Shown: positions 1-64,000 of the stretch, piece after piece | Layout: each line of letters starts with the position of its first letter | Numbering within the stretch: the stretch's first letter is position 1 | NCBI RefSeq assembly: GCF_003148685.1 | Contig: NZ_QGGR01000037.1 | Location: 1-64,000 of the forward strand | Reading direction: 5' to 3' | Source of the DNA: Actinoplanes xinjiangensis | GTDB lineage: Bacteria > Actinomycetota > Actinomycetes > Mycobacteriales > Micromonosporaceae | Length of the DNA stretch: 64,000 nt | Made by a program: the position numbers and the translations under genes | The notes under the pieces: generated by a model | Seen by the model: the letters and a program-made list of their open reading frames with translations, nothing else | Databases searched by the model: none | What the model was told of the DNA's origin: nothing

Positions 1-443
1 TCGAGCACGCTGGACAGGTGCTTGTTGATCTGATCGCGGCTGGTCAGGGCACGTTCCAGATCGAGGGAGCCGATCACGTTGCGCAGCGTGGTGACGGTCA
101 GCTGCTCGATCGCCTGGAGGAAGTGCGAGATCTCGTAGGTGGCCCGCACCGGGTCGACGACCTTGAAGTAGAGCACCGTGTCGATCGAGACGACCAGGTT
201 GTCCGAGGTGATCACCGGCTGCGGCGGGAACGACACCACCTGCTCACGCATGTCGACCTTGGTCCGGACCGCGTCGACGAACGGCACCAGCAGATTGAGA
301 CCGGGTGACAGGGTCCGCTTGTACTTGCCGAGCCGTTCGACCACGTCCATCCGCTGCTGCGGGACGATCCGGACCGACTTGGCGAGGGTGATCACCGCGA
401 ACATGACGATCACGATGCCGAGAATTGCCAGAACCACTTCCAT
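1..443 (-). CDS. SPFH/band-7 (stomatin-like) membrane protein, C-terminus beyond the window
   Basis: Partial gene that runs off the left edge; the visible part encodes the N-terminal ~147 residues. It begins MEVVLAILGIVIVMFAVI, a single membrane anchor, followed by an SPFH core with VPQQRMDVVERLGKY, LNLLVPFVDAVRTKVDMREQ and SIDTVLYFKVVDPVRATYEI, all typical of stomatin/HflK-type proteins. A GGGAG ribosome site lies just before the ATG. The NfeD-like gene sits 11 bases upstream on the same strand, and stomatin/NfeD pairs are a well-known operon thought to organise membrane microdomains. The specific role here is not shown by the sequence. Confidence 0.9.
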   Translation of the reverse strand, partial: MEVVLAILGIVIVMFAVITLAKSVRIVPQQRMDVVERLGKYKRTLSPGLNLLVPFVDAVRTKVDMREQVVSFPPQPVITSDNLVVSIDTVLYFKVVDPVRATYEISHFLQAIEQLTVTTLRNVIGSLDLERALTSRDQINKHLSSVL

Positions 444-454
444 GACGTCGCTCC

Positions 455-904
455 CTAAAGGTTGGGCAGGTCGTCTTGCCACACCAGGAGCGTCGCGCCC
501 TGCAACTCGACGACCCGGACACGGTCGCCGGGCGCGAAGGTCTCCCGGTCATCGGCGGAGCGGGCCTGCCACAGCTCCCCGTCGATCCTGATCATGCCGC
601 GGTCGCCGGTCACCTCGTCGATCACGATGCCGAGGGAACCCGCCATCGCCTCGATGCCGAACGGCCGTTCGCCGGTCTCCACCGCCGGACGGGAATGCCG
701 CATGATGACCGGGCGCAACGCCGCCACCGAGATGCCGGAGACGACCGCGAAGACGATCAGCTGCACCAGCAGGTCCGCGCCGAGAGCGGCGGCACCGGCC
801 GCGGCAAGGGCACCGGCGGCGAAGAAGATGACGAGGAACGTGACGGTGAAGGCTTCGGCGATGGCCAAACCTATGGCGAGGACGACCCATATCAAGGCTT
901 CCAC
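455..904 (-). CDS. NfeD-like membrane protein
   Basis: 149-residue protein with hydrophobic segments over residues 3-72 and a C-terminal OB-fold-like domain from about residue 85 (GSLGIVIDEVTGDRGMIRIDGELWQARS, then FAPGDRVRVVELQGATLLV), the arrangement of short NfeD proteins. It is upstream of and probably co-transcribed with the stomatin-like gene, its usual partner. Short NfeD proteins lack the ClpP-like protease domain of long forms, so a role as membrane partner or scaffold of the SPFH protein is inferred. Confidence 0.88.
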   Translation of the reverse strand: MEALIWVVLAIGLAIAEAFTVTFLVIFFAAGALAAAGAAALGADLLVQLIVFAVVSGISVAALRPVIMRHSRPAVETGERPFGIEAMAGSLGIVIDEVTGDRGMIRIDGELWQARSADDRETFAPGDRVRVVELQGATLLVWQDDLPNL

Positions 905-977
905 TCCCCGATCGTGGCACGTCTGTGCACGCGCAGCACAGTTAGACCCATGAGTTCGCAGGAGGAGAGGACATACT

Positions 978-2282
978 GTGACGTTGCTTCCGGAGACCTG
1001 CCGCCGGATCGATGAGATAGCCGCCCGGGCGCAGTCCGCCGGCCGGGTGCCGTCACTCGCTCTCGCCGTCGTCCGTGACCGCGTGGTCCTGCACTTCGCG
1101 GGCGCCGGCGAGCAACCGCACCCGGACCCGAAGACTCAGTACCGGCTCGGCTCCGTCACCAAGACGATCACCGCGACGCTGGTCATGCAACTGCGTGACG
1201 AGGGATTCTTCGCCCTCGACGACCTGCTCTACCGGCACCTGCCCGGCACCCCGATCGGCGGTGTCACCCTGCGCCAGCTGCTCGGGCACGTCTCCGGCCT
1301 CCAGCGCGAGCCGGACGGCCGGTGGTGGGAACGCCACCCGGGCGGTGACGTGGACGCGCTGCTGGCCGAGTTGACCTACGAGAAGCTCGCAGGTGCCCCG
1401 TACCGCCGCTTCCGCTATTCCAACCTCGCCTACGGCCTGCTCGGCGCCGTCCTGGAACGGGTGACCGGCACGCCGTGGAGCGAGCTGGCCGGCAAACGTG
1501 TCCTCGACCCGCTCGGCATGAAACGCACCAGCTACCACCCGGTCGAACCGTACGCCCGCGGTTATGTCGTGCACGCCCTCAGCGGCGCCCTGCACGAGGA
1601 GCCGCGCCCGGACACCGGTGCCATGGCCCCGGCCGGTCAGCTGTGGTCGACGGTCACCGACATGGCCAAGTGGGCGGGGTTCCTGGCCGACCCGGCGCCC
1701 GCGGTCCTGGCCCGGGAGACCGTCGACGAGATGTGCGCGCCGGTGGTGATCAGCGACCTGGAGTCGTGGACCGCCGGCCACGGCCTCGGCCCACAGCTGT
1801 TCCGGGTCGGCGAGCGCGTCTACGTGGGCCACGGCGGCTCGATGCCCGGTTACCTCGCCCATGTGGCGGTGCACCGCGGCAGCCGGCTCGGCGCCGTCGT
1901 CTTCACCAACGCCTACGCCCTCGACCACACCAGCGTCCAGCAGGTCTGCCTCGACGCCCTCACCGCCGCCGTAGACAGCGAGCCCGTACCGGTCACGGTC
2001 TGGCGCCCACCGGCCGCGCCGCGGGGCGAGGCCGCCGAGATCTGCGGCCGCTGGTGGTGGATGGGACGCGAATACTCGATCACCCCCGACGGCGACACCC
2101 TGGTCATGTCGGGACCGTTCGCCCCGACGCGTTACGCCCGCGAGGCCCCGGACCGCTGGCGCGGCCTGTCCGGCGCCAACGAGGGCGAGGTCCTGCACAT
2201 CCTCCGCACTCCGGAGGGGGCGGCCGAACGCCTGGACATCGCCACCTTCCTCTTCAGCCGCGACCCCATGCACCTGGCCTGA
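978..2282 (+). CDS. Serine hydrolase of the beta-lactamase/penicillin-binding-protein-like family
   Basis: 434 residues, GTG start preceded by GGAGGAGAGG. It carries the three class C beta-lactamase/esterase motifs: SVTK with nucleophile Ser59 and Lys62, Tyr147-Ser-Asn149 (RYSNL), and His285-Gly-Gly-Ser in place of KTG. The C-terminal ~85 residues form an extra domain as in D-alanyl-D-alanine carboxypeptidase/esterase-like members of the family. No clear signal peptide is visible, so a cytoplasmic or non-classical location is possible. HGG in place of KTG is common in esterase-type members, so the gene should not be read as antibiotic resistance. Substrate unknown. Confidence 0.85.
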   Translation: MTLLPETCRRIDEIAARAQSAGRVPSLALAVVRDRVVLHFAGAGEQPHPDPKTQYRLGSVTKTITATLVMQLRDEGFFALDDLLYRHLPGTPIGGVTLRQLLGHVSGLQREPDGRWWERHPGGDVDALLAELTYEKLAGAPYRRFRYSNLAYGLLGAVLERVTGTPWSELAGKRVLDPLGMKRTSYHPVEPYARGYVVHALSGALHEEPRPDTGAMAPAGQLWSTVTDMAKWAGFLADPAPAVLARETVDEMCAPVVISDLESWTAGHGLGPQLFRVGERVYVGHGGSMPGYLAHVAVHRGSRLGAVVFTNAYALDHTSVQQVCLDALTAAVDSEPVPVTVWRPPAAPRGEAAEICGRWWWMGREYSITPDGDTLVMSGPFAPTRYAREAPDRWRGLSGANEGEVLHILRTPEGAAERLDIATFLFSRDPMHLA

Positions 2283-2406
2283 GAAAACGCATACGGTACG
2301 GCCCACCCCTCCCCCGACCGCACCTACGCCGCCCCGCAGCGTCCCCGCGCGGTGGCTGCCCACTCCCGGCCTCCACCGCGACCGCCGGGCCGGTCCGCCG
2401 CTCACC

Positions 2407-2647
2407 GGCTGGCTCCCACCGCTGTCTCAGTGGTGTTGAGGCAGCGGTGACGACCAGCCACACCCACACGAACCGGCAACCGGCCCAAGACGCCCAACCC
2501 GGCTGGCTCCCACCGCTGTCTCGGCAGCGCTGAGACAGCGGTGACAACCAGCCGCACCTGAACGGACCGGCAAGCGGGCCCAAGACGCGAACCTGGCTGG
2601 CTCCTACCGCTGTCTCAGCGGCGCTGAGACAGCGGTGGTGACCAGCC
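2407..2647. repeat. Array of three 53-base dyad-symmetric repeats at a 94-base period
   Basis: Copies at 2407-2459, 2501-2553 and 2595-2647, exactly 94 bases apart. Each has outer arms GGCTGG/CCAGCC and inner arms close to ACCGCTGTCTCAGC and GCTGAGACAGCGGT around a short loop. The 41-base spacers also resemble each other (both contain ACCGGCAA and CCCAAGACGC). The array lies between convergent genes ending at 2282 (+) and 2615 (-), and the last copy contains the stop codon and final codons of the minus-strand transporter gene. The same 53-base element recurs at 38849-39090. Bidirectional termination or protein binding are both plausible. Confidence 0.9.
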
Positions 2648-3709
2648 GGGTCGGGGTGCGGGGGTGGTGGGTGCGGGGGTGATAGGCGGGGTGGGGGTGG
2701 AGAGGCCCAGGGCCAGGCCGGCGGCGACCGTGGTTATGCCGAGCCAGACGGCCGGGGACGGGAGCGGGCCGCCGAGCGCGACGCCGGTCGCGGCGGCGGC
2801 GATCGGCGCGAGGCCGGTGAGCAGGCCGGCGCGGCCGGTGCCGAGGCGGGCCACGCACGTGTACCAGAGCAGGAACGCGACGGCCGTGACCAGCACCGCG
2901 AGGTAGGCGCCGGCAAGCAGGTCGTCGAGGTGGATCCGGGTCACCGCGGCCGGCCCCTCGGTGGACAGGCCGAGCACGGCGAACATGGCGGCGCCCAGCC
3001 AGGTGGCGTGCACGGAGACGCCGAGCGGGCCGTGCCGGCCCAGTACCGGGACCGCCAGCAGGGTGAACGCGGCCTCGCAGGCGAACGTGACGGCGGCCCA
3101 GAACAGGCCTGTCGCGTCGGTACGGCCGAGGCCCTGCACCAGCATCGCGCCGGCGGTCACCACGGTGGCGGCGGTCAGCACACGGACCGCGGGGCGACGG
3201 CCTTCGAGGACCGGGCCGGCGGCGGCCAGCAGGATCGGGACGCACGCCACGGCCACGCCGATGACGGCGGGTTCGGCGTGCCGGGAGCCCTGCACCAACG
3301 CCACGTTGAAGATCACCAGGCCGGTGACGGTCACACCGAGCAGCCACCACCACTCCCGGCCGCGGGGCCGGAGCACCGGCGGGCGGCGGACGGGGGACGG
3401 CGAACGGGCGGCGTGCGGGATGGGCGAACGGGGGGCGGGCGGGGTGGGCGGGCGACGGACCGGGTATGGCGAACGGGCGGCGTGCGGGGTGGGCGGGCGA
3501 CGGACCGGGTATGGCGAACGGGTGGCGTGCGAGGTGGGCGGGCGACGGCGGGTCAGGTGGGCCCAGAGCAGGAGCAGCAGGCAGGCCACGGCGTAGCGGA
3601 GGGCCTGGACGGTGTACATCGGGGCGTCGGCGAGGTGACCGGAGACGGCGACGCTGCCGCCCACGAAGATCATGCCGGCGGCACCGGCGAGGACCGGGAG
3701 AGCTTTCAT
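2615..3709 (-). CDS. EamA/DMT-family permease with a repeat-expanded loop
   Basis: 364 residues with about ten hydrophobic helices and the two-repeat architecture of drug/metabolite transporters. After the second helix, a soluble loop of about 60 residues (roughly residues 54-115) is built from 15-residue repeats of the type SPYPVRRPPTPHAAR, encoded by 45-base tandem repeats (about 3380-3560). Such a loop is not normal for the family, whose members are usually near 300 residues. The last residues (PGWSPPLSQRR) come from the 53-base repeat array that overlaps the 3' end. The gene is divergent from a MocR regulator that may control it, a common arrangement. Substrate unknown. Confidence 0.82.
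   Translation of the reverse strand: MKALPVLAGAAGMIFVGGSVAVSGHLADAPMYTVQALRYAVACLLLLLWAHLTRRRPPTSHATRSPYPVRRPPTPHAARSPYPVRRPPTPPAPRSPIPHAARSPSPVRRPPVLRPRGREWWWLLGVTVTGLVIFNVALVQGSRHAEPAVIGVAVACVPILLAAAGPVLEGRRPAVRVLTAATVVTAGAMLVQGLGRTDATGLFWAAVTFACEAAFTLLAVPVLGRHGPLGVSVHATWLGAAMFAVLGLSTEGPAAVTRIHLDDLLAGAYLAVLVTAVAFLLWYTCVARLGTGRAGLLTGLAPIAAAATGVALGGPLPSPAVWLGITTVAAGLALGLSTPTPPITPAPTTPAPRPGWSPPLSQRR
3380..3560. repeat. 45-base in-frame tandem repeat inside the EamA transporter gene
   Basis: Two full 45-base units start at 3450 and 3495, with a partial unit at 3540 and degenerate units on the 5' side. The period is a multiple of three and keeps the reading frame, adding Pro/Arg-rich 15-residue blocks to a cytoplasmic or extracellular loop of the transporter. 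Confidence 0.85.
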
Positions 3710-3865
3710 GACCTGATGCTCGGGGCGGAGTATGGTCCGGATCGAGGGCCAATGCGACGGCGGTGAGGTGGACCAATTTCCGGATCCGACTTTCTCCAGC
3801 TCCGCGCCGAGGAGGCGCCGGCCAAAGGGCTGACCGCCTGGCTGACCGAGGGGCTGCGGGCCGCG

Positions 3866-5200
3866 GTGGCCGCCGGGCGGCTGTCACCCGGTTCGCGGCT
3901 GCCCGCCACCCGGCTGCTCGCCGGCGAACTGGGCGTGTCCCGGGGCGTGGTGGTGCAGGCCTACCAGCGGCTGGCGGACGAAGGACTCGCCGAGGCGCGG
4001 ACCGGCTCCGGGACGGTGGTCACCGGCCGCGGGGTGCGGCGGGCGCCCCGGCCGGCCGGCGACCGGCGGCGGGCCCTCGACGAACTGCGGCTGCCGATCT
4101 CCACCACGGACGGCGTCGACATCGACCTGTCCCCGGGAGTGCCGGACCTGTCGGCCTTCCCGCGGGCGGCGTGGCTACGGGCGGAACGGGCCGTCCTCGA
4201 CCGGGTGACCGCCGCCGACCTGCGGTACGGCGACCCCGGCGGCACGCCACGACTGCGGGCGGAGCTGGTGGGCTGGCTGGCGCGTACCCGTGGGGTGCGG
4301 TGTGAGGCGGACGACGTGGTCGTCACCGCCGGTGTCGCGCAAGGGCTCGCCCTGCTCGCGCAGGTGTTGCGGGCCCGGGGTGTGGACGCGCTCGCCGTCG
4401 AGGACCCGGGGTCGCGGGGCGCCACCGACCAGATGGTGTTCTGGGGGATGCGGCCCACCGGGATCGGCGTCGACGAGCACGGCATGCGGGTCGGGGAGCT
4501 GGTCGCCACCGGCGTGCGGGCGGCCCTGCTGACACCCGCGCACCAGTTCCCGACCGGGGTGGTGCTGTCCCCGGAGCGGCGGCGGGAGCTGCTCGCCTGG
4601 GCGAACCGGGACGGCGGCCTGGTGATCGAGGACGACTACGACGCCGAGCACCGGTACGACCGGGCGCCGGTCGCCGCGCTCCAGGGTTCCGCACCGGAGC
4701 GGGTCGCGTACCTCGGCAGCGTGTCGAAGTCGCTGGCCCCGGCGATGCGGACCGGCTGGCTGATCGCGCCCCGCGGCATGCAGGCCGAACTGCTGGCCGC
4801 CAAGCACGCGAGCGACCTGGGCAATCCGGCTCTGCCGCAGCTCGTCCTGGCGCAGCTGCTGTCCTCGGGGGACCACGACCGGCATCTGCGCGCCGTCCGT
4901 ACCCGCCAGCGGTCCCGCCGGGACGCCCTGATCGCCGGATTGCGCGCGCATCTGCCGGAGGCCCGCGTCGCCGGCGTCGCGGCCGGACTGCACGTGCTGG
5001 TCCTGCTGCCGGGCACGGCTGACGACGTGGTCCTGGCGGGCCGGGTCGCGGCGGCCGGCGTACAGGTGCAGCCGCTGTCCTGGCATCGGCGCCGGCCCGG
5101 ACCACCCGGCCTGGTGATCGGCTATGCCGCGCACCCGCCGGACCGCCTGGCCGAGGCCGCCGCCCGGATCGGCCGCGCCCTCAGTCGTCCAGGACCGTGA
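3866..5200 (+). CDS. MocR-type PLP-dependent transcriptional regulator, 5' end probably frameshifted
   Basis: Fusion of a GntR winged helix (GSRLPATRLLAGELGVSRGVVVQAYQRLADEGL) with a class I aminotransferase-fold domain; PLP lysine in SVSKSLAPAMRTGW, preceded by DDYDAEHRYDRAP. The GTG at 3866 is the first usable in-frame start, but it removes the first helix of the winged helix. Upstream, the same frame reads SGSDFLQLRAEEAPAKGLTAWLTEGLR back to about 3779, which looks like the missing N-terminus, while a GTG at 3768 encodes VDQF in another frame. One extra T in the TTT at 3777-3779 would join them. MocR proteins usually regulate a nearby gene; the divergent EamA transporter is the likely target. 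Confidence 0.8.
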   Translation: MAAGRLSPGSRLPATRLLAGELGVSRGVVVQAYQRLADEGLAEARTGSGTVVTGRGVRRAPRPAGDRRRALDELRLPISTTDGVDIDLSPGVPDLSAFPRAAWLRAERAVLDRVTAADLRYGDPGGTPRLRAELVGWLARTRGVRCEADDVVVTAGVAQGLALLAQVLRARGVDALAVEDPGSRGATDQMVFWGMRPTGIGVDEHGMRVGELVATGVRAALLTPAHQFPTGVVLSPERRRELLAWANRDGGLVIEDDYDAEHRYDRAPVAALQGSAPERVAYLGSVSKSLAPAMRTGWLIAPRGMQAELLAAKHASDLGNPALPQLVLAQLLSSGDHDRHLRAVRTRQRSRRDALIAGLRAHLPEARVAGVAAGLHVLVLLPGTADDVVLAGRVAAAGVQVQPLSWHRRRPGPPGLVIGYAAHPPDRLAEAAARIGRALSRPGP

Positions 5201-5987
5201 CGAAGTCGATGAGCCGTTCCATCGAGTTGATCAGCGGGGTCTCGACGTCCCGGTAGGAGCTGACCGAGGCGAGGATGCGCCGCCACATGTCGGCCGGCTC
5301 ACGGACGCCGGCCGCCTCGCAGACGCCCTCCTTCCACGGCCGGCCCGGTGGAATGACCGGCCAGGCGCGCAGGCCCACCCGTTCGGGCTTGACCGCCTGC
5401 CAGACGTCCACGTAGGGATGCCCGGTGACCAGGACGTTCGGGTCGGTCACGGCGGCGACGATGCGGCTCTCCTTGGACCCGGGGACCAGGTGGTCGACCA
5501 GGACGCCCAGCCGTCGCCGGCCACTCGGGCGGAACGCGGCGACCGCGCCGGCCAGGTCGTCGATGCCGTCGAGCGGCTCCACGACGATGCCCTCGATCCG
5601 CAGGTCGTCGCCCCAGATCCGTTCGACGAGCGCGGCGTCGTGGATGCCCTCGACCCAGATCCGGCTGGCCTTCGCGACCTGCGCCTTCACGTTGTCGACG
5701 GCGACCGACCCGGACGCGGTCACCCGGCGCTGCCGCGGCTGCGGGCGGGCCGCCGGGCGGACCAGGGTGACCGTCTCACCGTCCAGCAGGAACGCGGCCG
5801 GAGTGAGCGGGAAGTTACGGCGTTTCCCGAACCGGTCCTCGAGCACCACGGCGCCGAGTTCGAACCCGACCACGGCACCGCAGAACCCGGAGTCGGCGTC
5901 CTCGACGACCAGATCCGGTTCGGCCGCCACCTCCGGAATCACCTTGCGGCGGCGCCAGTTGCCCGCCATCACATCCTCCCCATACAT
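5181..5987 (-). CDS. DUF3097 family protein
   Basis: 268 residues from the ATG giving MYGEDVMAGNWRRRKV; an upstream extension in the same frame is less likely because family members start near this motif. Conserved blocks include VVEDADSGFCGAVVGFE, ASRIWVEGIHDAALVERIWGDDLR and LVDHLVPGSKESRI, characteristic of DUF3097, an actinobacterial family of unknown function with some resemblance to TOPRIM-like folds (family knowledge, not verified here). The 3' end overlaps the convergent MocR gene by 20 bases. Confidence 0.85.
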   Translation of the reverse strand: MYGEDVMAGNWRRRKVIPEVAAEPDLVVEDADSGFCGAVVGFELGAVVLEDRFGKRRNFPLTPAAFLLDGETVTLVRPAARPQPRQRRVTASGSVAVDNVKAQVAKASRIWVEGIHDAALVERIWGDDLRIEGIVVEPLDGIDDLAGAVAAFRPSGRRRLGVLVDHLVPGSKESRIVAAVTDPNVLVTGHPYVDVWQAVKPERVGLRAWPVIPPGRPWKEGVCEAAGVREPADMWRRILASVSSYRDVETPLINSMERLIDFVTVLDD

Positions 5988-6076
5988 GCCCCGCACTGTA
6001 TGCGCGATCTCGGACACACCCTCGGTGACGCTCCGAGCCGAGACAAGTCTCCGCACCGCCACGTACCCTTGCTCGC

Positions 6077-6859
6077 ATGTCACCCGCAGCCGATGCGGCC
6101 ACCCGTACCGCGCGCCGGTCCACCAGGTTCGTCACCTGGGTGCGTGCCTGGCGTGCCGGTCTCGTCCCCTTCGACGAGCTGGCCGACGTGATCGCCGCCG
6201 ACGAGGAACACCTCGTCGCCGACGCCCCCGGCACCTGGACGGACGTTCCGCTCAGCCAGGGCCTGCCGATCTTCGCCAAGCTGCGGCCCGACGAGATCCG
6301 GCTGGTGCTGCCGGTTCCCGGCGATCCCCGGGGCCTGCCCGGCCCGGGTGAGCTGACCGGTGCGGCCCTGTTGGCCGGCGAGGCCGTGATGACACCGGCG
6401 TTCGGGGTGGTGCCGGAGGTGCGGCGGCACACGTCGGGCTCCGGTGTGGAGTTCGAGACCGTGCTGTGGCGGGTGCTGCCGGCACCCGAGTACCGGCCGG
6501 TGTTCCAGATGGGCGCCGCCGAGGCCGAGGCGCAGCTGACCGCCGCCCTCGGCGAGGCCACCACGCGGCTCACCAAACTGGACGTGGCCCAGTGGAAACC
6601 GGAGCTCGCCGGTGCCCTTCAGGCGCTGCGCCGCCCGGAGAGCACCGAGACCCTGCCACCCGGCTTCGACCCGCGCTCGCGCCGCCTGTTCGCCCGCGCC
6701 AGCGTCCTTGACCAGGTGCTCGCCCTCGCCGGGACGAACGCGCCGGGCGGGGCCGTCAACGGCTACGAGGCCCAGCAGCGTGACGAGGCCCTGCGCCCGC
6801 TCACCGCCGCGTGCCGTCAGGCGCTGGTCGCGGCCTGCAACTCCCCGCTGCACCCGTGA
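6077..6859 (+). CDS. Conserved actinobacterial hypothetical protein
   Basis: 260 residues; I do not recognise a functional family. Features include FVTWVRAWRAGLVPFDELADVI near the N-terminus, LVLPVPGDPRGLPGPGELTGAALLAGEAV in the middle and an Ala-rich helical C-terminus. No membrane segment or signal peptide. The stop overlaps the GTG start of the following Nudix gene (GTGA at 6856-6859), so the two are translationally coupled. Divergent from the DUF3097 gene with an 89-base shared upstream region. Confidence 0.75.
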   Translation: MSPAADAATRTARRSTRFVTWVRAWRAGLVPFDELADVIAADEEHLVADAPGTWTDVPLSQGLPIFAKLRPDEIRLVLPVPGDPRGLPGPGELTGAALLAGEAVMTPAFGVVPEVRRHTSGSGVEFETVLWRVLPAPEYRPVFQMGAAEAEAQLTAALGEATTRLTKLDVAQWKPELAGALQALRRPESTETLPPGFDPRSRRLFARASVLDQVLALAGTNAPGGAVNGYEAQQRDEALRPLTAACRQALVAACNSPLHP

Positions 6860-7359
6860 CGTCCGCGCAGGACCGCTACGCGCACTGCACGTTCTGTGGC
6901 GCCCGGTTCCCGTCCGGCCAGGCCTGGCCACGCCGGTGCGGTGCGTGCGGCGAGACCAGTTACCTCAATCCCAGCCCGGTCGCCGTCGCGGTCCAGCCGG
7001 TCGGGCACGGCCTGCTCGCGGTGCGGCGCGGCATCGCGCCGGCCCGTGGCCGGCTCGCCCTGCCGGGCGGGTTCATCGACGTCGGTGAGACGTGGCAGGC
7101 GGCCACGGCCCGCGAGCTGTTCGAGGAGACCGGGGTCGAGGCGGACCCCTCGGGGGTACGCCTTTACGACACGATCAGTGCCCCCGACGGAACGATCCTG
7201 GTGTTCGGGTTGCTGCCGGCGCTACCGAGCACGGGGCACCTGCCCCCGCCGCCGGTGGAGGACGAGACGTTGAGCCGTGAGGTCCTCTACGGCCCGACCG
7301 AGCTGGGCTTCAGCATCCACACCGCGATCGCCACCCGCTGGTTCACCGAGCGCCGCTAG
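6856..7359 (+). CDS. Nudix hydrolase with an N-terminal zinc ribbon
   Basis: 167 residues from a GTG that overlaps the upstream stop. Residues 8-35 hold a CxxC...CxxC zinc ribbon (CTFC and CGAC), then NPSPVAVAVQPVGHGLLAVRRG and a full Nudix box, GFIDVGETWQAATARELFEETGV, matching GX5EX7REUXEEXGU. Zinc-ribbon Nudix proteins include NUDT/NudC-like NAD(H) or nucleoside-diphosphate-sugar hydrolases, but this protein is shorter than NudC and its substrate cannot be read from sequence. First of three Nudix genes within 2 kb. Confidence 0.85.
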   Translation: MTSAQDRYAHCTFCGARFPSGQAWPRRCGACGETSYLNPSPVAVAVQPVGHGLLAVRRGIAPARGRLALPGGFIDVGETWQAATARELFEETGVEADPSGVRLYDTISAPDGTILVFGLLPALPSTGHLPPPPVEDETLSREVLYGPTELGFSIHTAIATRWFTERR

Positions 7360-7406
7360 CTCTCTCGGTGGTCGACGGGATCGCCGGACGGTTCGGCCGC
7401 CGGTGC

Positions 7407-7900
7407 GGTGAGCACCACCTGTGCTGTGACACAGCCCAGCGCACACAATCGCGGATCGTGTGCGTCCATCCTCGCCATGACGGTGGTCAACGCCCACGAT
7501 CCGAACAACGTGAGCGCCCATCTTCGCCATGACCCCACCCAGCGCACACGATCCGCGATTGTGTGCGCTCGTCGCCGTTGTAGGCATCACAGGCCCGGCC
7601 GCAACCCGACGAAGCGCGGCCCCACGAAGTCCGGGCCAATGAAGCGCGGGCCAATGAAGCGCGGGCCAACCAAGCTCGGGTCAACGAAGTGCTGGTCAAC
7701 CAAGCGCGGGTCAACCAAGCGCGGGTCAACCAAGCGCGGGTCAACGCAGTGCGCCGTGCCGAACGGAAGGACGCGGGCAGAACGAAATGGCTCAGAGAGC
7801 GGCGAGCCCTTCGCCGCAAGCGATGGCCGGCTACAGGTGCATTCGCGCGGATGACGCCTTCGCGAGGCCCGTCATCCCGGTGGGCCTCGTCAGCATCGCG
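7407..7900. repeat. Dispersed ~0.49 kb repeat element, copy A
   Basis: Non-coding tract between two convergent Nudix genes. It holds an exact 27-base inverted repeat (7438-7464 against 7543-7569), each arm itself containing GCACAC/GTGTGC; a stretch of 15-base tandem repeats related to AAGCGCGGGTCAACC (about 7600-7755); and an 8-base hairpin CGAGGCCC/GGGCCTCG (7861-7887). The same order of parts recurs at 52017-52495. Reading frames through it give low-complexity peptides and I do not call them genes. Confidence 0.85.
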
Positions 7901-8308
7901 CTAGTCGATCAGGTCGGCGTCGACCAGTTCATCGAGCAGGAGACGGATCGCGGGGGCGCAGCGGTGGGCGTCCGATGAGGTGAACCAGCCCAACTCGGCG
8001 ATCTCGGCGGCGGCCGCCGGCGTGCCGTCCGCGTCGCCGGTGAAGCACACCAGCCGCACGCGGGTGCCGGGCGGCCGGTTGTGGGCGGGCGCGTCGATGG
8101 TGACGAACGGCTGGAGGGCGGCGGGATCGACGGCGAGACCGACCTCCTCGGCCACCTCGCGGGCCGCGGCCTCGGCGTCGGTCTCCCCCGGTTCCGGTTT
8201 GCCGCCGGGCAGGTAGAACGCGTCCGAGCCGTCCGCCCGCACGGTGAGGACCCGCCGGTCCCGAACATGCACCCAGGCCGCCGCGACGACGACGTCCACG
8301 GCGGTCAT
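7901..8308 (-). CDS. Nudix hydrolase
   Basis: 135 residues with the Nudix box GGKPEPGETDAEAAAREVAEEVGL preceded by VLTVRADGSDAFYLP. The pattern resembles MutT-like or ADP-ribose pyrophosphatase-type small Nudix enzymes; substrate unknown. Its ATG overlaps the TGA of the next Nudix gene (ATGA at 8305-8308), so the pair is an operon transcribed from about 8790. Its stop lies at the edge of repeat element A. Confidence 0.85.
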   Translation of the reverse strand: MTAVDVVVAAAWVHVRDRRVLTVRADGSDAFYLPGGKPEPGETDAEAAAREVAEEVGLAVDPAALQPFVTIDAPAHNRPPGTRVRLVCFTGDADGTPAAAAEIAELGWFTSSDAHRCAPAIRLLLDELVDADLID

Positions 8309-8790
8309 ACGAGCATGAAGGGTTCGCCGGCCTCGAAGCGGGCCAGGTGGTCCAGGGTCACCGGCACCGAGCCGGACAGGTCCGCGGGCAGCGCGCCGGG
8401 GTCGAAGAAGCCGGCGTCCAGCGTCTCGTCGGTGGTCCGGACCAGTTCACCCGACCACGAGTCGACCCGGACGGCCAGCGACACGTGCTGGTACGTCGCC
8501 CCGAACACATTGGTGTGCAGGTGCTCGCCGGAGTAGAGGGCGAACGGGGTGACACCGTGCGCGGTCAGGCCGGTCTCCTCGTACACCTCCCGGATCGCGC
8601 AGTCACGGACCGTCTGGCCGAGTTCCATGGTGCCGGCCGGCAGCGCCCAGAGGCCGTTGTCGTTGCGCCGGATCAGCAGCACCCGGCCGTCCGGGTCGCG
8701 GACCACCGCCCTCGCCCCCATCGTCAGCAGGACCGGCTCGCTCCCGGTGATCGCCCGGAGCCTTCCCAGGTACGACTCTTCCCACGGCAC
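8305..8790 (-). CDS. Nudix hydrolase
   Basis: 161 residues; Nudix box GTMELGQTVRDCAIREVYEETGL after VLLIRRNDNGLWALPA. The N-terminus (MPWEESYLGRLRAITGSEPVLLTMGARAVV) resembles the lead-in of Nudix proteins acting on nucleotides, and the C-terminus has DLSGSVPVTLDHLARFEAGEPF. First gene of a two-gene unit with the 7901-8308 Nudix gene. Confidence 0.86.
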   Translation of the reverse strand: MPWEESYLGRLRAITGSEPVLLTMGARAVVRDPDGRVLLIRRNDNGLWALPAGTMELGQTVRDCAIREVYEETGLTAHGVTPFALYSGEHLHTNVFGATYQHVSLAVRVDSWSGELVRTTDETLDAGFFDPGALPADLSGSVPVTLDHLARFEAGEPFMLV

Positions 8791-8872
8791 GGCAGAACGC
8801 TATCCCAACGGCGTGGACGCCCGGTGAACGGGACCCGCTCAGAACCGGTCGGCGGCCGCCGACCGGACAGGT

Positions 8873-9358
8873 GTGAGCCGGACGACGATGCCGATGATGC
8901 TGGCCGTGGCCGGTGTGCTGCTGGCCGGCGGCACGGTCCCGCCACGGTTCGGGTGGTCGTCGTCGGTGGTGATCTCCGGTTCGATGAGCCCGGTCGTCGA
9001 GGCGGGTGACGTCGTCGTCACCTCGCCTCTGCCGGAGAACCGGATGCGGGCCGGCCACGTGATCCGGTTCCACGACCCGCGCAGGCCCGGGCGGTACGTG
9101 CTGCACCGCATCGTCGGGGCCACCGGCGACGGCCGGCTGGTCACCAAAGGGGACGCGAACCGGGTGGTCGACGCGGCCCCGGTGCCGAAGGGGACGGTCA
9201 CCGGGGTGTGGCGGCTGCGTGTGCCGTACCTCGGCCTGCCGGTGCTCTGGTGGATCCGCGGCGAGTATCCGATGGTGGCACTGACGGTGCTGGGCCTGCT
9301 CGTAACCCTGGGGTGGTGGTGGTCTAGATCTCGTCGATCAGGTCGGCGACCGAGTTGA
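8873..9358 (+). CDS. SipW/ER-type signal peptidase I-like protein
   Basis: 161 residues. N-terminal membrane segment, then SGSMSPVVEAGDVV with the catalytic serine box, HRIVGATGDGRLVTKGDAN with His where bacterial type I peptidases have Lys, and a C-terminal membrane helix ending in a basic tail. Ser-His pairing defines the SipW/archaeal/ER-type S26B subfamily. GTG at 8873 and ATG at 8888 are both possible starts. SipW-type peptidases often sit beside the exported protein they process; no such gene is adjacent. The 3' end overlaps the convergent HAD gene by 35 bases. Confidence 0.82.
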   Translation: MSRTTMPMMLAVAGVLLAGGTVPPRFGWSSSVVISGSMSPVVEAGDVVVTSPLPENRMRAGHVIRFHDPRRPGRYVLHRIVGATGDGRLVTKGDANRVVDAAPVPKGTVTGVWRLRVPYLGLPVLWWIRGEYPMVALTVLGLLVTLGWWWSRSRRSGRRPS

Positions 9359-10103
9359 TGATGCGGGACGGCCGGTACGGGTACGTCTCGCTCTCCAGCT
9401 TGCTGCTGATGCCGGTCAGCACCAGGATCGTCTCCAGCCCCGCCTCGAGACCGCAGAGGACGTCGGTGTCCATCCGGTCGCCGATCATCGCGGTGCTCTC
9501 GCTGTGCGCGCCGATCGCGTTGAGCGCCGAGCGCATCATCATCGGGTTCGGCTTGCCGACGAAGTACGGCTTCACGCCGGTCGCCTGGGAGATCATCGCG
9601 GCGACCGAACCCGCGGCCGGGAGCAGGCCCTCGTTCGACGGGCCGGTCGCGTCCGGGTTGGTGCAGATGAACCGGGACCCCGCACTGATCAGCCGGATCG
9701 CCTTGGTGATCGCCTCGAAGCTGTAGGTGCGGGTCTCGCCGAGGACCACGTAGTCCGGCTCGAACTCGGTGAGGATGTAGCCGGCCGCGTGCATGGCCGT
9801 GGTCAGTCCCGCCTCGCCGATCACGTAGGCGGTGCCGCCGGGACGCTGGTCGGCGAGGAACTGCGCGGTCGCGAGCGCGGCCGTCCAGATCGAGTTCTCG
9901 TCCACGTCGAAGCCCATCCGGTACAGACGGGCCTGCAGGTCACGCGGCGTGTAGATGGAGTTGTTGGTCAGGATGAGGAACGGCTTGCCGCTCTGCTTCA
10001 TCCGGTTGACGAACTCGGGTGCGCCCGGCACCGGCTCCCCCTCGTGGACGAGGACACCGTCCATGTCGGTGAGCCAGCTCTCGATCGCCTTGCGCTCCTT
10101 CAT
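9324..10103 (-). CDS. HAD-IIA (NagD-like) phosphatase
   Basis: 259 residues from an ATG that shares one base with the hemH stop (TGATG). Motifs: DMDGVLVHEGEPVPGA (HAD motif I), LTNNSIYTP (motif II), GKPNPMMMRSAL (motif III lysine) and IGDRMDTDVLCGLEAG (motif IV), with the large C2A cap of the NagD/p-nitrophenyl phosphatase family. Last gene of the fabG-fabI-hemH unit. Substrate probably a small phosphate ester, not deducible from sequence. Confidence 0.88.
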   Translation of the reverse strand: MKERKAIESWLTDMDGVLVHEGEPVPGAPEFVNRMKQSGKPFLILTNNSIYTPRDLQARLYRMGFDVDENSIWTAALATAQFLADQRPGGTAYVIGEAGLTTAMHAAGYILTEFEPDYVVLGETRTYSFEAITKAIRLISAGSRFICTNPDATGPSNEGLLPAAGSVAAMISQATGVKPYFVGKPNPMMMRSALNAIGAHSESTAMIGDRMDTDVLCGLEAGLETILVLTGISSKLESETYPYRPSRIINSVADLIDEI

Positions 10104-11131
10104 CAGGATGCCTTTCGTCGCGCGGGTGGGGGGCAGCAGTCCGCGGGGCAGACATCCCAGATCGGGAGCGTACCGAGGGACTCCCGCGACCGGTCGGCGG
10201 TCCGCTCCTGTACCAGCCGGCGGATCATCGACACGAAATCCGGGTGGACGCCGGGCGTCACGGCCCGGGCGTATCCGAGACCGAGCCGGTCCGCGGTGTC
10301 CTTCGCCTCGTTGTCGAGGTCCCAGATGACCTCGAGGTGGTCGGAGACGAAACCGATCGGACTGACCACCACGTCGGTCACCCCCTTGGCGGCGAGCGCC
10401 TCCAGGTGATCGTTGATGTCCGGCTCGAGCCACGGCACCTGCGGCGGGCCGGAACGGCTCTGCCAGACCAGGTCATAGGGCAGGTCCGCGGCGGCGGTCG
10501 CGTGGACCAGGCGCGCGGTCTCCTCCAGCTGGGCGTTGTAGCGGCCACCGGTGGGGCCGGCCGTCTCGGCCATGGTCACCGGGATGGAGTGCGCGGTGAA
10601 GACCAGCCTGGTGGTGGCGCGGCGGGCCGGATCCAGCCGGGTCAGTGCCGCGGTCACCGCCTCGGTGTGCGGCCCGACGAAACCGGGATCGTCGTGGAAC
10701 TGCCGCAGCTTGGCGATCCTCGGGGCCCCGGGGCCGACGTGCGCCCGGGCCGCGGCGATGTCCTCCCAATACTGCTTGCAGGAGGAATAGCCGCCGTACG
10801 CGCTGGTGGCGAAGCCGAGTGCATTCTCGACGCCGTCGTCGCGCATCTGCGCCAGGGTGTCGGCGAGCATCGGATGCCAGTTGCGATTGCCCCAGTACGT
10901 GGGCAGGCCGACGCCGTGTTCCGCGAATTCGGTGTCGATCGCGGCGAGCAGATCACGGCACTGCTGGTTGATCGGGGACACCCCGCCGAAGTGCATGTAG
11001 TGCTCAGCCACTTCGGCGAGGCGCTCATCCGGTACACCACGCCCACGGACCACGTTCCGTAGGAACGGCATCACGTCATCAGGTTTCTCGGGGCCGCCGA
11101 AGGAGAGCAGGACGAACGCGTCGTAAACCAC
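10103..11131 (-). CDS. hemH: Ferrochelatase, probably coproporphyrin III ferrochelatase
   Basis: 342 residues. Inserts ferrous iron into the porphyrin ring; in actinobacteria this acts on coproporphyrin III in the coproporphyrin-dependent haem pathway (family knowledge). Visible features: VLLSFGGPEKPDDVMPFLRNV at the N-terminus, FTAHSIPVTM with the metal-handling histidine, WQSRSGPPQVPWLEPDI, and SPIGFVSDHLEVIWDLDNEA. A C-terminal CPADCC and the internal YSSCKQYWED cysteine match the [2Fe-2S] ligands described for actinobacterial ferrochelatases. The gene starts 21 bases after fabI and overlaps the HAD gene by one base, so all belong to one operon, as in mycobacterial mabA-inhA-hemZ. Confidence 0.95.
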   Translation of the reverse strand: MVYDAFVLLSFGGPEKPDDVMPFLRNVVRGRGVPDERLAEVAEHYMHFGGVSPINQQCRDLLAAIDTEFAEHGVGLPTYWGNRNWHPMLADTLAQMRDDGVENALGFATSAYGGYSSCKQYWEDIAAARAHVGPGAPRIAKLRQFHDDPGFVGPHTEAVTAALTRLDPARRATTRLVFTAHSIPVTMAETAGPTGGRYNAQLEETARLVHATAAADLPYDLVWQSRSGPPQVPWLEPDINDHLEALAAKGVTDVVVSPIGFVSDHLEVIWDLDNEAKDTADRLGLGYARAVTPGVHPDFVSMIRRLVQERTADRSRESLGTLPIWDVCPADCCPPPARRKAS

Positions 11132-11151
11132 TCGCCCATCCTGCCACCGTG

Positions 11152-11919
11152 TCAGGCACCGATCGCGTGGTAACCCCCGTCAACGTGTACAACCTCACCA
11201 GTGGTCGCCGGGAACCAGTCCGACAGCAGGGCGCAGATCGCCTTGCCGGCGGCGGCGGTGTCGTACAGATCCCAGCCCAGCGGAGCCCGCTCCGCCCACG
11301 CGTCCTCGAACTGCTCGAAGCCGGGGATCGACTTGGCGGCCATGGTCCGCAGCGGGCCGGCCGCCACCAGGTTGCTGCGGATCCCCTGCTTGCCCAGGTG
11401 CAGGGCGAGGTAGCGGGACGCCGACTCGAAGCCGGCCTTGGCCACGCCCATCCAGTCGTAGACCGGCCACGCCTTGGTCGCGTCGAAGGTCAGGCCGACG
11501 ATGCTGCCGCCCGGCGACATCAACGGCAGGGCGGCCTTGGCCAGCGACTTGTACGAGAAGGTCGACACCTGCAGCGCGGTGGCGACGTCCTCCCACGGCG
11601 CGTCCATGAACCCGCCGCCGAGGCAGGACTGCGGGGCGAAGCCGATCGAGTGGACCACGCCGTCCAGCCCGTCGACGTGCTCGCGGACCTTGTCGGCCAG
11701 CCCGGCGAGGTGCTCCTCGTTGGTCACGTCCAGTTCGATGACCGGCGCCGTCTCCGGCAGCCGCTTGGCGATCCGCTCCACCAGGGACAGGCGGCCGAAA
11801 CCGGTCAGCACGACCGTCGCCCCCTGCTCCTGGGCGATCTTCGCCGCCGAGAAGGCGATCGAGGCGTCGGTGATGACACCCGAGATGAGCAGCCGTTTTC
11901 CGGCCAGCAATCCAGACAC
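11152..11919 (-). CDS. fabI: Enoyl-[acyl-carrier-protein] reductase, NADH
   Basis: 255 residues, InhA/FabI type. Cofactor-binding N-terminus LISGVITDASIAFSAAKIAQEQGA, substrate-region VHSIGFAPQ, and the FabI-type Tyr-x6-Lys (Tyr154, Lys161 in VYDWMGVAKAG), then VAAGPLRTMAAKSIPGF. It reduces trans-2-enoyl-ACP in the last step of fatty-acid elongation. GTG start with a strong AGGAGAG site. Follows fabG by 33 bases; together they are the reductive half of FAS-II. Confidence 0.95.
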   Translation of the reverse strand: MSGLLAGKRLLISGVITDASIAFSAAKIAQEQGATVVLTGFGRLSLVERIAKRLPETAPVIELDVTNEEHLAGLADKVREHVDGLDGVVHSIGFAPQSCLGGGFMDAPWEDVATALQVSTFSYKSLAKAALPLMSPGGSIVGLTFDATKAWPVYDWMGVAKAGFESASRYLALHLGKQGIRSNLVAAGPLRTMAAKSIPGFEQFEDAWAERAPLGWDLYDTAAAGKAICALLSDWFPATTGEVVHVDGGYHAIGA

Positions 11920-11952
11920 GTTGTTTCTCTCCTGAAAAAGTTTCCCGGGACT

Positions 11953-12693
<741 letters not shown>

Positions 12694-12790
12694 TCACAGG
12701 GGCCCTGAAGAGCGAGACTATCGGCCCGGCGTACCACCCCGGAGGGACGGGCCCGCCGACTTACCCCCCGTTCAGTGCGGGGCCGATTTT

Positions 12791-12807
12791 CTTAAGTCGC
12801 GATTAAG
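12791..12807 (+). promoter_or_regulatory. AT-richer dyad upstream of a short leader
   Basis: CTTAAGTCGCGATTAAG is a near-perfect palindrome (arms CTTAA/TTAAG, centre TCGCGA) in an otherwise GC-rich gap. It lies about 40 bases upstream of a strong Shine-Dalgarno hairpin and could be an operator or promoter element; function not shown. Confidence 0.4.
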
Positions 12808-12846
12808 GAGTACGCTCCCAACCGGTTCCCGAGCCCGACGACGTAC

Positions 12847-12879
12847 GGAGGTGATCGCTGTGCGAGATAGCGATCCTCC
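12847..12879 (+). promoter_or_regulatory. Hairpin that hides a perfect ribosome binding site
   Basis: GGAGGTGATCGCT at 12847-12859 can pair with AGCGATCCTCC at 12869-12879 (7 + 4 base pairs with a two-base bulge), leaving a nine-base loop that contains the GTG start of a 17-codon frame. Pairing would cover the Shine-Dalgarno sequence, so translation may be gated by RNA folding. Confidence 0.5.
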
Positions 12880-12913
12880 CAGTCGTGGCCGGGACGCTTG
12901 TCAGCGTTTCTGA
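12860..12913 (+). CDS. Putative 17-residue leader peptide
   Basis: GTG start inside the hairpin loop, spaced correctly from a GGAGGTGAT ribosome site, encoding VRDSDPPSRGRDACQRF and ending at TGA. It is too short to judge by coding statistics; the exceptionally strong ribosome site is the main support. About 130 bases downstream lies a possible 28-residue membrane peptide. It could be a regulatory leader or chance. Confidence 0.3.
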   Translation: MRDSDPPSRGRDACQRF

Positions 12914-13041
12914 CCGCTGACCAGACGACTCCCATTCGCACGCCCACCGGCTTCGTGCCGGCTCTTTCCGCGTGCGGTGGTTTCCGGCCGCGAGTGACCA
13001 CAGCGCCCTTTGCTCAGTCGCCAGCGGAAGACGGTTCAACC

Positions 13042-13128
13042 ATGCGTAACTTCGTCGCGCCCCTCGGTTTCACCCTGCTCTCGGCGTGGGTCGTCGTGCT
13101 CTTCGTGCTCGCCCACAACACGCCCTGA
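13042..13128 (+). CDS. Putative 28-residue single-helix membrane peptide
   Basis: ATG-started frame encoding MRNFVAPLGFTLLSAWVVVL followed by FVLAHNTP, a clean single transmembrane helix with a positive residue at the N-terminus. A GGAAG lies about 12 bases before the ATG. It ends just before the convergent VWA gene. Small membrane proteins like this are often missed, but no family can be named. Confidence 0.4.
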   Translation: MRNFVAPLGFTLLSAWVVVLFVLAHNTP

Positions 13129-13135
13129 CCAGCGA

Positions 13136-14086
13136 TCAAGGCAGCCTCGATGTCCAGAGCAGACTCATCGCGGCTCCCGCCAGCCCCAGCAGCAGGCCGA
13201 CCGCCGCATACCACTGCGTCACCTCGCGTGGCTCGGTGCGGTGCCCGATCGAGCTGCCCATGTCCTCGTAGACCTGCTTCAGCTCGCTGACCGACGCCGC
13301 CTCGTAGAAGTAGCCCTTCGTCGACTCGGCCAGGTCCTGCAGCGACAGCCGGTCCACCGGCACCCGCTGCACCGAGCCGCGGATGTCGACCACCCCGGTG
13401 TCGGTCCCGAACGCGATCGTCGACACCGGCACGTTGGCCTGCGCCGCCGCGGTCGCCGCGTCCTCGACCGAACGTCCCGACGTGCGGTAACCGTCGGAGA
13501 GCAGCACGATCCGGGCCGGCGGGGCACCGTCCGCGCCGTCCGACGGCACCATCCGGATCGCGTCCAGCGAGGTGAACACCGCCTCACCGGTCGCGGTCGC
13601 CTCGGCCAGCGTCAGACCGTCGATCGCGGAGATCACCGCGGACCGGTCCTTGGTCGGCGCGACGAGCACGTTCGCCGCCTTCGCGAACGAGACCAGCCCC
13701 AGGTTGTAGGTGGGCGGCAGCTCGCTCACGAACGCCTTCGCCGCCTCCTGCGCCGCCTCGATCCGGCTCGGCTCCACGTCCTCCGCCTGCATCGACAGCG
13801 ACACGTCGATGGCGAGCATCACGGTCGCCCGTTCCAGCGGCTCCTCGGTGTCGACCGACGGGCGGGCGGTCGCCGTCGCCAGCGCGCCCAGCATCAGCAG
13901 GAACGCGGCCGCCGACACGTGCCGCCGCCAGCCCAGGCCCTTCGGCGCCAGGGTGCGCAGCAGGTCGACGTTCGTGAACCGCATCGCGTACTGCCGCTTA
14001 CGGAACTGCCGCCAGACATACGCCCCGGCCATCGCCAGGACCGGTAGCAGGGTCAGCAGCCACCACGGCTCCAGGAAACGGATCAT
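13136..14086 (-). CDS. BatA-like VWA-domain membrane protein
   Basis: 316 residues. Two N-terminal helices (about residues 8-25 and 58-74), a von Willebrand A domain starting at AIDVSLSM with the metal-binding DxSxS at residues 94-98, and a C-terminal helix (YAAVGLLLGLAGAAMSLLW). Its ATG overlaps the stop of the DUF58 gene (ATGA). The MoxR-DUF58-VWA trio is a conserved module in which the AAA+ ATPase is thought to act on VWA partners in envelope stress or metal-insertion processes; the client is unknown. Confidence 0.9.
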   Translation of the reverse strand: MIRFLEPWWLLTLLPVLAMAGAYVWRQFRKRQYAMRFTNVDLLRTLAPKGLGWRRHVSAAAFLLMLGALATATARPSVDTEEPLERATVMLAIDVSLSMQAEDVEPSRIEAAQEAAKAFVSELPPTYNLGLVSFAKAANVLVAPTKDRSAVISAIDGLTLAEATATGEAVFTSLDAIRMVPSDGADGAPPARIVLLSDGYRTSGRSVEDAATAAAQANVPVSTIAFGTDTGVVDIRGSVQRVPVDRLSLQDLAESTKGYFYEAASVSELKQVYEDMGSSIGHRTEPREVTQWYAAVGLLLGLAGAAMSLLWTSRLP

Positions 14087-15096
14087 CGTGTGGTCCCTCG
14101 GGTACGGGCGTGGCGCGAAGCGGCCACGAAGCGGACCATGTCGAGCAGCCAGTCGGTGTCGGTGCGCAGCCGCAGGTGGCTGGCGCCGGCCGCACGCAGC
14201 GCGCGGGCGATCCCGGCGCGCTGCTCCCCGGCGGCCTCGGCGTACCGGTGGCGCAGTTTCGCGTCCGACGTCTGCACCTCGTGCAGCTCGCCGGACTCCG
14301 GGTCGGCCAGGGTCAGCACCCCGACGTCCGGAAGCTCCAGCTCACGTGGGTCGACCACCTCGATGGCCAGCACGTCGTGGCGGACCCCCAGCTTCCGCAC
14401 CGGCCGGGCCCAGCCGTCCAGCGGCGCCAGGAAGTCGGAGATCACCACGGCCACACCGCGCCTGCGGGGTGGCCGGTTCAGCATGTCGATCAGCTCGCCG
14501 AGGTCGGCCCGGCCCGGCCGGATCGTCGTCCCGGCGATTGCCCGCAGCAGGCCCTGCGCCTCCTTGCGGCCGGGCCGCGCCGGCAGGCGCAGCACCGGGG
14601 CCGAGGGCGCCGGCTCGGGGTTCGCGGCCGCCTTCCGGCGCCACCAGCTCCCGCCGGGCCCCTTCGCCGGTACGCCGGACCCGGTGCCCACCACGGCGCC
14701 GATCCGGTTGCCGCCCCGGACGGTGAGATGTGCCATGGCCGTGGCCGCCGCGAGCACCAGGTCCCGTTTCAGCCATTTGGCGGTGCCGAAGTCCAGACTC
14801 GCCGACAGGTCCACCGCCAGCCACGTCTCCAGCTCCCGGTCGGCGACCGTCCGGCGCACGTGCGGCATCGTGGTGCGGGCCGTCACCGGCCAGTCCATCC
14901 GGCGCACGTCGTCGCCCGGCCGGTACTCCCGGGACTCGCCGGCCTCGGTGCCGGGCCCCGGCAGCAGGCCCGCGTAGTCGCCTTGGAGCAGGCCGTCCAG
15001 CTTGCGCGTGACGAGCAGCTGCAACCGGCCGAGGACGGCCTCGGCGCGGGCCGCCTCCTCCGGGGCGACGGGTATCGCGGCGCCCGGCGGCGTCAT
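14083..15096 (-). CDS. DUF58 domain protein
   Basis: 337 residues. Core DUF58 signature EYRPGDDVRRMDWPVTARTTMPHVRRTVADRELETWLAVD, then a VWA-like domain with DLSASLDFG and VVISDFLAPLDGW. Middle gene of moxR-DUF58-VWA, 16 bases after moxR and overlapping the VWA gene by four bases. Likely cytoplasmic partner of the MoxR ATPase. Confidence 0.9.
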   Translation of the reverse strand: MTPPGAAIPVAPEEAARAEAVLGRLQLLVTRKLDGLLQGDYAGLLPGPGTEAGESREYRPGDDVRRMDWPVTARTTMPHVRRTVADRELETWLAVDLSASLDFGTAKWLKRDLVLAAATAMAHLTVRGGNRIGAVVGTGSGVPAKGPGGSWWRRKAAANPEPAPSAPVLRLPARPGRKEAQGLLRAIAGTTIRPGRADLGELIDMLNRPPRRRGVAVVISDFLAPLDGWARPVRKLGVRHDVLAIEVVDPRELELPDVGVLTLADPESGELHEVQTSDAKLRHRYAEAAGEQRAGIARALRAAGASHLRLRTDTDWLLDMVRFVAASRHARTRGTTR

Positions 15097-15112
15097 GAGC
15101 GGCTCGGCGGGG

Positions 15113-16474
15113 TCATGACCGGCTCGGCCAGTTGCCGTTGCCGCCCGGCTGCGGCGGCCGGCTGTCGAAGGTCGCGGCCGGCACGCCGCTGGTGGGCTGC
15201 ACCCCGGACGGGCCGCCGGGGCCCGCGGCTCCGGCAGGTCCGCCCATTCCCGCGGGGCCGCCGACGCCGGCCGGGCCCGCGACGAACTGCGTGGTGGATG
15301 GCTGGCCGGAGGCGACCGGGGTCAGCGGGCCGGGAAGCGCCGGCACCGGCTGGCCCGGCTGGCCGAACATCGGCTGACCCGGCTGGCCCGGCTGACCGGG
15401 CTGACCGAACGTGGCGGGCGGGGCGCCCTGGCCGTTCGGCGAGCCCTGACGCGACGACACCTGCGGCGGCGGGACCATCTGCATGATGCGGGCCACGATG
15501 TGGTCGGCCGGGATGTCGTCGGCCAGCGCGTCGTAGCTGAGGACGAGGCGGTGCCGCAGGATGTCCGGCGCGATGTCCTGCACGTCCTGCGGCAGCGCGT
15601 AGTCACGGCCGCGCAGCAGGGCCAGGGCACGGGTCGCCCGGACGATGCCGAGCGAGGCGCGGGGACTCGCGCCGTACTGGATGAGCTGGGCCACGTCGGG
15701 CATGCCGTGCTGCGCCGGGGCACGGGTGGCCAGCACCAGCCGGACCGTGTAGTCGACCAGCGCGTTGTGGACGAACACCTGGTCGGCCCGGCGCTGGAGG
15801 GCCAGCAGGTCGGCCGGGGTGAAGATCTGCTTCGGCTCGGGGGCGCTCACCCCCATCCGGTAGACGATCTCCCGCTCCTCGGCGTCGGTCGGATAGCCGA
15901 CCAGGATCTTCATCAGGAACCGGTCACGCTGGGCCTCGGGCAGCGGGTAGACACCCTCCTGCTCGATCGGGTTCTGGGTGGCCATCACCAGGAACGGGTC
16001 GGGCACGTCGTAGCTCTTGCCGCCGATCGACACCTGGTGCTCGGCCATCACCTCCAGCAGCGCCGACTGCACCTTCGCCGGGGCACGGTTGATCTCGTCG
16101 GCCAGCAGGAAGTTGACGAACACCGGGCCCAGCTCGACGTCGAACTGCTCGCTCGACTGCCGGTAGATCCGGGTGCCGACGATGTCCGAGGGCACCAGGT
16201 CCGGCGTGAACTGCACCCGGGAGAACGTGCCGCCGACCACCTTGGCCAGGGTCTCCACCGCGAGCGTCTTCGCCACGCCGGGCACGCCCTCCAGCAGGCA
16301 GTGCCCGCGGGCCAGCAGCGCCACGAACATCCGCTCGACCATCCGGTCCTGGCCCACGATGACCCGCTTGACCTCGAACATGGCCCGCTCGAGCTGCGAC
16401 GCGTCCTGCGCGGGCGGCACCGGCACGCCGGCGTCGGCGCTGGTCTCGGTATCGGGCGTGCTCGGCTGCGCCAC
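15113..16474 (-). CDS. MoxR-family AAA+ ATPase with a Gly/Pro/Gln-rich tail
   Basis: 453 residues, GTG start behind a GGAGG. Walker A GVPGVAKTL (about residues 60-68), Walker B LLADEINRAPAKVQSALLEVM, sensor region ATQNPIEQEGVYPLPEAQRDRF and the C-terminal lid ending near DHIVARIMQMV. The last ~115 residues are a low-complexity tail with repeated GQP triplets (GQPGQPGQPGQPMFGQP) and Gly/Ala/Pro blocks, absent from typical 330-residue MoxR proteins and probably disordered. First gene of the module. Confidence 0.92.
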   Translation of the reverse strand: MAQPSTPDTETSADAGVPVPPAQDASQLERAMFEVKRVIVGQDRMVERMFVALLARGHCLLEGVPGVAKTLAVETLAKVVGGTFSRVQFTPDLVPSDIVGTRIYRQSSEQFDVELGPVFVNFLLADEINRAPAKVQSALLEVMAEHQVSIGGKSYDVPDPFLVMATQNPIEQEGVYPLPEAQRDRFLMKILVGYPTDAEEREIVYRMGVSAPEPKQIFTPADLLALQRRADQVFVHNALVDYTVRLVLATRAPAQHGMPDVAQLIQYGASPRASLGIVRATRALALLRGRDYALPQDVQDIAPDILRHRLVLSYDALADDIPADHIVARIMQMVPPPQVSSRQGSPNGQGAPPATFGQPGQPGQPGQPMFGQPGQPVPALPGPLTPVASGQPSTTQFVAGPAGVGGPAGMGGPAGAAGPGGPSGVQPTSGVPAATFDSRPPQPGGNGNWPSRS

Positions 16475-16818
16475 CGGTCCTCCACAACGGTCGAGATGCG
16501 CCGGCTATTCGACGGCGACGGTCAAGACTTACACGACAGACAACAGCACACGACTGAGAGGTTCCTAAGAACATCACGTCCGTACGCACGGCAGCATAGG
16601 GACCCGTGTCGTCATCATCGTCGGATCGCGGATGTCTTCGCAGCCCAGACCACCATGGGCCGAAGGTGTGGATCTTTCTGCGCGATCCGCCGGATCGGGC
16701 ACCGTCACCGGGTACTCACGCGACCTCGGCAAGCGTGTAGCATTTGCATCGTCGCCGGGCGGCTTCCCCCGTGGCCGCCCGGCGCTCAAACTTCTCCTCC
16801 CGGCCGTAGGGTTACGGC
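16475..16818. other. Intergenic region between divergent moxR and the 16819 gene
   Basis: 344 bases without a convincing gene. It should hold the moxR-operon promoter (minus) and the promoter of the 16819 gene (plus). The one distinct structure is a perfect 10-base-pair stem, GCCGGGCGGC at 16754-16763 pairing with GCCGCCCGGC at 16774-16783, followed by CTCAAAC rather than a T-run, so a 5' UTR hairpin is as likely as a terminator. Confidence 0.6.
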
Positions 16819-17061
16819 ATGGTCGAGGGCCCCGCTGAGAATTCCGCGCAGATCGCTCCGCAATGCTCTGCCAAGGGCTGCCGGGCGGGCGCCGAGTGGC
16901 AGCTCCTCTGGAACAATCCGAAGATCCACACGCCGGAGCGGCGGAAAACGTGGCTGGCCTGCGGTGATCACCGCACCACCCTCGGTTCGTTCCTCGACGC
17001 GCGCGGATTCCTGCGTGAGGTGACTCCCTTCGCCTCGTCGGACGGTGCGATCGTCTCCTAG
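16819..17061 (+). CDS. Small conserved actinobacterial protein, likely metal-binding
   Basis: 80 residues. Two cysteines close together (CSAKGC), a conserved aromatic block EWQLLWNNPKIHTPERRKTW, then LACGDHRTTLGSFLDARGFLREV. The Cys-x4-Cys and Cys-x2-His pattern suggests a small zinc site. Similar proteins are widespread in actinobacteria without known function. It ends nine bases before the PH-domain gene and may be co-transcribed with it. Confidence 0.75.
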   Translation: MVEGPAENSAQIAPQCSAKGCRAGAEWQLLWNNPKIHTPERRKTWLACGDHRTTLGSFLDARGFLREVTPFASSDGAIVS

Positions 17062-17070
17062 GCTCTAGTT

Positions 17071-17585
17071 GTGACCGAGCCGTCCGTGCCCACCGTCGTC
17101 GATGCCCTTGAGCCGTGGCCCGGCACCGTCGCCTGGCGCCCGGTCTCCAGCCGGCTCATCGTCGTCCATCTCATCGGCATCACCGTCTGGACCGTCGTGC
17201 TGCTCGGCGGTCTCCTCACCGGCTACCTGATCGTCGGCGGGGCGCCAGGCTCTTCGGGATGGGCGCGGTGCTGGTCCTGGCCGTGTGGCGGGCCGTCATC
17301 GCCGCCCGTGCCGTCCGGGCCTGGGGCTACGCCGAGCGCGACAAGGACCTGCTCGTCCGGCACGGGCTGCTGGTCCGGCACCTGTCCATCGTGCCGTATG
17401 CGCGGATGCAGTATGTCGACGTCACCGCCGGACCGCTGGAGCGCGCGTTCGGGCTCGCCACCGTCCAGTTGCACACCGCCGCCGCGGCCAGCAACGCGCG
17501 GGTGCCCGGCCTGCCGCCGGACGAGGCGTCCCGGCTCCGCGACCGGCTGACCGCCCTCGGCGAGGACCGGGCCGAGGGCCTGTGA
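17071..17585 (+). pseudogene. Bacterial PH-domain (YdbS-like) membrane protein gene with a one-base frameshift
   Basis: The 5' part reads MTEPSVPTVVDALEPWPGTV, then VAWRPVSSRLIVVHLIGITV and a membrane helix to TGYLIVGG; the 3' part in another frame continues LFGMGAVLVLAVWRAVIAARAVRAW, then a PH domain with HGLLVRHLSIVPYARMQYVDVTAGPLERAFGLATVQLHTA. The break falls at the GGGG run 17239-17242: one extra G would restore a single 172-residue protein. The encoded protein is of the bPH2 type (two helices then PH fold), usually paired with a longer partner gene, which follows directly. Could be a real frameshift, sequence error or recoding. Confidence 0.75.
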
Positions 17586-19390
17586 CCGGCGCCGGAGTTC
17601 CGCACCCCCCGCAGGCCACCCCCGGCGGGCCCGACCCGGCCGCTCCGCATCCCGGCCTTCCCGCCGTCACCGGCCTCCCGAATGGGGCCGGGAGCACGGG
17701 TCCGCCTCTGACCGGCAGCGGGAGCGCGAGTCAGCCTCTTACAGGCAGCGGGAGCGCGGCTCCGCCTCTTACAGGCGGCGGGGGCGCGGGTCAGCCTCTT
17801 GCGGGCGGCGGGGGCGCGGGTCAGCCTCTTGCGGGCGGCGGGGGCGCGGGTCAGCCTCTTGCGGGCGGCGGGGGCGCGTGGTCCGTACCGGATGAGGGTT
17901 TTCCGGCTGGGGAGACGCCCGGCGCGGCAGGGGGGCGAGGGGCCGACCGTGAGGCGCGGCAGCGGCTGCATCCGCTGAGCCCGCTGCTCAAGGGTGCCAA
18001 GAGCATCGCGGTGATCGTCGCGGCACTGTCGTGGAACACGCTGGGTAAGGTCGGGGCGACCGACTTCGCGCTGATCGTGCTGGCGCTCGCCGTCGCCGTG
18101 GTGATCTTCGCGGCGGTCGGGTGGTGGAACACCGGGTATCACGTCGTCGGCCGGGAGCTGCGGATCACCGAGGGGCTGATCTGGCGGCGCAACCGGGCCA
18201 TCCCGCTCGACCGGCTCCAGGCCGTCGAGGTGCGCCGGCCGCTGCTCGCCCAGCTCACCGGCCTCGCCGAGCTCCGGCTCGAGGTGGTCGGCGGCAGCAA
18301 GACCGAGGCGCCGCTCGCCTACCTGACCGTCCGTGACGCCGGCCTCCTGCGGGAACGGCTGCTGTCGCTGTCCGGCCGCGCGCCGGCGGTCGCCGCGCCC
18401 ACCCCGGACGGCGCCGCGGAGGTGCCGCTCTACCAGGTCCGCAATCAGGACCTGCTGATCAGCCAGTTGCTCACCCCGCAGGCGTTCTTCCTGCCGTTCG
18501 GTGTCGCATGGGTGATCGCCCAGTTCGTGCTGGAGGGGACGTGGACGTTCATCGGCATCGCCAGCACCGTCACCGCGATGGCCGGCGTGCTGCTGCAACC
18601 GATCCGGCGGGTGCTGCGTGACTGGGACTTCCGGCTGTTCCGCGGGGAACGGCTCGTCCTGCACTACGGGCTCACCGAGACCCGCAGCCAGGTCCTGCCG
18701 CCGCACCGCGTCCAGACCGTGCGGGTCACCTGGCCGCTGTTGTGGCGGGCCAAGAAGTGGCTGCACCTGACGCTCGACGTCGCCGGCGTCTCCGGGCCCG
18801 AACCGGGTGAGGACCACAGTTCCGACCGCCTGATGCCGGTCGGTGACCTGGCCGCCGCCCGTGCCCTGGTCGCCGCCGCCCTGCCCGGCGTCGACCTGAC
18901 CGGTCTCGCCACGTCACCGCCGCCGCTGCGGGCGAAGTGGCTGCACCCGTTCGGCCTGCGGTTCTACGGGGCCGGCCTCGCCGATCAGGTCTTCGTCAGC
19001 CGGTCCGGGCGGCTCACCCGGGAGATGACGCTCGTGCCGTACGCCCGGTTGCAGAGTGTCCGGGTCGTCCAGGGGCCGCTTCAGCGGCGGCTCGGGCTCG
19101 CCACCGTCTACGCCGACACCGCCGGCGGGCGGGCCGGCGAGGCCCGCGACCGGGATCTGACCGAGGCGTACGCGATCGCCGACCAGCTGGCGGCCCGCTC
19201 CCGTCAGGCACGGGCGGCCGCCGCGGCGGCGCCGCAGGTCACGCCCACCGCCCCCGGGTCGATGCCGCCGGTTCCGGCTTCCGGTCCGCCCGGTTCCGGG
19301 CCGTCCGAGGGGATACCTCCGGGCGCGGCCGACCGGCCGTTCGGCGCACCGCGGGACGAGACGTACTGGCAGCGGCCCGAACAGTCCTAA
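17582..19390 (+). CDS. Bacterial PH-domain (YdbT-like) membrane protein
   Basis: 602 residues from a GTG overlapping the stop of the preceding PH gene (GTGA). After a ~130-residue N-terminal linker of Gly/Ala/Pro repeats come two helices (IAVIVAALSWNTLGKV, DFALIVLALAVAVVIFAAVGWW), a first PH domain (ITEGLIWRRNRAIPLDRLQAVEVRRPLLAQLTGLAELRLEVVGG), another helix pair near residue 300, and two further PH repeats (LHYGLTETRSQVLPPHRVQTVRV; SRSGRLTREMTLVPYARLQSVRVVQGPLQRRLGLATVYADT). This three-repeat layout matches YdbT-family proteins, implicated in some bacilli in resistance to membrane-active peptides; the role here is inferred only from that. Confidence 0.85.
   Translation: MTGAGVPHPPQATPGGPDPAAPHPGLPAVTGLPNGAGSTGPPLTGSGSASQPLTGSGSAAPPLTGGGGAGQPLAGGGGAGQPLAGGGGAGQPLAGGGGAWSVPDEGFPAGETPGAAGGRGADREARQRLHPLSPLLKGAKSIAVIVAALSWNTLGKVGATDFALIVLALAVAVVIFAAVGWWNTGYHVVGRELRITEGLIWRRNRAIPLDRLQAVEVRRPLLAQLTGLAELRLEVVGGSKTEAPLAYLTVRDAGLLRERLLSLSGRAPAVAAPTPDGAAEVPLYQVRNQDLLISQLLTPQAFFLPFGVAWVIAQFVLEGTWTFIGIASTVTAMAGVLLQPIRRVLRDWDFRLFRGERLVLHYGLTETRSQVLPPHRVQTVRVTWPLLWRAKKWLHLTLDVAGVSGPEPGEDHSSDRLMPVGDLAAARALVAAALPGVDLTGLATSPPPLRAKWLHPFGLRFYGAGLADQVFVSRSGRLTREMTLVPYARLQSVRVVQGPLQRRLGLATVYADTAGGRAGEARDRDLTEAYAIADQLAARSRQARAAAAAAPQVTPTAPGSMPPVPASGPPGSGPSEGIPPGAADRPFGAPRDETYWQRPEQS
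17681..17880 (+). repeat. 30-base in-frame tandem repeat in the PH-protein linker
   Basis: Units at 17711, 17741, 17771, 17801 and 17831, with degenerate flanking units, encoding ten-residue blocks of the type GGGGAGQPLA. The two 3' units are identical, suggesting recent expansion. The repeat only lengthens a flexible N-terminal tail. Confidence 0.9.
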
Positions 19391-19393
19391 GCT

Positions 19394-19792
19394 GTGACGA
19401 TGGAGCTTCCGGAGTTCGCCCCCGGTCTCAGCGCCCGGGTCGAGTTGACGGTCACCGACGCCGACACCGCCCAGTCCCTCGGGTCCGGCGACGTGCCGGT
19501 TCTCGGCACGCCCCGGTTGCTCGCCCTCGCCGAGGCCGCGACGGTCGCCGCCACCGCGCGGCAGATTCCCGGCGGCATCACCACGGTCGGCAGCCGGGCC
19601 GACATCGAGCACCGCGCCCCCACGCCGGTCGGCCGCCGGGTCACCGCCCAGGCCACCCTGACCAAGGTGGACGGGCACAGACTCCTGTTCGACGTGACCG
19701 TCCACGACGGCGACACCGTGGTGGCCGAGGTCCGTATCGAGCGGGTCGTCCTGGACCGGCAGCGGTTCATCGCCCGCGCCCTCGGCGACTGA
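19394..19792 (+). CDS. Hotdog-fold thioesterase, fluoroacetyl-CoA thioesterase (FlK)-like
   Basis: 132 residues (GTG at 19394; ATG at 19400 is an alternative). The sequence follows FlK-type thioesterases: TDADTAQSLGSGDVPVLGTPRLLALAEAA with the Thr/Glu active-site region, then SRADIEHRAPTPVGRRVTAQATL containing the conserved His. FlK-like proteins are common in actinomycetes outside fluoroacetate producers and probably hydrolyse other acyl-CoAs, so the family name should not be taken as the substrate. Confidence 0.8.
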   Translation: MTMELPEFAPGLSARVELTVTDADTAQSLGSGDVPVLGTPRLLALAEAATVAATARQIPGGITTVGSRADIEHRAPTPVGRRVTAQATLTKVDGHRLLFDVTVHDGDTVVAEVRIERVVLDRQRFIARALGD

Positions 19793-19835
19793 CCGCGGCC
19801 GGGTCGGCGTCGCGGGGTGGCCCCGGTGCGCCGCC

Positions 19836-20771
19836 TCAGCGATCTCCCCAGCGGGCCAGCAGGTCGGCGGGGGTGGGCATCGCGGTGGCACCGCCCTGCC
19901 GTTCGCAGACGAGCCCGGCCACCGAGAGGGCGAAGCGGACGTGCCCGGTCCAGGCGGCCGGCCCGGTGGGGCGGCCGCCGGTGAGCAGGCGACTGATCAG
20001 GGCGGCCATCACCGAGTCGCCGGCACCGGTGGCGTCGACCGCTTCGACCAGCGGGGCCGGGATGTCGGTGGCGCCGTCCCGGGTGGCGACGTGCGCCCCC
20101 CGGGAGCCGCAGGTGACGACGACCGCGCCCGCGCCGAGCGTGAGGATGTGGGCGGCGGCCGCGGCCGGATCGTGTTCGCCGTAGAGGGCCACCGCGTCTG
20201 CCGAACTGAGTTTGACCAGGTCAGCGGTGGCGAAGAACTCTTCGGTGAGGTCACGGAGCGCGTCCACGGCGGCAGTGCCGGGCAGCAGCGTCGGCCGCAC
20301 GTTCGGGTCGAAGACCCGCAGCGGCCCGGCGGTCGACCAGGCGGCCCGGGCCGCGGCGAGGAACGGCTCGCGGAGGAGGCTGATCGAGCCGGCGTAGAGG
20401 ACGGCGGCCCCGGCGATCGCCGGTACGTCGAGGTCGGCCGGGGTGAGCAGGGCGTAGGAGGGCGGCTCGCCGTAGAAGGTGAAGGTGGGCTCGGCGCCTT
20501 CGAACGTCGTGACGGCGAGGGTGGTGGGGACGCCGACCCGGCGTACCCCCTGGCCGTCGACGCCGGCGGCGCGCAGGAAGGCGGCCATCCGGTCGCCGAG
20601 GACGTCGGTGCTGAGCGTGCCCGCGAAGCGGACGTCCCCGCCGAGGCGCGCGACACCGACGGCGACGTTGAGAGGTGCGCCGCCGATCGCCTGCCGGTAG
20701 ATCCGTTCGCCGTCGAGGTCCGCTTCGAGCAGGTCGATCAGCGCCTCGCCCATCACCATCGCGTAGCCCAC
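19836..20771 (-). CDS. PfkB-family sugar kinase, fructokinase-like
   Basis: 311 residues. GGAPLNVAVGVARLGGDVRFAGTLSTDVLGDRM is the PfkB N-terminal signature and DATGAGDSVMAALISRLL the C-terminal signature with catalytic Asp; FDPNVRPTLLP is typical of fructokinases/2-keto-3-deoxygluconate kinases. GTG start. No sugar transporter or isomerase is nearby, so the substrate is not fixed by context. Confidence 0.88.
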   Translation of the reverse strand: MGYAMVMGEALIDLLEADLDGERIYRQAIGGAPLNVAVGVARLGGDVRFAGTLSTDVLGDRMAAFLRAAGVDGQGVRRVGVPTTLAVTTFEGAEPTFTFYGEPPSYALLTPADLDVPAIAGAAVLYAGSISLLREPFLAAARAAWSTAGPLRVFDPNVRPTLLPGTAAVDALRDLTEEFFATADLVKLSSADAVALYGEHDPAAAAAHILTLGAGAVVVTCGSRGAHVATRDGATDIPAPLVEAVDATGAGDSVMAALISRLLTGGRPTGPAAWTGHVRFALSVAGLVCERQGGATAMPTPADLLARWGDR

Positions 20772-20873
20772 GTCGCCAGCCTCTCATTCCGGGGCGCCGG
20801 TCCCAAGGGGCACGCGGGGGCCAGACCCACCCGATCGCCCGGTCGAAATAGGTGGATTTGAGACAATTACCGA

Positions 20874-21443
20874 ATGAATACGTTAGCCCTGGCGATGGTG
20901 GCGCCGCTTCTGATCACGCCCGCGCCCGTTTCCGAGGGGACCTTCAAGACCTGGCGTGACGGCGCGCGCGCCGTCACCTACGACACCGCGTCGGTCCCGG
21001 CAGGCGCGCGGGCCACCGTCAAGATCATCGAAAACCGTCCGGGGGTACGGGTGAGCCTGCTCGCCACCGGCCTGACGCCGGGCCGGGCGTACGGCGCGCA
21101 CCTGCACACCAGCCCGTGCGGGAAGGACCCGGCCGCCGCCGGCCCGCACTACCAGCACCGTCCGGACCCCGCCGCCGGACCGGGCAGGCCGTCGACCGAC
21201 CCGGCGTACGCCAACCCGCGCAACGAGGTGTGGCTGGACTTCGTCGCCGACCGCAATGGCGTCGGCCGGGCGGTCAGCACGCAGAAGTGGACGTTCGGCG
21301 ACGACCGGCAGCCGCGATCGCTGGTGCTGCACGCCGAGCACACGCACACCGAGCCGGGGGCGGCGGGCACGGCCGGCGCCCGGCTGGCCTGCCTGACCCG
21401 CGACGTCGCCGCGACCTACGCGAACGCCCCCGGCCGCGGGTGA
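20874..21443 (+). CDS. Secreted Cu/Zn superoxide dismutase-family protein
   Basis: 189 residues with a short hydrophobic N-terminus (MNTLALAMVAPLLITPAPV). The SOD-like core has YGAHLHTSPCG with the two copper-type histidines, GPHYQH, NEVWLDFVADRNGVG and VLHAEHTHTEPGAAGTAGARLACL. The zinc-loop aspartate pattern of classical enzymes is not evident, so dismutase activity is uncertain; actinobacterial relatives are annotated only as superoxide dismutase family. Confidence 0.8.
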   Translation: MNTLALAMVAPLLITPAPVSEGTFKTWRDGARAVTYDTASVPAGARATVKIIENRPGVRVSLLATGLTPGRAYGAHLHTSPCGKDPAAAGPHYQHRPDPAAGPGRPSTDPAYANPRNEVWLDFVADRNGVGRAVSTQKWTFGDDRQPRSLVLHAEHTHTEPGAAGTAGARLACLTRDVAATYANAPGRG

Positions 21444-21521
21444 TCATGAGGCCGGGCCCGGCGCTGCCGGGTCCGGCGCTTCGGCGGTAACGTCGGGGGC
21501 ACCGAGAACGGAGGCACCCAC

Positions 21522-22991
21522 ATGGCCGAGAACAGCGGCGCCCAGCCCGCACCGAAGACGGAGTCGCACGACCCCGACTTCCCCGAGGCGTTCCTGAGCT
21601 TCATGCGCCAGGGCTGGCGGGAGGATCCGCTGGCCGTGTCGCCCCTTCCCGAGGTGCCCAACTACGCGAAACGCCGCAACGCGCTCTCCGAGGCCTTCCC
21701 CGGTGAGACGCTGATCATCCCGAGCGGCAACGAGAAGGTGCGTGCCAACGACACCGACTACCACTTCCGCCCGGGCAGCGACTTCTTCTACCTGACCGGC
21801 GACCGCGACCCGGACAGTGTGCTCGTCCTGCACCCGAGCGGGTCGGGGCACGACGCGGTGCTCTACACCCGGCAGCGCAACTCGAAGGACACCGACCGCT
21901 TCTTCCGGGACCGCAACGGCGAGCTGTGGGTGGGGCGTACACACACGTTGTCGGAGAAGTCCACCGAGCTGGGAGTGACCGCGGCCCCGCTGGGTGACCT
22001 GGGCGCGGCGCTGGCCGGGTCGGCGCCGGGCCGGACCCGGGTGCTGCGCGGCCTGGACGCGAACGTGGACCGGGCGGTGCTGGCGTACGAGCCGGACCGG
22101 TCGCGGCCGCGCGACCGTGAGCTGGCCGGGGTGATCTCCGAGCTGAAACTGGTCAAGGACGAGTGGGAGATCGCGCAGTTGCAGGCCGCGGTCGACGCGA
22201 CGGTGTTCGGCTTCGAGGACGTGGCGCGCATCCTGCCGGCCGACCGGAGTGTCAAGGAGCGGCTGCTGGAGGGCGTGTTCGGGCTGCGGGCCCGGCACGA
22301 TGGCAACGACGTCGGCTACACGTCGATCGTCGGTGCCGGCCCGCACGCGACGATCCTGCACTGGGTGCGCAACACCGGTGTGACGAAGCCGGGCGAGCTG
22401 CTGCTGATGGACATGGGTGTCGAGGGCGACAACCTCTACACCGCCGACGTGACCCGGACGGTTCCGGTGAACGGCACGTTCACTCCGCTGCAGCGGCAGG
22501 TCTACGACATCGTGTACGCGTCGCAGCAGGCCGGCATGGACGCGATCCGGCCGGGTGTGGTCTTCAAGGACGTGCACAAGGTCTGCATGCGGGTGCTCGC
22601 CGAGGGCCTGCACGACCTCGGCCTGCTGCCGGTGAGCGTGGACGAGGCGATGGCCGACGACAGCACGATCTACCGGCGGTGGACGCTGCACGGGTTCGGG
22701 CACATGCTCGGCATCGACGTGCACGACTGCTCGGCGGCGCGCAACGAGGCGTACCGGGAGGGCCCGCTCAAGGAGGGCTACGTCCTGACCGTCGAGCCGG
22801 GTCTCTACTTCCAGCCGGAGGACGAGCTGGTGCCCGAGGAGCTGCGGGGTGTCGGCGTCCGGATCGAGGACGACGTGCTGGTGACGGCGGACGGCTGCCG
22901 CAACCTGTCGGCCGGCCTGCCGCGCGCCTCGGGTGAGGTCGAGCAGTGGCTCGCGTCGCAACGGGAGGCGGGTCCTCGCCTGCCCGGATGA
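21522..22991 (+). CDS. pepP: Xaa-Pro aminopeptidase (aminopeptidase P, M24B)
   Basis: 489 residues, good GGAG site. N-terminal creatinase-like domain with NYAKRRNALSEAFPGETLIIPSGNE and FRPGSDFFYLTGDRDPDSVLVL; catalytic pita-bread domain with metal ligands in LLMDMGVEGDNLYTADVTRTVPV, the histidine of HGFGHMLGIDVHD, EPGLYFQPEDELVPEELRGVGVRIEDDVLVT. Removes N-terminal residues preceding proline. The long linker and ~490-residue size match actinobacterial PepP. Confidence 0.93.
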   Translation: MAENSGAQPAPKTESHDPDFPEAFLSFMRQGWREDPLAVSPLPEVPNYAKRRNALSEAFPGETLIIPSGNEKVRANDTDYHFRPGSDFFYLTGDRDPDSVLVLHPSGSGHDAVLYTRQRNSKDTDRFFRDRNGELWVGRTHTLSEKSTELGVTAAPLGDLGAALAGSAPGRTRVLRGLDANVDRAVLAYEPDRSRPRDRELAGVISELKLVKDEWEIAQLQAAVDATVFGFEDVARILPADRSVKERLLEGVFGLRARHDGNDVGYTSIVGAGPHATILHWVRNTGVTKPGELLLMDMGVEGDNLYTADVTRTVPVNGTFTPLQRQVYDIVYASQQAGMDAIRPGVVFKDVHKVCMRVLAEGLHDLGLLPVSVDEAMADDSTIYRRWTLHGFGHMLGIDVHDCSAARNEAYREGPLKEGYVLTVEPGLYFQPEDELVPEELRGVGVRIEDDVLVTADGCRNLSAGLPRASGEVEQWLASQREAGPRLPG

Positions 22992-23011
22992 CCGTCCGGC
23001 AGGATCAGGGC

Positions 23012-25753
23012 ATGAGCGCCACCGAGCCCGCCGTGCGGCTGCGTTGTTACGGCGGGCTCCGCATGTGGCGTTCCGGCGTCGAGGTCGACGTCGGGGCGCC
23101 GCGCCTGCGGACCCTGCTGGCGGCGCTGCTCGCGGCCCGCGGCGGCACCGTCGGGGTGGACTCCCTGGTCGAGCTGATCTGGGGCGCCGCGCCGTCACCG
23201 AGTGCGGTGAACCAGCTGCACCGGCTGGTCGGGCAGGCGCGGCGGTTGTTCGAGCCGGACCTGGCCAGCCGCGCCACCGGCAGCTGGGTGTTCCCCGCCG
23301 GTCAGGGATACCGGCTGGTCACGGATGCGCAGAGCTGTGACCTGATGGCGGTGCGGGCCCTGCTGGACACGCCCGGGGCGGTTCCCGCGGTGCTGGAGAT
23401 CGTGCAGGAACCGGCGTTCGCCGGGCTGGACGCCGAGGTGCTCGGCCATCCGGCCTTCGTGGCCCTCGAACAGGAGCGGATCCAGATCGCGGTGGACGCC
23501 GCCGAACTCACCCTCGGCGATCCCGGCGCACTCCGGCTGCTGGCCCCGTTGCAGCGGATCGCCGCGTCGGCACCGCTGCACGAGCCGCTCCAGGCCCGGA
23601 TGATCCGCCTGTTGACGTCGGCGGGCCGCCGGGCCGAGGCGCTGGTGCTCTTCGACGCGACCCGCCGTCTGCTCGCCGACGATCTGGGCGCCGACCCGGG
23701 CGCCGAGCTGCGTGGCGCGCACCTGGCGGCCCTCTCCGACGGTGAACCCGGCACCCCGCCCGCCCACCGGCCGGCGCAGCTGCCGCGCCGGGTGGCCGGC
23801 TTCGTCGACCGCGGCGACCTGACCGATCACAGCGCCGGCATCGTGGTGCTCAGCGGCATGGGCGGGATCGGCAAGACCGCCCTCGCGGTGGAGTGGGCGC
23901 ACCGGCTGGCACCGAGCCACCCGGACGGGCAGCTCCACCTCAACCTGCGCGGCTTCGACCCGAGCGGCCGGGTGGTGAAGACGATCGACGCACTGGCCAT
24001 GCTGCTCGAATCGGTCGGTGTCGGTCCCGCCGAGCTGCCGGGCGACGTCGACGCCCGCGCGGCCCGGTTCCGGTCGGCGGTCGCCGACCGGCGCATGATC
24101 ATTCTGCTGGACAACGCGCGCGACTCCGAGCAGGTGCGCCCGCTGCTGCCCGGGGCACCCGGCTGTCTGGTGCTGGTGACCAGCCGCAACCGGCTCGCCG
24201 GCCTGGTGGCGCACGAGGGCGCCCGGGCGGTCCAGGTCGGCCGGCTCGACGAGGCGGGCGCCCGGGAGCTGCTCGCGAAGCGGATCGGCGCACCCCGGCT
24301 GGCCGCGGAGCCGGCGGCGACCACCGAGCTGATCCGGTTCTGTGCCGGCCTGCCGCTGGCGCTGTCGATCACCGCGGCCCACGCCGCGGTCCGGCCCGGC
24401 CGCAGACTCGCCGACCTGGTCGAGGAGCTGGCCTCGCAGGCCCGGCTGGACGCGCTCACCACCGGCGAGCCACACGACGACGTCCGGTCGGCGCTGTCCT
24501 GGTCCTATCTGGCGCTGAGCCCGGCGGCGGCGCGGCTGTTCCGGCTGATCTCGGTGCACTCCGGGCCGGAGATCCCGGTCGAGGCAGCGGCCAGCATCAC
24601 CGGCACCTCCGGCGCGGCGGTGCGCACCGCGCTCGCCGAACTGAGCGCGGCCAACATGATCACCGAGGCCGGGCGGCAGCGCTACACCCTGCACGACCTG
24701 CTCCGGGCGTACGCCGGGGAGCTGCTCGGCGACGAACGCGCCGACGCGGTCGCCCGGCTGGTCGAGCACTGTCTGCGGGACGCCCGGAACGCGTACCTGA
24801 CGTTCGGCCGCCCGGAGATCGCGCCACTCGGTCCGCCCTCACCGGGCATGACGTCCACGCCGATCGCCGACCTCGGCGACGCCCTGCGCTGGTACACCCG
24901 GGAGCAGGCCGCCCTGACCTGCATCATCGACCTGGCCCTGCTGCACGGCCACCACCGGGAGGCCGTGCTGACGGTGTTGTACCTGCGGGCGGTCCGGTCG
25001 GCGCGGGCCGAGCCGTACTCGGACTCCCGCGAGCAGACCATGCGGGTGCTGGCCGTGGTCGGCGACCTCGGCGAACCGGTGCTGGAGGCGGCGCTGCTGC
25101 GCGAGGCCGCCCTGGTGGAGAGTCCCACCGATCCGGCGGTCTCCCGGCTGCTGCTGCGCCGGGCGCTGGACATCGCGGAGCGGGCCGACGACGTGATCGG
25201 GCAGGCGCACGTGCTGCGCAACCTCGGGCTCACCATCGCCGGTGAGGACCGGGACCGGGCTCTCCCGTTGCTGCGGCGGTCGGTGCGGGCGGCACGGCGC
25301 ACCGGCGAGCCGACCGTGCTGGTGTACTGCATCGACGCGCTCGCCCGGACCCTCCAGGAGGACGGGCAGCTGGACGAGTCCGTCACGCTCGCCCGGGAGG
25401 CGTTCGACATCGCCCTCGCCACCGGACTCGACGATCTGCGCAGCAATGCGGCGACCCGGCTCGCCGAGACCGCCCTGCTGACCGGCGATCACCGGCAGGC
25501 CGCCGCGATGGCGCGATGGGCCGCCGAGCACATACCGCCCGGTGAGATCCACATCCGGCTCCCGGTCTACGCCTTCCTCGCCGAGGCCAGCGACCGTCTG
25601 GGTGACGACGACCAGGCGCGGGCCGCGTGCGCCGTCTTCCGCGATCTGATGCGCCGGCACGGGCCGGCCTACCGGCAGGCGCTCGGCGACGAGGAGGTGA
25701 ACCGCTTCATCGCCACGGTGGACAGGATCACGAGTGCATCGGAAATGCACTGA
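23012..25753 (+). CDS. AfsR/SARP-family regulator with NB-ARC and TPR regions
   Basis: 913 residues from the ATG giving MSATEPAVRLRCYGGLRMW (an in-frame ATG lies at 22988). Order: OmpR-type winged helix (residues ~8-100, SAVNQLHRLVGQARRLFEP), BTAD all-helical domain (~100-245), NB-ARC-type ATPase with P-loop GMGGIGKTALAVEWAH near residue 282 and LILLDNARDSEQVRPLLPG-type Walker B, winged-helix region ending in QRYTLHDLLRAYAGELL, and a TPR-like C-terminal third. Such regulators usually activate secondary-metabolism or stress genes. The esterase 55 bases downstream is the obvious neighbour target, but that is inference. Confidence 0.9.
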   Translation: MSATEPAVRLRCYGGLRMWRSGVEVDVGAPRLRTLLAALLAARGGTVGVDSLVELIWGAAPSPSAVNQLHRLVGQARRLFEPDLASRATGSWVFPAGQGYRLVTDAQSCDLMAVRALLDTPGAVPAVLEIVQEPAFAGLDAEVLGHPAFVALEQERIQIAVDAAELTLGDPGALRLLAPLQRIAASAPLHEPLQARMIRLLTSAGRRAEALVLFDATRRLLADDLGADPGAELRGAHLAALSDGEPGTPPAHRPAQLPRRVAGFVDRGDLTDHSAGIVVLSGMGGIGKTALAVEWAHRLAPSHPDGQLHLNLRGFDPSGRVVKTIDALAMLLESVGVGPAELPGDVDARAARFRSAVADRRMIILLDNARDSEQVRPLLPGAPGCLVLVTSRNRLAGLVAHEGARAVQVGRLDEAGARELLAKRIGAPRLAAEPAATTELIRFCAGLPLALSITAAHAAVRPGRRLADLVEELASQARLDALTTGEPHDDVRSALSWSYLALSPAAARLFRLISVHSGPEIPVEAAASITGTSGAAVRTALAELSAANMITEAGRQRYTLHDLLRAYAGELLGDERADAVARLVEHCLRDARNAYLTFGRPEIAPLGPPSPGMTSTPIADLGDALRWYTREQAALTCIIDLALLHGHHREAVLTVLYLRAVRSARAEPYSDSREQTMRVLAVVGDLGEPVLEAALLREAALVESPTDPAVSRLLLRRALDIAERADDVIGQAHVLRNLGLTIAGEDRDRALPLLRRSVRAARRTGEPTVLVYCIDALARTLQEDGQLDESVTLAREAFDIALATGLDDLRSNAATRLAETALLTGDHRQAAAMARWAAEHIPPGEIHIRLPVYAFLAEASDRLGDDDQARAACAVFRDLMRRHGPAYRQALGDEEVNRFIATVDRITSASEMH

Positions 25754-25807
25754 TCTCGCACTGATCCACGGTTGGCTGAGCCTCGACCGACTCTCCAGGA
25801 GGATTCG

Positions 25808-26767
25808 ATGAGTTACCCCAAGCCCGTGCTCGAACCGGCCGCGCAGGCCTTCGTCGAGGCGACCGCGAACCCGCCGTACCTGTTCGACCTGGGTCCCGCG
25901 GAGGGCCGCAAGGCCGTCGAGTCGGTACAGGACGGCGCCGGGGTCGAGACGCCCGCCGCCGACGTGCAGGACCTGACCTTCGCGGGCGGCCCGACCGGCG
26001 AGGTCACCGTGCGCATCCTGCGGCCGGCCGGGGTGACCGGTCCGCTGCCGGTGCTGATCTACACGCACGGCGCCGGCTGGGTCTTCGGCGACGCGAACAC
26101 CCACGACCGCCTGGTCCGTGAGCTGACCGTCCGCGCGAACGCGGCGACCGTCTTCGTCGAGTACGACCGCTCCCCCGAGGCCCGCTACCCGGTCGCGATC
26201 GAGCAGGTCTACGCCACCCTGGAGTGGGTGGCGACGCACGGCGGCGAGCACGGCCTGGACGCCACCCGCATCGCGGTCGCCGGTGACTCGGTCGGTGGCA
26301 ACATGACCGCCGCGCTGACCATCCTGGCGAAGCAGCGCTCCGGCCCGGCGATCGCCGCGCAGCTGCTGTTCTACCCGGTGACCGACGCGAGCTTCGACAC
26401 CGACTCGTACCACCAGTTCGCCGAGGGCTACTTTTTGCGCCGCGACGGCATGCAGTGGTTCTGGGACCAGTACACGACCGACGAGGCGGAGCGGGCGCAG
26501 ATCACCGCGTCACCGCTGCGGGCCACCACCGAGGACCTGGCCGGGCTGCCGAAGGCGCTGGTCATCGTCGCCGAGGCGGACGTGCTGCGGGACGAGGGCG
26601 AGGCGTACGCGGCCAAGCTGCGCACCGCCGGTGTGGAGGTGACGGCCGTCCGCTACCAGGGCATCATCCACGACTTCGTGCTGCTCAACGCGCTCAAGGA
26701 CACGCACGCCGCGAAGGCCGCCACCCGTCAGGGCGGGGAGTTCCTGCGCGAGGCGCTGCACCCCTGA
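25808..26767 (+). CDS. Alpha/beta hydrolase, HSL-type acetyl esterase/lipase
   Basis: 319 residues, AGGAGG ribosome site. THGAGWVFGD is the oxyanion motif (HGAGW instead of HGGGW), AGDSVGGNMTAA the nucleophile elbow, ADVLRDEGEAYAAKLRTAGVEV the Asp region and GIIHDFVLLN the catalytic His: hormone-sensitive-lipase family IV. Likely hydrolyses short acyl esters. Downstream of the SARP regulator in the same orientation. Confidence 0.9.
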   Translation: MSYPKPVLEPAAQAFVEATANPPYLFDLGPAEGRKAVESVQDGAGVETPAADVQDLTFAGGPTGEVTVRILRPAGVTGPLPVLIYTHGAGWVFGDANTHDRLVRELTVRANAATVFVEYDRSPEARYPVAIEQVYATLEWVATHGGEHGLDATRIAVAGDSVGGNMTAALTILAKQRSGPAIAAQLLFYPVTDASFDTDSYHQFAEGYFLRRDGMQWFWDQYTTDEAERAQITASPLRATTEDLAGLPKALVIVAEADVLRDEGEAYAAKLRTAGVEVTAVRYQGIIHDFVLLNALKDTHAAKAATRQGGEFLREALHP

Positions 26768-26773
26768 TCCGGG

Positions 26774-27274
26774 TCAGGACGCCGGCTTGTACTCCGTCAC
26801 GTTCCAGCACTCGGCGGCGGCCGGATCGTCCTCGACGTTGATCTTCACCTGGACCGGGTGACCGTCGGTGGTGTCGAACCGCGTCGCCACGGTGGCGCCG
26901 TCCGCACCGGCGGTCTCCGCCATGCCGAGCAGCTCACCGAGGGTCGGCACGTCGATCTCCTCGCCCTGCTGGCCCTCGGTGACCGGGCCGAGATCCACCT
27001 CGGCGGAGGAGGACGGCACCACCGGCACCGCACCGACCCGCTCGGCGGCGCTCAGCACGCCGTCCTTGACGGTCGCCCGGTACTCACCGATCGGCGCCGG
27101 CCCGCACCCGCGGGTCAGCGTGAAGCTGTAGGCGGCCGGCTCGGTCCAGGGTGGCGCCGACGCGGCGACCGCCGGGCTCGGGTCCTTGATGACCGGCTTG
27201 TCGTCACCGGACGAGGTGCAGCCGCTGACCAGCCCGATCACCATCAACGCGCACAGGGCACGCTCTACCCGCAC
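26774..27274 (-). CDS. DUF6174-like lipoprotein
   Basis: 166 residues from a GTG with GGAGG five bases upstream. Signal peptide with lipobox LVSGC, then a Ser/Pro/Ala linker and a compact secreted domain: AYSFTLTRGCGPAPIGEYRATVKDGVLSAAERVG and ATRFDTTDGHPVQVKINVEDDPAAAECWNVTEYKP. The pattern matches DUF6174 lipoproteins of actinobacteria, function unknown. The two mature cysteines could form a disulfide. Confidence 0.8.
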   Translation of the reverse strand: MRVERALCALMVIGLVSGCTSSGDDKPVIKDPSPAVAASAPPWTEPAAYSFTLTRGCGPAPIGEYRATVKDGVLSAAERVGAVPVVPSSSAEVDLGPVTEGQQGEEIDVPTLGELLGMAETAGADGATVATRFDTTDGHPVQVKINVEDDPAAAECWNVTEYKPAS

Positions 27275-27341
27275 CACGACCTCCGCTCGACGCCTCACGC
27301 GGCGCAATGTAGCGCAGCCGCGCAGCCCCGCCGTCAGGGGC

Positions 27342-27430
27342 GTCGGCGCGGTCAGGGCGGTCGGCGCGGTCAGAGCGGTCGGCGCGGTCAGAGCGGTCGG
27401 CGCGGTCAGGACGGTCGGCGCGGTCAGGGG
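27342..27430. repeat. 18-base tandem repeat at the pullulanase 3' end
   Basis: About five units related to TCGGCGCGGTCAGAGCGG between the lipoprotein gene start and the pullulanase stop. The last unit contains the pullulanase stop codon (27424-27426), so the array begins inside the gene end. Confidence 0.85.
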
Positions 27431-30400
27431 ATGTCGGCCACGAAGACCGCGACCGACCGGGCCGGCACCTCGCCGGGGGTGGCCGCCCGCACCACCGGGT
27501 CGGCCGAGCCGGTCATCTCCGGATGTGGCCGCAGGCCGGCCGGGTCCGGGATCGCCGGGTGCACCGTGCCGTCGGTGGCGTTGAACACCACGACGACGCG
27601 GGCCCACCGGGCGTCCAGGCCGGTGCCGTCCAGGCACATCACGATCACGCCGGCCTGCTCGGACGGACCGCCCGGTGCGAACGACAGCCGCCGCTGCACC
27701 TCCTCGGCGGTGGGCAGCCCGAAGACCGGCGACGACCGGCGGATCCGCAGCAGCTCCCGATAGCGTTCGGCGGCCAACTCGATCACGTCCGGCCCGGGGA
27801 CCAGCGACGGGTCGCCGAGCAGGGGCCGCGACCAGTCCCACTTGTCGCCGTTGTCGGCCTCCGGCGGCAGGCCCACGCCGAAGCCGTTGCCGAGCGCCGG
27901 ATCCCAGCGGATCTGGTTGAACCAGTCACCGGAGTTGTACGAGTTCCGGTCGAGCGACTTGGACCGCAGCCGCTCGGTGCCGAGTGCCACGAACCCGGCG
28001 CCCTGGCTCAGCACCACCAGCGCCAGCGCCAGGACCTGCATGCGGGCCCGGTCCAGCTGGGAGAGACCGGGTGGCAGCTTGAACGCCATCGCGTCGTACA
28101 GGATCTCGTTGTCGTGGGCGTCGACGTAGTTGACCGCCTCGCCCGGATCGTGGGCGTAGCCGGCGGGTGAGCCGTGGTAGCCGACCTGCGCGCCGCTGCG
28201 CTCGACGCCGTCGTGGGCCGCGAACCGGTAGGTGGCCAGTGCCCCGGACAGGCCCACCTTGACCTGGTCGTGCAGCCACAGCGGAACGGCCGTGCCGAGC
28301 CCGGTCGCGAAGCCGCGCACCGCCGGGTCGTCGCCGAAGGCCCCGCCACCGCGGATCGCGTCACGCAGCCGGTCGTTGAACGTGCCGATCCCGGTGCCGG
28401 CCATGTTGACCTGGGTGGCCTGGGCGAAGCGCGCGTCATACGCCACCTCGCCGAAATTCCACCCCTCGCCATAGAGGGTGATGCCGGGCCGCACCCGGTC
28501 GAGGGCGGCCCGCGCCTCGAGGATGCCGGCCCGCGGGTGGTGCCCCATCAGGTCGAACCGGAAGCCGTCGATCCGATACTCCCGGGCCCAGGTGACCAGC
28601 GAGTCGACCACGAGCCGGCCCATCATGGTGTGCTCGGGCGCGGTGTTCGGGCAGCAGCTCGACTCGGCCACGCTGCCGTCGGCGAGCAGCCGGTGGTAAT
28701 AACCGGGGACGATCCGGTCGAGGACACTGAACCGGTCGAGGCCCTCGCCCATGGTGTGGTTGTAGACGACGTCGAGGACCACCCGCAGCCCGGCCGCGTG
28801 CAGCGCCGCCACCGCCGCGCGCAGCTCCACGATCCGCGCCGTGCCGGCCGGGTCGGTGGCGTAGCTGCCCTCCGGTGTCGTCCAGTGCCAAGGGTCGTAA
28901 CCCCAGTTGAAACCGTCGGAGTCGGCGACCGCCATGACGGCCCGCTGCTGCTCCGGCGAGTCCGGCGGGAACGACGCCAGGTCGCACAGCGGCACCGCCT
29001 GGTCGGCCCGCCGGTCCGGCACGGTGGCGAAGTCGTTGACCGGCAGCAGGTGCACGTGGGTGAGCCCGGCGTCGGCGAGCGAGCGCAGGTGGCGCATGCC
29101 GGCCGAGGACTCGCGGGTGAACGCCAGATAGGTGCCGCGCTCCTCCGGCGGCACCGTGGTGTCGCCGATCGAGAAGTCCCGGACCGAGACCTCGGTGATC
29201 TGCATCCGGGCGGGCGGCAGCGGGGCCGGCACGGCGGATCCGGCCCAGCCGGGTGGGCAGAGCGCCGGGTCGGACAGGTCGACGAGCTGGCTGTGGGTGG
29301 AGTCGGTGGCCAGCGACACCGAATACGGGTCGGTGACGCTGGTGGTGACCATCCGCTGGGCGGCCGGCTGCCACACCTGGACGCGGAATCTGTACCACCG
29401 GCCGAGCCACTTGCGCTTGCCGGTGACCGACCAGACGCCGGTCGCGTCGTCGCGCTCCATCGGCAGGATCCGCGGCTCGTCGCCGGGCTCGCGGAACAGC
29501 TCCAGCTCCACGGTCCGGGCGGTGGGTGCCCAGACCGACAGGCGCGGGCGGTCCTCGTCGTCGACGACCGGGCCGAGCTCGGCGTCGACGGCGCCGGCAT
29601 AGAGGTCGTCGAGGACGCCCTGCACCTGCACGGCGGTGAGCGCGACCACCTGGCCCGCACTGTCCGTACCGGTCACCAGGAGCTGGTCACGCAGCAGCTC
29701 ACCGAGAGTCGCGTCATCCAGCTCACGCACCGCGAACGCCCGGTAGGCCCGCAGGTGCGGGAAGCGCCGGCTCTGCGCCTGGAACAGGCCACCGGGCCGC
29801 GGCACCAGCGGCAGTGATCCCAGGGTGAAGCTCGCGGCGCGGGCGGCGAACCACTCCGGCAGCGCGACCGTCCCCCGGTCGATGAACACCGCGTGCGCCC
29901 GCGCCGGGTCGAGCTCCGGCCCCAGGGTCCCGACGTCGGGCCGGACCGGCTGGACGACGCCCGCGACCAGCCACGCCTCCCGCGCCACGGTGAGGTCGAG
30001 ACGCTGGTCGTCGGGCAGGTCCTTCTCCTCGCCACGGTGCAGCACGTAGCGCAGCCCCACGGCGTCCGGCCGGACCCGCACCTCGAAGACCGCGCCGAAC
30101 GCGTCGAAGTGGGTGGGCATGTGCGGGGTGCCCCACCGGGTCTTCTCGGTGACCGGGACACCCTCCCAGGCGTGCAGGCCCCACCCGGCGTAGTCACCGG
30201 CCGGGCGGCGGTAGTGGATCACCACGGTCTCTGGGCCGGGCGCCGGCAGGGCGGGCGGTGTGTACGAGACGCGCCGATCGCCGGCGGTGATCCAGATCTC
30301 ACTGCCCTCACTGAGCGTGACCTGGCGGTCGATCTCGACGTCCTTCGCGCCCTGCCGGTTGAGCACCAGGAAGCCGACCTCCCGCGCGTCGTCGGCGAGA

Positions 30401-30612
30401 CGCACCCAGGCGAAGCGGCCCCACCCGTCCTCCCCGGCGAAGGGGGCGCCGCCGGGATAGAGGGCGTCGGCCCCGGGCGCGAGATCACCCCAGGCGTGCA
30501 GCACCCAGTCGGCGTAGTCACCGTCGGCCCGCTGGTAGTGCACGATCAGCCAGTGCGAACGGGCCGCGGCTCCCTGGTCCGACCCGGGCGCAGTGATCTC
30601 CATCGTCGTCAC
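27424..30612 (-). CDS. pulA: Pullulanase-type alpha-1,6-glucosidase (GH13)
   Basis: About 1062 residues from GTG 30612 (ATG 30603 is possible). Two N-terminal CBM41-like modules are visible as the repeats HYQRADGDYADWVLHAWG and HYRRPAGDYAGWGLHAWEG; then a pullulanase N-domain, a CBM48 (RPRLSVWAPTARTVELELF) and the GH13 barrel. Catalytic residues fall in FRFDLMGHH (nucleophile Asp, near residue 689), YGEGWNFGE (acid/base Glu) and YVDAHDNEILYD (transition-state Asp). No secretion signal is obvious, so it may debranch glycogen or maltodextrin inside the cell or be exported by another route. Confidence 0.92.
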   Translation of the reverse strand: MTTMEITAPGSDQGAAARSHWLIVHYQRADGDYADWVLHAWGDLAPGADALYPGGAPFAGEDGWGRFAWVRLADDAREVGFLVLNRQGAKDVEIDRQVTLSEGSEIWITAGDRRVSYTPPALPAPGPETVVIHYRRPAGDYAGWGLHAWEGVPVTEKTRWGTPHMPTHFDAFGAVFEVRVRPDAVGLRYVLHRGEEKDLPDDQRLDLTVAREAWLVAGVVQPVRPDVGTLGPELDPARAHAVFIDRGTVALPEWFAARAASFTLGSLPLVPRPGGLFQAQSRRFPHLRAYRAFAVRELDDATLGELLRDQLLVTGTDSAGQVVALTAVQVQGVLDDLYAGAVDAELGPVVDDEDRPRLSVWAPTARTVELELFREPGDEPRILPMERDDATGVWSVTGKRKWLGRWYRFRVQVWQPAAQRMVTTSVTDPYSVSLATDSTHSQLVDLSDPALCPPGWAGSAVPAPLPPARMQITEVSVRDFSIGDTTVPPEERGTYLAFTRESSAGMRHLRSLADAGLTHVHLLPVNDFATVPDRRADQAVPLCDLASFPPDSPEQQRAVMAVADSDGFNWGYDPWHWTTPEGSYATDPAGTARIVELRAAVAALHAAGLRVVLDVVYNHTMGEGLDRFSVLDRIVPGYYHRLLADGSVAESSCCPNTAPEHTMMGRLVVDSLVTWAREYRIDGFRFDLMGHHPRAGILEARAALDRVRPGITLYGEGWNFGEVAYDARFAQATQVNMAGTGIGTFNDRLRDAIRGGGAFGDDPAVRGFATGLGTAVPLWLHDQVKVGLSGALATYRFAAHDGVERSGAQVGYHGSPAGYAHDPGEAVNYVDAHDNEILYDAMAFKLPPGLSQLDRARMQVLALALVVLSQGAGFVALGTERLRSKSLDRNSYNSGDWFNQIRWDPALGNGFGVGLPPEADNGDKWDWSRPLLGDPSLVPGPDVIELAAERYRELLRIRRSSPVFGLPTAEEVQRRLSFAPGGPSEQAGVIVMCLDGTGLDARWARVVVVFNATDGTVHPAIPDPAGLRPHPEMTGSADPVVRAATPGEVPARSVAVFVADIP

Positions 30613-30706
30613 CGGCCCATCATCCCAGCGGGATACGACATTTTCCGGGCGTCCCGGCGACGGACTGCGAGGATCGTCGCGTGGGACCCGCCTTGCAGCG
30701 GCTAGC

Positions 30707-30724
30707 AAGACGGACGTACGGTTT
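30707..30724 (+). promoter_or_regulatory. Putative AcnR operator upstream of acnA
   Basis: AAGACGGACGTACGGTTT matches 15 of 18 positions of AAGCCGTACGTACGGATT found upstream of the TetR gene at 37180-37197. The shared, partly palindromic core suggests a common regulator, probably the TetR product acting on acnA and itself. Confidence 0.55.
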
Positions 30725-30745
30725 ACCGAAGACGCACAACCGAGA

Positions 30746-30761
30746 GTTAGGCATACCTAAC
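30746..30761 (+). promoter_or_regulatory. Iron-box-like palindrome upstream of acnA
   Basis: GTTAGGCATACCTAAC has perfect six-base arms. It matches 12 of 14 bases of the inner part of the IdeR/DtxR consensus (TTAGGCTAACCTAA) but lacks the outer TTAGG, so assignment to IdeR is tentative. A link between aconitase and iron supply would make biological sense. Confidence 0.5.
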
Positions 30762-30773
30762 CCGAAGGTCGCC

Positions 30774-30788
30774 CTTTCGGTGCGAAAG
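30774..30788 (+). promoter_or_regulatory. Short palindrome between the iron box and the acnA ribosome site
   Basis: CTTTCGGTGCGAAAG: perfect six-base arms around GTG, 26 bases before the AAGGAG site. It could be an operator half or a weak mRNA hairpin. Confidence 0.35.
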
Positions 30789-30825
30789 ACTTGACTTCCA
30801 GTCGCTGGGTGTGAAGGAGATGACG

Positions 30826-33597
<2,772 letters not shown>

Positions 33598-33612
33598 TAC
33601 ACCCTGGTCAAG

Positions 33613-33644
33613 GCCCGCTTCCCGGTTCCGGGAGGCGGGCTTTT
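33613..33644 (+). terminator. Rho-independent terminator after acnA
   Basis: GCCCGCTTCCCGG pairs with CCGGGAGGCGGGC (one G-T pair) around TT, followed by TTTT. It lies 16 bases after the acnA stop. Confidence 0.85.
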
Positions 33645-33704
33645 CCCATGGCGTACGGCCGACGCGCCCCCGGCCCACGCAAGAGGCGCTCACCCCGTAC
33701 CGGA

Positions 33705-34295
33705 TCAGGGTGTGAAGCCCGTCCGGTCGGCGTCGGTGATCTCGCGCAGCACCCTGGCCGGGACACCGGCCGCGATCACGCCGGCCGGGACGGGCTTGGT
33801 GACCACGCTGCCCGAGGCGACGATCGCCCCGTCCCCGATGGTCACGCCCGGGTTGATGGTGACGCCGCCACCGATCCACACGTTGTTCCCGATCGTCACC
33901 GGCTTGGCGTAGCAGGCGCCGGCCGCCCGCTCGGCCGCGTCGATCGCGTGGTTGGAGGTGTAGATCCCGACCCGCGGCCCGAACAGCACGTGGTCACCAA
34001 TGGTGATCCCACCGCCGTCGAGCATCACGCAGTCGAAGTTGGCGTAGAAGTGATCCCCGACGCTGATGTTGAACCCGAACTCACAGCGGAACGTCGGCTC
34101 GAAATGGCAGCCCCGCCCCACCGATCTCAGCAGCCGCCGCAGGATCACCTCCCGCTCGGCCTGCGGTTTCCCGAAGCTGCCGTTGTACTCGTCGGTCAGC
34201 AGCACGGTCCGTTCCCGCGCCTGCACCAGCTCGGTGGTCAGGTCGTTGTACATCCGGCCGGAGAGAATGTGCTCTCTCTGAGCGTCAAGCGTCAC
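33705..34295 (-). CDS. Maltose/galactoside O-acetyltransferase family (hexapeptide repeat)
   Basis: 196 residues. Left-handed beta-helix repeats (ISVGDHFYANFDCVMLDGGGITIGDHVLFGPRVGIYTSNHAID with the catalytic His, then VTIGNNVWIGGGVTINPGVTIGDGAIVASGSVVTKPVPAGV), N-terminal MTLDAQREHILSGRMYNDLTTELVQARERT as in Maa/LacA enzymes. Transfers acetyl from acetyl-CoA to a sugar; physiological acceptor unknown. GTG start, divergent from the gene at 34327. Confidence 0.9.
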   Translation of the reverse strand: MTLDAQREHILSGRMYNDLTTELVQARERTVLLTDEYNGSFGKPQAEREVILRRLLRSVGRGCHFEPTFRCEFGFNISVGDHFYANFDCVMLDGGGITIGDHVLFGPRVGIYTSNHAIDAAERAAGACYAKPVTIGNNVWIGGGVTINPGVTIGDGAIVASGSVVTKPVPAGVIAAGVPARVLREITDADRTGFTP

Positions 34296-34326
34296 CGGCC
34301 GACCCTAACCCGGTTAAGGTCGGTCG

Positions 34327-35040
34327 ATGCCCACACCCGATCAGATGGTCGTAGCCGCGGCCCAGACAGCGCTGCGCCCGCTCGGGCTGCGCCGCCACAA
34401 CCGCACCCGCGTGTGGGTCGAGGACCGCGGCTGGTGGCTGCTCCTCGTCGCGCTGGAACGGACCCGCGGTGGGGACACCCAGCTGGCGGTCGCCGCCAAG
34501 TTCCTCTGGGGGCCGATGCCCGAGTTCACCTACGACCTGGGTGGCCGCGTGTTCTGGCGGGAGGACACCGGCGACTTCGCCACCGAGTGGCCGCAGGACG
34601 GCCACGTGTGGGTGCAGGGCATCCGGCACATCCGTGACGATCAGTTCGCCACCGATCTGGCACAGGTCGCCGGCATCGCCCGGCAGCGGGCGGAGCAGTT
34701 GCGGCAGGAGATCGGCACCCCGGCGGACGTGGCCCGCGTGCTGGCGGCCCCGCAGAGCCGGATCACCGCGACCTCCTGGTGGCACGCGTTCCACACCGGC
34801 GCGGCGGCCGGGATGAGCGGTGACGCCGGCCTGGCGCGCAAGCACTTCGACCGGATCCGCCCGGACCGGCTGGCCGTGGCGTGGGAGTCCGACCTCGGCC
34901 GCCGGGCGGCCACGCTGAGCGCGCTCGCCGACGACCCGCCGGCGCTGTTCCGGCGGCTGTCCGACGACGTCGCGGCCATGCGGGCACGGCTCGGCCTGTC
35001 GGACACACCACTCGCTGCACCACCGGAGCCGGTGTGGTGA
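34327..35040 (+). CDS. Hypothetical protein, DUF4304-like
   Basis: 237 residues. Begins MPTPDQMVVAAAQTALRPLG, then LRRHNRTRVWVEDRGWWLLLVALERTRGGDTQLAVAAKFLWG, a pattern reminiscent of DUF4304 proteins (short helix, then a mixed sheet with aromatic residues), but I cannot confirm that family. No membrane segment. Followed by a DUF2630 gene 13 bases later in the same orientation. Confidence 0.7.
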   Translation: MPTPDQMVVAAAQTALRPLGLRRHNRTRVWVEDRGWWLLLVALERTRGGDTQLAVAAKFLWGPMPEFTYDLGGRVFWREDTGDFATEWPQDGHVWVQGIRHIRDDQFATDLAQVAGIARQRAEQLRQEIGTPADVARVLAAPQSRITATSWWHAFHTGAAAGMSGDAGLARKHFDRIRPDRLAVAWESDLGRRAATLSALADDPPALFRRLSDDVAAMRARLGLSDTPLAAPPEPVW

Positions 35041-35053
35041 ATAGGCTTCGGTG

Positions 35054-35299
35054 ATGGATGACAAGACAGTGCTCAGCCGGATCAACGAACTGGTCGACGA
35101 GGAGCACGTGCTCCGCCGCCAGCTGAGCGAGGGCGAGATCTCGTCCGACGAGGAGCACGCCCGCCTCAAGGACCTGGAGGAGTCCCTCGACCAGTGCTGG
35201 GACCTGCTGCGCCGCCGCCGGGCGGCCCGTGACGCCGGCCAGGATCCGGACGCCGAGAAGGCCCACAGCATCGGCGAGGTGGAGGGCTACATTCAGTGA
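35054..35299 (+). CDS. DUF2630 family protein
   Basis: 81 residues, highly charged helical hairpin: MDDKTVLSRINELVDEEHVL, then SDEEHARLKDLEESLDQCWDLLRRRRAARDAG and a C-terminal EVEGYIQ. Length and the RINELVDEEH and CWDLLRRRRA blocks fit DUF2630, a small actinobacterial coiled-coil family of unknown function. Confidence 0.87.
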   Translation: MDDKTVLSRINELVDEEHVLRRQLSEGEISSDEEHARLKDLEESLDQCWDLLRRRRAARDAGQDPDAEKAHSIGEVEGYIQ

Positions 35300-35338
35300 G
35301 GTGAGCCGGGGCCGTGCGGCCCCGGCTCCGGTCGGGCG

Positions 35339-36256
35339 TCAGCGCAGCCCCGCCTCGAAGTGCAGGCGCTCGATCAGTTCGTCCTCGTCGATGGTCAGCC
35401 CCCGGGACCGGAACCAGTTCGCCACGTTGCGTACGTCCCGGGCGATGAACTCCCCACCGCGCGGATTGGCGATCACGTCGACGATCTGCGGCAGATCGAT
35501 CATGACGAGCCGCCCGTTGTGCACCATCGTGTTGTACGGCGAGAGGTCACCGTGCGCGACCTGCGCCCGGGCCAGCACCGACAGGGCGTCGGTCATCTGC
35601 CGCCACAGGTCGGCCAGCTGATCCGGGTCGGCCCGCACCTGGGCCAGTCGCGGCGCCGCCTCGCCGGTCTCCCAGTCGCCGATGAACTCCATCATCAGCT
35701 CGGTGCCGATGAGCTGCACCGGGTAGGGCACACAGACCAGATCGCTCTCCCGCCCGATCTCCCAGAGCCGGCCGAGCGCGCCGAACTCGGCCGCCGACCA
35801 CTGCCCGGAGATCATCTCCTTGCCGAAGGCGGTCCGGTTGCTCATCGCCCGCATCTCACGGGACCGGCGGACCCGGCGTCCCTCGAGATAGCCGGCGTCG
35901 CGATGGAACATCCGGTGGTCGCCGTCGCGATAGCGCTTGGCGGCCAGCATGCTGATCTTGTCGGTGCCCGGGACGGCCCGCCGGACCAGGAAGACGTCGG
36001 CTTCCTTACCGGTCTTGAGCATCCCCAGCTCGGTGTCGACCGCACCGTACTCGGTGCGGACCCAGTCGGGGCGAGGCTCGGGGCCGTGCAGAGCGCCGTC
36101 CCACGTGGACCAGCGGTCGCCCTCCTCGGGCAGATCCGGGTCCTCTTTCAGGGCCGGCTCGATCCGGCCGCGCTTTACGAAAGTGGGGTCGTCGTCGTCG
36201 AACTTGCGGCGCTTGCCGCGCATGGTGGTGGAGCCGTAAGAGTCGTGCTCGCGCAC
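35339..36256 (-). CDS. RIO-family serine/threonine kinase
   Basis: 305 residues. N-terminal charged tail, then kinase signatures: TGKEADVFLVRRA (nucleotide loop), AKRYRDGDHRMF (Lys), AHGDLSPYNTMVHNGRLVMIDLPQIVD (catalytic Asp and metal-binding Asp). This is a RIO1-like atypical kinase as found in many actinobacteria; its bacterial targets are unknown. GTG start with a nearby GGAG. Confidence 0.9.
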   Translation of the reverse strand: MREHDSYGSTTMRGKRRKFDDDDPTFVKRGRIEPALKEDPDLPEEGDRWSTWDGALHGPEPRPDWVRTEYGAVDTELGMLKTGKEADVFLVRRAVPGTDKISMLAAKRYRDGDHRMFHRDAGYLEGRRVRRSREMRAMSNRTAFGKEMISGQWSAAEFGALGRLWEIGRESDLVCVPYPVQLIGTELMMEFIGDWETGEAAPRLAQVRADPDQLADLWRQMTDALSVLARAQVAHGDLSPYNTMVHNGRLVMIDLPQIVDVIANPRGGEFIARDVRNVANWFRSRGLTIDEDELIERLHFEAGLR

Positions 36257-36420
36257 TGGAGGTTCTCCTCGGAGAAAGAAGTTTTCGGGGAAGCGGGGAC
36301 AGCAGGCATCACAAAGACGGCCATGAGGTCCACCCCCTTCTCTCTCGTCGGTTCGTTTCCGGCGCGCCCACTCTTTCCGATCACCGCGGAGCGCGCAACC
36401 GAATTAACTCCGCCCCTGTC

Positions 36421-37068
36421 TCAGCGGGCTGCCATGATCGCGGACAGGCCCTGGATCACGTTGCCGACCGCATGGGTCGGGGCGAACCGGGTGTCCACCC
36501 AGTCCCGCCCGCGGTGCAGCCACACACTGGGCAGGCCGAGCGCCGCGGCCCCGCCGATGTCGGCCTCCGGGCTGTCGCCGAGCACCCAGGCCCCGGCCAG
36601 CCGCATCCGCACCCGCTGGGCGGCGACCGCGAAGATCCGCGGGTTCGGTTTGCTGACGCCGCACTCCTCGGAGATCACCCAGTCGGCGACATACCGGTCC
36701 AGACCGGTCCGCCGGATCCGGGCGTCCTGCTGCTCGGCCGGCCCGTTGGTGACCACCACCGGGACCAGCCCGGCGTCACCGGCGATCTCCAGCGCGCAAC
36801 CGACCATCGGGTCGAGGCGTTCGTAGGTGAGGGGGCCGGCGTTCAGCTCGTCGACCAGGTCGATCGAGGAGACCCGCAGCCGGTAGCGGTCACGGATCCG
36901 GTCGGCGAGGTCCCACCGGGAGGTCAGACCGTCCGCATCCACCGCGACCAGCCACTCGAGATCGTCCTGTGGCGCCGCGATCTCATCCAGAAACCCCTTG
37001 GCCCACAGCCGGAACGCACCGCTGCGGTCAAGCAGGGTGTCGTCCAGAGCGAGGAAGACTAGAGGCAC
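36421..37068 (-). CDS. HAD-family hydrolase
   Basis: 215 residues. Motif I is LVFLALDDTLLDRSGAF, with Asp replaced at the first position (ALDDT instead of DxD), so the nucleophile is either this Asp-Asp pair or altered; VVTNGPAEQQ is motif II, SKPNPRIFAVAA motif III, VLGDSPEADIGGAAALGLPSVWL motif IV. A helical cap between motifs I and II places it in HAD subfamily IA. Phosphatase of unknown substrate. The 3' end includes CTGTCTCAGCGG, a match to the core of the 53-base repeats, possibly chance. Confidence 0.82.
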   Translation of the reverse strand: MPLVFLALDDTLLDRSGAFRLWAKGFLDEIAAPQDDLEWLVAVDADGLTSRWDLADRIRDRYRLRVSSIDLVDELNAGPLTYERLDPMVGCALEIAGDAGLVPVVVTNGPAEQQDARIRRTGLDRYVADWVISEECGVSKPNPRIFAVAAQRVRMRLAGAWVLGDSPEADIGGAAALGLPSVWLHRGRDWVDTRFAPTHAVGNVIQGLSAIMAAR

Positions 37069-37179
37069 GCGGGCACTTTACGTGAGCACCACCGGTACCG
37101 CACAGCCCAGGACTGTTAACAAAACGCTGAGAGCATGACGAAATTCGCATCATCCGATCGTGCGACCGCCGGCTCTAGT

Positions 37180-37197
37180 AAGCCGTACGTACGGATT
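37180..37197 (+). promoter_or_regulatory. Putative AcnR autoregulatory operator
   Basis: AAGCCGTACGTACGGATT contains the perfect 12-base palindrome CCGTACGTACGG, 36 bases before the TetR GTG start. It matches the site upstream of acnA at 15 of 18 bases. Confidence 0.55.
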
Positions 37198-37232
37198 GCA
37201 AGAAAGTCCTGGCCCATGACACGATCAGCGGT

Positions 37233-37811
37233 GTGCCCAGGGTGAGTCAGGACCAGCTCGATGCTCGACGCCACGAGATCCTCAGCGCGTCCCGCACGTG
37301 CTTCGCGCGATTCGGATACAACGGCGCGACGGTCCACCGCCTCGAAGAGGCCACCGGCATGTCCCGCGGCGCGATTTTCCACCATTTCCGTGACAAGGAA
37401 CATCTGTTCCTCGCGGTCGCCGAGGACGACGCCGCCACCATGGCCGAGACCGTCGCCCGCAACGGCCTCGTCCAGGTGATGCGTGACCTGCTCGAACGCG
37501 CCGGCAACAGCGAGGGCGACACGGCCGGCTGGCTCGGCACCCAACTAGAGGTCGCACACCGGCGGCGCACCGATCCGGCCTTCGCCAAACGGTGGGCCCA
37601 GCGGTCCGCCGCGATCGCCGACGCCACCCGCGAACGCCTCCAGCGCCAGCGGGACGCCGGCGTGCTCCGCGACGACGTCCCGGTCGAGGTCCTCACCCAG
37701 TTCCTCGAGCTGGCGTACGACGGCCTCGTCCTCCACCTGGCCACCGGCCGGCCCGCCGGCGAGCTCGCCGCCGTCCTCGACGTCGTCGAGGACGCCGTCC
37801 GCCGCCACTGA
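37233..37811 (+). CDS. acnR: TetR-family regulator, probable AcnR
   Basis: 192 residues, GTG start. HTH domain: ARRHEILSASRTCFARFGYNGATVHRLEEATGMSRGAIFHHFRDKEHLFLAV; C-terminal helices with DPAFAKRWAQRSAAIADATRERLQRQ. The HTH closely resembles AcnR, the aconitase repressor found beside acn in corynebacteria and mycobacteria (family recollection). Here it lies 3.6 kb downstream of acnA and its promoter shares an 18-base motif with that of acnA, which supports the assignment. An SDR gene follows after two bases and may be co-expressed. Confidence 0.75.
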   Translation: MPRVSQDQLDARRHEILSASRTCFARFGYNGATVHRLEEATGMSRGAIFHHFRDKEHLFLAVAEDDAATMAETVARNGLVQVMRDLLERAGNSEGDTAGWLGTQLEVAHRRRTDPAFAKRWAQRSAAIADATRERLQRQRDAGVLRDDVPVEVLTQFLELAYDGLVLHLATGRPAGELAAVLDVVEDAVRRH

Positions 37812-37813
37812 CG

Positions 37814-38779
37814 ATGGCCCCGCCACCGCGCCGCCCGAGCCGACAACCGGCAACCGGAGCGCCGCAGGACCCGTCTTCCTCGCCCGAAGCGCCGCCACAA
37901 CCGGCCTCCCTTCCTGAGACGCCGCCCGAACCGGCCCCCACCCACGGAACGCCCGGCCCGACCTCTACCCACGGAGTGCCGCCCGAACCGGCCCCCACCC
38001 ACGGAACGCCGCCCGGACCGGCCTCCCTGACCGGGGCCCGGCGAGGGTCGGTGCTGGTCACCGGGGCGTCCCGGGGGCTCGGCGCGGAGATCGCGCGGCG
38101 GCTCGGCGCCGACGGGTGGCCGGTCGCGGTGAATTACCTCCCCGATCCCGAGGGCGCCGAACGCGTCGTCGCCGACATCCTCGCGGCCGGTGGCACGGCC
38201 GCCGCGTTCCGCGCCGACGTCACCGATGAGACCGCTGTAGCGAATCTCATACCGGCGGTGCGAGACGTCCTCGGGCCGGTCCGGGTGCTGATCCCCAACG
38301 CCACCGGACCTCAGCCGGTACGGGCGGCGCTCGACCTGACCTGGCAGGACCACCTCGACCAGCTGCTGTTCTTCGTCAAGAGCCCGACCCTGTTGATGCG
38401 CGCGGCCGTCCCCGACATGAGCCGGCTGGGCGGCGGCCGCATCATCCACGTCGGCTCCGACCTACCCGAACGAGCCGAGCCGGGAATGTCGGCCTACAGC
38501 GCCGCGAAGTCCGCCCAGCTCTCCCTGACCCGCACGTGGGCCCGCGAACTCGGCCCACTCGGCATCACCGTCAACCTGGTGGCGCCCGGCTGGATCCCGG
38601 TCGAACGGCACGCCGGCATCCCCGCCGACCAGATCGAGGGCTACCGGCGGGACGTACCGCTGGGCCGGATGGGCACCCCCGCCGAGGTCGCCGACGTGGT
38701 CGCGTTCCTGGCCTCGGACGGGTCCCGCTTCATCACCGGCGAACGGATCGCCGTGAACGGCGGCCACACCCTCACCTGA
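37814..38779 (+). CDS. Short-chain dehydrogenase/reductase with a repeat-rich N-terminus
   Basis: 321 residues if it starts at the ATG two bases after the TetR stop. The first ~79 residues are Pro/Thr-rich repeats (PPEPAPTHGTPPG type, about 33-base DNA repeats); the SDR core begins VLVTGASRGLGAEIARRLG, with NAT in place of NAG, a catalytic Ser in HVGSDLPE and YSAAK. A GTG at 38051 would give a 242-residue protein lacking the repeats, so the extension may be non-coding. The SDR resembles FabG-like 3-oxoacyl reductases; substrate unknown. Confidence 0.8.
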   Translation: MAPPPRRPSRQPATGAPQDPSSSPEAPPQPASLPETPPEPAPTHGTPGPTSTHGVPPEPAPTHGTPPGPASLTGARRGSVLVTGASRGLGAEIARRLGADGWPVAVNYLPDPEGAERVVADILAAGGTAAAFRADVTDETAVANLIPAVRDVLGPVRVLIPNATGPQPVRAALDLTWQDHLDQLLFFVKSPTLLMRAAVPDMSRLGGGRIIHVGSDLPERAEPGMSAYSAAKSAQLSLTRTWARELGPLGITVNLVAPGWIPVERHAGIPADQIEGYRRDVPLGRMGTPAEVADVVAFLASDGSRFITGERIAVNGGHTLT

Positions 38780-38848
38780 TCCACCAACCCACCGTGAGAG
38801 CCCGTACTCCTCGGGAGTACCTGCCTCCGCCGGCCGCCGACCCTTCCC

Positions 38849-39090
38849 GGCTGGTCCCCACCGCTGTCTCACGACCCTCGAAACAGCACTAAGAACCAGC
38901 CAGCCAGGACCGGCTGGCTGTCACCGCTCTCTCCGCGGACCTGAGACAGCGGTCAGGACCAGCCGAAAAGAACCGGCTGGCTGCCACCGCTCTCTCAGCG
39001 AGCCTGAGACAGCGGTCAGGACCAGCCGAAAAGAACCGGCTGGCTGTCACCGCTGTCTCAGCGAAGCTGAGACAGCGGTGGGGACCAGCC
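38849..39090. repeat. Array of four 53-base dyad-symmetric repeats at a 63-base period
   Basis: Copies at 38849-38901, 38912-38964, 38975-39027 and 39038-39090, spaced exactly 63 bases, each 53 bases long with outer arms GGCTGG/CCAGCC. Inner arms resemble ACCGCTGTCTCAGC and GCTGAGACAGCGGT; the first copy is the most decayed. Two of the three ten-base spacers contain GAAAAGAACC. The same element family forms the array at 2407-2647. As there, the array lies between convergent genes (38779 plus, 39108 minus). Confidence 0.9.
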
Positions 39091-39107
39091 GGGGGTGTGG
39101 GGTGGGG

Positions 39108-39473
39108 CTAGTGGGTGGGGGCGTGGTCGATGAAGCCGAGTACCTGGAAGATCCGGCCTTCGGCGTCGCGTTCGGCCACGTCGAAGCCCACCACCAGCGG
39201 CTCCTCTCCCGGCCGTCCCAGATGCCAGGTGAAACGGGCCTGGTCGTGGTGGGCGTCGACCGGGCCGCCTGAGCTGAACACCAGTCCCGCGAACTGCTGC
39301 TGCGCCGCACCGATCACCGCGTCCAGGGCGTCGCGCCCCTCGACTGCCGCGAGCGGGTCCACGTACCGCACCCCTTCGGCGAACGTCTCGCCGATCGCGG
39401 CCCGCCGGGCCACCGGGTCGGTCTCGTTCCAGATCGCGAGGTACCGCTCGATCACGCTGTCGAAGTCGCTCAT
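39108..39473 (-). CDS. SnoaL-like/NTF2-fold protein
   Basis: 121 residues: MSDFDSVIERYLAIWNETDP, then RRAAIGETFAEGVRYVDPLAAVEGRDALDAVIGAAQQQF and ARFTWHLGRPGEEPLVVGFDVAERDAEGRIFQVLGFID. A small cone-shaped NTF2-like protein, often polyketide-cyclase-like, ketosteroid-isomerase-like or of unknown catalytic role. Divergent from an MmyB-like regulator with a palindromic site between them, a recurrent pair in which the regulator probably controls this gene. Confidence 0.82.
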   Translation of the reverse strand: MSDFDSVIERYLAIWNETDPVARRAAIGETFAEGVRYVDPLAAVEGRDALDAVIGAAQQQFAGLVFSSGGPVDAHHDQARFTWHLGRPGEEPLVVGFDVAERDAEGRIFQVLGFIDHAPTH

Positions 39474-39542
39474 CCGTCTCGTCCTCTCATCGCCGGTCGG
39501 CTTGACGGGGACGAGCCTGCCCGCGGCGGGGTAGTGCGGTCG

Positions 39543-39559
39543 ATTACCCCGCGGGTAAT
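39543..39559. promoter_or_regulatory. Operator-like palindrome between the SnoaL-like gene and its regulator
   Basis: ATTACCC-CGC-GGGTAAT: perfect seven-base arms around CGC, 37 bases before the regulator start and 70 bases before the divergent SnoaL start. Position and symmetry fit the binding site of the MmyB-like regulator. Confidence 0.6.
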
Positions 39560-39595
39560 GGCGGAGCCGCGGGCCACTCCCTACGCTCGGCGGAC

Positions 39596-40375
39596 ATGAG
39601 CGACGTGGGCAGAATGCTGCGCGGCTGGCGGGACACCCGGCGGATGAGCCAGCTCGACCTCTCCAGCCGGTCCGGGGTGTCGACCCGGCATCTGTCGTTC
39701 GTGGAGACCGGCCGGTCCCGCCCGACCCGGCAGATGCTGCTGCGCCTGGCCGAGGAACTCGACGTGCCGTTGCGGGCCCGCAACGAGCTGCTGCTGGCCG
39801 GCGGGTTCGCACCGGCATACCCGCAGTCCGAACTGGACGGCCCGCCGCTGGCCGAGGTGCTGGCCGCACTGCGCAACGTGCTGGCCGGGCACTCGCCGCA
39901 TCCGGCGGTGCTGGTGGACCGGCACTGGACGATGGTCGACGCCAACGACGCGGTGGCCAGGTTCACCGCCGGATGTGCCCCGGAGCTGCTGACCCCACCG
40001 GTCAACGTCCTGCGCCTGGCGCTGCACCCGGCCGGCATGGCGCCGCGGATCGGCAACCTCGCCGAGTGGCGTACGCACATCCTGCACCGCCTCGACCGGC
40101 AGGCCGCGGCCACCGGCGACCCGGTGCTGCGGGAGATGTACGCCGAACTGGCCGGCTATCCCGGTGGCGAGGTCACCGGCCATCCCGATGGTCTGGTCGT
40201 CCCGCTGCGATTCGAGGACCTCGACTTCTTCAGCATCACCACCGTGCTCGGCACTCCGCGCGACGTGACCCTGTCCGAACTGGCCATCGAGGCGTTCCTG
40301 CCCGCCGATGCGGCCACGGCGGCGGCGCTGCGCCGTGAGGTGGCAGGATCGGGGCATGGACCTTGGGCTCGCTGA
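39596..40375 (+). CDS. XRE-family regulator, MmyB-like
   Basis: 259 residues. N-terminal helix-turn-helix (GRMLRGWRDTRRMSQLDLSSRSGVSTRHLSFVETGRSRP) and a C-terminal PAS-like ligand-binding domain (VLVDRHWTMVDANDAVARF, NVLRLALHPAGMAPRIGNLAEW, PLRFEDLDFFSITTVLGTPRDVTLSELAIEAFLPADAAT) as in MmyB/MLTR regulators. These often sit opposite an oxidoreductase or SnoaL-like gene they control; here that is the SnoaL-like gene. Confidence 0.88.
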   Translation: MSDVGRMLRGWRDTRRMSQLDLSSRSGVSTRHLSFVETGRSRPTRQMLLRLAEELDVPLRARNELLLAGGFAPAYPQSELDGPPLAEVLAALRNVLAGHSPHPAVLVDRHWTMVDANDAVARFTAGCAPELLTPPVNVLRLALHPAGMAPRIGNLAEWRTHILHRLDRQAAATGDPVLREMYAELAGYPGGEVTGHPDGLVVPLRFEDLDFFSITTVLGTPRDVTLSELAIEAFLPADAATAAALRREVAGSGHGPWAR

Positions 40376-41117
40376 TCGTGTCTACATCCTCACCGGGGCT
40401 TCCCGTGGCCTCGGGTTCGCCACCGCGCAGGCACTTGTCGGCGACGGCGCGAAGGTGGTCGTCTCCTCGCGTGACACCGACCGGGTCACCGAGGCGGTCA
40501 CCGCGCTGGGCGGTCCGGATCACGCTCTCGGGGTGACCGCCGACCTGTCCGACCCGAGCACCCCGCGGGAGTTGGTGCACGCCGCGCAGGAGCGGTTCGG
40601 GCGGCTCGACGGCGCCCTGATCTCGGTGGGCGGCCCCACCCCGGGCACCGCGGCGAGCATGAGCGACGACCAGTGGACGAGCGCGTTCGAGACGGTCTTC
40701 CTGGGCTCGGTGCGCGCGGCCCGTACGTTCGCGTCGGCGCTTCCCGAGGGCGGCGCGATCGGCCTGGTGCTGTCCACGTCGGTGAAGACGCCGCTCGCCG
40801 GACTCGGTCTCTCCAACGGATTCCGCCCCGGCCTGGCGATGGTGTCGAAGGACATGGCCGACGAGTTCGGCCCGCGCGGCATCCGGGTCGTCAGCGTGCT
40901 GCCCGGCCGGTTCATGACCGACCGCAGCCGGGAACTCTTCGAGTCGGCCGCCGACCCGATCGCCGCCGCGGAAACGGTCGCGTCCGGCATCCCGCTGCGC
41001 CGTATCGGGGAGCCGACCGAGTTCGGTCGCGCCGCCGCGTTCCTGCTCTCCCCGGCCGCAAGCTACATCACCGGCGTAGCCGTCGCCGTCGACGGCGGCG
41101 CCCTCCGCGCCCTGTGA
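40356..41117 (+). CDS. SDR-family protein lacking the catalytic tyrosine
   Basis: 253 residues from an ATG preceded by AGGATCGGGG; overlaps the regulator end by 20 bases. NAD(P)-binding TGASRGLGFATAQALVGDG and ISVGGP replace typical motifs. The region where YxxxK is expected reads LSTSVKTPLAGLGLSNGFRPGLAMVSKDMA: Asn and Arg occur at the Tyr/Lys positions (LSNGFR), as in a known divergent SDR subgroup. Either a different proton donor or a non-catalytic role is possible. Confidence 0.85.
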   Translation: MDLGLADRVYILTGASRGLGFATAQALVGDGAKVVVSSRDTDRVTEAVTALGGPDHALGVTADLSDPSTPRELVHAAQERFGRLDGALISVGGPTPGTAASMSDDQWTSAFETVFLGSVRAARTFASALPEGGAIGLVLSTSVKTPLAGLGLSNGFRPGLAMVSKDMADEFGPRGIRVVSVLPGRFMTDRSRELFESAADPIAAAETVASGIPLRRIGEPTEFGRAAAFLLSPAASYITGVAVAVDGGALRAL

Positions 41118-42022
41118 CCAGCCCGTCGTCCGCCGCCGGCCCCACCCGCGGCCCAGTCGGCGGGCTCACCGGAACCAACGGCCCGACGGCAGCGGATCGC
41201 CCCACCCTCAGCGGGCGGACGGCAGCTGCCCGCCGCACCACTGACGGGCCGGCGGCAACCGGCCGCACCACCACCGGTAGATCAACGGCGACCGACCGCC
41301 CTGCCGGCAGATCAACGGCGACCGACCGCCCTGCCGCCAGGTCGACGTCGGTCGATCGCGACACCGCTTCGCCGGGCGTCCGGCGGCCGAGCGCCGACGA
41401 GGTGGCGGCGGCCGCTGACCGGACGATTCCCGATGTGGCCGGGCCGGGTCTGCTGGTTCTGTTCTCCGGGATCAATCCGAGCCTGTACTCGGCGGCGACC
41501 GGTCACCATTTCGCCCGTCCGGGAAATCGCTTCTGGCCGGCACTGCACGGTGCCGGTTTCACCGGCCGGCTGCTCCACCCGTCCGAGCAGCACCTCCTGC
41601 CGGCACTCGGGCTCGGCATCACCAACGTGGTGTCCCGGGCGACGGCCCGCGCCGACGAACTGTCCCCCGAGGAGTTCGTCGAGGGCGGCGCTCAACTGGC
41701 CGCCCGAGTGGCCCGGTTGCGCCCCCGATATCTGGCGGTGCTCGGCGTGACCGCCTACCGCGCCGCATTCAAGCGACCGAAGGCCAGGCTCGGCCCGCAG
41801 GACGAGACGATCTCCGGCGTGCCGGTCTGGGTACTGCCCAACCCCAGCGGCCTGAACGCCCACTTCCAGCTACCGGCCCTGATCACCGAGTTCGCCGCGC
41901 TCAGAGCCGTCGTTCTCAGGACGGACGCCTCCACGACCACACCACCGCACGACCGACCCGGCACTCCCACCGCGGCGCCGCACGACCGACCCGCCACCCG
42001 CACCGCGCCGCCACACGACTAA
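41114..42022 (+). CDS. mug: G/U mismatch-specific DNA glycosylase with a low-complexity N-terminus
   Basis: 302 residues if translation starts at the GTG overlapping the upstream stop (GTGA). The first ~90 residues are Thr/Arg/Ala-rich and partly duplicated (RSTATDRPAG repeated, from a 30-base DNA repeat near 41278); the Mug domain starts near VRRPSADEVAAAADR, with active-site FSGINPSLYSAATGHHFARPGNRFW and the NPSGLNAHF loop. A later start would give a family-typical ~200 residues. Excises uracil or alkylated cytosine from mismatches. Confidence 0.87.
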   Translation: MTSPSSAAGPTRGPVGGLTGTNGPTAADRPTLSGRTAAARRTTDGPAATGRTTTGRSTATDRPAGRSTATDRPAARSTSVDRDTASPGVRRPSADEVAAAADRTIPDVAGPGLLVLFSGINPSLYSAATGHHFARPGNRFWPALHGAGFTGRLLHPSEQHLLPALGLGITNVVSRATARADELSPEEFVEGGAQLAARVARLRPRYLAVLGVTAYRAAFKRPKARLGPQDETISGVPVWVLPNPSGLNAHFQLPALITEFAALRAVVLRTDASTTTPPHDRPGTPTAAPHDRPATRTAPPHD

Positions 42023-42080
42023 CCCGCCCGCCTTACCGCGCCGCCGAGTATCGCCCTGCCGCACGACCGCGGGAGGCCGG

Positions 42081-42296
42081 CTAGGGTCGGGTGCGGTCGT
42101 CGCCTGGTCGGGGTGGCAGGACCCGCTGCTCGTGCACCTCGGTCTCGCGCCGGAAACGATCAGCCGACGGGTGCCAGGCCTCGTCGATCGGGCCCATCAG
42201 TCCGCCGCCGATCCCCCTGCGCCGCGCCCATCCGGCGAACCGCATCAGCAGCAGGCAGATCACCGCGAGCACCGCGAAGGTCAGTAGGTAGGCCAT
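42081..42296 (-). CDS. Small single-helix membrane protein co-transcribed with an ABC exporter
   Basis: 71 residues: MAYLLTFAVLAVICLLLMRF makes one transmembrane helix, followed by GWARRRGIGGGLMGPIDEAWHPSADRFRRETEVHEQRVLPPRPG. The ATG shares one base with the exporter stop. Similar short proteins with a GLMGPIDEAWHP tail accompany other actinobacterial genes, function unknown. It could be an accessory subunit of the exporter. Confidence 0.75.
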   Translation of the reverse strand: MAYLLTFAVLAVICLLLMRFAGWARRRGIGGGLMGPIDEAWHPSADRFRRETEVHEQRVLPPRPGDDRTRP

Positions 42297-44164
42297 CAGA
42301 TCACCGCCTCTGTGAACTGGGTGCGATACAGCGAAGCATAGAGGCCACCGGCCGCGACCAGGTCGTCGTGCCGGCCGCGCTCGACGATCCGGCCCTTCTC
42401 CAGGACCAGGATCTGGTCGGCCTCCCGGATCGTGGAGAGCCGGTGCGCGATGACCAGCGCGGTGCGCCCGCGCAGCGCCGTGGCCAGGGCCCGCTGCACG
42501 GCCGCCTCGGACTCGCTGTCCAGGTGGGCGGTGGCCTCGTCGAGGATCACGATCGACGGCTGTTTGAGGAGCAGCCGGGCGATGGCGAGGCGCTGTTTCT
42601 CGCCGCCGGAGAACCGGTAGCCACGCTCCCCCACCACGGTGTCGAGCCCGTCGGGCAGCGCCCTCACCAGGGCGGCGATGCGTGCCCCGGTGAGGGCCTC
42701 CCACATCTGCTCCTCGGTTGCGCCCGGCCGTGCATACCGAAGATTCTCGGCGATCGTCTCGTGGAAGAGATGGGAGTCCTGCGTGACCACACCGACCGTG
42801 TCGCGCAGCGACTCCAGGGTGGCGTCGCGGACGTCGACCCCGCCGATCAGCACCGCCCCGCCGGTCACGTCGTAGACCCGGGACACCAGCATCGACGTGG
42901 TCGACTTGCCGGCGCCGGACGGGCCGACGAGCGCCACCATCTGCCCCGGTTCGACGGTGAAGTCGAGGCCGGTGAGCACCTCCTCCTGCTCGGTCCGGTC
43001 GAGGGTGCTGACGTCCTCGAGCGACGCGAGCGACACCTGGTCGGCGCTCGGGTAGCGGAAGCGCACGTCGCGGAACTCGATCCGCCCGGAGCCGGCCGGG
43101 ACCGCCACCGCGCCGGGTTTCTCGGCGATGCCGGGCTCCAGGGAGAGCACCTCGAAGACCCGGTCGAAGGAGACCAGCGCGCTCATCACGTCGACCCGCA
43201 CGTTGCTGAGGGCGGTGAGCGGACCGTACAGCCGGGTCAGCAGCAGGGCCAGAGTGACGACGGTGCCGGCCGAGACGTTGCCGTGGACCGCCAGCCAGCC
43301 GCCCAGACCGTACGTCAAGGCCTGCGCGAGTGAGGCGACCAGCAGCATCGCGACGAAGAAGGTCCGGGAGTACATCGCCTGCTGGACGCCGATGTCCCGG
43401 ACGCGGGAGGCGCGCTCGCCGAACCGCGACGCCTCGGTCTCCGGCCGGCCGAAGAGCTTGACCAGCAGGGCGCCGGAGACGTTGAACCGCTCGGTCATCG
43501 TCGCGTTCATCTTGGCGTCCAGGTCGTACGACTCGCGGGTGATCTCGGCGAGCCGTTTCCCGACCCGGCGGGCGGGCACGATGAACACCGGCAGGAGCAC
43601 CAGCGACAGCGCGGTGATCTGCCAGGACAGGGTGAACATCACGGCGGCGGTGAGCGCCAGCTGGATGACGTTGCTGACCACCCCGGAGAGCGTCGACGTG
43701 AACGCCCGCTGAGCGCCGACGACGTCGTTGTTGAGCCGGCTGACCAGGGCGCCGGTCTGGGTGCGCGCGAAGAACTGGAGCGGCATCCGCTGCACGTGGT
43801 CGAACACCCGGGTCCGCAGGTCGAGGATGATCCCCTCGCCGATGCGCGCCGAATACCACCTCTGGGCGAGCGACAGCAGGGCGTCGGCGACGGCCAGTGC
43901 GGCGATCACCAGGGCGAGCCGGACGACCGCACCGGCGGCGCCGTCACCACCGGCGGTGATCGCGTTGATCACGTGCCCGGCGAGCAGCGGGGTGGCGACC
44001 CCGATACCGGCGGCCAGCACGACGGTGAACAGGAAGACCGAAATGTCCCGCCGGTACGGCACGGCGAACCGCACGATCCGCCGGGCGGTGCCTCTGCGCA
44101 CCTCGTGCCGGCTGACCCGATCCGCGTTCTGGATCGAGCGCAGCACGCTCCAACTCGTGGACAT
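42296..44164 (-). CDS. ABC exporter, fused membrane and ATPase domains
   Basis: 622 residues, perfect GGGAGGTGAC before the ATG. Six-helix exporter domain (residues ~30-330), then ATPase with Walker A GPSGAGKST (about residue 413), signature SGGEKQRLAIARLLLK, and Walker B IVILDEATAHLD. A half-transporter that should homodimerise or pair with another half; the substrate is probably a lipid or drug. A 71-residue membrane protein gene follows. Confidence 0.93.
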   Translation of the reverse strand: MSTSWSVLRSIQNADRVSRHEVRRGTARRIVRFAVPYRRDISVFLFTVVLAAGIGVATPLLAGHVINAITAGGDGAAGAVVRLALVIAALAVADALLSLAQRWYSARIGEGIILDLRTRVFDHVQRMPLQFFARTQTGALVSRLNNDVVGAQRAFTSTLSGVVSNVIQLALTAAVMFTLSWQITALSLVLLPVFIVPARRVGKRLAEITRESYDLDAKMNATMTERFNVSGALLVKLFGRPETEASRFGERASRVRDIGVQQAMYSRTFFVAMLLVASLAQALTYGLGGWLAVHGNVSAGTVVTLALLLTRLYGPLTALSNVRVDVMSALVSFDRVFEVLSLEPGIAEKPGAVAVPAGSGRIEFRDVRFRYPSADQVSLASLEDVSTLDRTEQEEVLTGLDFTVEPGQMVALVGPSGAGKSTTSMLVSRVYDVTGGAVLIGGVDVRDATLESLRDTVGVVTQDSHLFHETIAENLRYARPGATEEQMWEALTGARIAALVRALPDGLDTVVGERGYRFSGGEKQRLAIARLLLKQPSIVILDEATAHLDSESEAAVQRALATALRGRTALVIAHRLSTIREADQILVLEKGRIVERGRHDDLVAAGGLYASLYRTQFTEAVI

Positions 44165-44236
44165 GTCACCTCCCGGGCGTCGTTCGACGGGCAGCACACA
44201 GTCTGCCTCGTGGGTACGACAATCCCGGGAGGTGCT

Positions 44237-45028
44237 CTACTCCCCGGAGCCCAGCAGTTCGCTGAGACGCCGCGTCTGGGCCTCACGTTCGGCCCGGTCC
44301 TGTTCCGCGTACGACCGCAGGGGCGCACCCGCCAGCAGGGCCTTGATCTCCGCGACCGCTCCCCGGTCCGCTGCCAGCACCGCAGCGGCCAGGTCGGACA
44401 CCGTGGCGTCCAGGTCGGCACGGGCGACGACAGTCGTCGCCAGGCCGATCCGGTCCGCCTCGTCGGCCGTGATCCGCCGGCCGGTGACGCAGATCTCCAG
44501 TGCCCGGGAGGGTCCGACCAGCTCGGTGAGCCGCTTCGTACCGCCCAGATCGGGCACCAGGCCGAGGGTGACCTCGGCCATGGAGAACCGCGCGTCGTCG
44601 GCGAGGACACGCATGTCGCAGTTGAGCGCCAGCTGGAAGCCCGCGCCGATCGCGTGTCCTTGAACTGCTGCAATCGTCACAATGGACGGACTGCGCAACC
44701 AGGTGAACGCGGTCTGGAACCCGGCAATCCGATCGGCGCACTCGGTCGCGGACAACTGCGCCAGCCGGGACAGTGAAGAATCGCCGTCGCCCCGGGCCAC
44801 CGACAGATCCAGGCCCGCGGAAAACGCGCGTCCCTCGGCTCGGACAATGACGACCCGGACGTCACCCGGCAATTTCCGGGAAATGTTGCCGAGCTCCGTC
44901 CACATCGCCGGAGTCTGAGCATTGAGAACGTCGGGCCGGCACAACGTCACCGTCGCGACCGGCCCGTCCTGTTCGTAACGAACGCCTACCTCGTCGGTGG
45001 TGGCGGGCCCGGCGTTCCCGGCCGTCAC
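44237..45028 (-). CDS. Enoyl-CoA hydratase/isomerase family protein
   Basis: 263 residues, GTG start overlapping the stop of the small HTH gene. Crotonase fold: VATVTLCRPDVLNAQTPAMW, AEGRAFSAGLDLSVARGD (oxyanion hole), AAVQGHAIGAGFQLALNCDMRVLADDARFSMAEVTLGLVPDLGGTKRL with one acidic catalytic position (Glu in AEV) and Asp further on. Probably a fatty-acid or side-chain degradation hydratase, not assignable more exactly. Confidence 0.9.
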   Translation of the reverse strand: MTAGNAGPATTDEVGVRYEQDGPVATVTLCRPDVLNAQTPAMWTELGNISRKLPGDVRVVIVRAEGRAFSAGLDLSVARGDGDSSLSRLAQLSATECADRIAGFQTAFTWLRSPSIVTIAAVQGHAIGAGFQLALNCDMRVLADDARFSMAEVTLGLVPDLGGTKRLTELVGPSRALEICVTGRRITADEADRIGLATTVVARADLDATVSDLAAAVLAADRGAVAEIKALLAGAPLRSYAEQDRAEREAQTRRLSELLGSGE

Positions 45029-45252
45029 GCCTTCTTACGGCGGCGGGCGCCACCACGCTGGCGCAACTGCACGCCGGACTCGGTGAGTACGCGGTGGACG
45101 AATCCGTAGGAACGGCCGGTGGACGCGGCCAGCGCGCGGATGCTCTCGCCGCCGGTGTAACGCTTCACCAGGTCCTTGGCGAGCGACTGCCGCTCGCTAC
45201 CGACGATTCGACGACCCTTCTCAGTACTGGTAGCTGTGCCAGTGGCTGCCAT
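45025..45252 (-). CDS. Small helix-turn-helix protein
   Basis: 75 residues: GSERQSLAKDLVKRYTGGESIRALAASTGRSYGFVHRVLTESGVQLRQRGGARRRKKA, a compact HTH (resembling a resolvase or sigma-like HTH) with a basic tail, typical of a conserved actinobacterial family. Likely binds DNA. It overlaps the enoyl-CoA hydratase gene by four bases and has a 405-base upstream gap, suggesting complex control. Confidence 0.82.
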   Translation of the reverse strand: MAATGTATSTEKGRRIVGSERQSLAKDLVKRYTGGESIRALAASTGRSYGFVHRVLTESGVQLRQRGGARRRKKA

Positions 45253-45657
45253 CTTGAATCCTCACGTCGCAGACAGTGCGGTCAGATACGGTCCCACCTA
45301 TTACACCGTCTCGGACGATCATGCGCCAGGCATCTAGCCCCCGTGAACGTGCCCATTTATTACTGTCAGGAACTTGACGGTTACCACGGGCATCAATGTC
45401 AGACAGTTTGCCGGTCGACTCTCGGTGCCCATTTCCACTCCGAGGGGCGGTCCCCCAAGACCATCGATCACCTGCGGAAACACTGGATCGAGGGGATCGC
45501 CTCGATCGCTCCGGAGAGTGCTGTGATCGCTCCATGGCGTGACACTCGACCTTGGTACGGACCGCCCGGCGCCTGCCCGACGTGTTCGGAAACGCCCGAA
45601 CATCGCACTGTCTGTGTGGGCACCAGTTGACAACTGACGATCGGCGACCGTCGGACC
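45253..45657. other. Intergenic gap upstream of the small HTH gene
   Basis: 405 bases, slightly lower GC than neighbours. No convincing gene on either strand. A hairpin with seven-base arms (ATCGAGG at 45487-45493, CCTCGAT at 45500-45506) is visible. The promoter of the HTH gene is expected here. Confidence 0.6.
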
Positions 45658-47262
45658 TCAGGCCAGCTCGACGAGCTCCAGCAGATCGTCGCTCCAGGCG
45701 TCCTCGTCGCCGTCGGGCAGCAGGATCGCCCGGTCCGGCTTGAGCGCCTGCACACAGCCGGCGTCGTGGGTGACCAGCACGATCGCGCCCGGGTAGTTGG
45801 CGATCGCGTCGAGCACCTGCTCCCGGCTGACCGGGTCGAGGTTGTTCGTCGGCTCGTCCAGCAGCAGCACGTTGGCGCCGGAGCAGACCAGGGTGGCCAG
45901 GGCCAGACGGGTCTTCTCACCACCGGAGAGCACCCCGGCCGGCTTGTCGACGTCGTCGCCGGAGAACAGGAACGCGCCCAGGATCTTCCGCAGCTCGGTG
46001 TCGGTCTGCTCGGAACCGGCGCTGCGCATGTGCTCCAGGATCGTCCGGTCCACATCCAGCGTCTCGTGCTCCTGGGCGTAGTAGCCCAGCCGCAGCCCGT
46101 GCCCGGCACGCACCTCACCGGTGTCCGGCTCGAGCAGTCCGCCCAGCATCCGCAGCAGGGTGGTCTTGCCGGCACCGTTCAGCCCCAGGATCGCCACCCG
46201 GGAACCACGGTCCACCGCGACGCTGACGTCGGTGAAGATCTCGAGTGACCCGTACGACTTGGAAAGGCCGCTCGCCGTCAGCGGCGTCTTGCCGCACGGC
46301 GCCGGGCTCGGGAAGCGGACCTTCGCCACCTTGTCCGAGCTCCGGACCTCCTCCAGGCCGCCGAGAAGCTTCTCGGCACGGCGGGCCATGTTCTGCGCGG
46401 CCACCGTCTTCGTCGCCTTGGCGCGCATCTTGTCGGCCTGCGCCATCAGGGCGCCGGCCTTCTTCTCCGCGTTGGCCCGCTCGCGGCGGCGGCGGCGCTC
46501 GTCGGTCTCGCGGGCTTCGAGGTACGTCTTCCAGCCCATGTTGTACATGTCGACGACCGACCGGTTCGCGTCGAGATACCACACCTTGTTGACCGCGGCG
46601 TCGAGCAGCTCGACGTCGTGGCTGATCACGATCAGGCCGCCCTTGTGCTGCGCCATGTAGCCGCGCAGCCAGGCGATCGAGTCCTGGTCGAGGTGGTTGG
46701 TCGGCTCGTCCAGCAGCAGGATGCCCTTGCCGTTCTGCCCGGAGTTGGCGAACAGGATGCGGGCCAGCTCGATCCGGCGGCGCTGACCGCCGGAGAGGGT
46801 GCCGATCGTCTGGGCCAGCGCACGCTCGGGCAGGCCCAGGTTCGCGCAGATCCGGGCGGCCTCGGCCTCGGCGCCGTACCCGCCCAGCGCGGAGAACCGG
46901 TCCTCCAGCTGGCCGTACCGCCGGATCAGTTTCTCCTCGGAGCTCTCCTCCAGCTGGATTTCGAGCTTCTGCATCTCGGCGAGGATGGTGTCCAGGCCGC
47001 GGGCGGACAGCACGCGGTCGCGGCCGGTCACGTTCAGGTCACCGGTCCGCGGGTCCTGGGGCAGATAACCGATCTCGCTCGTCCGCTCGACCTGCCCCGC
47101 GTACGGAATGCCCTCGCCGGCGAGGACTTTGAGGGTGGTGGTCTTGCCGGCGCCGTTGCGGCCGACCAGCCCGATCCGGTCGCCGGGTTGCACCCGCAGC
47201 GTGGTCGGGGAGATGAGGATGCGCGCGCCGGCGCGGAGTTCGAGCCCGGTGGCGGTGATCAT
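45658..47262 (-). CDS. ABC-F family ATPase
   Basis: 534 residues from ATG 47262 (MITATGLELRAGARILI); a longer upstream frame lacks support. Two ABC domains in tandem: Walker A GRNGAGKTTTLK, signature LSGGQRRRIELARILF, Walker B GILLLDEPTNHLD; then a charged linker ARETDERRRRRERANAEKKAGALM; second Walker A GLNGAGKTTLLRML, LSGGEKTRLALATL, VLLLDEPTNNLD. No membrane domain: an ABC-F translation factor of the EttA/Uup group. Resistance function is possible but not shown. Confidence 0.93.
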   Translation of the reverse strand: MITATGLELRAGARILISPTTLRVQPGDRIGLVGRNGAGKTTTLKVLAGEGIPYAGQVERTSEIGYLPQDPRTGDLNVTGRDRVLSARGLDTILAEMQKLEIQLEESSEEKLIRRYGQLEDRFSALGGYGAEAEAARICANLGLPERALAQTIGTLSGGQRRRIELARILFANSGQNGKGILLLDEPTNHLDQDSIAWLRGYMAQHKGGLIVISHDVELLDAAVNKVWYLDANRSVVDMYNMGWKTYLEARETDERRRRRERANAEKKAGALMAQADKMRAKATKTVAAQNMARRAEKLLGGLEEVRSSDKVAKVRFPSPAPCGKTPLTASGLSKSYGSLEIFTDVSVAVDRGSRVAILGLNGAGKTTLLRMLGGLLEPDTGEVRAGHGLRLGYYAQEHETLDVDRTILEHMRSAGSEQTDTELRKILGAFLFSGDDVDKPAGVLSGGEKTRLALATLVCSGANVLLLDEPTNNLDPVSREQVLDAIANYPGAIVLVTHDAGCVQALKPDRAILLPDGDEDAWSDDLLELVELA

Positions 47263-47465
47263 GAAATTTCTCGCTCTCGGTGAGACGGCTGACTCAGGGC
47301 GCAGAAAAGCGCCGGCCATCGGAGATGACGGTCGGCGCCGGGGCAGGTCAGCCTTCGCAGAGCAGCACCCGACCATCCTACCGGGCGTCCGCGGGCACCT
47401 CCCACCCGATTAATTCACAAGATCAACGGGTAATCGCTCGGCAACCGTGCTGAAGGTGGGACGAC

Positions 47466-48368
47466 ATGGAACTCAACCAACGTGCCGACATCGACCCCGG
47501 CTCGATCGAGGACGTCCGCGGATCGGGCGGCGGAGGCGGCGGGATAGGCGGCCTCCCGATCGGCGGCGGCGGCCTCGCCGGGATCCTGGTGACCCTGGTC
47601 GTGGCCCTCGTCGGCGGCTATTTCGGGATCAACACCCTGGGCGCCGAGGACAGCGCGCCCGCACCCAACTCGACCGCCCAGTGCGCGAACGAGCAGGAAC
47701 GCACCAAGTTGCTGGAGTGCCGCAACGGGCTCTATGTGACGTCGATCCAGCGTTACTGGCAGCAGCAACTGCCGGAGTCGTTCGGCGAGCAGTACCAGCC
47801 CGCCCCCACCCGCATCTTCTCCAACCGGGTGAACACCGCCTGCGGCGCCGCCGACTCCGGTGTCGGCCCGTTCTACTGCCCCGCCGACGACAAGATCTAC
47901 ATCGATCTGACCTTCTACCAGGTGCTCTCCAAGGAGCTCGGCGCTCCCGGCGAGTTCGCCCAGCCCTACGTGCTGGCCCACGAGTACGGCCACCACATCC
48001 AGGACGTCCTCGGCACCGAGGCGGACATGCGCCGCCGGCAGGAACGTGATCCCGGTAACGCCAACCAGGAGTCGGTGAAGCTGGAACTCCAGGCCGACTG
48101 CTACGCCGGTGCCTGGGCGCACGCCGCCGCGAACACCGTCGACAAGGACGGTGACAAGATCTTCACGAGCCTCACCGACGCCGACATCCAGGAGGGCATC
48201 CAGGCCGCCGGCCAGATCGGCGACGACACCCTCCAGAAGCGCGGCGGCGGCGAGATCAACCCGGACCAGTTCACCCACGGCACGTCCGAGCAGCGTCAGC
48301 ACTGGTTCCGCGTCGGCTGGGAGTCCGGCGACCCGAAGCAGTGCGACACCTTCAGCGCCACCATCTGA
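47466..48368 (+). CDS. Neutral zinc metallopeptidase, YpfJ-like
   Basis: 300 residues. Glycine-rich N-terminus, one membrane helix (LAGILVTLVVALVGGYFGI), then the exported domain CANEQERTKLLECRNGLYVTSIQRYWQQQ, NTACGAADSGVGPFYCPADDKIYIDLTFYQVL, HEYGHH with zinc ligands His172 and His176 and catalytic Glu173, and QADCYAGAWAHAA. This is the YpfJ/neutral zinc metallopeptidase family; substrate unknown. Confidence 0.9.
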   Translation: MELNQRADIDPGSIEDVRGSGGGGGGIGGLPIGGGGLAGILVTLVVALVGGYFGINTLGAEDSAPAPNSTAQCANEQERTKLLECRNGLYVTSIQRYWQQQLPESFGEQYQPAPTRIFSNRVNTACGAADSGVGPFYCPADDKIYIDLTFYQVLSKELGAPGEFAQPYVLAHEYGHHIQDVLGTEADMRRRQERDPGNANQESVKLELQADCYAGAWAHAAANTVDKDGDKIFTSLTDADIQEGIQAAGQIGDDTLQKRGGGEINPDQFTHGTSEQRQHWFRVGWESGDPKQCDTFSATI

Positions 48369-48393
48369 CCGACGGCGATCCTGGTCCGCGGGC

Positions 48394-49026
48394 TCAGGGC
48401 TCGCGGATCAGGATCGGCACGGCACGGGCCGCGGCCACCGCCGACACCAGGACCGCATGCCGCGGCTCGGGCACGTCGAGCAGCCTTCCGGTACGCAACG
48501 CGGCCACCGCCGCCAACTGAGGCGCCGACAGGATCGCGTCCACAGCGGAACGGTCCCCACCCGCGACGATCGCGGTGAGTGTGCGTACCTCCGGAAGAAG
48601 AATGCGGCCGACGATCCCGGCCCCGTCCGCCGACGCCGCTTTGGCCTGGTTGTCGCGGCGGCGCGCGAAGCGCTGCTGCGACCATCCGCCCGCGGCCGTC
48701 CGCCCCTGCACATAGTGGGTGTCCACCTTGGAGGCGACCAGCTCACCGCCGTCGGCGATCCCGACGGCGACCGCGCCCTTGCGCGCGAGCAGCAGACCCA
48801 GCCTCCGCGGCGCCCGTGCCGCCTCCATCAGCTCGGCCAGAGCCTCGACCGGCGCGACTCCCGGCGGCTCGTGCAGCGTCGCCGACGCACCGTCCGCGGC
48901 GGTCACCGTCAGACCCTCTTCGGTGTACGGCCCATGGCGCACCCCGAAGTTCTCCAGCCATCGGGACAGCCGCTCCGGAGCGACATCCACCCACTTCCCA
49001 CCGCCGGCGGCCGCTCGTTCCCCCAC
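48394..49026 (-). CDS. acVLRF1-type peptidyl-tRNA hydrolase
   Basis: 210 residues, GTG start. Contains the key motif GGWSQQRFARRRDNQ (Gln117/Gln118 region), equivalent to the GSQQ motif in Vms1/ANKZF1-like release factors, flanked by ARKGAVAVGIADGGELVASKVDTHYVQGRT. Actinobacterial VLRF1 members are proposed to release nascent chains from stalled ribosomes. No neighbour links it to another rescue factor. Confidence 0.85.
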   Translation of the reverse strand: MGERAAAGGGKWVDVAPERLSRWLENFGVRHGPYTEEGLTVTAADGASATLHEPPGVAPVEALAELMEAARAPRRLGLLLARKGAVAVGIADGGELVASKVDTHYVQGRTAAGGWSQQRFARRRDNQAKAASADGAGIVGRILLPEVRTLTAIVAGGDRSAVDAILSAPQLAAVAALRTGRLLDVPEPRHAVLVSAVAAARAVPILIREP

Positions 49027-49269
49027 CCCACCACCCTACGGCGAAGCCTCGCCCCCGGCTGCCGTCACCCCGCCGTTCGGCGCCGCGCAATTCCTGCGCT
49101 CTCGACTGCCGCCACCCTGCCCACCAGCGCCGCACCATCCCTGAGCTCTCGACCCCTGCGCGCTCGACGCCGCCACCCCGCCCGTCGGCGCTGCACGGTT
49201 CCCGGGGCCTCCGACTGGTGTCACCCGGCACCGCCGGAAATTGTCGGACCCCGGTGGCAGGATGCGGGC

Positions 49270-49950
49270 ATGAGCGACGTCGCGGTAGTTCTTCTCGACC
49301 GGCTGGCCGGCGGGTTCGAGCAGGCCCGCGACCCGGAGCGGGCGGTCGGGCAGGCCGCCTACATGCGCGATCAGTTCCCGTTCCTCGGGTTGACCAGCGC
49401 GGTCCGGCGCGCGCAGGCCCGCAGAGCGCTGGCCGGGCTGCCGGCACCCGCCGAGACCGACCTGGTCGACGTGGCCGTGGCCTGCTGGGCCCGCGACGAG
49501 CGGGAGTTCCAGCAGTTCGCCTGCGACTACCTGACCGCCCACGTCGGGGTCCCCGGACCGGCGTTCCTCGACACCGCGGCCGAGCTGATCACCACGAGGT
49601 CCTGGTGGGACACAGTGGATCCGCTCGCCACCCGGGTGGTCGCCGGTCTGGTCCGCCGCCACCCGTCCCTGACCGCCCGGATGGACGAGTGGTCCCAGGC
49701 GGCGGACATGTGGCTTGTCCGTACCGCGATCCTGCACCAGTTGCACTACCGCGAGGCCACCGACACCGATCGCCTGTTCGAGTACTGCGCCCGCCAGGCC
49801 AGCCACCGCGACTTCTTCGTCCGCAAGGCGATCGGCTGGGCACTCCGTCAGCACGCCCGCACCGATCCCGATGCGGTCCGCGCGTTCCTCGCCGCTCACG
49901 CCGGCACCCTGTCCCCGCTCTCGATCCGGGAGGCCGCCAAACACCTGTGA
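49270..49950 (+). CDS. AlkD-like DNA alkylation repair protein (HEAT-like)
   Basis: 226 residues from ATG 49270. Helical HEAT-like repeats: RDPERAVGQAAYMRDQFPFLGL near the N-terminus, WARDEREFQQFACDYLTAHV, TTRSWWDTVDPLATRVVAGLVRRHPSL, MWLVRTAILHQLHYREATDTDRLFEYCARQASHRDFFVRKAIGWALRQHARTDP. Conserved aromatic/charged residues of AlkD (RSWWDTVD, RDFFVRKAIGW) are present. Likely excises N3/N7-alkylated bases. Confidence 0.9.
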   Translation: MSDVAVVLLDRLAGGFEQARDPERAVGQAAYMRDQFPFLGLTSAVRRAQARRALAGLPAPAETDLVDVAVACWARDEREFQQFACDYLTAHVGVPGPAFLDTAAELITTRSWWDTVDPLATRVVAGLVRRHPSLTARMDEWSQAADMWLVRTAILHQLHYREATDTDRLFEYCARQASHRDFFVRKAIGWALRQHARTDPDAVRAFLAAHAGTLSPLSIREAAKHL

Positions 49951-50046
49951 CCTCGTCCCACCGGTGAAAAAGGCCGGTCCACCGCAGCCTTCGGTATTCG
50001 AGACGCCGGTGGACAGCCCATTGCAGGAACGAAATGGTGCCGGCAA

Positions 50047-50335
50047 GTCTGCGACCGGACGCCCCGGCGCCACCCGTCCCATCGGCGGATGACGCCGGCG
50101 AGTCTGCGACCGGACGCCCCGGAGCCGCCCCTCGCGTCGGCGGACGGCGTCGGGAAGTCTGGGATCGGACGACCCGGAGCCGCCGTCGTGTCGGCGGACG
50201 GCGTCGGGAAGTCTGCGATCGGACGACCCGGAGCCCCGTCGCGTCGGCAGATGACGCAGGGAGGTCTGCGATCGGACGACCCGGGGCCGCCCTTCGCGTC
50301 GGCGGATGGCATCGGGAAGTCTGCGAACGGGCGCC
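50047..50335. repeat. 55-base tandem repeat, about five and a half copies
   Basis: Unit starts at 50047, 50102, 50157, 50211, 50264 and 50319, spacing 53-55 bases. Each unit begins GTCTGCGATCGGACG and contains GCGTCGGCGGACGGCGTCGG. Contiguous without spacers, so not CRISPR. It fills the gap between the AlkD gene end (49950) and the LysE gene end (50343), which converge. Confidence 0.88.
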
Positions 50336-50342
50336 CCTGCGG

Positions 50343-50942
50343 TCAGGTGGTGAGTAGGCGGATGGCCAGCACGGCGATCACGGTGCTGGAGACCAGGGCG
50401 GTGATCAGACGGCCCCGGTCTCCAGTGAGGACACGGCCGATCAGGGAACCGCCTCCCGCGACCAGAAGTTGCCAGCTCGCCGAGGCGAGAAAGGCGCCGG
50501 CCACGAACCAGACGCCGCCTCCTGCGCCGCCGCTGGCGAGCACCAGGGCCGCGAAATAGATCACGGTGGCCGGGTTGAGCAGCGTCAGGGCGAGGACCCC
50601 GGCGTACGCCCGAAGCGCCGTCTCCGGACGCTCGTCCCGTTCCGTGACACCCGGCCGGCGGACGGCTCCCCATGCGGTCCATCCGGCCAGGGCCAGCAGT
50701 ACCGCGGCACCGAGCCAGCGCAGAGGTGTCTCCACCGGTGCGATGAACCCGGCCACCGCCGCTCCCCCGGCGACGGCTACCAGCGCATAGAGGCCGTCGG
50801 CGGTGGCCGCACCCATGCCGGCGGCCGCGCCGATCCCCAGTGACGTCCGTGCGCTGAGCCCGGCGATCAGGACACCGATGGCGCCGACGGGCACAGCGAT
50901 GCCGTAACCGGCGACCACGCCGGCCAGGAACGCCCCGTTCAT
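50343..50942 (-). CDS. LysE-family exporter
   Basis: 199 residues with about six helices: MNGAFLAGVVAGYGIAVPVG, then AIGVLIAGLSARTSLGIGAAAGMGAATADGLYALVAVAGG and ALTLLNPATVIYFAALVLASG, the LysE/RhtB core including the NPATVIYF motif. Exports amino acids or related small molecules; substrate unknown. The 5' end faces the 2 kb gene-free tract. Confidence 0.85.
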   Translation of the reverse strand: MNGAFLAGVVAGYGIAVPVGAIGVLIAGLSARTSLGIGAAAGMGAATADGLYALVAVAGGAAVAGFIAPVETPLRWLGAAVLLALAGWTAWGAVRRPGVTERDERPETALRAYAGVLALTLLNPATVIYFAALVLASGGAGGGVWFVAGAFLASASWQLLVAGGGSLIGRVLTGDRGRLITALVSSTVIAVLAIRLLTT

Positions 50943-51189
50943 GACCGCTGCCGAAGACCCGCCGTTCCGTCGGCGGCCGTCTGCTGTCGCACGGCCGGAT
51001 CGGCCACAGCGACAGGGACGGCAGGGTACGGCTTCAACTCGGTCACGCCCTCATCCTGTCGCCGCAGTCCCCACCGGGCCAGCGATTTTCCCCGACCTCC
51101 GGAGCCGTCGGATCAGCTTGTCCACCCACGGCAGAGCAGCTCATCCCCCGCTGGTTCCAGCGCCGGCTCGGCCCCTTGGTCTCTCGGCA

Positions 51190-51425
51190 TCTCGATCTCT
51201 CGGTTTTTCGGATGGGGAGACGTCCGGCGCGGCATGGGGGCGAGGGGCCGATGTTGAGGCGTACCCGGTGTTCCACCACCCGACCGCCAAGAAGATCGCC
51301 ACGGCGACCGCGAGAGCCAGCACGATCAGCGCGCGGCAGCGGCTGCATCCGCTGAGCCCGCTGCTCTGGGGCGCCAAGAGCATCGCGGTGATCGTCGCGG
51401 CACTGCCGTGGAACACGCTGGTAGG
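51190..51425. pseudogene. Rearranged duplicate fragments of the PH-protein gene
   Basis: About 51191-51250 and 51331-51420 match, in the same orientation, parts of the 17582-19390 gene near 17899-17960 and 17955-18040, while about 51260-51332 matches the reverse complement of roughly 18064-18139. Three pieces of one gene are thus joined in a different order and orientation 33 kb away. No frame through the joined pieces is expected to be functional. Confidence 0.85.
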
Positions 51426-51442
51426 CGGGTACTCCCCCTCTC

Positions 51443-51680
51443 CGCCTCTTGGTCTCTTGGTCTCTTGGTCTCTTGGTCTCTCGGTCTCTGGGCCAGGCGC
51501 TCACCTCTCGGCCTCCCGGTCGGGCGCTCCACCCTCGACCTCCCGGCCGGGCACTCCACCTCGACCTCCGGGCCGGCCACTCCACCCTCAACCTCCCGGC
51601 CGGCCACTCCAACCTCGACCTCCCGGTCGGCCACTCCACCTCCCAGCCTCTCGGTCGGGCGCTCAGCCTCTCGGTTCTCC
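51443..51680. repeat. GGTCTCTT octamer run and 27-base tandem repeats
   Basis: About five octamers of GGTCTCTT near 51451-51488, followed from about 51512 by six degenerate units of roughly 26-28 bases, each containing CCTCCCGG and CACTCCACC-like parts. Similar octamer-like text (GGTCTCTCGG) flanks the PH-gene fragment on its left side (51178-51208). Confidence 0.8.
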
Positions 51681-52016
51681 GGCGCAAGAGCGGCGCGGAG
51701 AGTCGGCCGAGGTTCTGGACGACTCTCCGCAAGTGGCGTGTTGTCCGCAGCCGCACGATCCACGCGTTGGACGAGGCTGTCGGGTGGCTCGTGTTCGCGA
51801 CGGGCGCTTGCCAGGCGGCGGGGCCCCTGCTCACGGTGGTTGACGCCGGTCGCGGAAGCCGTCGGTCCGGCTTGCATATGACGGATCGCGAATTTCCATA
51901 CAACGAATCGCTCATCGAGCCGAGCCGACAACGAAGGTGACCGGTGAGCGGCCACAAAGGCGGTGCAGATTCACCAGTCATGCCAGGGCGATTCCTAGCA
52001 TCACGACCTGGACAAA

Positions 52017-52495
52017 GGTGAGCACCAACCTTTGCTGTGACACAGCCCAGCGCACACAATCGCGGATCGTGTGCGCCCACCCTCGCCATGACGGCGGTCA
52101 ACGCCCACGATCCGAACAACGTGAGCGCCCATCGTCGCCATGACCCCACCCAGCGCACACAATCCGCGATTGTGTGCGCTCGTCGCCGTTGTTGGCGTCA
52201 CAGGCCCGGGCGGCAGCCGAACGAAGTGATCCGACCCAACGATGCGCGACCCGACGAAGCACGGTCCAACGAAGCGCGGGTCAACGGAGCGCCGTTCAAC
52301 GGAGCGCGGTCCAACGAAGCGCCGTTCAACGAAGTGAGCCGGGCCGAACGAAAGGGCCCTCGCAGAACGAAGCGGTGCAAGAGCGGAAGCCATTCGCCGG
52401 AAATGACGGCCGCTTCAGGTGCATCCGCGCCCGTTGACGACGCCATCCCCTGGCCCGTCATCCTGGTGGGCTTCAGTCGCCATCGGGCAGGATCG
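52017..52495. repeat. Dispersed ~0.48 kb repeat element, copy B
   Basis: Same order of parts as copy A (7407-7900): GTGAGCACCA start, 27-base inverted repeat arms at 52049-52075 and 52154-52180 with one mismatch, 15-base tandem repeats of the AACGAAGCGCGGGTC type (about 52212-52340), and an ending related to GGTGCATCCGCGCC and GGCCCGTCATCCTGGTGGGC. The tandem section and tail have diverged more than the inverted-repeat head. Confidence 0.85.
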
Positions 52496-52675
52496 CCGCT
52501 CGGCCGGCATCCCGTCATAGCCATGATGATCGGCCGGCTCTCGACCAGGGGCGACAAGCGGTGGCGGGACAAGGTCGGCGGGGTGTGCGGCGAGCGGTGG
52601 CCGATGGACAGGGAACTGCGTGTGGCGGAGGGGGGTGTGGGGCGGCCCACCGTGGACGACGGGCGACCGACGACG

Positions 52676-52808
52676 AGCGACAGGCGACAGGCAACAGGCG
52701 ACAGGCAACAGGCGACAGGCAACAGGCGACAGGCAACAGGCGACAGGCAACGAGCGACAGGCAACGAGCGACAGGCGGCAGGCGGCAGGCGGCAGGCGGC
52801 AGGCGGCG
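52676..52808. repeat. 14-base tandem repeat (GCGACAGGCAACAG)
   Basis: About five units of GCGACAGGCAACAG, then variant units GCGACAGGCAACGA and a run of seven-base GGCGGCA units. Typical slippage-prone satellite, 150 bases before the phosphatase gene. Confidence 0.9.
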
Positions 52809-52957
52809 ATCAACGGTGACGGCTGGTAGGCGGCGGGTAACCGAGGGTGGGGCGGGCGGCAGGTGGGGCGGTGAGTGGCGGCAGAAGTTGATCACGGGAG
52901 GTTTCGGGTTGCTGCCGGAGCGTGACCGGGAGGTGGTTCGATCGGTAGGGTCGGATC

Positions 52958-53641
52958 ATGGTCGCTGAACTGATTCTGGTCCGGCACGGGCAGAGCCTGG
53001 CCAATGTCGCCTTTCCCGCCGCTGATGCGGAAGGACTGATGGAAGCGGTCGTCAGCGGCCGCGACGCCGAGGTGCCACTGACCGAGGCGGGTGAGGAGCA
53101 GGCCGCGGCGCTGGGGCGCTGGCTGGCCGCCCTTCCGGAGGACCGCCGGCCGCAGGTGGTGATCACGTCGCCGTATCTGCGGGCGCGGGAGACGTGGCGG
53201 ATCGCCGCGGAGGGGCTGGATCTGCCTGCGCCGAGTACCGATGACCGGCTCGTCGACCGGCTGATGGGTGAGCTGGAGTTGCTGACCCGGGCGGCGGTGA
53301 CGGCGCGGTTTCCGGGCGAGGCGGCGCGGCGGGCGCAGGCGGGCGAGTTCGAGTATGCGCCGCCGGGCGGGGAGTCGTTCGCGGACATCGCGGTGCGGCT
53401 GAAGTCCTTTCTGGACGATCTGCACGCCGACCATCCGGGTGAGCGGGTGATCGTGGTCGCCCACGATGCGGTGGTGCTGATGATGCGGGCTGTCGTCGAG
53501 CAGTTGAGCTGGGATGAGGTGATCGCCGTGGAGAAGGAGTCGGGAAGTGTGCGCAACGCCTCGATAACTCGTTTCGACGACTCGTCGGGCACGCTCACGC
53601 TGGACCGATACAACGTGATCGACCATCTGCCGCCGGCGTGA
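52958..53641 (+). CDS. Histidine phosphatase (phosphoglycerate mutase-like)
   Basis: 227 residues. LILVRHGQSLANVAF with the catalytic His, PLTEAGEEQAAALGRWL, ITSPYLRARETWRIAAEGL, and VIVVAHDAVVLMMRAVVEQL with the second His. A cofactor-independent member of the phosphoglycerate mutase/acid phosphatase superfamily; specific substrate unclear. Confidence 0.9.
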   Translation: MVAELILVRHGQSLANVAFPAADAEGLMEAVVSGRDAEVPLTEAGEEQAAALGRWLAALPEDRRPQVVITSPYLRARETWRIAAEGLDLPAPSTDDRLVDRLMGELELLTRAAVTARFPGEAARRAQAGEFEYAPPGGESFADIAVRLKSFLDDLHADHPGERVIVVAHDAVVLMMRAVVEQLSWDEVIAVEKESGSVRNASITRFDDSSGTLTLDRYNVIDHLPPA

Positions 53642-53702
53642 CGCCCGTCGAGACATCGATGGCTGTCTTGCTTTGGGTCGCCGGGAAACTTAGGTTCGAT
53701 CC

Positions 53703-54998
53703 GTGCCCGTCGCCCTTTCATCCCGCGGGCCGGCCCGCACACCCGTCACGGTGAACCGTCAACTGGGCGCTCTTCTCACCGCCGAGGCGCTCTCCATGCT
53801 CGGCAGCCGGATCACGTTCGTGGCCGTACCATGGCTGGTTCTCACCACGCAGGACTCGGCGCTGCTCGCCGGGCTGGCCGGTCTCGCGGAGATGCTGCCG
53901 TATGTGCTGGCCGGCCTGATCGGCGGCCCGATCGTGGATCGGGTCGGGCCGCGACCGACCGCGGTCGCCGCGGACACCGCCAGCGTTCTCGCGGTGGCCG
54001 GCATTCCGCTGGTCGCCTACTGGGAGGGTGTGTCGCTGAGCGCGCTGCTGCTGCTGATCGCGCTGGCGGGCGCGTTGCGCGGGTTCGGCGACGCGGCGAA
54101 ACGGGCGCTGCTGCCACGGACGATCGCGGCGGCCGGTCTGTCCACCGAGCGGGGCACCGCGATGTACGACGGCATCTGCCGCGCCTCGACCCTGGTCGGG
54201 CTGCCGCTGGCCGGGGTGCTGATCGCCGCGTTCGGCCCGGCGTCGGTGCTGCTCTTCGACGCGCTGTCGTTCGCGGTCAGCGCGATCATCATCGGGTTGC
54301 TGGTGCGGGTCGGCTGCGCCGACGCCGCGGCTCTGGCCGAGAGCAAGGAGCAGGGGTACGCGGACGCCCTGCGCGACGGTTTCCGATGGGTACGTTCCGA
54401 CCGGCTGATCCTCGGCGTCATGTCGATGCTGTTCGCCACCAACATGTTCGACCAGGCGTTCGCGACGGTGTTCGTGCCGGTGTGGGTGCGTGAGGGACCG
54501 CACGGCCCGGCCGCGCTCGGGGTGATCGGTACCGCGTTCGGTCTGGGCGCGGTGGCCGGCAACATCCTGTACACGGTGGTCGCCCCGCGGCTGCCACGAC
54601 GGCTGACCTTCGGATTGTGTTTCTTCCTCGGTGGCCCGGCCCAGCTTCTGGCGCTGGCCCTGTCCGACCGCATGTGGACGGTGCTGGTGACGGCCGCGCT
54701 CTCGGGCGCGCTGATGTCGACGGTGAACCCGATCCTGATGGCCGAGGTGTACCGCCGGATCCCCACCCACCTGCACGGCCGGGTGATCAGCGTGCTGATC
54801 GCGGTCTCCTGGGCGGGTATCCCGTTCGGCGGGGTGGTCGGCGGCCTGGCGACGGACCGGCTCGGTCTCCAGACGGCCGCGCTGATCGCCGCGGTCGGCT
54901 ATCTGGCGGTCACGGTCTCCCCGTTCCTCTTCCCGGCCTGGCGGGAACTCGACGCCCGCCCCCGCTCGGAGACGAAATCGGCGATGGTCACCGCCTGA
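53703..54998 (+). CDS. MFS transporter
   Basis: 431 residues, about twelve helices. GTG start. MFS signature GGPIVDRVGPRPTAVAADTASV between helices 2 and 3 and GGVVGGLATDRLGLQTAALIAA later; arrangement resembles MdfA/EntS-like drug or siderophore exporters in the MFS_3 group. Substrate unknown. Confidence 0.9.
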   Translation: MPVALSSRGPARTPVTVNRQLGALLTAEALSMLGSRITFVAVPWLVLTTQDSALLAGLAGLAEMLPYVLAGLIGGPIVDRVGPRPTAVAADTASVLAVAGIPLVAYWEGVSLSALLLLIALAGALRGFGDAAKRALLPRTIAAAGLSTERGTAMYDGICRASTLVGLPLAGVLIAAFGPASVLLFDALSFAVSAIIIGLLVRVGCADAAALAESKEQGYADALRDGFRWVRSDRLILGVMSMLFATNMFDQAFATVFVPVWVREGPHGPAALGVIGTAFGLGAVAGNILYTVVAPRLPRRLTFGLCFFLGGPAQLLALALSDRMWTVLVTAALSGALMSTVNPILMAEVYRRIPTHLHGRVISVLIAVSWAGIPFGGVVGGLATDRLGLQTAALIAAVGYLAVTVSPFLFPAWRELDARPRSETKSAMVTA

Positions 54999-55079
54999 CG
55001 AGTCATCACTGAAGAGGAAGGGCACGGAACGGCGAAAACCCGGTGCTCCGCCGCGCGCGGGAAGGCTACGGTCACGTCG

Positions 55080-55832
55080 ATGACTTACGACTTCGACGTG
55101 ACCGGCGACGGCCCGGCCGTACTTCTGCTGCATTCGACCGTCTGCGACCGCCGCATGTGGGATCCCCAGGTGGCCGCCCTGGCCGCCGCGGGCCGCCGGG
55201 TGGTGCGCCTGGACCTCGTCGGCCACGGCGGCACCCCGGTGCCGGCCGGCCGTTTCGACGAGGCCGGGGGCGTCGCCGAACTCCTCGACGGTCTCGGTGT
55301 CGGCGAGACCGCGCTGGTCGGCTCCTCCGGCGGTGGCCGGCTGGCGCTGGAGTTCGCCGCCCGCTGGCCGGGCCGGGTGACCGCGCTGGCGCTGCTCTGC
55401 ACCGCGCTGCGCGGCCACGGTGCCGGCCCCGAGCTGGAGGCCTTCGACGAGCGCGAGGAGGCGCTGCTGGAGGCGGGTGACGTCGCCGGCGCCGTCGACC
55501 TGAACGTGGATCTGTGGGTGGGCCCGGAAGCCGACGACGCGACCCGCGAGAGGGTACGGGTCATGCAGCGCCACGCGTTCGACGTGCAGCTCGCCGCCGA
55601 GGACGTCGCCTACGAGCCGGTCCGCACCGACCCGGACCTCAGCCGGATCAGTGCGCCCACCCTGCTGGTCACCGGCGCCCACGACCTGCCGGACTTCCGG
55701 GAGATCGCCGTGCATCTGGCCGGTGTGCTGCCGAAGGCACAGCACGTGGAACTGGCCTGGGCCGGTCACCTGCCCAGTCTGGAACGGCCCGAGGAGATCA
55801 ACGGGCTGTTGCTGGAGTTCCTCGCCGGATAG
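55080..55832 (+). CDS. Alpha/beta hydrolase
   Basis: 250 residues. LLLHSTVCDRRMWDPQVAALAAAGRRVVRLDLVGHGG (oxyanion His-Ser), nucleophile elbow LVGSSGGGRLALEFA, ISAPTLLVTGAHDLPDFREIAVHL with Asp, and AWAGHLPSLERPEEIN with catalytic His. A 3-oxoadipate enol-lactonase-like or general esterase; substrate unknown. The 3' end overlaps the convergent LLM gene by 35 bases. Confidence 0.9.
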   Translation: MTYDFDVTGDGPAVLLLHSTVCDRRMWDPQVAALAAAGRRVVRLDLVGHGGTPVPAGRFDEAGGVAELLDGLGVGETALVGSSGGGRLALEFAARWPGRVTALALLCTALRGHGAGPELEAFDEREEALLEAGDVAGAVDLNVDLWVGPEADDATRERVRVMQRHAFDVQLAAEDVAYEPVRTDPDLSRISAPTLLVTGAHDLPDFREIAVHLAGVLPKAQHVELAWAGHLPSLERPEEINGLLLEFLAG

Positions 55833-56658
55833 CGGCGACGGTCGCGGCGAACCGCACGAACCCCTCCGGATCGGGATCGTCCGGGGCCGGCTGCAGGACC
55901 ACCGTGTCCGCGCCCGCCCCGGCCCAGCGGCCGACCTGCTCGGCGACCTCGTCGGCGTCCCCGGTCACCGCGCGGTCCACGATGGTCGGATAGCCCCAGT
56001 TGACCCGTTCCCGTTCCATCCGCTCGGCCGCACCGGGGCCGGTCGCCGTGTGCAGGTAGACGACCAGGGGGACGTCGCCGATCACGGCGCGCGCCGCCCG
56101 TACGTCATCGGGGGTGTTCCCCGCACTGATGATGACGCCGTCGCCGATCTCGCCGGCCAGCCGCAGGGTCTTCGGGCCGGAGGCGCCGACCAAGACGGGC
56201 GCCGCCGCCGTCGGCGGCCAGTCCAGGGCGACGCCGTCGAGGTGAACGTACCGCCCGTCGACCGTGACCCGCTCGCCGGCGAGGAGCTGCCGCAGGGCGG
56301 TGACGTGCTCGCGGAGCAGCGTCATCGGTGACGAGACGCGGGCACCGACCTGGCCCATCCAGTCCTGCACGCCGTGGCCGACCCCGATGTGCGCCCGCCC
56401 CGGGAAGAGCCGGTGCAGCGTGGCGAACTCCATCGCGGCGATCGCCACGTTGCGCAGCGGCACCGGGAGCAGGCCTACTCCCACCTTCAGCCGGTCGCTC
56501 CAGGCGAGCGCGGCCGCCATGGTGGCGACGCCGCTGGTCAGGAAACAGTCCTCCCACAGCCACAGCTCTTCGAGCCCGGACTCGTCGGCCGCCTGCACGA
56601 CCGCGCGCAAACGGTCCGGCGGTAGCTGCGGCAGGGCGATGGCCCCCAGTACGGTCAT
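55798..56658 (-). CDS. LLM-class flavin-dependent oxidoreductase
   Basis: 286 residues from the ATG overlapping the upstream stop. TIM-barrel luciferase-like fold: ADESGLEELWLWEDCFLTSGVATMAAALAWSDRLKVGVGLLPVPLRN, LHRLFPGRAHIGVGHGVQDWMGQVG, VLVGASGPKTLRLAGEIGDGVIISAG. Typical of F420- or FMN-dependent oxidoreductases in actinomycetes. Last gene of the six-gene aminotransferase operon, overlapping the glycosyltransferase gene by four bases (ATGA). Confidence 0.88.
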   Translation of the reverse strand: MTVLGAIALPQLPPDRLRAVVQAADESGLEELWLWEDCFLTSGVATMAAALAWSDRLKVGVGLLPVPLRNVAIAAMEFATLHRLFPGRAHIGVGHGVQDWMGQVGARVSSPMTLLREHVTALRQLLAGERVTVDGRYVHLDGVALDWPPTAAAPVLVGASGPKTLRLAGEIGDGVIISAGNTPDDVRAARAVIGDVPLVVYLHTATGPGAAERMERERVNWGYPTIVDRAVTGDADEVAEQVGRWAGAGADTVVLQPAPDDPDPEGFVRFAATVAAIRRGTPATAR

Positions 56659-58229
56659 GCTGGCACCTTGTCCTCGTCGGTGATCCGCCGGTACAGGTGG
56701 TCCGGTGACAGGTTCGTGTACCAGGGTGTGACCGGGCGGCGTTCGTACCGTTCCATGCCTACCAGGAAAGCCAGCGCATAGCCCGCGCTCAGGGTGAGGA
56801 AGGCGGCCGACCACGCCGCGATGACGACGTGCTCGCCCTGGATCAGCCGGGCCACCGCGAGCCCCAGCGCCGACACCTCGGCCAGCGCGAACACCCGGTA
56901 GGCCCACTTGAGCCGGGCGTCGGTGCCACGCCGCGCCCGTTTGTCGGTCACCCCGAACTCCCGCTCCCCGAAGATCGCCGCGGGCAGGGCGGCGAGCATC
57001 GGCAGCGTGTCGGCGACGGCGAACGCCTCGCTGTGCAGCGGGTGGTAGTGGCCGCGGCCGAACCGGACGACGGTCCCGATCGAGAGGATCGTGAAGGCGA
57101 GGAAGGCGAAGCCGTAGACGGCGTACGGTCCGCGCACCGGCGCCACCCCGGTGGTCAGGGCCGCGACCGGGACCAGCAGGTAGAGCAGCCGGTTCAGCCC
57201 CTGGAAGTGCGCGACCATGGCGCTGAGGTAGTTGAGTCGCTGCCGCCAGGAGAGTCCACGGACGATCAGTGGCGAGTCCGGATGCCGCAGCAGCAGGTGC
57301 AGACTGCCGATCGCCCAGCGGCGCCGGGTCCCGTAGTACTGGCGCAGGTTGTTGACCTCCAGCCCGTACGCGAGCGGCTCCTCCAGATAGACCGACCGCC
57401 AGCCGCGGGCGTGCAACCGCAGTGACGTGTGGATGTCCTCGGTGGACGTGTCCTCGGCGAACCCGCCCACATCGTCGAGTGCGCTCCGCCGCAGCATCGC
57501 CGACGTGCCGGTGTAGATGGCGCTGCCCGCGCTGTTCTTCGTCGGCTGCACCCCGCCGTAGAACATCTCCTGCTCGTGCCAGCCGCCGTCGCGCCCGTGC
57601 CGGCGGCGGAAGGTGAACGATTCGGTGTTGTAGAACGACTGCGGTGACTGGACGACGGCCACCTCCGGGTCGTCGAAATAGCCGAGGGTGCGCTCGATGA
57701 AGCCGGGCAGCGGGATGTGGTCGGCGTCGAGGGTGACCACGAACTCGGCGTCGGTCACCCCCAGTCCGTGGTTGAGGTTGCCGGCCTTGGCACCCGCACT
57801 CGTGGCCCGGGGCAGGTAACGGGCCCCCAGCCGGGCGGCCATCTCGCGCATCTCGGGGCGGCTGCCGTCGTCGAGGACGATCACGTCGCGGACGCCGCGG
57901 ACCCGCAGCGCGCCGATCACCGTAGGTTCGAGCACCGGGGCGGGCTCGTTCACGGTGGGGATCAGGATGTCGACGGTCCGGGTGACGGCGCCGGTCACGG
58001 TCCGCGGCACCGGGCGGGTGCGGCGGCGCAGCGAGATCACGAAGATCGTGGTGGTGACGACCGCGAACATCTCCGCGGCCCAGGCGATCGGCCCGTACCA
58101 GACCGACCAGTTGACGACCGCGGTCCGCCAGACGGCGAAGAGCGGGGCCAGGGTCAGGAAGACGGCGAACAGGATCGGCAGCTGCGGCGGGTCGCGGTCG
58201 GCGACCTGCTCAACGCGGTACGGGGACAT
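56655..58229 (-). CDS. Membrane glycosyltransferase family 2, cellulose-synthase-like
   Basis: 524 residues. Two N-terminal helices, then GT2 domain with VIVLDDGSRPEMREMA, VTLDADHIPLPGFIERTL, DTSTEDIHTSLRLHARGWRSVYLEEPLAYGLEVNNLRQYYGTRRRWAIGSLHLL, i.e. the D, DxD, TED and RRRW (in place of QxxRW) motifs of processive GTs, followed by a cluster of membrane helices. No PilZ domain. Could polymerise or transfer a sugar across the membrane. Overlaps the IMPase-like gene by 20 bases. Confidence 0.9.
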   Translation of the reverse strand: MSPYRVEQVADRDPPQLPILFAVFLTLAPLFAVWRTAVVNWSVWYGPIAWAAEMFAVVTTTIFVISLRRRTRPVPRTVTGAVTRTVDILIPTVNEPAPVLEPTVIGALRVRGVRDVIVLDDGSRPEMREMAARLGARYLPRATSAGAKAGNLNHGLGVTDAEFVVTLDADHIPLPGFIERTLGYFDDPEVAVVQSPQSFYNTESFTFRRRHGRDGGWHEQEMFYGGVQPTKNSAGSAIYTGTSAMLRRSALDDVGGFAEDTSTEDIHTSLRLHARGWRSVYLEEPLAYGLEVNNLRQYYGTRRRWAIGSLHLLLRHPDSPLIVRGLSWRQRLNYLSAMVAHFQGLNRLLYLLVPVAALTTGVAPVRGPYAVYGFAFLAFTILSIGTVVRFGRGHYHPLHSEAFAVADTLPMLAALPAAIFGEREFGVTDKRARRGTDARLKWAYRVFALAEVSALGLAVARLIQGEHVVIAAWSAAFLTLSAGYALAFLVGMERYERRPVTPWYTNLSPDHLYRRITDEDKVPA

Positions 58230-59001
58230 GCGCGGTCCTTTCCAGGACGACGGTCAGTTCGGGGTGCAGGGCGGGACCGGCCGCGAGCACGCCGGAGCCC
58301 AGTGCGGTGACGGTGGCACCCGCCTCGGCCGCGACGAGAGCACCGGCCGCGAAGTCCCACGGGGCCAGTTCGTCCTCGTAGTAGGCGTCGCAGCGGCCGG
58401 CGGCAAGCCAGCACAGTTCCAGTGCGGCGCTGCCGTGGCTGCGGATGTCACGAACCTGGTGCAGCAGTCCGGCGAGGGTCCGCGCCTGTCGCGCCCGCGC
58501 CTGCGATGTGTAGGCGAAACCGGTCGTGACGAGGGCGCGGTCGAGGGACACCGGATCGTTGACACGTAGCGGGTCGCCGTTGAGGCGGGCGCCGCGGCCA
58601 CGGACGGCGGTGAACGTCTCCGAGCGGTACGGGTCATGGACGACCCCCACGACGGCCCGCCAGGAACCGTCGGGGAGCTGTTCCTCACCGGCGACACTGA
58701 CTGTGACGTGCGGTGACCCGTACAGCAGATTGGTCGTGCCGTCGACCGGATCCACCACCCACCGCAACCCGGACGTCCCCGCCCGCGCCGTGCCCTCCTC
58801 GCCGAAGACGGCGTCGTGCGGCCGTGAGGCCGCGAGGGAGGCGACCACCGCCGCCTCGCTCGCGAGATCTATCTCGGTCACCGGATCGGTGGCGCTGGAC
58901 TTGTGGCCGGTCAGGCGGACCGGTCCGGCGGCGCGGATCACCCGGCCGCCGTCCCGCGCGGCGGCCACCGCGGCGTCGAGCAACGCCTCGGGGGAGGTCA
59001 T
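58210..59001 (-). CDS. Inositol-monophosphatase family protein
   Basis: 263 residues from ATG 59001. DAAVAAARDGGRVI at the N-terminus, DPVTEIDLASEAAVV, FGEEGTARAG, WVVDPVDGTTNLLYGSPHVTVSVA (metal-binding DPVDGT), and C-terminal APWDFAAGALVAAEAGATVTALG (WDxAAG). Dephosphorylates inositol-phosphate-like or related sugar phosphates. In this operon it could remove phosphate from the cyclitol or sugar intermediate. Confidence 0.9.
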   Translation of the reverse strand: MTSPEALLDAAVAAARDGGRVIRAAGPVRLTGHKSSATDPVTEIDLASEAAVVASLAASRPHDAVFGEEGTARAGTSGLRWVVDPVDGTTNLLYGSPHVTVSVAGEEQLPDGSWRAVVGVVHDPYRSETFTAVRGRGARLNGDPLRVNDPVSLDRALVTTGFAYTSQARARQARTLAGLLHQVRDIRSHGSAALELCWLAAGRCDAYYEDELAPWDFAAGALVAAEAGATVTALGSGVLAAGPALHPELTVVLERTAHVPVPR

Positions 59002-60074
59002 CCGGCGCTCACCCGGCGCACCTCGGCGAGAACCCGCTCGCGGTAGGGGCCGGGCAGGGCGCTGATCGGTTCGAGCACGATGCTCCGGTCCACGCTGCCG
59101 TCCTCCCACGGCAGGGCCAGGCCCACCAGCGGCAGCGTCTCGACCTCGGTGGCCGTCGCGGGCAGCACCGGGCCGGAGCCGGGCGGCACGCCGACCACCA
59201 GATGCGCCCGCCCCTCGACGCGGCCGTGGACGACGGTGAGCCCGCCGGCCGAGGGGCGCAGGCCGCGGTAGTGCCCGTTGGCCTCGAAGTCGCCGAACGC
59301 GCAGGCCAGCTCGACGTCGAGCCCGGGCCATTTGCGCAGGAAGTAGCGGTAGTTGGGCGCCTCGGTGCGGCGGTTCGCGGCCACGCTGCGCAGGTGTGGC
59401 AGGTGGACGCCGAAGAAGCCGGGGCCCATGACGACGGGTGTCCCACCGCGGGCCACCCGGTACGCCCACTCCAGGTCCTCCACGCCGTATCCCTGGAAGG
59501 CGGGGTCGAACTCGGCGGCCAGGTCGCGGGGCAGCGCGATCAGCGCGGTCCACGCGAACGACCACGGGATCAGGTGATCGGCGGTCATCCGGGGGTCCCG
59601 GTCGCCGGTCCCGGTCGTCTCCAGGTCGGTGAGGATCTTGCGATAGTGCTCGTAGGGCTGCACGTCGACGCTTGTCACGTCACCGGTGTTGTTGTCGTAG
59701 TCGATCATCTGCCCGACCACGCAGATCCGCTGCCCGTAGGCGAAATGCCGGTCCCACAGGTCGGCCAGGCACCGCGGCGGCAGCGCCATGTCGACGTCCA
59801 TCAGCACCACGACGGCACCGGCGGCCTGCCGCAACGCCAGATTACGGGCCGCACCGACCTGCCATGGCCGGGCCGACGTGACGGTGACGACGTCGAGCCG
59901 GCCGGCGAACTCCCGGCACACGGCGGCGTGCCCGCCGTCGTCGTCGAGCACACCGAGCACCACTTCGAAATCGCCGGCGGGCAGTGTCTGGTCGGCGAGC
60001 GCGGACAGGGCGAGGCGCAGGTTGGCGGCCCGGTCGCGGTACGGGATGACGACGCTGATCAGCGGCTCACTCAC
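58998..60074 (-). CDS. Glycosyltransferase family 2/27-like protein with a methyltransferase-like C-terminal tail
   Basis: 358 residues, GTG start. GT2 fold: ISVVIPYRDRAANLRLALSALADQTLP, DVDMALPPRCLADLWDRHF (DxD), IPWSFAWTALIALPRDLAAEFDPAFQGYGVEDLEWAYRVARGGTPVV with the galactosyltransferase-type GYGVEDLEW motif. The last ~50 residues (LPLVGLALPWEDGSVDRSIV, then SALPGPYRERVLAEVRRVSAG) resemble the end of a SAM methyltransferase but without its SAM-binding core. Probable cytosolic transferase of a hexose or hexosamine. Overlaps neighbours by 4 and 8 bases. Confidence 0.85.
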   Translation of the reverse strand: MSEPLISVVIPYRDRAANLRLALSALADQTLPAGDFEVVLGVLDDDGGHAAVCREFAGRLDVVTVTSARPWQVGAARNLALRQAAGAVVVLMDVDMALPPRCLADLWDRHFAYGQRICVVGQMIDYDNNTGDVTSVDVQPYEHYRKILTDLETTGTGDRDPRMTADHLIPWSFAWTALIALPRDLAAEFDPAFQGYGVEDLEWAYRVARGGTPVVMGPGFFGVHLPHLRSVAANRRTEAPNYRYFLRKWPGLDVELACAFGDFEANGHYRGLRPSAGGLTVVHGRVEGRAHLVVGVPPGSGPVLPATATEVETLPLVGLALPWEDGSVDRSIVLEPISALPGPYRERVLAEVRRVSAG

Positions 60075-61131
60075 CGCCGCCGCCCGGCGCGATCAGGACC
60101 TTGCAGCTGGCCTGCTCGGCCGGCCCGAACCGGCGTGCGCCGACGTCGCAGCCCAGCGCCGCGAACCCGGTGCGGAACTCGTCGAGCGGGACCACGTGGC
60201 TGACCAGCCGTTCCGCGGGGACGCGGCCGGTGGTGATCAGGTGGAAGGCCTCGTCGAAGGAGCCGTGCAGCGAGTCGATGGAACCGATCACCGACAGGCT
60301 GCGGTCGGCGAGCAGCATGGTGTCGATCGACGCGACCTTCTCCTTCAGGCCGATCGACATGTACGTCCCACCCGGCGCCATCTGCGGGAAGAGGTCCTCC
60401 AGCAGCGCCGACGTGGTGTCGACGACGATGTCGATCGGCGCCGCCGGATCGTTGAAGTACTTGCTGCGGGCCTCCTCCAGGGAGGCGTAGGCGGCGGTGC
60501 CGTCGGGCAGCCGGTCCCGGGCGAACTCCAGCCGCGCCGCGGAGTGCTCGATCAGCACCGGGGTCAGGCCCTTGAGCGACAGCACCCAGGTGTAGAGCAG
60601 CCCGAGCGGCCCGGCCCCGAAGACGTAGGTGTACGCGCTCAGCGACGGCGGCTGCAGTTTGCGGGCGCCGGCCACGACACAGCTCAGCGGCTCGGTCAGG
60701 GCGGCCGCCCGCAGCGACACGTCGTCCGGCACCCGGTGCACGAACGCCGAAGTGGTGCGGTATCGCCCGGCATACGCCCCGTCGTAGCTGACGCCGCTCT
60801 CGGTGCCGTGCTTGCCGACGCAGTGGTTGATCCGCTGGGTGCGGCACATCCGGCAGCGCCCGCAGTACGGCGTCGGGTTGATCACCACCCGGTCGCCGAC
60901 GGCGATCGAGGTGACCGCCGGGCCGATCTCGGCGATGACACCGCTCGCCTCGTGGCCGAGGGTGACGCCGGGAACGGCCACCGGATAGGAGCCGGAGACG
61001 ATGCCCAGATCGGTGCCGCAGACACCGCAGTAACTGATGTCGACGACCACGTCGTCGTCGCCGGTCGCGTGCAGATCGGGAACCTCGCTGAGCTCGACGT
61101 CCCAGGGGCCCCGGTACTTGAGTGCTTTCAC
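60067..61131 (-). CDS. Zinc-dependent alcohol/polyol dehydrogenase (MDR)
   Basis: 354 residues, GTG start overlapping the aminotransferase stop (GTGA). Catalytic zinc ligands Cys38 (GVCGTD), His60-Glu61 (GHEAS); structural zinc cysteines Cys90, Cys93, Cys96 and Cys104. NAD site VFGAGPLGLLYTWVL. Closest in pattern to sorbitol/threonine-dehydrogenase-like MDR enzymes and scyllo-inosose/2-deoxyinosamine-type dehydrogenases. It likely oxidises a polyol hydroxyl to a ketone, the substrate for the neighbouring aminotransferase. Confidence 0.88.
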   Translation of the reverse strand: MKALKYRGPWDVELSEVPDLHATGDDDVVVDISYCGVCGTDLGIVSGSYPVAVPGVTLGHEASGVIAEIGPAVTSIAVGDRVVINPTPYCGRCRMCRTQRINHCVGKHGTESGVSYDGAYAGRYRTTSAFVHRVPDDVSLRAAALTEPLSCVVAGARKLQPPSLSAYTYVFGAGPLGLLYTWVLSLKGLTPVLIEHSAARLEFARDRLPDGTAAYASLEEARSKYFNDPAAPIDIVVDTTSALLEDLFPQMAPGGTYMSIGLKEKVASIDTMLLADRSLSVIGSIDSLHGSFDEAFHLITTGRVPAERLVSHVVPLDEFRTGFAALGCDVGARRFGPAEQASCKVLIAPGGGGE

Positions 61132-62381
61132 GGCCGCGTGGCCTCCCTCTGATCGGACCGCAGGGTCTCGTGCAGGCGGCCGAGCAGGTCGTCGACCTGC
61201 TCGGTGGTGATGATCAGCGGCGGCCTGACCTTGACGGTCCGGCCGAAGCCGTAGCGGCTGCCGCGCAGGATGAGCCCGTGCTCCCGGGCCACGGCGATGA
61301 ACTGTGCGACGTCGACGCTGGTCGGCAGGTCGAACGCCTGCATCAGGCCGACACCACGGACCCCGGTCATGTCGGGGAAGGTCCGGGACAGGGCGAGCAG
61401 GCCGCGGTGCAGCCGCTCGCCGGTGACCCGCACCTGGTCGAGGACCCGGTGCCGGTGGATGTACCGGATCGTCTCCTCCAGGGCGACCAGGGCGAGCGGA
61501 TTGGCGCCGGAGGTGCTGGAGTGCTCCCACGGCTCGAGGACGTCCAGTTCGGGCCGCATCACCACGCCGGCGACCGGGATGCCGACGCCTCCGGCGCCCT
61601 TGGCGAAGGTGATGACGTCCGGGCGGAGGGCCGCGGCGTAGCCGGTGGAGGCGAAGAACGATCCGGTACGCCCGAAGCCGGTCTGCACCTCGTCGGCGAT
61701 GATCAGGACACCCAGCCGGTCGCAGGTCTCGCGGAGCACGGCATACCACTCCGGGGGTGGAACGATGTTGCCGCCGTTGCCCATGATCGGTTCGACGACC
61801 AGGGCCGCCACCCGGCCGCTCGACGCATACTCCACGAAGTCCTCGAGCCGCCGCGCGCAGAGCATCGCGCAACTGCCCGGGACCTGGCCGTAGAAACAGT
61901 TCGCACAGTCCGGCCCGGGGATCTTGACCGAGTGCGGGAACGGAAGCGAGAAACTGCGCTGCCGGAAGGCGTTGCCGGACACCCCGGTCGTACCGACGGT
62001 CTGCCCGTGGTGCGACAGGAACAGCGAGACGATGTCGGACCGGCCGGTCGCCTTCTGCACGATCCGGATCGCCGCCTCGTTGGCGCCGGAGCCGGTGATG
62101 TCGCGGAACCAGAAGGCACCGATGTGCGGCGGCAGATCATCGCGCATCAGCTCGAAGATCTCCGCCGAGCGGGCACGGGTGAAATCGGAGGAGAGATGCG
62201 CGATCCGGTCGAGCTGGCCGTGCAGTGCCTCGATGATCTCCGGCGCCGAGTAGCCGAGCGAGACGTTGAACGTCCCGGACGCGCAGTCGATGAATCGTTC
62301 GCCACGGACGTGCAGGTAGATCCCGTCCCCGACATAGTCCGGCAGGCCGGTGACCGGCTTGGAGATGATGCTCGAACTCAT
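61128..62381 (-). CDS. Class III PLP-dependent aminotransferase
   Basis: 417 residues from ATG 62381. Conserved Asp230 (LIIADEVQTGFGRTG) and PLP lysine Lys261 (ITFAKGAGG), FHSHHGQTVG-like SHHGQTVGTTG, and a four-cysteine loop Cys159-x2-Cys162 and Cys171-x3-Cys175, a feature of many class III aminotransferases. First gene of the operon. Transfers an amino group to a keto substrate, probably the ketone from the dehydrogenase. Confidence 0.92.
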   Translation of the reverse strand: MSSSIISKPVTGLPDYVGDGIYLHVRGERFIDCASGTFNVSLGYSAPEIIEALHGQLDRIAHLSSDFTRARSAEIFELMRDDLPPHIGAFWFRDITGSGANEAAIRIVQKATGRSDIVSLFLSHHGQTVGTTGVSGNAFRQRSFSLPFPHSVKIPGPDCANCFYGQVPGSCAMLCARRLEDFVEYASSGRVAALVVEPIMGNGGNIVPPPEWYAVLRETCDRLGVLIIADEVQTGFGRTGSFFASTGYAAALRPDVITFAKGAGGVGIPVAGVVMRPELDVLEPWEHSSTSGANPLALVALEETIRYIHRHRVLDQVRVTGERLHRGLLALSRTFPDMTGVRGVGLMQAFDLPTSVDVAQFIAVAREHGLILRGSRYGFGRTVKVRPPLIITTEQVDDLLGRLHETLRSDQREATRP

Positions 62382-62669
62382 TTCTCGCCTTTCCGCTCGC
62401 ATTGCGTGGGCTGCAATCCACAGTGGTCAATCGCAGCTATACGCGTCAAGGTCTGAACCGGTTAAGTTGATCGTCAGAGCCGTCTGAGCTGCTGATCCTA
62501 ATGAATGTGCCGATAATCACGTAGGACCAGCAAAGACGGTTAAGTGACACCCTTTTCTCTCCGCTGTCGCCGCCAGGTTTCCGAGATGACAAGCAGAAAT
62601 TGCCAGGTTATTAAAATGAAAAACGCGGGCCGGGAGCGAAGCTCCGGCCCGCGTCGCCGCGATGGCGGC
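62382..62669. other. Upstream region of the aminotransferase operon
   Basis: 288 bases, notably less GC-rich. The nonamer GGTTAAGTT/GGTTAAGTG occurs twice (62459 and 62535 areas), possible regulator half-sites. A hairpin terminator for the downstream minus gene occupies 62614-62653. No gene seen. Confidence 0.6.
62614..62653 (-). terminator. Rho-independent terminator of the 62670 gene
   Basis: Read on the minus strand: CGCGGGCCGGAGC pairs with GCTCCCGGCCCGCG around TTC, followed by a T-rich tail (TTTTTCATTTT). Strong, classical terminator 16 bases after the gene stop. Confidence 0.9.
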
Positions 62670-63425
62670 TCAGTCCGCGACGCTCCACTCGGTGAGCTGC
62701 CCGGCCACCGACCGGTCACCGTCGACCCGGACGTCGGCCAGCGGGATCCGCCGGTAGAGCGCCAGGACCAGGTCACTCGCGGTGCCGTGGAGCCGGGTGA
62801 CCGGCTCACCGCTGGCCGGTGGGTCCGCCTTGGCGCCGGATGGGGACAGATCGAGCGTCCAGGACGGGCCCTCGATCGCCTGGAACGCCACCCGGGCCGG
62901 GCGATGTGGCCAGGCACCGAGCGAACCCAGGCCGACCTGGAGGAACTCGCTGACACCGTCGACCGCGACGGCGGCCGGCAGCGGCTCCGCCTTACCGATC
63001 GCCTCCTGCGCGTCGTAGGCGTGCACGGCGGCCTCCTGCACCTGGTGCCGGGCGACCGCGCCGGAGGTCAGCGGCGCGTCGGAAGCGCCCCACCACGCCC
63101 AGCAGGGGGTGTCGGGACCGGCGTCACGCAGCGCCGCCACCAGCAGCCCGGTCGACGTGGCGGACCACTCCACCAGGTCACCGTGCGGCTGCCGGTCGCC
63201 GAGCTGATCGGCGGAGGGCGGCCCGGAGTCGTCACCGGCGGCGACCGCCGCGGCCCAGAACCGGTGCACGCCCCCCAGATGGGCGACCAGATCGGTGAGC
63301 GACCAGTCGGGGCAGCCGGGAACGGTGACGGCCAGGTCCGGCGCGGCGGCGACGGCCTCCCGGAACGCCGCCGACCGTCCCTCGATCAGCGCGAGCAGCT
63401 CGGGGAATGGCGGTGTCGAAGTCAT
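62670..63425 (-). CDS. Maleylpyruvate isomerase family, mycothiol-dependent enzyme
   Basis: 251 residues: LALIEGRSAAFREAVAAAPDLAVTVPGCPDWSLTDLVAHLGGVHRFWAAAV carries the DinB-type metal-binding His (DLVAHLGGVH), later VARHQVQEAAVHAYDAQEAIG provides the other ligands, and RLHGTASDLVLALYRRIP is the C-terminal MDMPI domain. Likely a mycothiol-dependent transferase or isomerase; substrate unknown. Confidence 0.85.
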   Translation of the reverse strand: MTSTPPFPELLALIEGRSAAFREAVAAAPDLAVTVPGCPDWSLTDLVAHLGGVHRFWAAAVAAGDDSGPPSADQLGDRQPHGDLVEWSATSTGLLVAALRDAGPDTPCWAWWGASDAPLTSGAVARHQVQEAAVHAYDAQEAIGKAEPLPAAVAVDGVSEFLQVGLGSLGAWPHRPARVAFQAIEGPSWTLDLSPSGAKADPPASGEPVTRLHGTASDLVLALYRRIPLADVRVDGDRSVAGQLTEWSVAD

Positions 63426-63452
63426 ACCCGGTTTCTATCACCGGGGTACGAC

Positions 63453-63483
63453 AAAGGGCGGCCGCATGATCGCGGACCGCCCC
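63453..63483 (-). terminator. Rho-independent terminator of the SufT-like gene
   Basis: On the minus strand, GGGCGGTCCGCG pairs with GCGGCCGCCC across ATCAT, followed by TTT, 22 bases after the stop at 63506. Confidence 0.75.
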
Positions 63484-63505
63484 TCGTGCCGTACGAAAAA
63501 CCAGG

Positions 63506-64000
63506 TCAGACGTTGAAGCCGAGCGCCCGGAGCTGGTCGCGGCCGTCGTCGGTGATCTTGTCGGGGCCCCACGGCGGCAGCCACACCCAGTTGATCCGGA
63601 AGTCGTCGACGAGCCCGCCACCCGGGCCGGTGGTCAGCGCCTGGCGGGTCTGGTCCTCGATGACGTCGGTCAGCGGGCAGGCCGCCGAGGTCAGCGTCAT
63701 GTCGATGGTGACCACGTTGTCGTCGTCCACGTGGGTGCCGTAGACCAGGCCCAGGTCGACGACGTTGATGCCCAGCTCGGGGTCGACGACGTCCTTCATC
63801 GCCTCCTCGACGTCGGCGGTCGACGCCTTCGGCTTGTTCGAGGCGCCGGCCGCGGCGACCGGCGCACCCTCGGCGGAGCCACCATCGGCGGAGCCATCAT
63901 CGGCAACCGAGTCCGAGTCGGCGGCCGGGCCGATCGGGGTGCTGTCGGCGGGTCCCCCACCGGAGACCGAGTCCGAGGCGACGGCGTCGGCCCCGGCCAC
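63506..64000 (-). CDS. SufT-like metal-sulfur cluster assembly factor, start may lie beyond the window
   Basis: At least 164 residues; the open frame reaches the edge of the window, where the last codon happens to be GTG, so the true start is unknown. A low-complexity Asp/Gly/Ser/Ala region (residues ~1-55) precedes a DUF59/MIP18 domain: VEEAMKDVVDPELGINVVDLGLVYGTHVDDDNVVTIDMTLTSAACPLTDVIEDQTRQAL with the reactive Cys of SAACPLT, then PPWGPDKITDDGRDQLRALGFNV. The gene probably follows suf genes outside the window, as is usual. Confidence 0.88.
   Translation of the reverse strand: MAGADAVASDSVSGGGPADSTPIGPAADSDSVADDGSADGGSAEGAPVAAAGASNKPKASTADVEEAMKDVVDPELGINVVDLGLVYGTHVDDDNVVTIDMTLTSAACPLTDVIEDQTRQALTTGPGGGLVDDFRINWVWLPPWGPDKITDDGRDQLRALGFNV

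What the first reader, a model, noticed from the sequence alone, without database searches (positions are those of the whole stretch)
55798..62381. Tight six-gene operon with the logic of an aminocyclitol or amino-polyol glycoside pathway
Class III aminotransferase, zinc polyol dehydrogenase, glycosyltransferase, IMPase-like phosphatase, membrane GT2 and LLM oxidoreductase are joined by overlaps of 4, 8, 4, 20 and 4 bases. Dehydrogenation then transamination of a cyclitol, with an inositol-phosphatase and glycosyl transfers, is the chemistry of aminocyclitol biosynthesis, yet no inositol-dehydrogenase, 2-DOI or valiolone synthase gene is here. A cell-associated glycolipid or secreted amino-cyclitol glycoside is possible. 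Overlaps and families are read from sequence; pathway and product are inference.
Basis: partly seen in the sequence, partly recalled or inferred. Interest (0 to 1): 0.75.

Follow-up and report, generated by a model that had tools for sequence, protein, structure and literature searches.

The report
Azasugar-type operon with two glycosyltransferases
A six-gene operon that probably makes a nitrogen-containing sugar mimic (an azasugar, the kind of molecule that blocks sugar-cutting enzymes) and then attaches sugars to it; this looks like a new arrangement of a known pathway, and it offers a candidate for a step reported as unidentified.

Summary
In detail: six genes on the minus strand at 55798-62381 with overlaps of 4, 8, 4, 20 and 4 bases. 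All six recur in 11 of 15 related loci, in the same order on one strand in 10, at several unrelated sites; four loci keep only aminotransferase-dehydrogenase-GT_A-GT_B. The aminocyclitol reading is not supported: the genome has one DHQ-synthase-family gene, most likely aroB. The aminotransferase and dehydrogenase group in matching trees with enzymes of azasugar gene clusters, nearest the Chitinophaga type, and are about 60% and 63% identical to Clostridium clusters that continue with HAD phosphatase, MFS and DUF1349 genes. Best reading: an azasugar core, glycosylated by two GT2 enzymes, with an F420-type reductase that may do the unidentified imine reduction. A CebR/CelR-like operator precedes the operon in 12 of 15 loci, but not in this window. 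Product and reactions are inferred. New variant of a known kind.

The parts
61128..62381 (-). AT: class-III aminotransferase of the GabT1 (azasugar) group, 417 aa; signature SGNAFRQRSFSLPFPHSVKIPGPDCANC
   Evidence: PF00202; 59.5-60.8% id to Clostridium, 43% Chitinophaga, 40-41% Bacillus GabT1-type, 24-32% to 8 other class-III ATs of the same genome; trees; motif
60067..61131 (-). DH: zinc-type medium-chain polyol dehydrogenase (GutB1-like role proposed), 354 aa, GTG start
   Evidence: PF08240; 62.5-63.7% id to Clostridium, 36-37% Chitinophaga, 30-32% Bacillus GutB1-type over part of the length; tree matches the AT tree
58998..60074 (-). GT_A: GT2 glycosyltransferase without an evident membrane segment, with a C-terminal extension, 358 aa, GTG start; DVD and VEDLEW motifs kept in most orthologs
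   Evidence: PF00535; 14 orthologs at 57-87% id; motifs; hydropathy; model of low confidence, pLDDT 60
58210..59001 (-). IMP: inositol-monophosphatase-family phosphatase, 263 aa; DPVDGT and WDFA present
   Evidence: PF00459 200 bits; only 30% over 63 aa to YktC1-type (E 0.001); 51-56% id to IMPs next to GT_A homologs in another kind of cluster
56655..58229 (-). GT_B: membrane GT2 resembling cellulose synthase BcsA, 524 aa, about six hydrophobic segments; DAD and TED kept, QxxRW position reads TRRRW, in 15 of 15
   Evidence: TIGR03030 288 bits, cut-off 699; BcsA structures are the best PDB hits; motifs; hydropathy
55798..56658 (-). LLM: luciferase-like hydride transferase of F420 type, 286 aa
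   Evidence: PF00296; best PDB sequence and fold hits are F420-dependent Mer and FGD; model pLDDT 86
62382..62669 (-). promoter region: TTGAC and, 18 bases after TTGACG, a CCAnTGTnG block, both invariant in 8 of 8 genus loci; the CebR/CelR-like site found here in 12 of 15 operon loci is missing in this window
   Evidence: alignment, scans
62454..62467 (-). ACTTAACCGGTTCA, a partly palindromic element just upstream of TTGAC; putative regulator site
   Evidence: 13-base core exact in 8 of 8 genus operon promoters and at no other place in the 199 loci held; in the window 6 hits at 4 places at up to 3 mismatches against 0.83 hits expected, this one exact

Best explanation
The operon is an azasugar (iminosugar) pathway fitted with glycosyltransferases. 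AT aminates the keto group of a phosphoketose (fructose-6-phosphate or a pentulose-5-phosphate; not decided). IMP removes the phosphate. DH oxidises the freed primary alcohol, and the amine closes on the new aldehyde to give a cyclic hemiaminal/imine. LLM may reduce this imine with F420H2 to a 1-deoxy azasugar. GT_A and the membrane enzyme GT_B attach sugar(s), and GT_B may also move the product across the membrane, since no transporter belongs to the unit. The order of glycosylation and dephosphorylation is open; because GT_A and IMP homologs are also neighbours in another kind of cluster, GT_A may act on a phosphorylated acceptor that IMP then frees. Shown: the genes, their linkage, tree placement, catalytic motifs. 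Inferred: every reaction and the product.
For: AT tree: 37 ATs (30 from trio-type or operon loci, 7 others) separate at 100/100 from 8 class-III ATs of the same genome; operon + Clostridium + Chitinophaga ATs form a clade at 100/99. DH tree: the same grouping at 96/94. Bacillus locus L173 has the neighbours described for the deoxynojirimycin producer in PMC8382821: MFS gene upstream, AT, IMPase, DH, sulfate-type and bile-acid-type transporters. Closest relatives found outside the family, Clostridium L083, L175, L176, are AT-DH-HAD phosphatase followed by MFS and DUF1349 genes (the L176 MFS gene is read from its likeness to L175); HAD and DUF1349 (PF07081) are families the paper lists for Chitinophaga/Paenibacillus clusters. 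L068-L071 of the same family have AT-IMP-DH and nearly the full published AT signature. LLM is of F420 type by sequence and fold, CofD is in the genome, and F420-dependent LLHT enzymes reduce endocyclic imines elsewhere (PMC8498797, passages). LLM copies of one clade occur in all 15 operon genomes: 11 linked, 4 unlinked.
Against: No product or activity is known. The AT signature is only partly kept (PYCxRC reads PDCANC, FPN is missing), and the 37-member AT group includes an aminocyclitol-type AT (L076), as the paper also reports for ValM, so the AT alone does not decide. IMP is not close to YktC1, and 4 of 15 loci have no linked IMP or LLM. DH C-terminal Pfam models score under cut-off. No transporter in the unit, whereas the paper calls an MFS gene common. 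LLM relatives (55-60% id) also occur in 2 of 2 tested genus genomes without the operon, so LLM is not pathway-specific by itself. GT_A relatives (43-50%) occur in 5 genomes without this AT.
Confidence: 0.66

Rival explanations
1. Aminocyclitol glycoside: DH and AT oxidise and aminate an inositol-derived cyclitol, IMP supplies inositol, GTs glycosylate it.
For: Best NCBIfam hit of the DH is scyllo-inosose 3-dehydrogenase IolM (132 bits, cut-off 450). ValM, an aminocyclitol aminotransferase, belongs to the GabT1 network (PMC8382821), and the L076 AT to our 37-member group. IMP resembles inositol monophosphatase.
Against: One PF01761 gene genome-wide, over the aroB cut-off, which speaks against valiolone and 2-DOI routes; inositol routes stay possible. 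L076 has an AT without SGNxFR and a DH 23% identical. An azasugar-type DH hits IolM equally. Nearest relatives form AT-DH-HAD clusters of azasugar type.
Confidence: 0.12
2. Amino-sugar or amino-polyol decorated surface glycan or glycolipid: AT/DH/IMP make an open-chain or reducing amino sugar that GT_A and the BcsA-like GT_B build into a cell-associated glycan; no azasugar is released.
For: GT_B resembles a processive beta-1,4-glucan synthase; no exporter in the unit; GT_A and IMP homologs also sit together with a different AT and a PIG-L gene in L194-L196.
Against: QxxRW of processive synthases reads TRRRW in 15 of 15; DH and AT cluster with enzymes of azasugar clusters; the unit sits at unrelated genomic sites, more like a specialised metabolite than a wall component (inference).
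Confidence: 0.15
3. A pathway that breaks down or modifies a plant cell-wall-derived sugar, switched on by cello-oligosaccharides.
For: CebR/CelR-type site upstream of AT in 12 of 15 loci.
Against: None of the six genes is a glycoside hydrolase, sugar transporter or kinase; two glycosyltransferases point to synthesis. Thaxtomin synthesis is also under CebR (PMC5332605, passages), so the site does not imply catabolism. The site is missing in this window.
Confidence: 0.05

Closest known systems
Chitinophaga azasugar-type clusters (L077, L078; relatives of the DAB-1 producer C. pinensis)
   Same: Join the operon genes and Clostridium in both trees (100/99 and 96/94); AT-DH order; L078 is AT-DH-HAD-MFS
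   Different: 43% AT, 36-37% DH; HAD instead of IMPase and an MFS transporter (L078); no GT_A, GT_B, IMP or LLM hits
Bacillus deoxynojirimycin cluster gabT1-yktC1-gutB1 (L173 as reference)
   Same: Same three enzyme classes, IMPase-family phosphatase
   Different: 40-41% AT, 30-32% DH; phosphatase not close; order AT-IMP-DH; no GTs
Clostridium AT-DH-HAD-MFS-DUF1349 clusters (L083 C. gasigenes; L175, L176)
   Same: Closest relatives found outside the family: about 60% AT, 63% DH, same AT-DH order
   Different: HAD, MFS and kinase/DUF1349 genes instead of IMP, GTs and LLM; I know of no characterised member
AT-IMP-DH-GH35-AfsA-amidase-P450 clusters of the same family (L068-L071)
   Same: Same AT/IMP/DH classes, AT with nearly the published signature
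   Different: 43-46% AT, 34-37% DH; other tailoring genes, no GT_A/GT_B orthologs; L069 has three GT2-like genes on the other strand nearby
Validamycin-type C7-aminocyclitol clusters (L076)
   Same: Class-III AT of the same wide group next to a zinc-type dehydrogenase
   Different: Has sugar-phosphate cyclase and GT20; AT lacks SGNxFR; DH 23% identical
Galactosyrin cluster gsn (PMC11844564, passages)
   Same: PF00107-family oxidase, phosphatase, iminosugar product
   Different: No aminotransferase; RibD-like reductase

Membership tests
Azasugar three-gene cluster (3GC; PMC8382821) | Class-III aminotransferase (PF00202) of the GabT1 group | tested here: met
   PF00202 250 bits; 40-41% to Bacillus GabT1-type; in a 37-member group apart at 100/100 from 8 other class-III ATs of the genome; that group also holds one aminocyclitol-type AT
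Azasugar three-gene cluster (3GC; PMC8382821) | AT consensus SGNXFRXXXFPNXXXXXXXLXVPXPYCXRC | tested here: inconclusive
   SGNAFR, a later F, KIPxP and CxxC kept; FPN and PYCxRC not; two residues shorter. L073 and L074, which have the trio classes, read SGAAFR, so the signature varies
Azasugar three-gene cluster (3GC; PMC8382821) | Adjacent dehydrogenase of PF08240/PF00107/PF16912 | tested here: met
   PF08240 over cut-off; PF16912 32.8 of 34.9 and PF00107 25.4 of 31.8 bits, under cut-off; clade with Chitinophaga DH 96/94
Azasugar three-gene cluster (3GC; PMC8382821) | Neighbouring phosphatase, PF00459 or HAD | tested here: met
   PF00459 200 bits, separated from DH by GT_A; not close to YktC1; not found in 4 of 15 loci
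Azasugar three-gene cluster (3GC; PMC8382821) | Produces an azasugar | not testable with these tools
   needs enzymology or metabolomics
C7- or 2-DOI-type aminocyclitol pathway | Sugar-phosphate cyclase (valiolone or 2-DOI synthase, DHQ-synthase family) | tested here: not met
   one PF01761 gene in the genome, over the aroB cut-off; the L076 cyclase passes that cut-off too, so the assignment to aroB rests on the shikimate pathway needing one
C7- or 2-DOI-type aminocyclitol pathway | ValN-like dehydrogenase | tested here: not met
   23% identity, E 6e-6 to the L076 dehydrogenase
Inositol-derived aminocyclitol pathway | Inositol dehydrogenase and inosose aminotransferase | tested here: inconclusive
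   DH best NCBIfam hit IolM far below cut-off; genome-wide inositol dehydrogenases not searched
Processive cellulose synthase (BcsA/CelA) | TIGR03030 over cut-off and QxxRW | tested here: not met
   288 of 699 bits; TRRRW in 15 of 15 orthologs; QxxRW as the rule is recalled
F420-dependent luciferase-like hydride transferase | Nearest sequence and fold relatives are F420-dependent; organism makes F420 | tested here: met
   first 19 listed hits are F420-dependent enzymes; CofD; cofactor binding not tested
CebR/CelR regulon | TGGGAGCGCTCCCA-like site in the promoter | tested here: inconclusive
   12 of 15 operon loci at 1-2 mismatches, none exact; absent in the window, its sister L030, and L063

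The most novel reading that the evidence does not exclude
The operon makes a cello-oligosaccharide-like azasugar: GT_A and the cellulose-synthase-like GT_B put glucose units on an azasugar, giving an inhibitor shaped like a cellulose fragment, made in most carriers when the CebR/CelR repressor senses cellobiose, and aimed at the cellulases or beta-glucosidases of competitors. LLM would be the imine reductase that bacterial azasugar pathways have lacked.
Probability: 0.12. Interest if true: 0.85.

Novelty: new variant of a known kind. Interest (0 to 1): 0.6.

Why it matters
In the sections and passages I read on bacterial azasugar clusters, no glycosyltransferase is described as part of one; glycosyltransferases in a conserved azasugar-type unit would give a genetic handle on azasugar glycosides. 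PMC8382821 states that the epimerase and reductase that finish deoxynojirimycin are unidentified; an F420-type reductase in this unit is a concrete candidate for the reductive step. The regulator site suggests when such compounds are made, and that paper says their natural functions are yet to be established. Azasugars are drug leads as glycosidase inhibitors.

Tried and rejected
Rejected: valiolone/2-DOI aminocyclitol. Rejected: that the IolM-like NCBIfam hit implies inositol. Weakened: LLM as a dedicated operon enzyme, since relatives occur in 2 of 2 tested genomes without the operon; kept as a candidate because copies from operon genomes group apart at 100/99, though from only two outsiders and on a midpoint root. 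Weakened: IMP as a YktC1 ortholog. Weakened: a CebR-like site as a feature of this window; it is absent here. The GT_A model was too weak (pLDDT 60) and was not searched. The ACTTAACCGGTTCA element: 4 papers hold such a string, all unrelated by title (listing). Actinoplanes with azasugar: one review (listing). I found no paper that describes glycosyltransferases in an azasugar cluster (listings plus the papers named; the library lacks most subscription papers). Supplementary tables of PMC8382821 were not available, so I cannot say whether some of these loci are in its list (it counts 5 Micromonospora hits).

One search covered all 80 but printed only the first seven or those with two or more other hits.
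Full report
What is there. The window is C37:1-64000 of a 10.8-Mb, 86-contig genome. Its family is held with 354 genomes; from genome size and kinship I take it to be an Actinoplanes-like member of the Micromonosporaceae, but no tool named it. GC3 is 0.85-0.94. A 288-base gap separates AT from the next gene upstream.

Is it a unit? Close DH orthologs (86-96% identity) occur in 8 of 67 genus genomes counting its own; the next hits are 40% or less. All 8 loci hold all six genes in the same order. In the family, the AT matches 24 of 354 genomes at E<=1e-60: 15 at 69-100% and 9 at 39-48%. Of those 15, 10 hold all six in order on one strand, one (L063, a 9.9-kb contig) holds all six with GT_B and LLM on the other side of AT, and four (L064-L067) show AT-DH-GT_A-GT_B only. 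L029-L033 share flanking genes; L034, L035, L036, L061 and L062 share none of them at the thresholds used. So the unit sits at several genomic sites with its borders kept. Broader samples: 4 of 397 order genomes at 1e-90, all of this family and counting its own; 1 of 396 phylum genomes at 1e-60, its own.

What pathway? PMC8382821 (parts 1-4 of 5 read) defines bacterial azasugar clusters by three genes: a class-III aminotransferase, a phosphatase (IMPase or HAD family) and a zinc-type dehydrogenase. All three classes are here. In the AT tree, 37 ATs separate at 100/100 from 8 of the 12 other class-III ATs of this genome (one search lists 13 matches with the window's). The 37 are 15 operon, 3 Clostridium, 6 AT-IMP-DH actinomycete, 4 Bacillus, 2 Chitinophaga and 7 other loci; the 7 include L076, an aminocyclitol-type cluster, so membership of the 37 does not by itself mean azasugar. 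Inside it, operon ATs join Clostridium and Chitinophaga at 100/99, while L076 falls on the Bacillus side next to L073/L074 (98/89, long branch). The DH tree repeats the main split: operon + Clostridium + Chitinophaga at 96/94, Bacillus + actinomycete trios at 88/70; nine unlinked genus dehydrogenases and Cylindrospermum L080 fall outside at 100/99. The tool warned of long branches and unusual composition. Bacillus locus L173 shows the neighbours given in the paper for the deoxynojirimycin producer. Chitinophaga L078 is AT-DH-HAD-MFS. The nearest outsiders found are Clostridium loci: AT 59.5-60.8%, DH 62.5-63.7%, then HAD phosphatase, MFS and a kinase/DUF1349 protein in L175 and L176, with the last two swapped in L083; the MFS gene of L176 was read from its likeness to L175. 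The paper lists PF13419 and PF07081 (DUF1349) among families of Chitinophaga and Paenibacillus clusters. In that genus 3 of 68 genomes carry the DH. The AT signature is partly kept. IMP is of the right family but not close to YktC1; the paper says phosphatases in these clusters are diverse.

Against aminocyclitol. The genome, given as 100% complete, has one PF01761 gene, which passes the aroB cut-off. L076, with a cyclase-family gene, GT20, AT and dehydrogenase, is the comparison; calling it C7-aminocyclitol-type rests on recalled validamycin gene content. Its AT reads NGTSRM where azasugar ATs have SGNxFR and its DH is 23% identical to ours. Its cyclase also passes the aroB cut-off, so that model does not separate the two; our genome's single gene is taken as aroB because the shikimate pathway needs one (inference). 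An inositol-based route cannot be excluded.

The other genes. GT_A and GT_B keep GT2 acidic motifs. GT_B resembles BcsA, but the QxxRW position reads TRRRW in 15 of 15, which argues against ordinary chain synthesis (inference). GT_A matches 20 of 354 family genomes at 1e-40: the 15 operon genomes and 5 others. In 3 of 6 extra loci fetched (L194-L196) a GT_A homolog is followed by an IMP homolog (51-56%) in a different cluster; Pfam, run mainly on L195, gives an NRPS A-T protein, thioesterase (from L196), BioA-like AT, thymidine phosphorylase, TauD, PIG-L and, in L195, APH. So GT_A and IMP occur as a pair twice; IMP may act after glycosylation. GT2-like genes also lie near one AT-IMP-DH cluster, L069, so GTs near such trios may not be confined to this unit. 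LLM is F420-type and CofD is present. The four operon genomes lacking a linked LLM carry a 60-64% copy elsewhere; two genomes without the operon carry 55-60% copies; a 17-row tree separates the latter at 100/99. F420-dependent LLHT enzymes reduce endocyclic imines in other pathways (PMC8498797, passages), and the azasugar reductase is unidentified (PMC8382821). LLM is therefore a candidate, not more.

Regulation. Aligning eight promoters showed TTGAC and CCAnTGTnG invariant. A site within 2 mismatches of the CebR/CelR consensus TGGGAGCGCTCCCA lies 29-272 bases before AT in 12 of 15 loci. In 284,992 bases of the 15 loci there are 13 such sites, 12 of them in this promoter; in 378,953 bases of 21 other loci of the family there are 2. 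The loci are related, so these are not independent. CebR/CelR represses cellulose-use genes and responds to cellobiose; imperfect sites control thaxtomin genes (PMC5332605, PMC3377646, passages). The site is missing in the window, its sister L030 and L063. A second element, CTTAACCGGTTCA, is exact in 8 of 8 genus promoters and nowhere else in 199 loci; several of those loci overlap.

Verdict. It has the tested features of an azasugar 3GC except the full AT signature; production is untested. Novelty: new variant of a known kind.

Noticed in passing
L194:1058-10843, L195:5129-16481, L196:6394-16349: A second cluster type in the same family pairs GT_A and IMP homologs with an NRPS A-T protein, thioesterase, BioA-like aminotransferase, thymidine phosphorylase, TauD dioxygenase and PIG-L; perhaps a nucleoside- or aminosugar-type pathway. 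No literature search was made for it.
   Followed up: partly
L068-L071 (e.g. L069:2-11188): AT-IMP-DH in this family sits in a conserved ten-gene cluster with GH35, AfsA-like, amidase, P450, SnoaL and IclR genes; product unknown to me.
   Followed up: partly
window 62454-62467: ACTTAACCGGTTCA element, found only in the eight genus operon promoters among the loci held; its regulator is unknown.
   Followed up: partly
L083:12057-13169, L175:5479-6591, L176:5094-6206: Clostridium loci carry a protein joining a weak P-loop kinase-like part to DUF1349; the DUF1349 part also matches in Chitinophaga L077 and Cylindrospermum L080 loci.
   Followed up: partly
window 62670-64000 and on to C37:69598: Upstream of the operon, past an MDMPI-family gene, lie SUF iron-sulfur assembly genes; the same neighbours occur in five genus loci, L029-L033 (Pfam run on the window genome only).
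   Followed up: no
L076:5000-15235: C7-aminocyclitol-type cluster with sugar-phosphate cyclase, MFS, GT20, class-III AT, dehydrogenase, xylose-isomerase-like and nucleotidyltransferase genes.
   Followed up: partly
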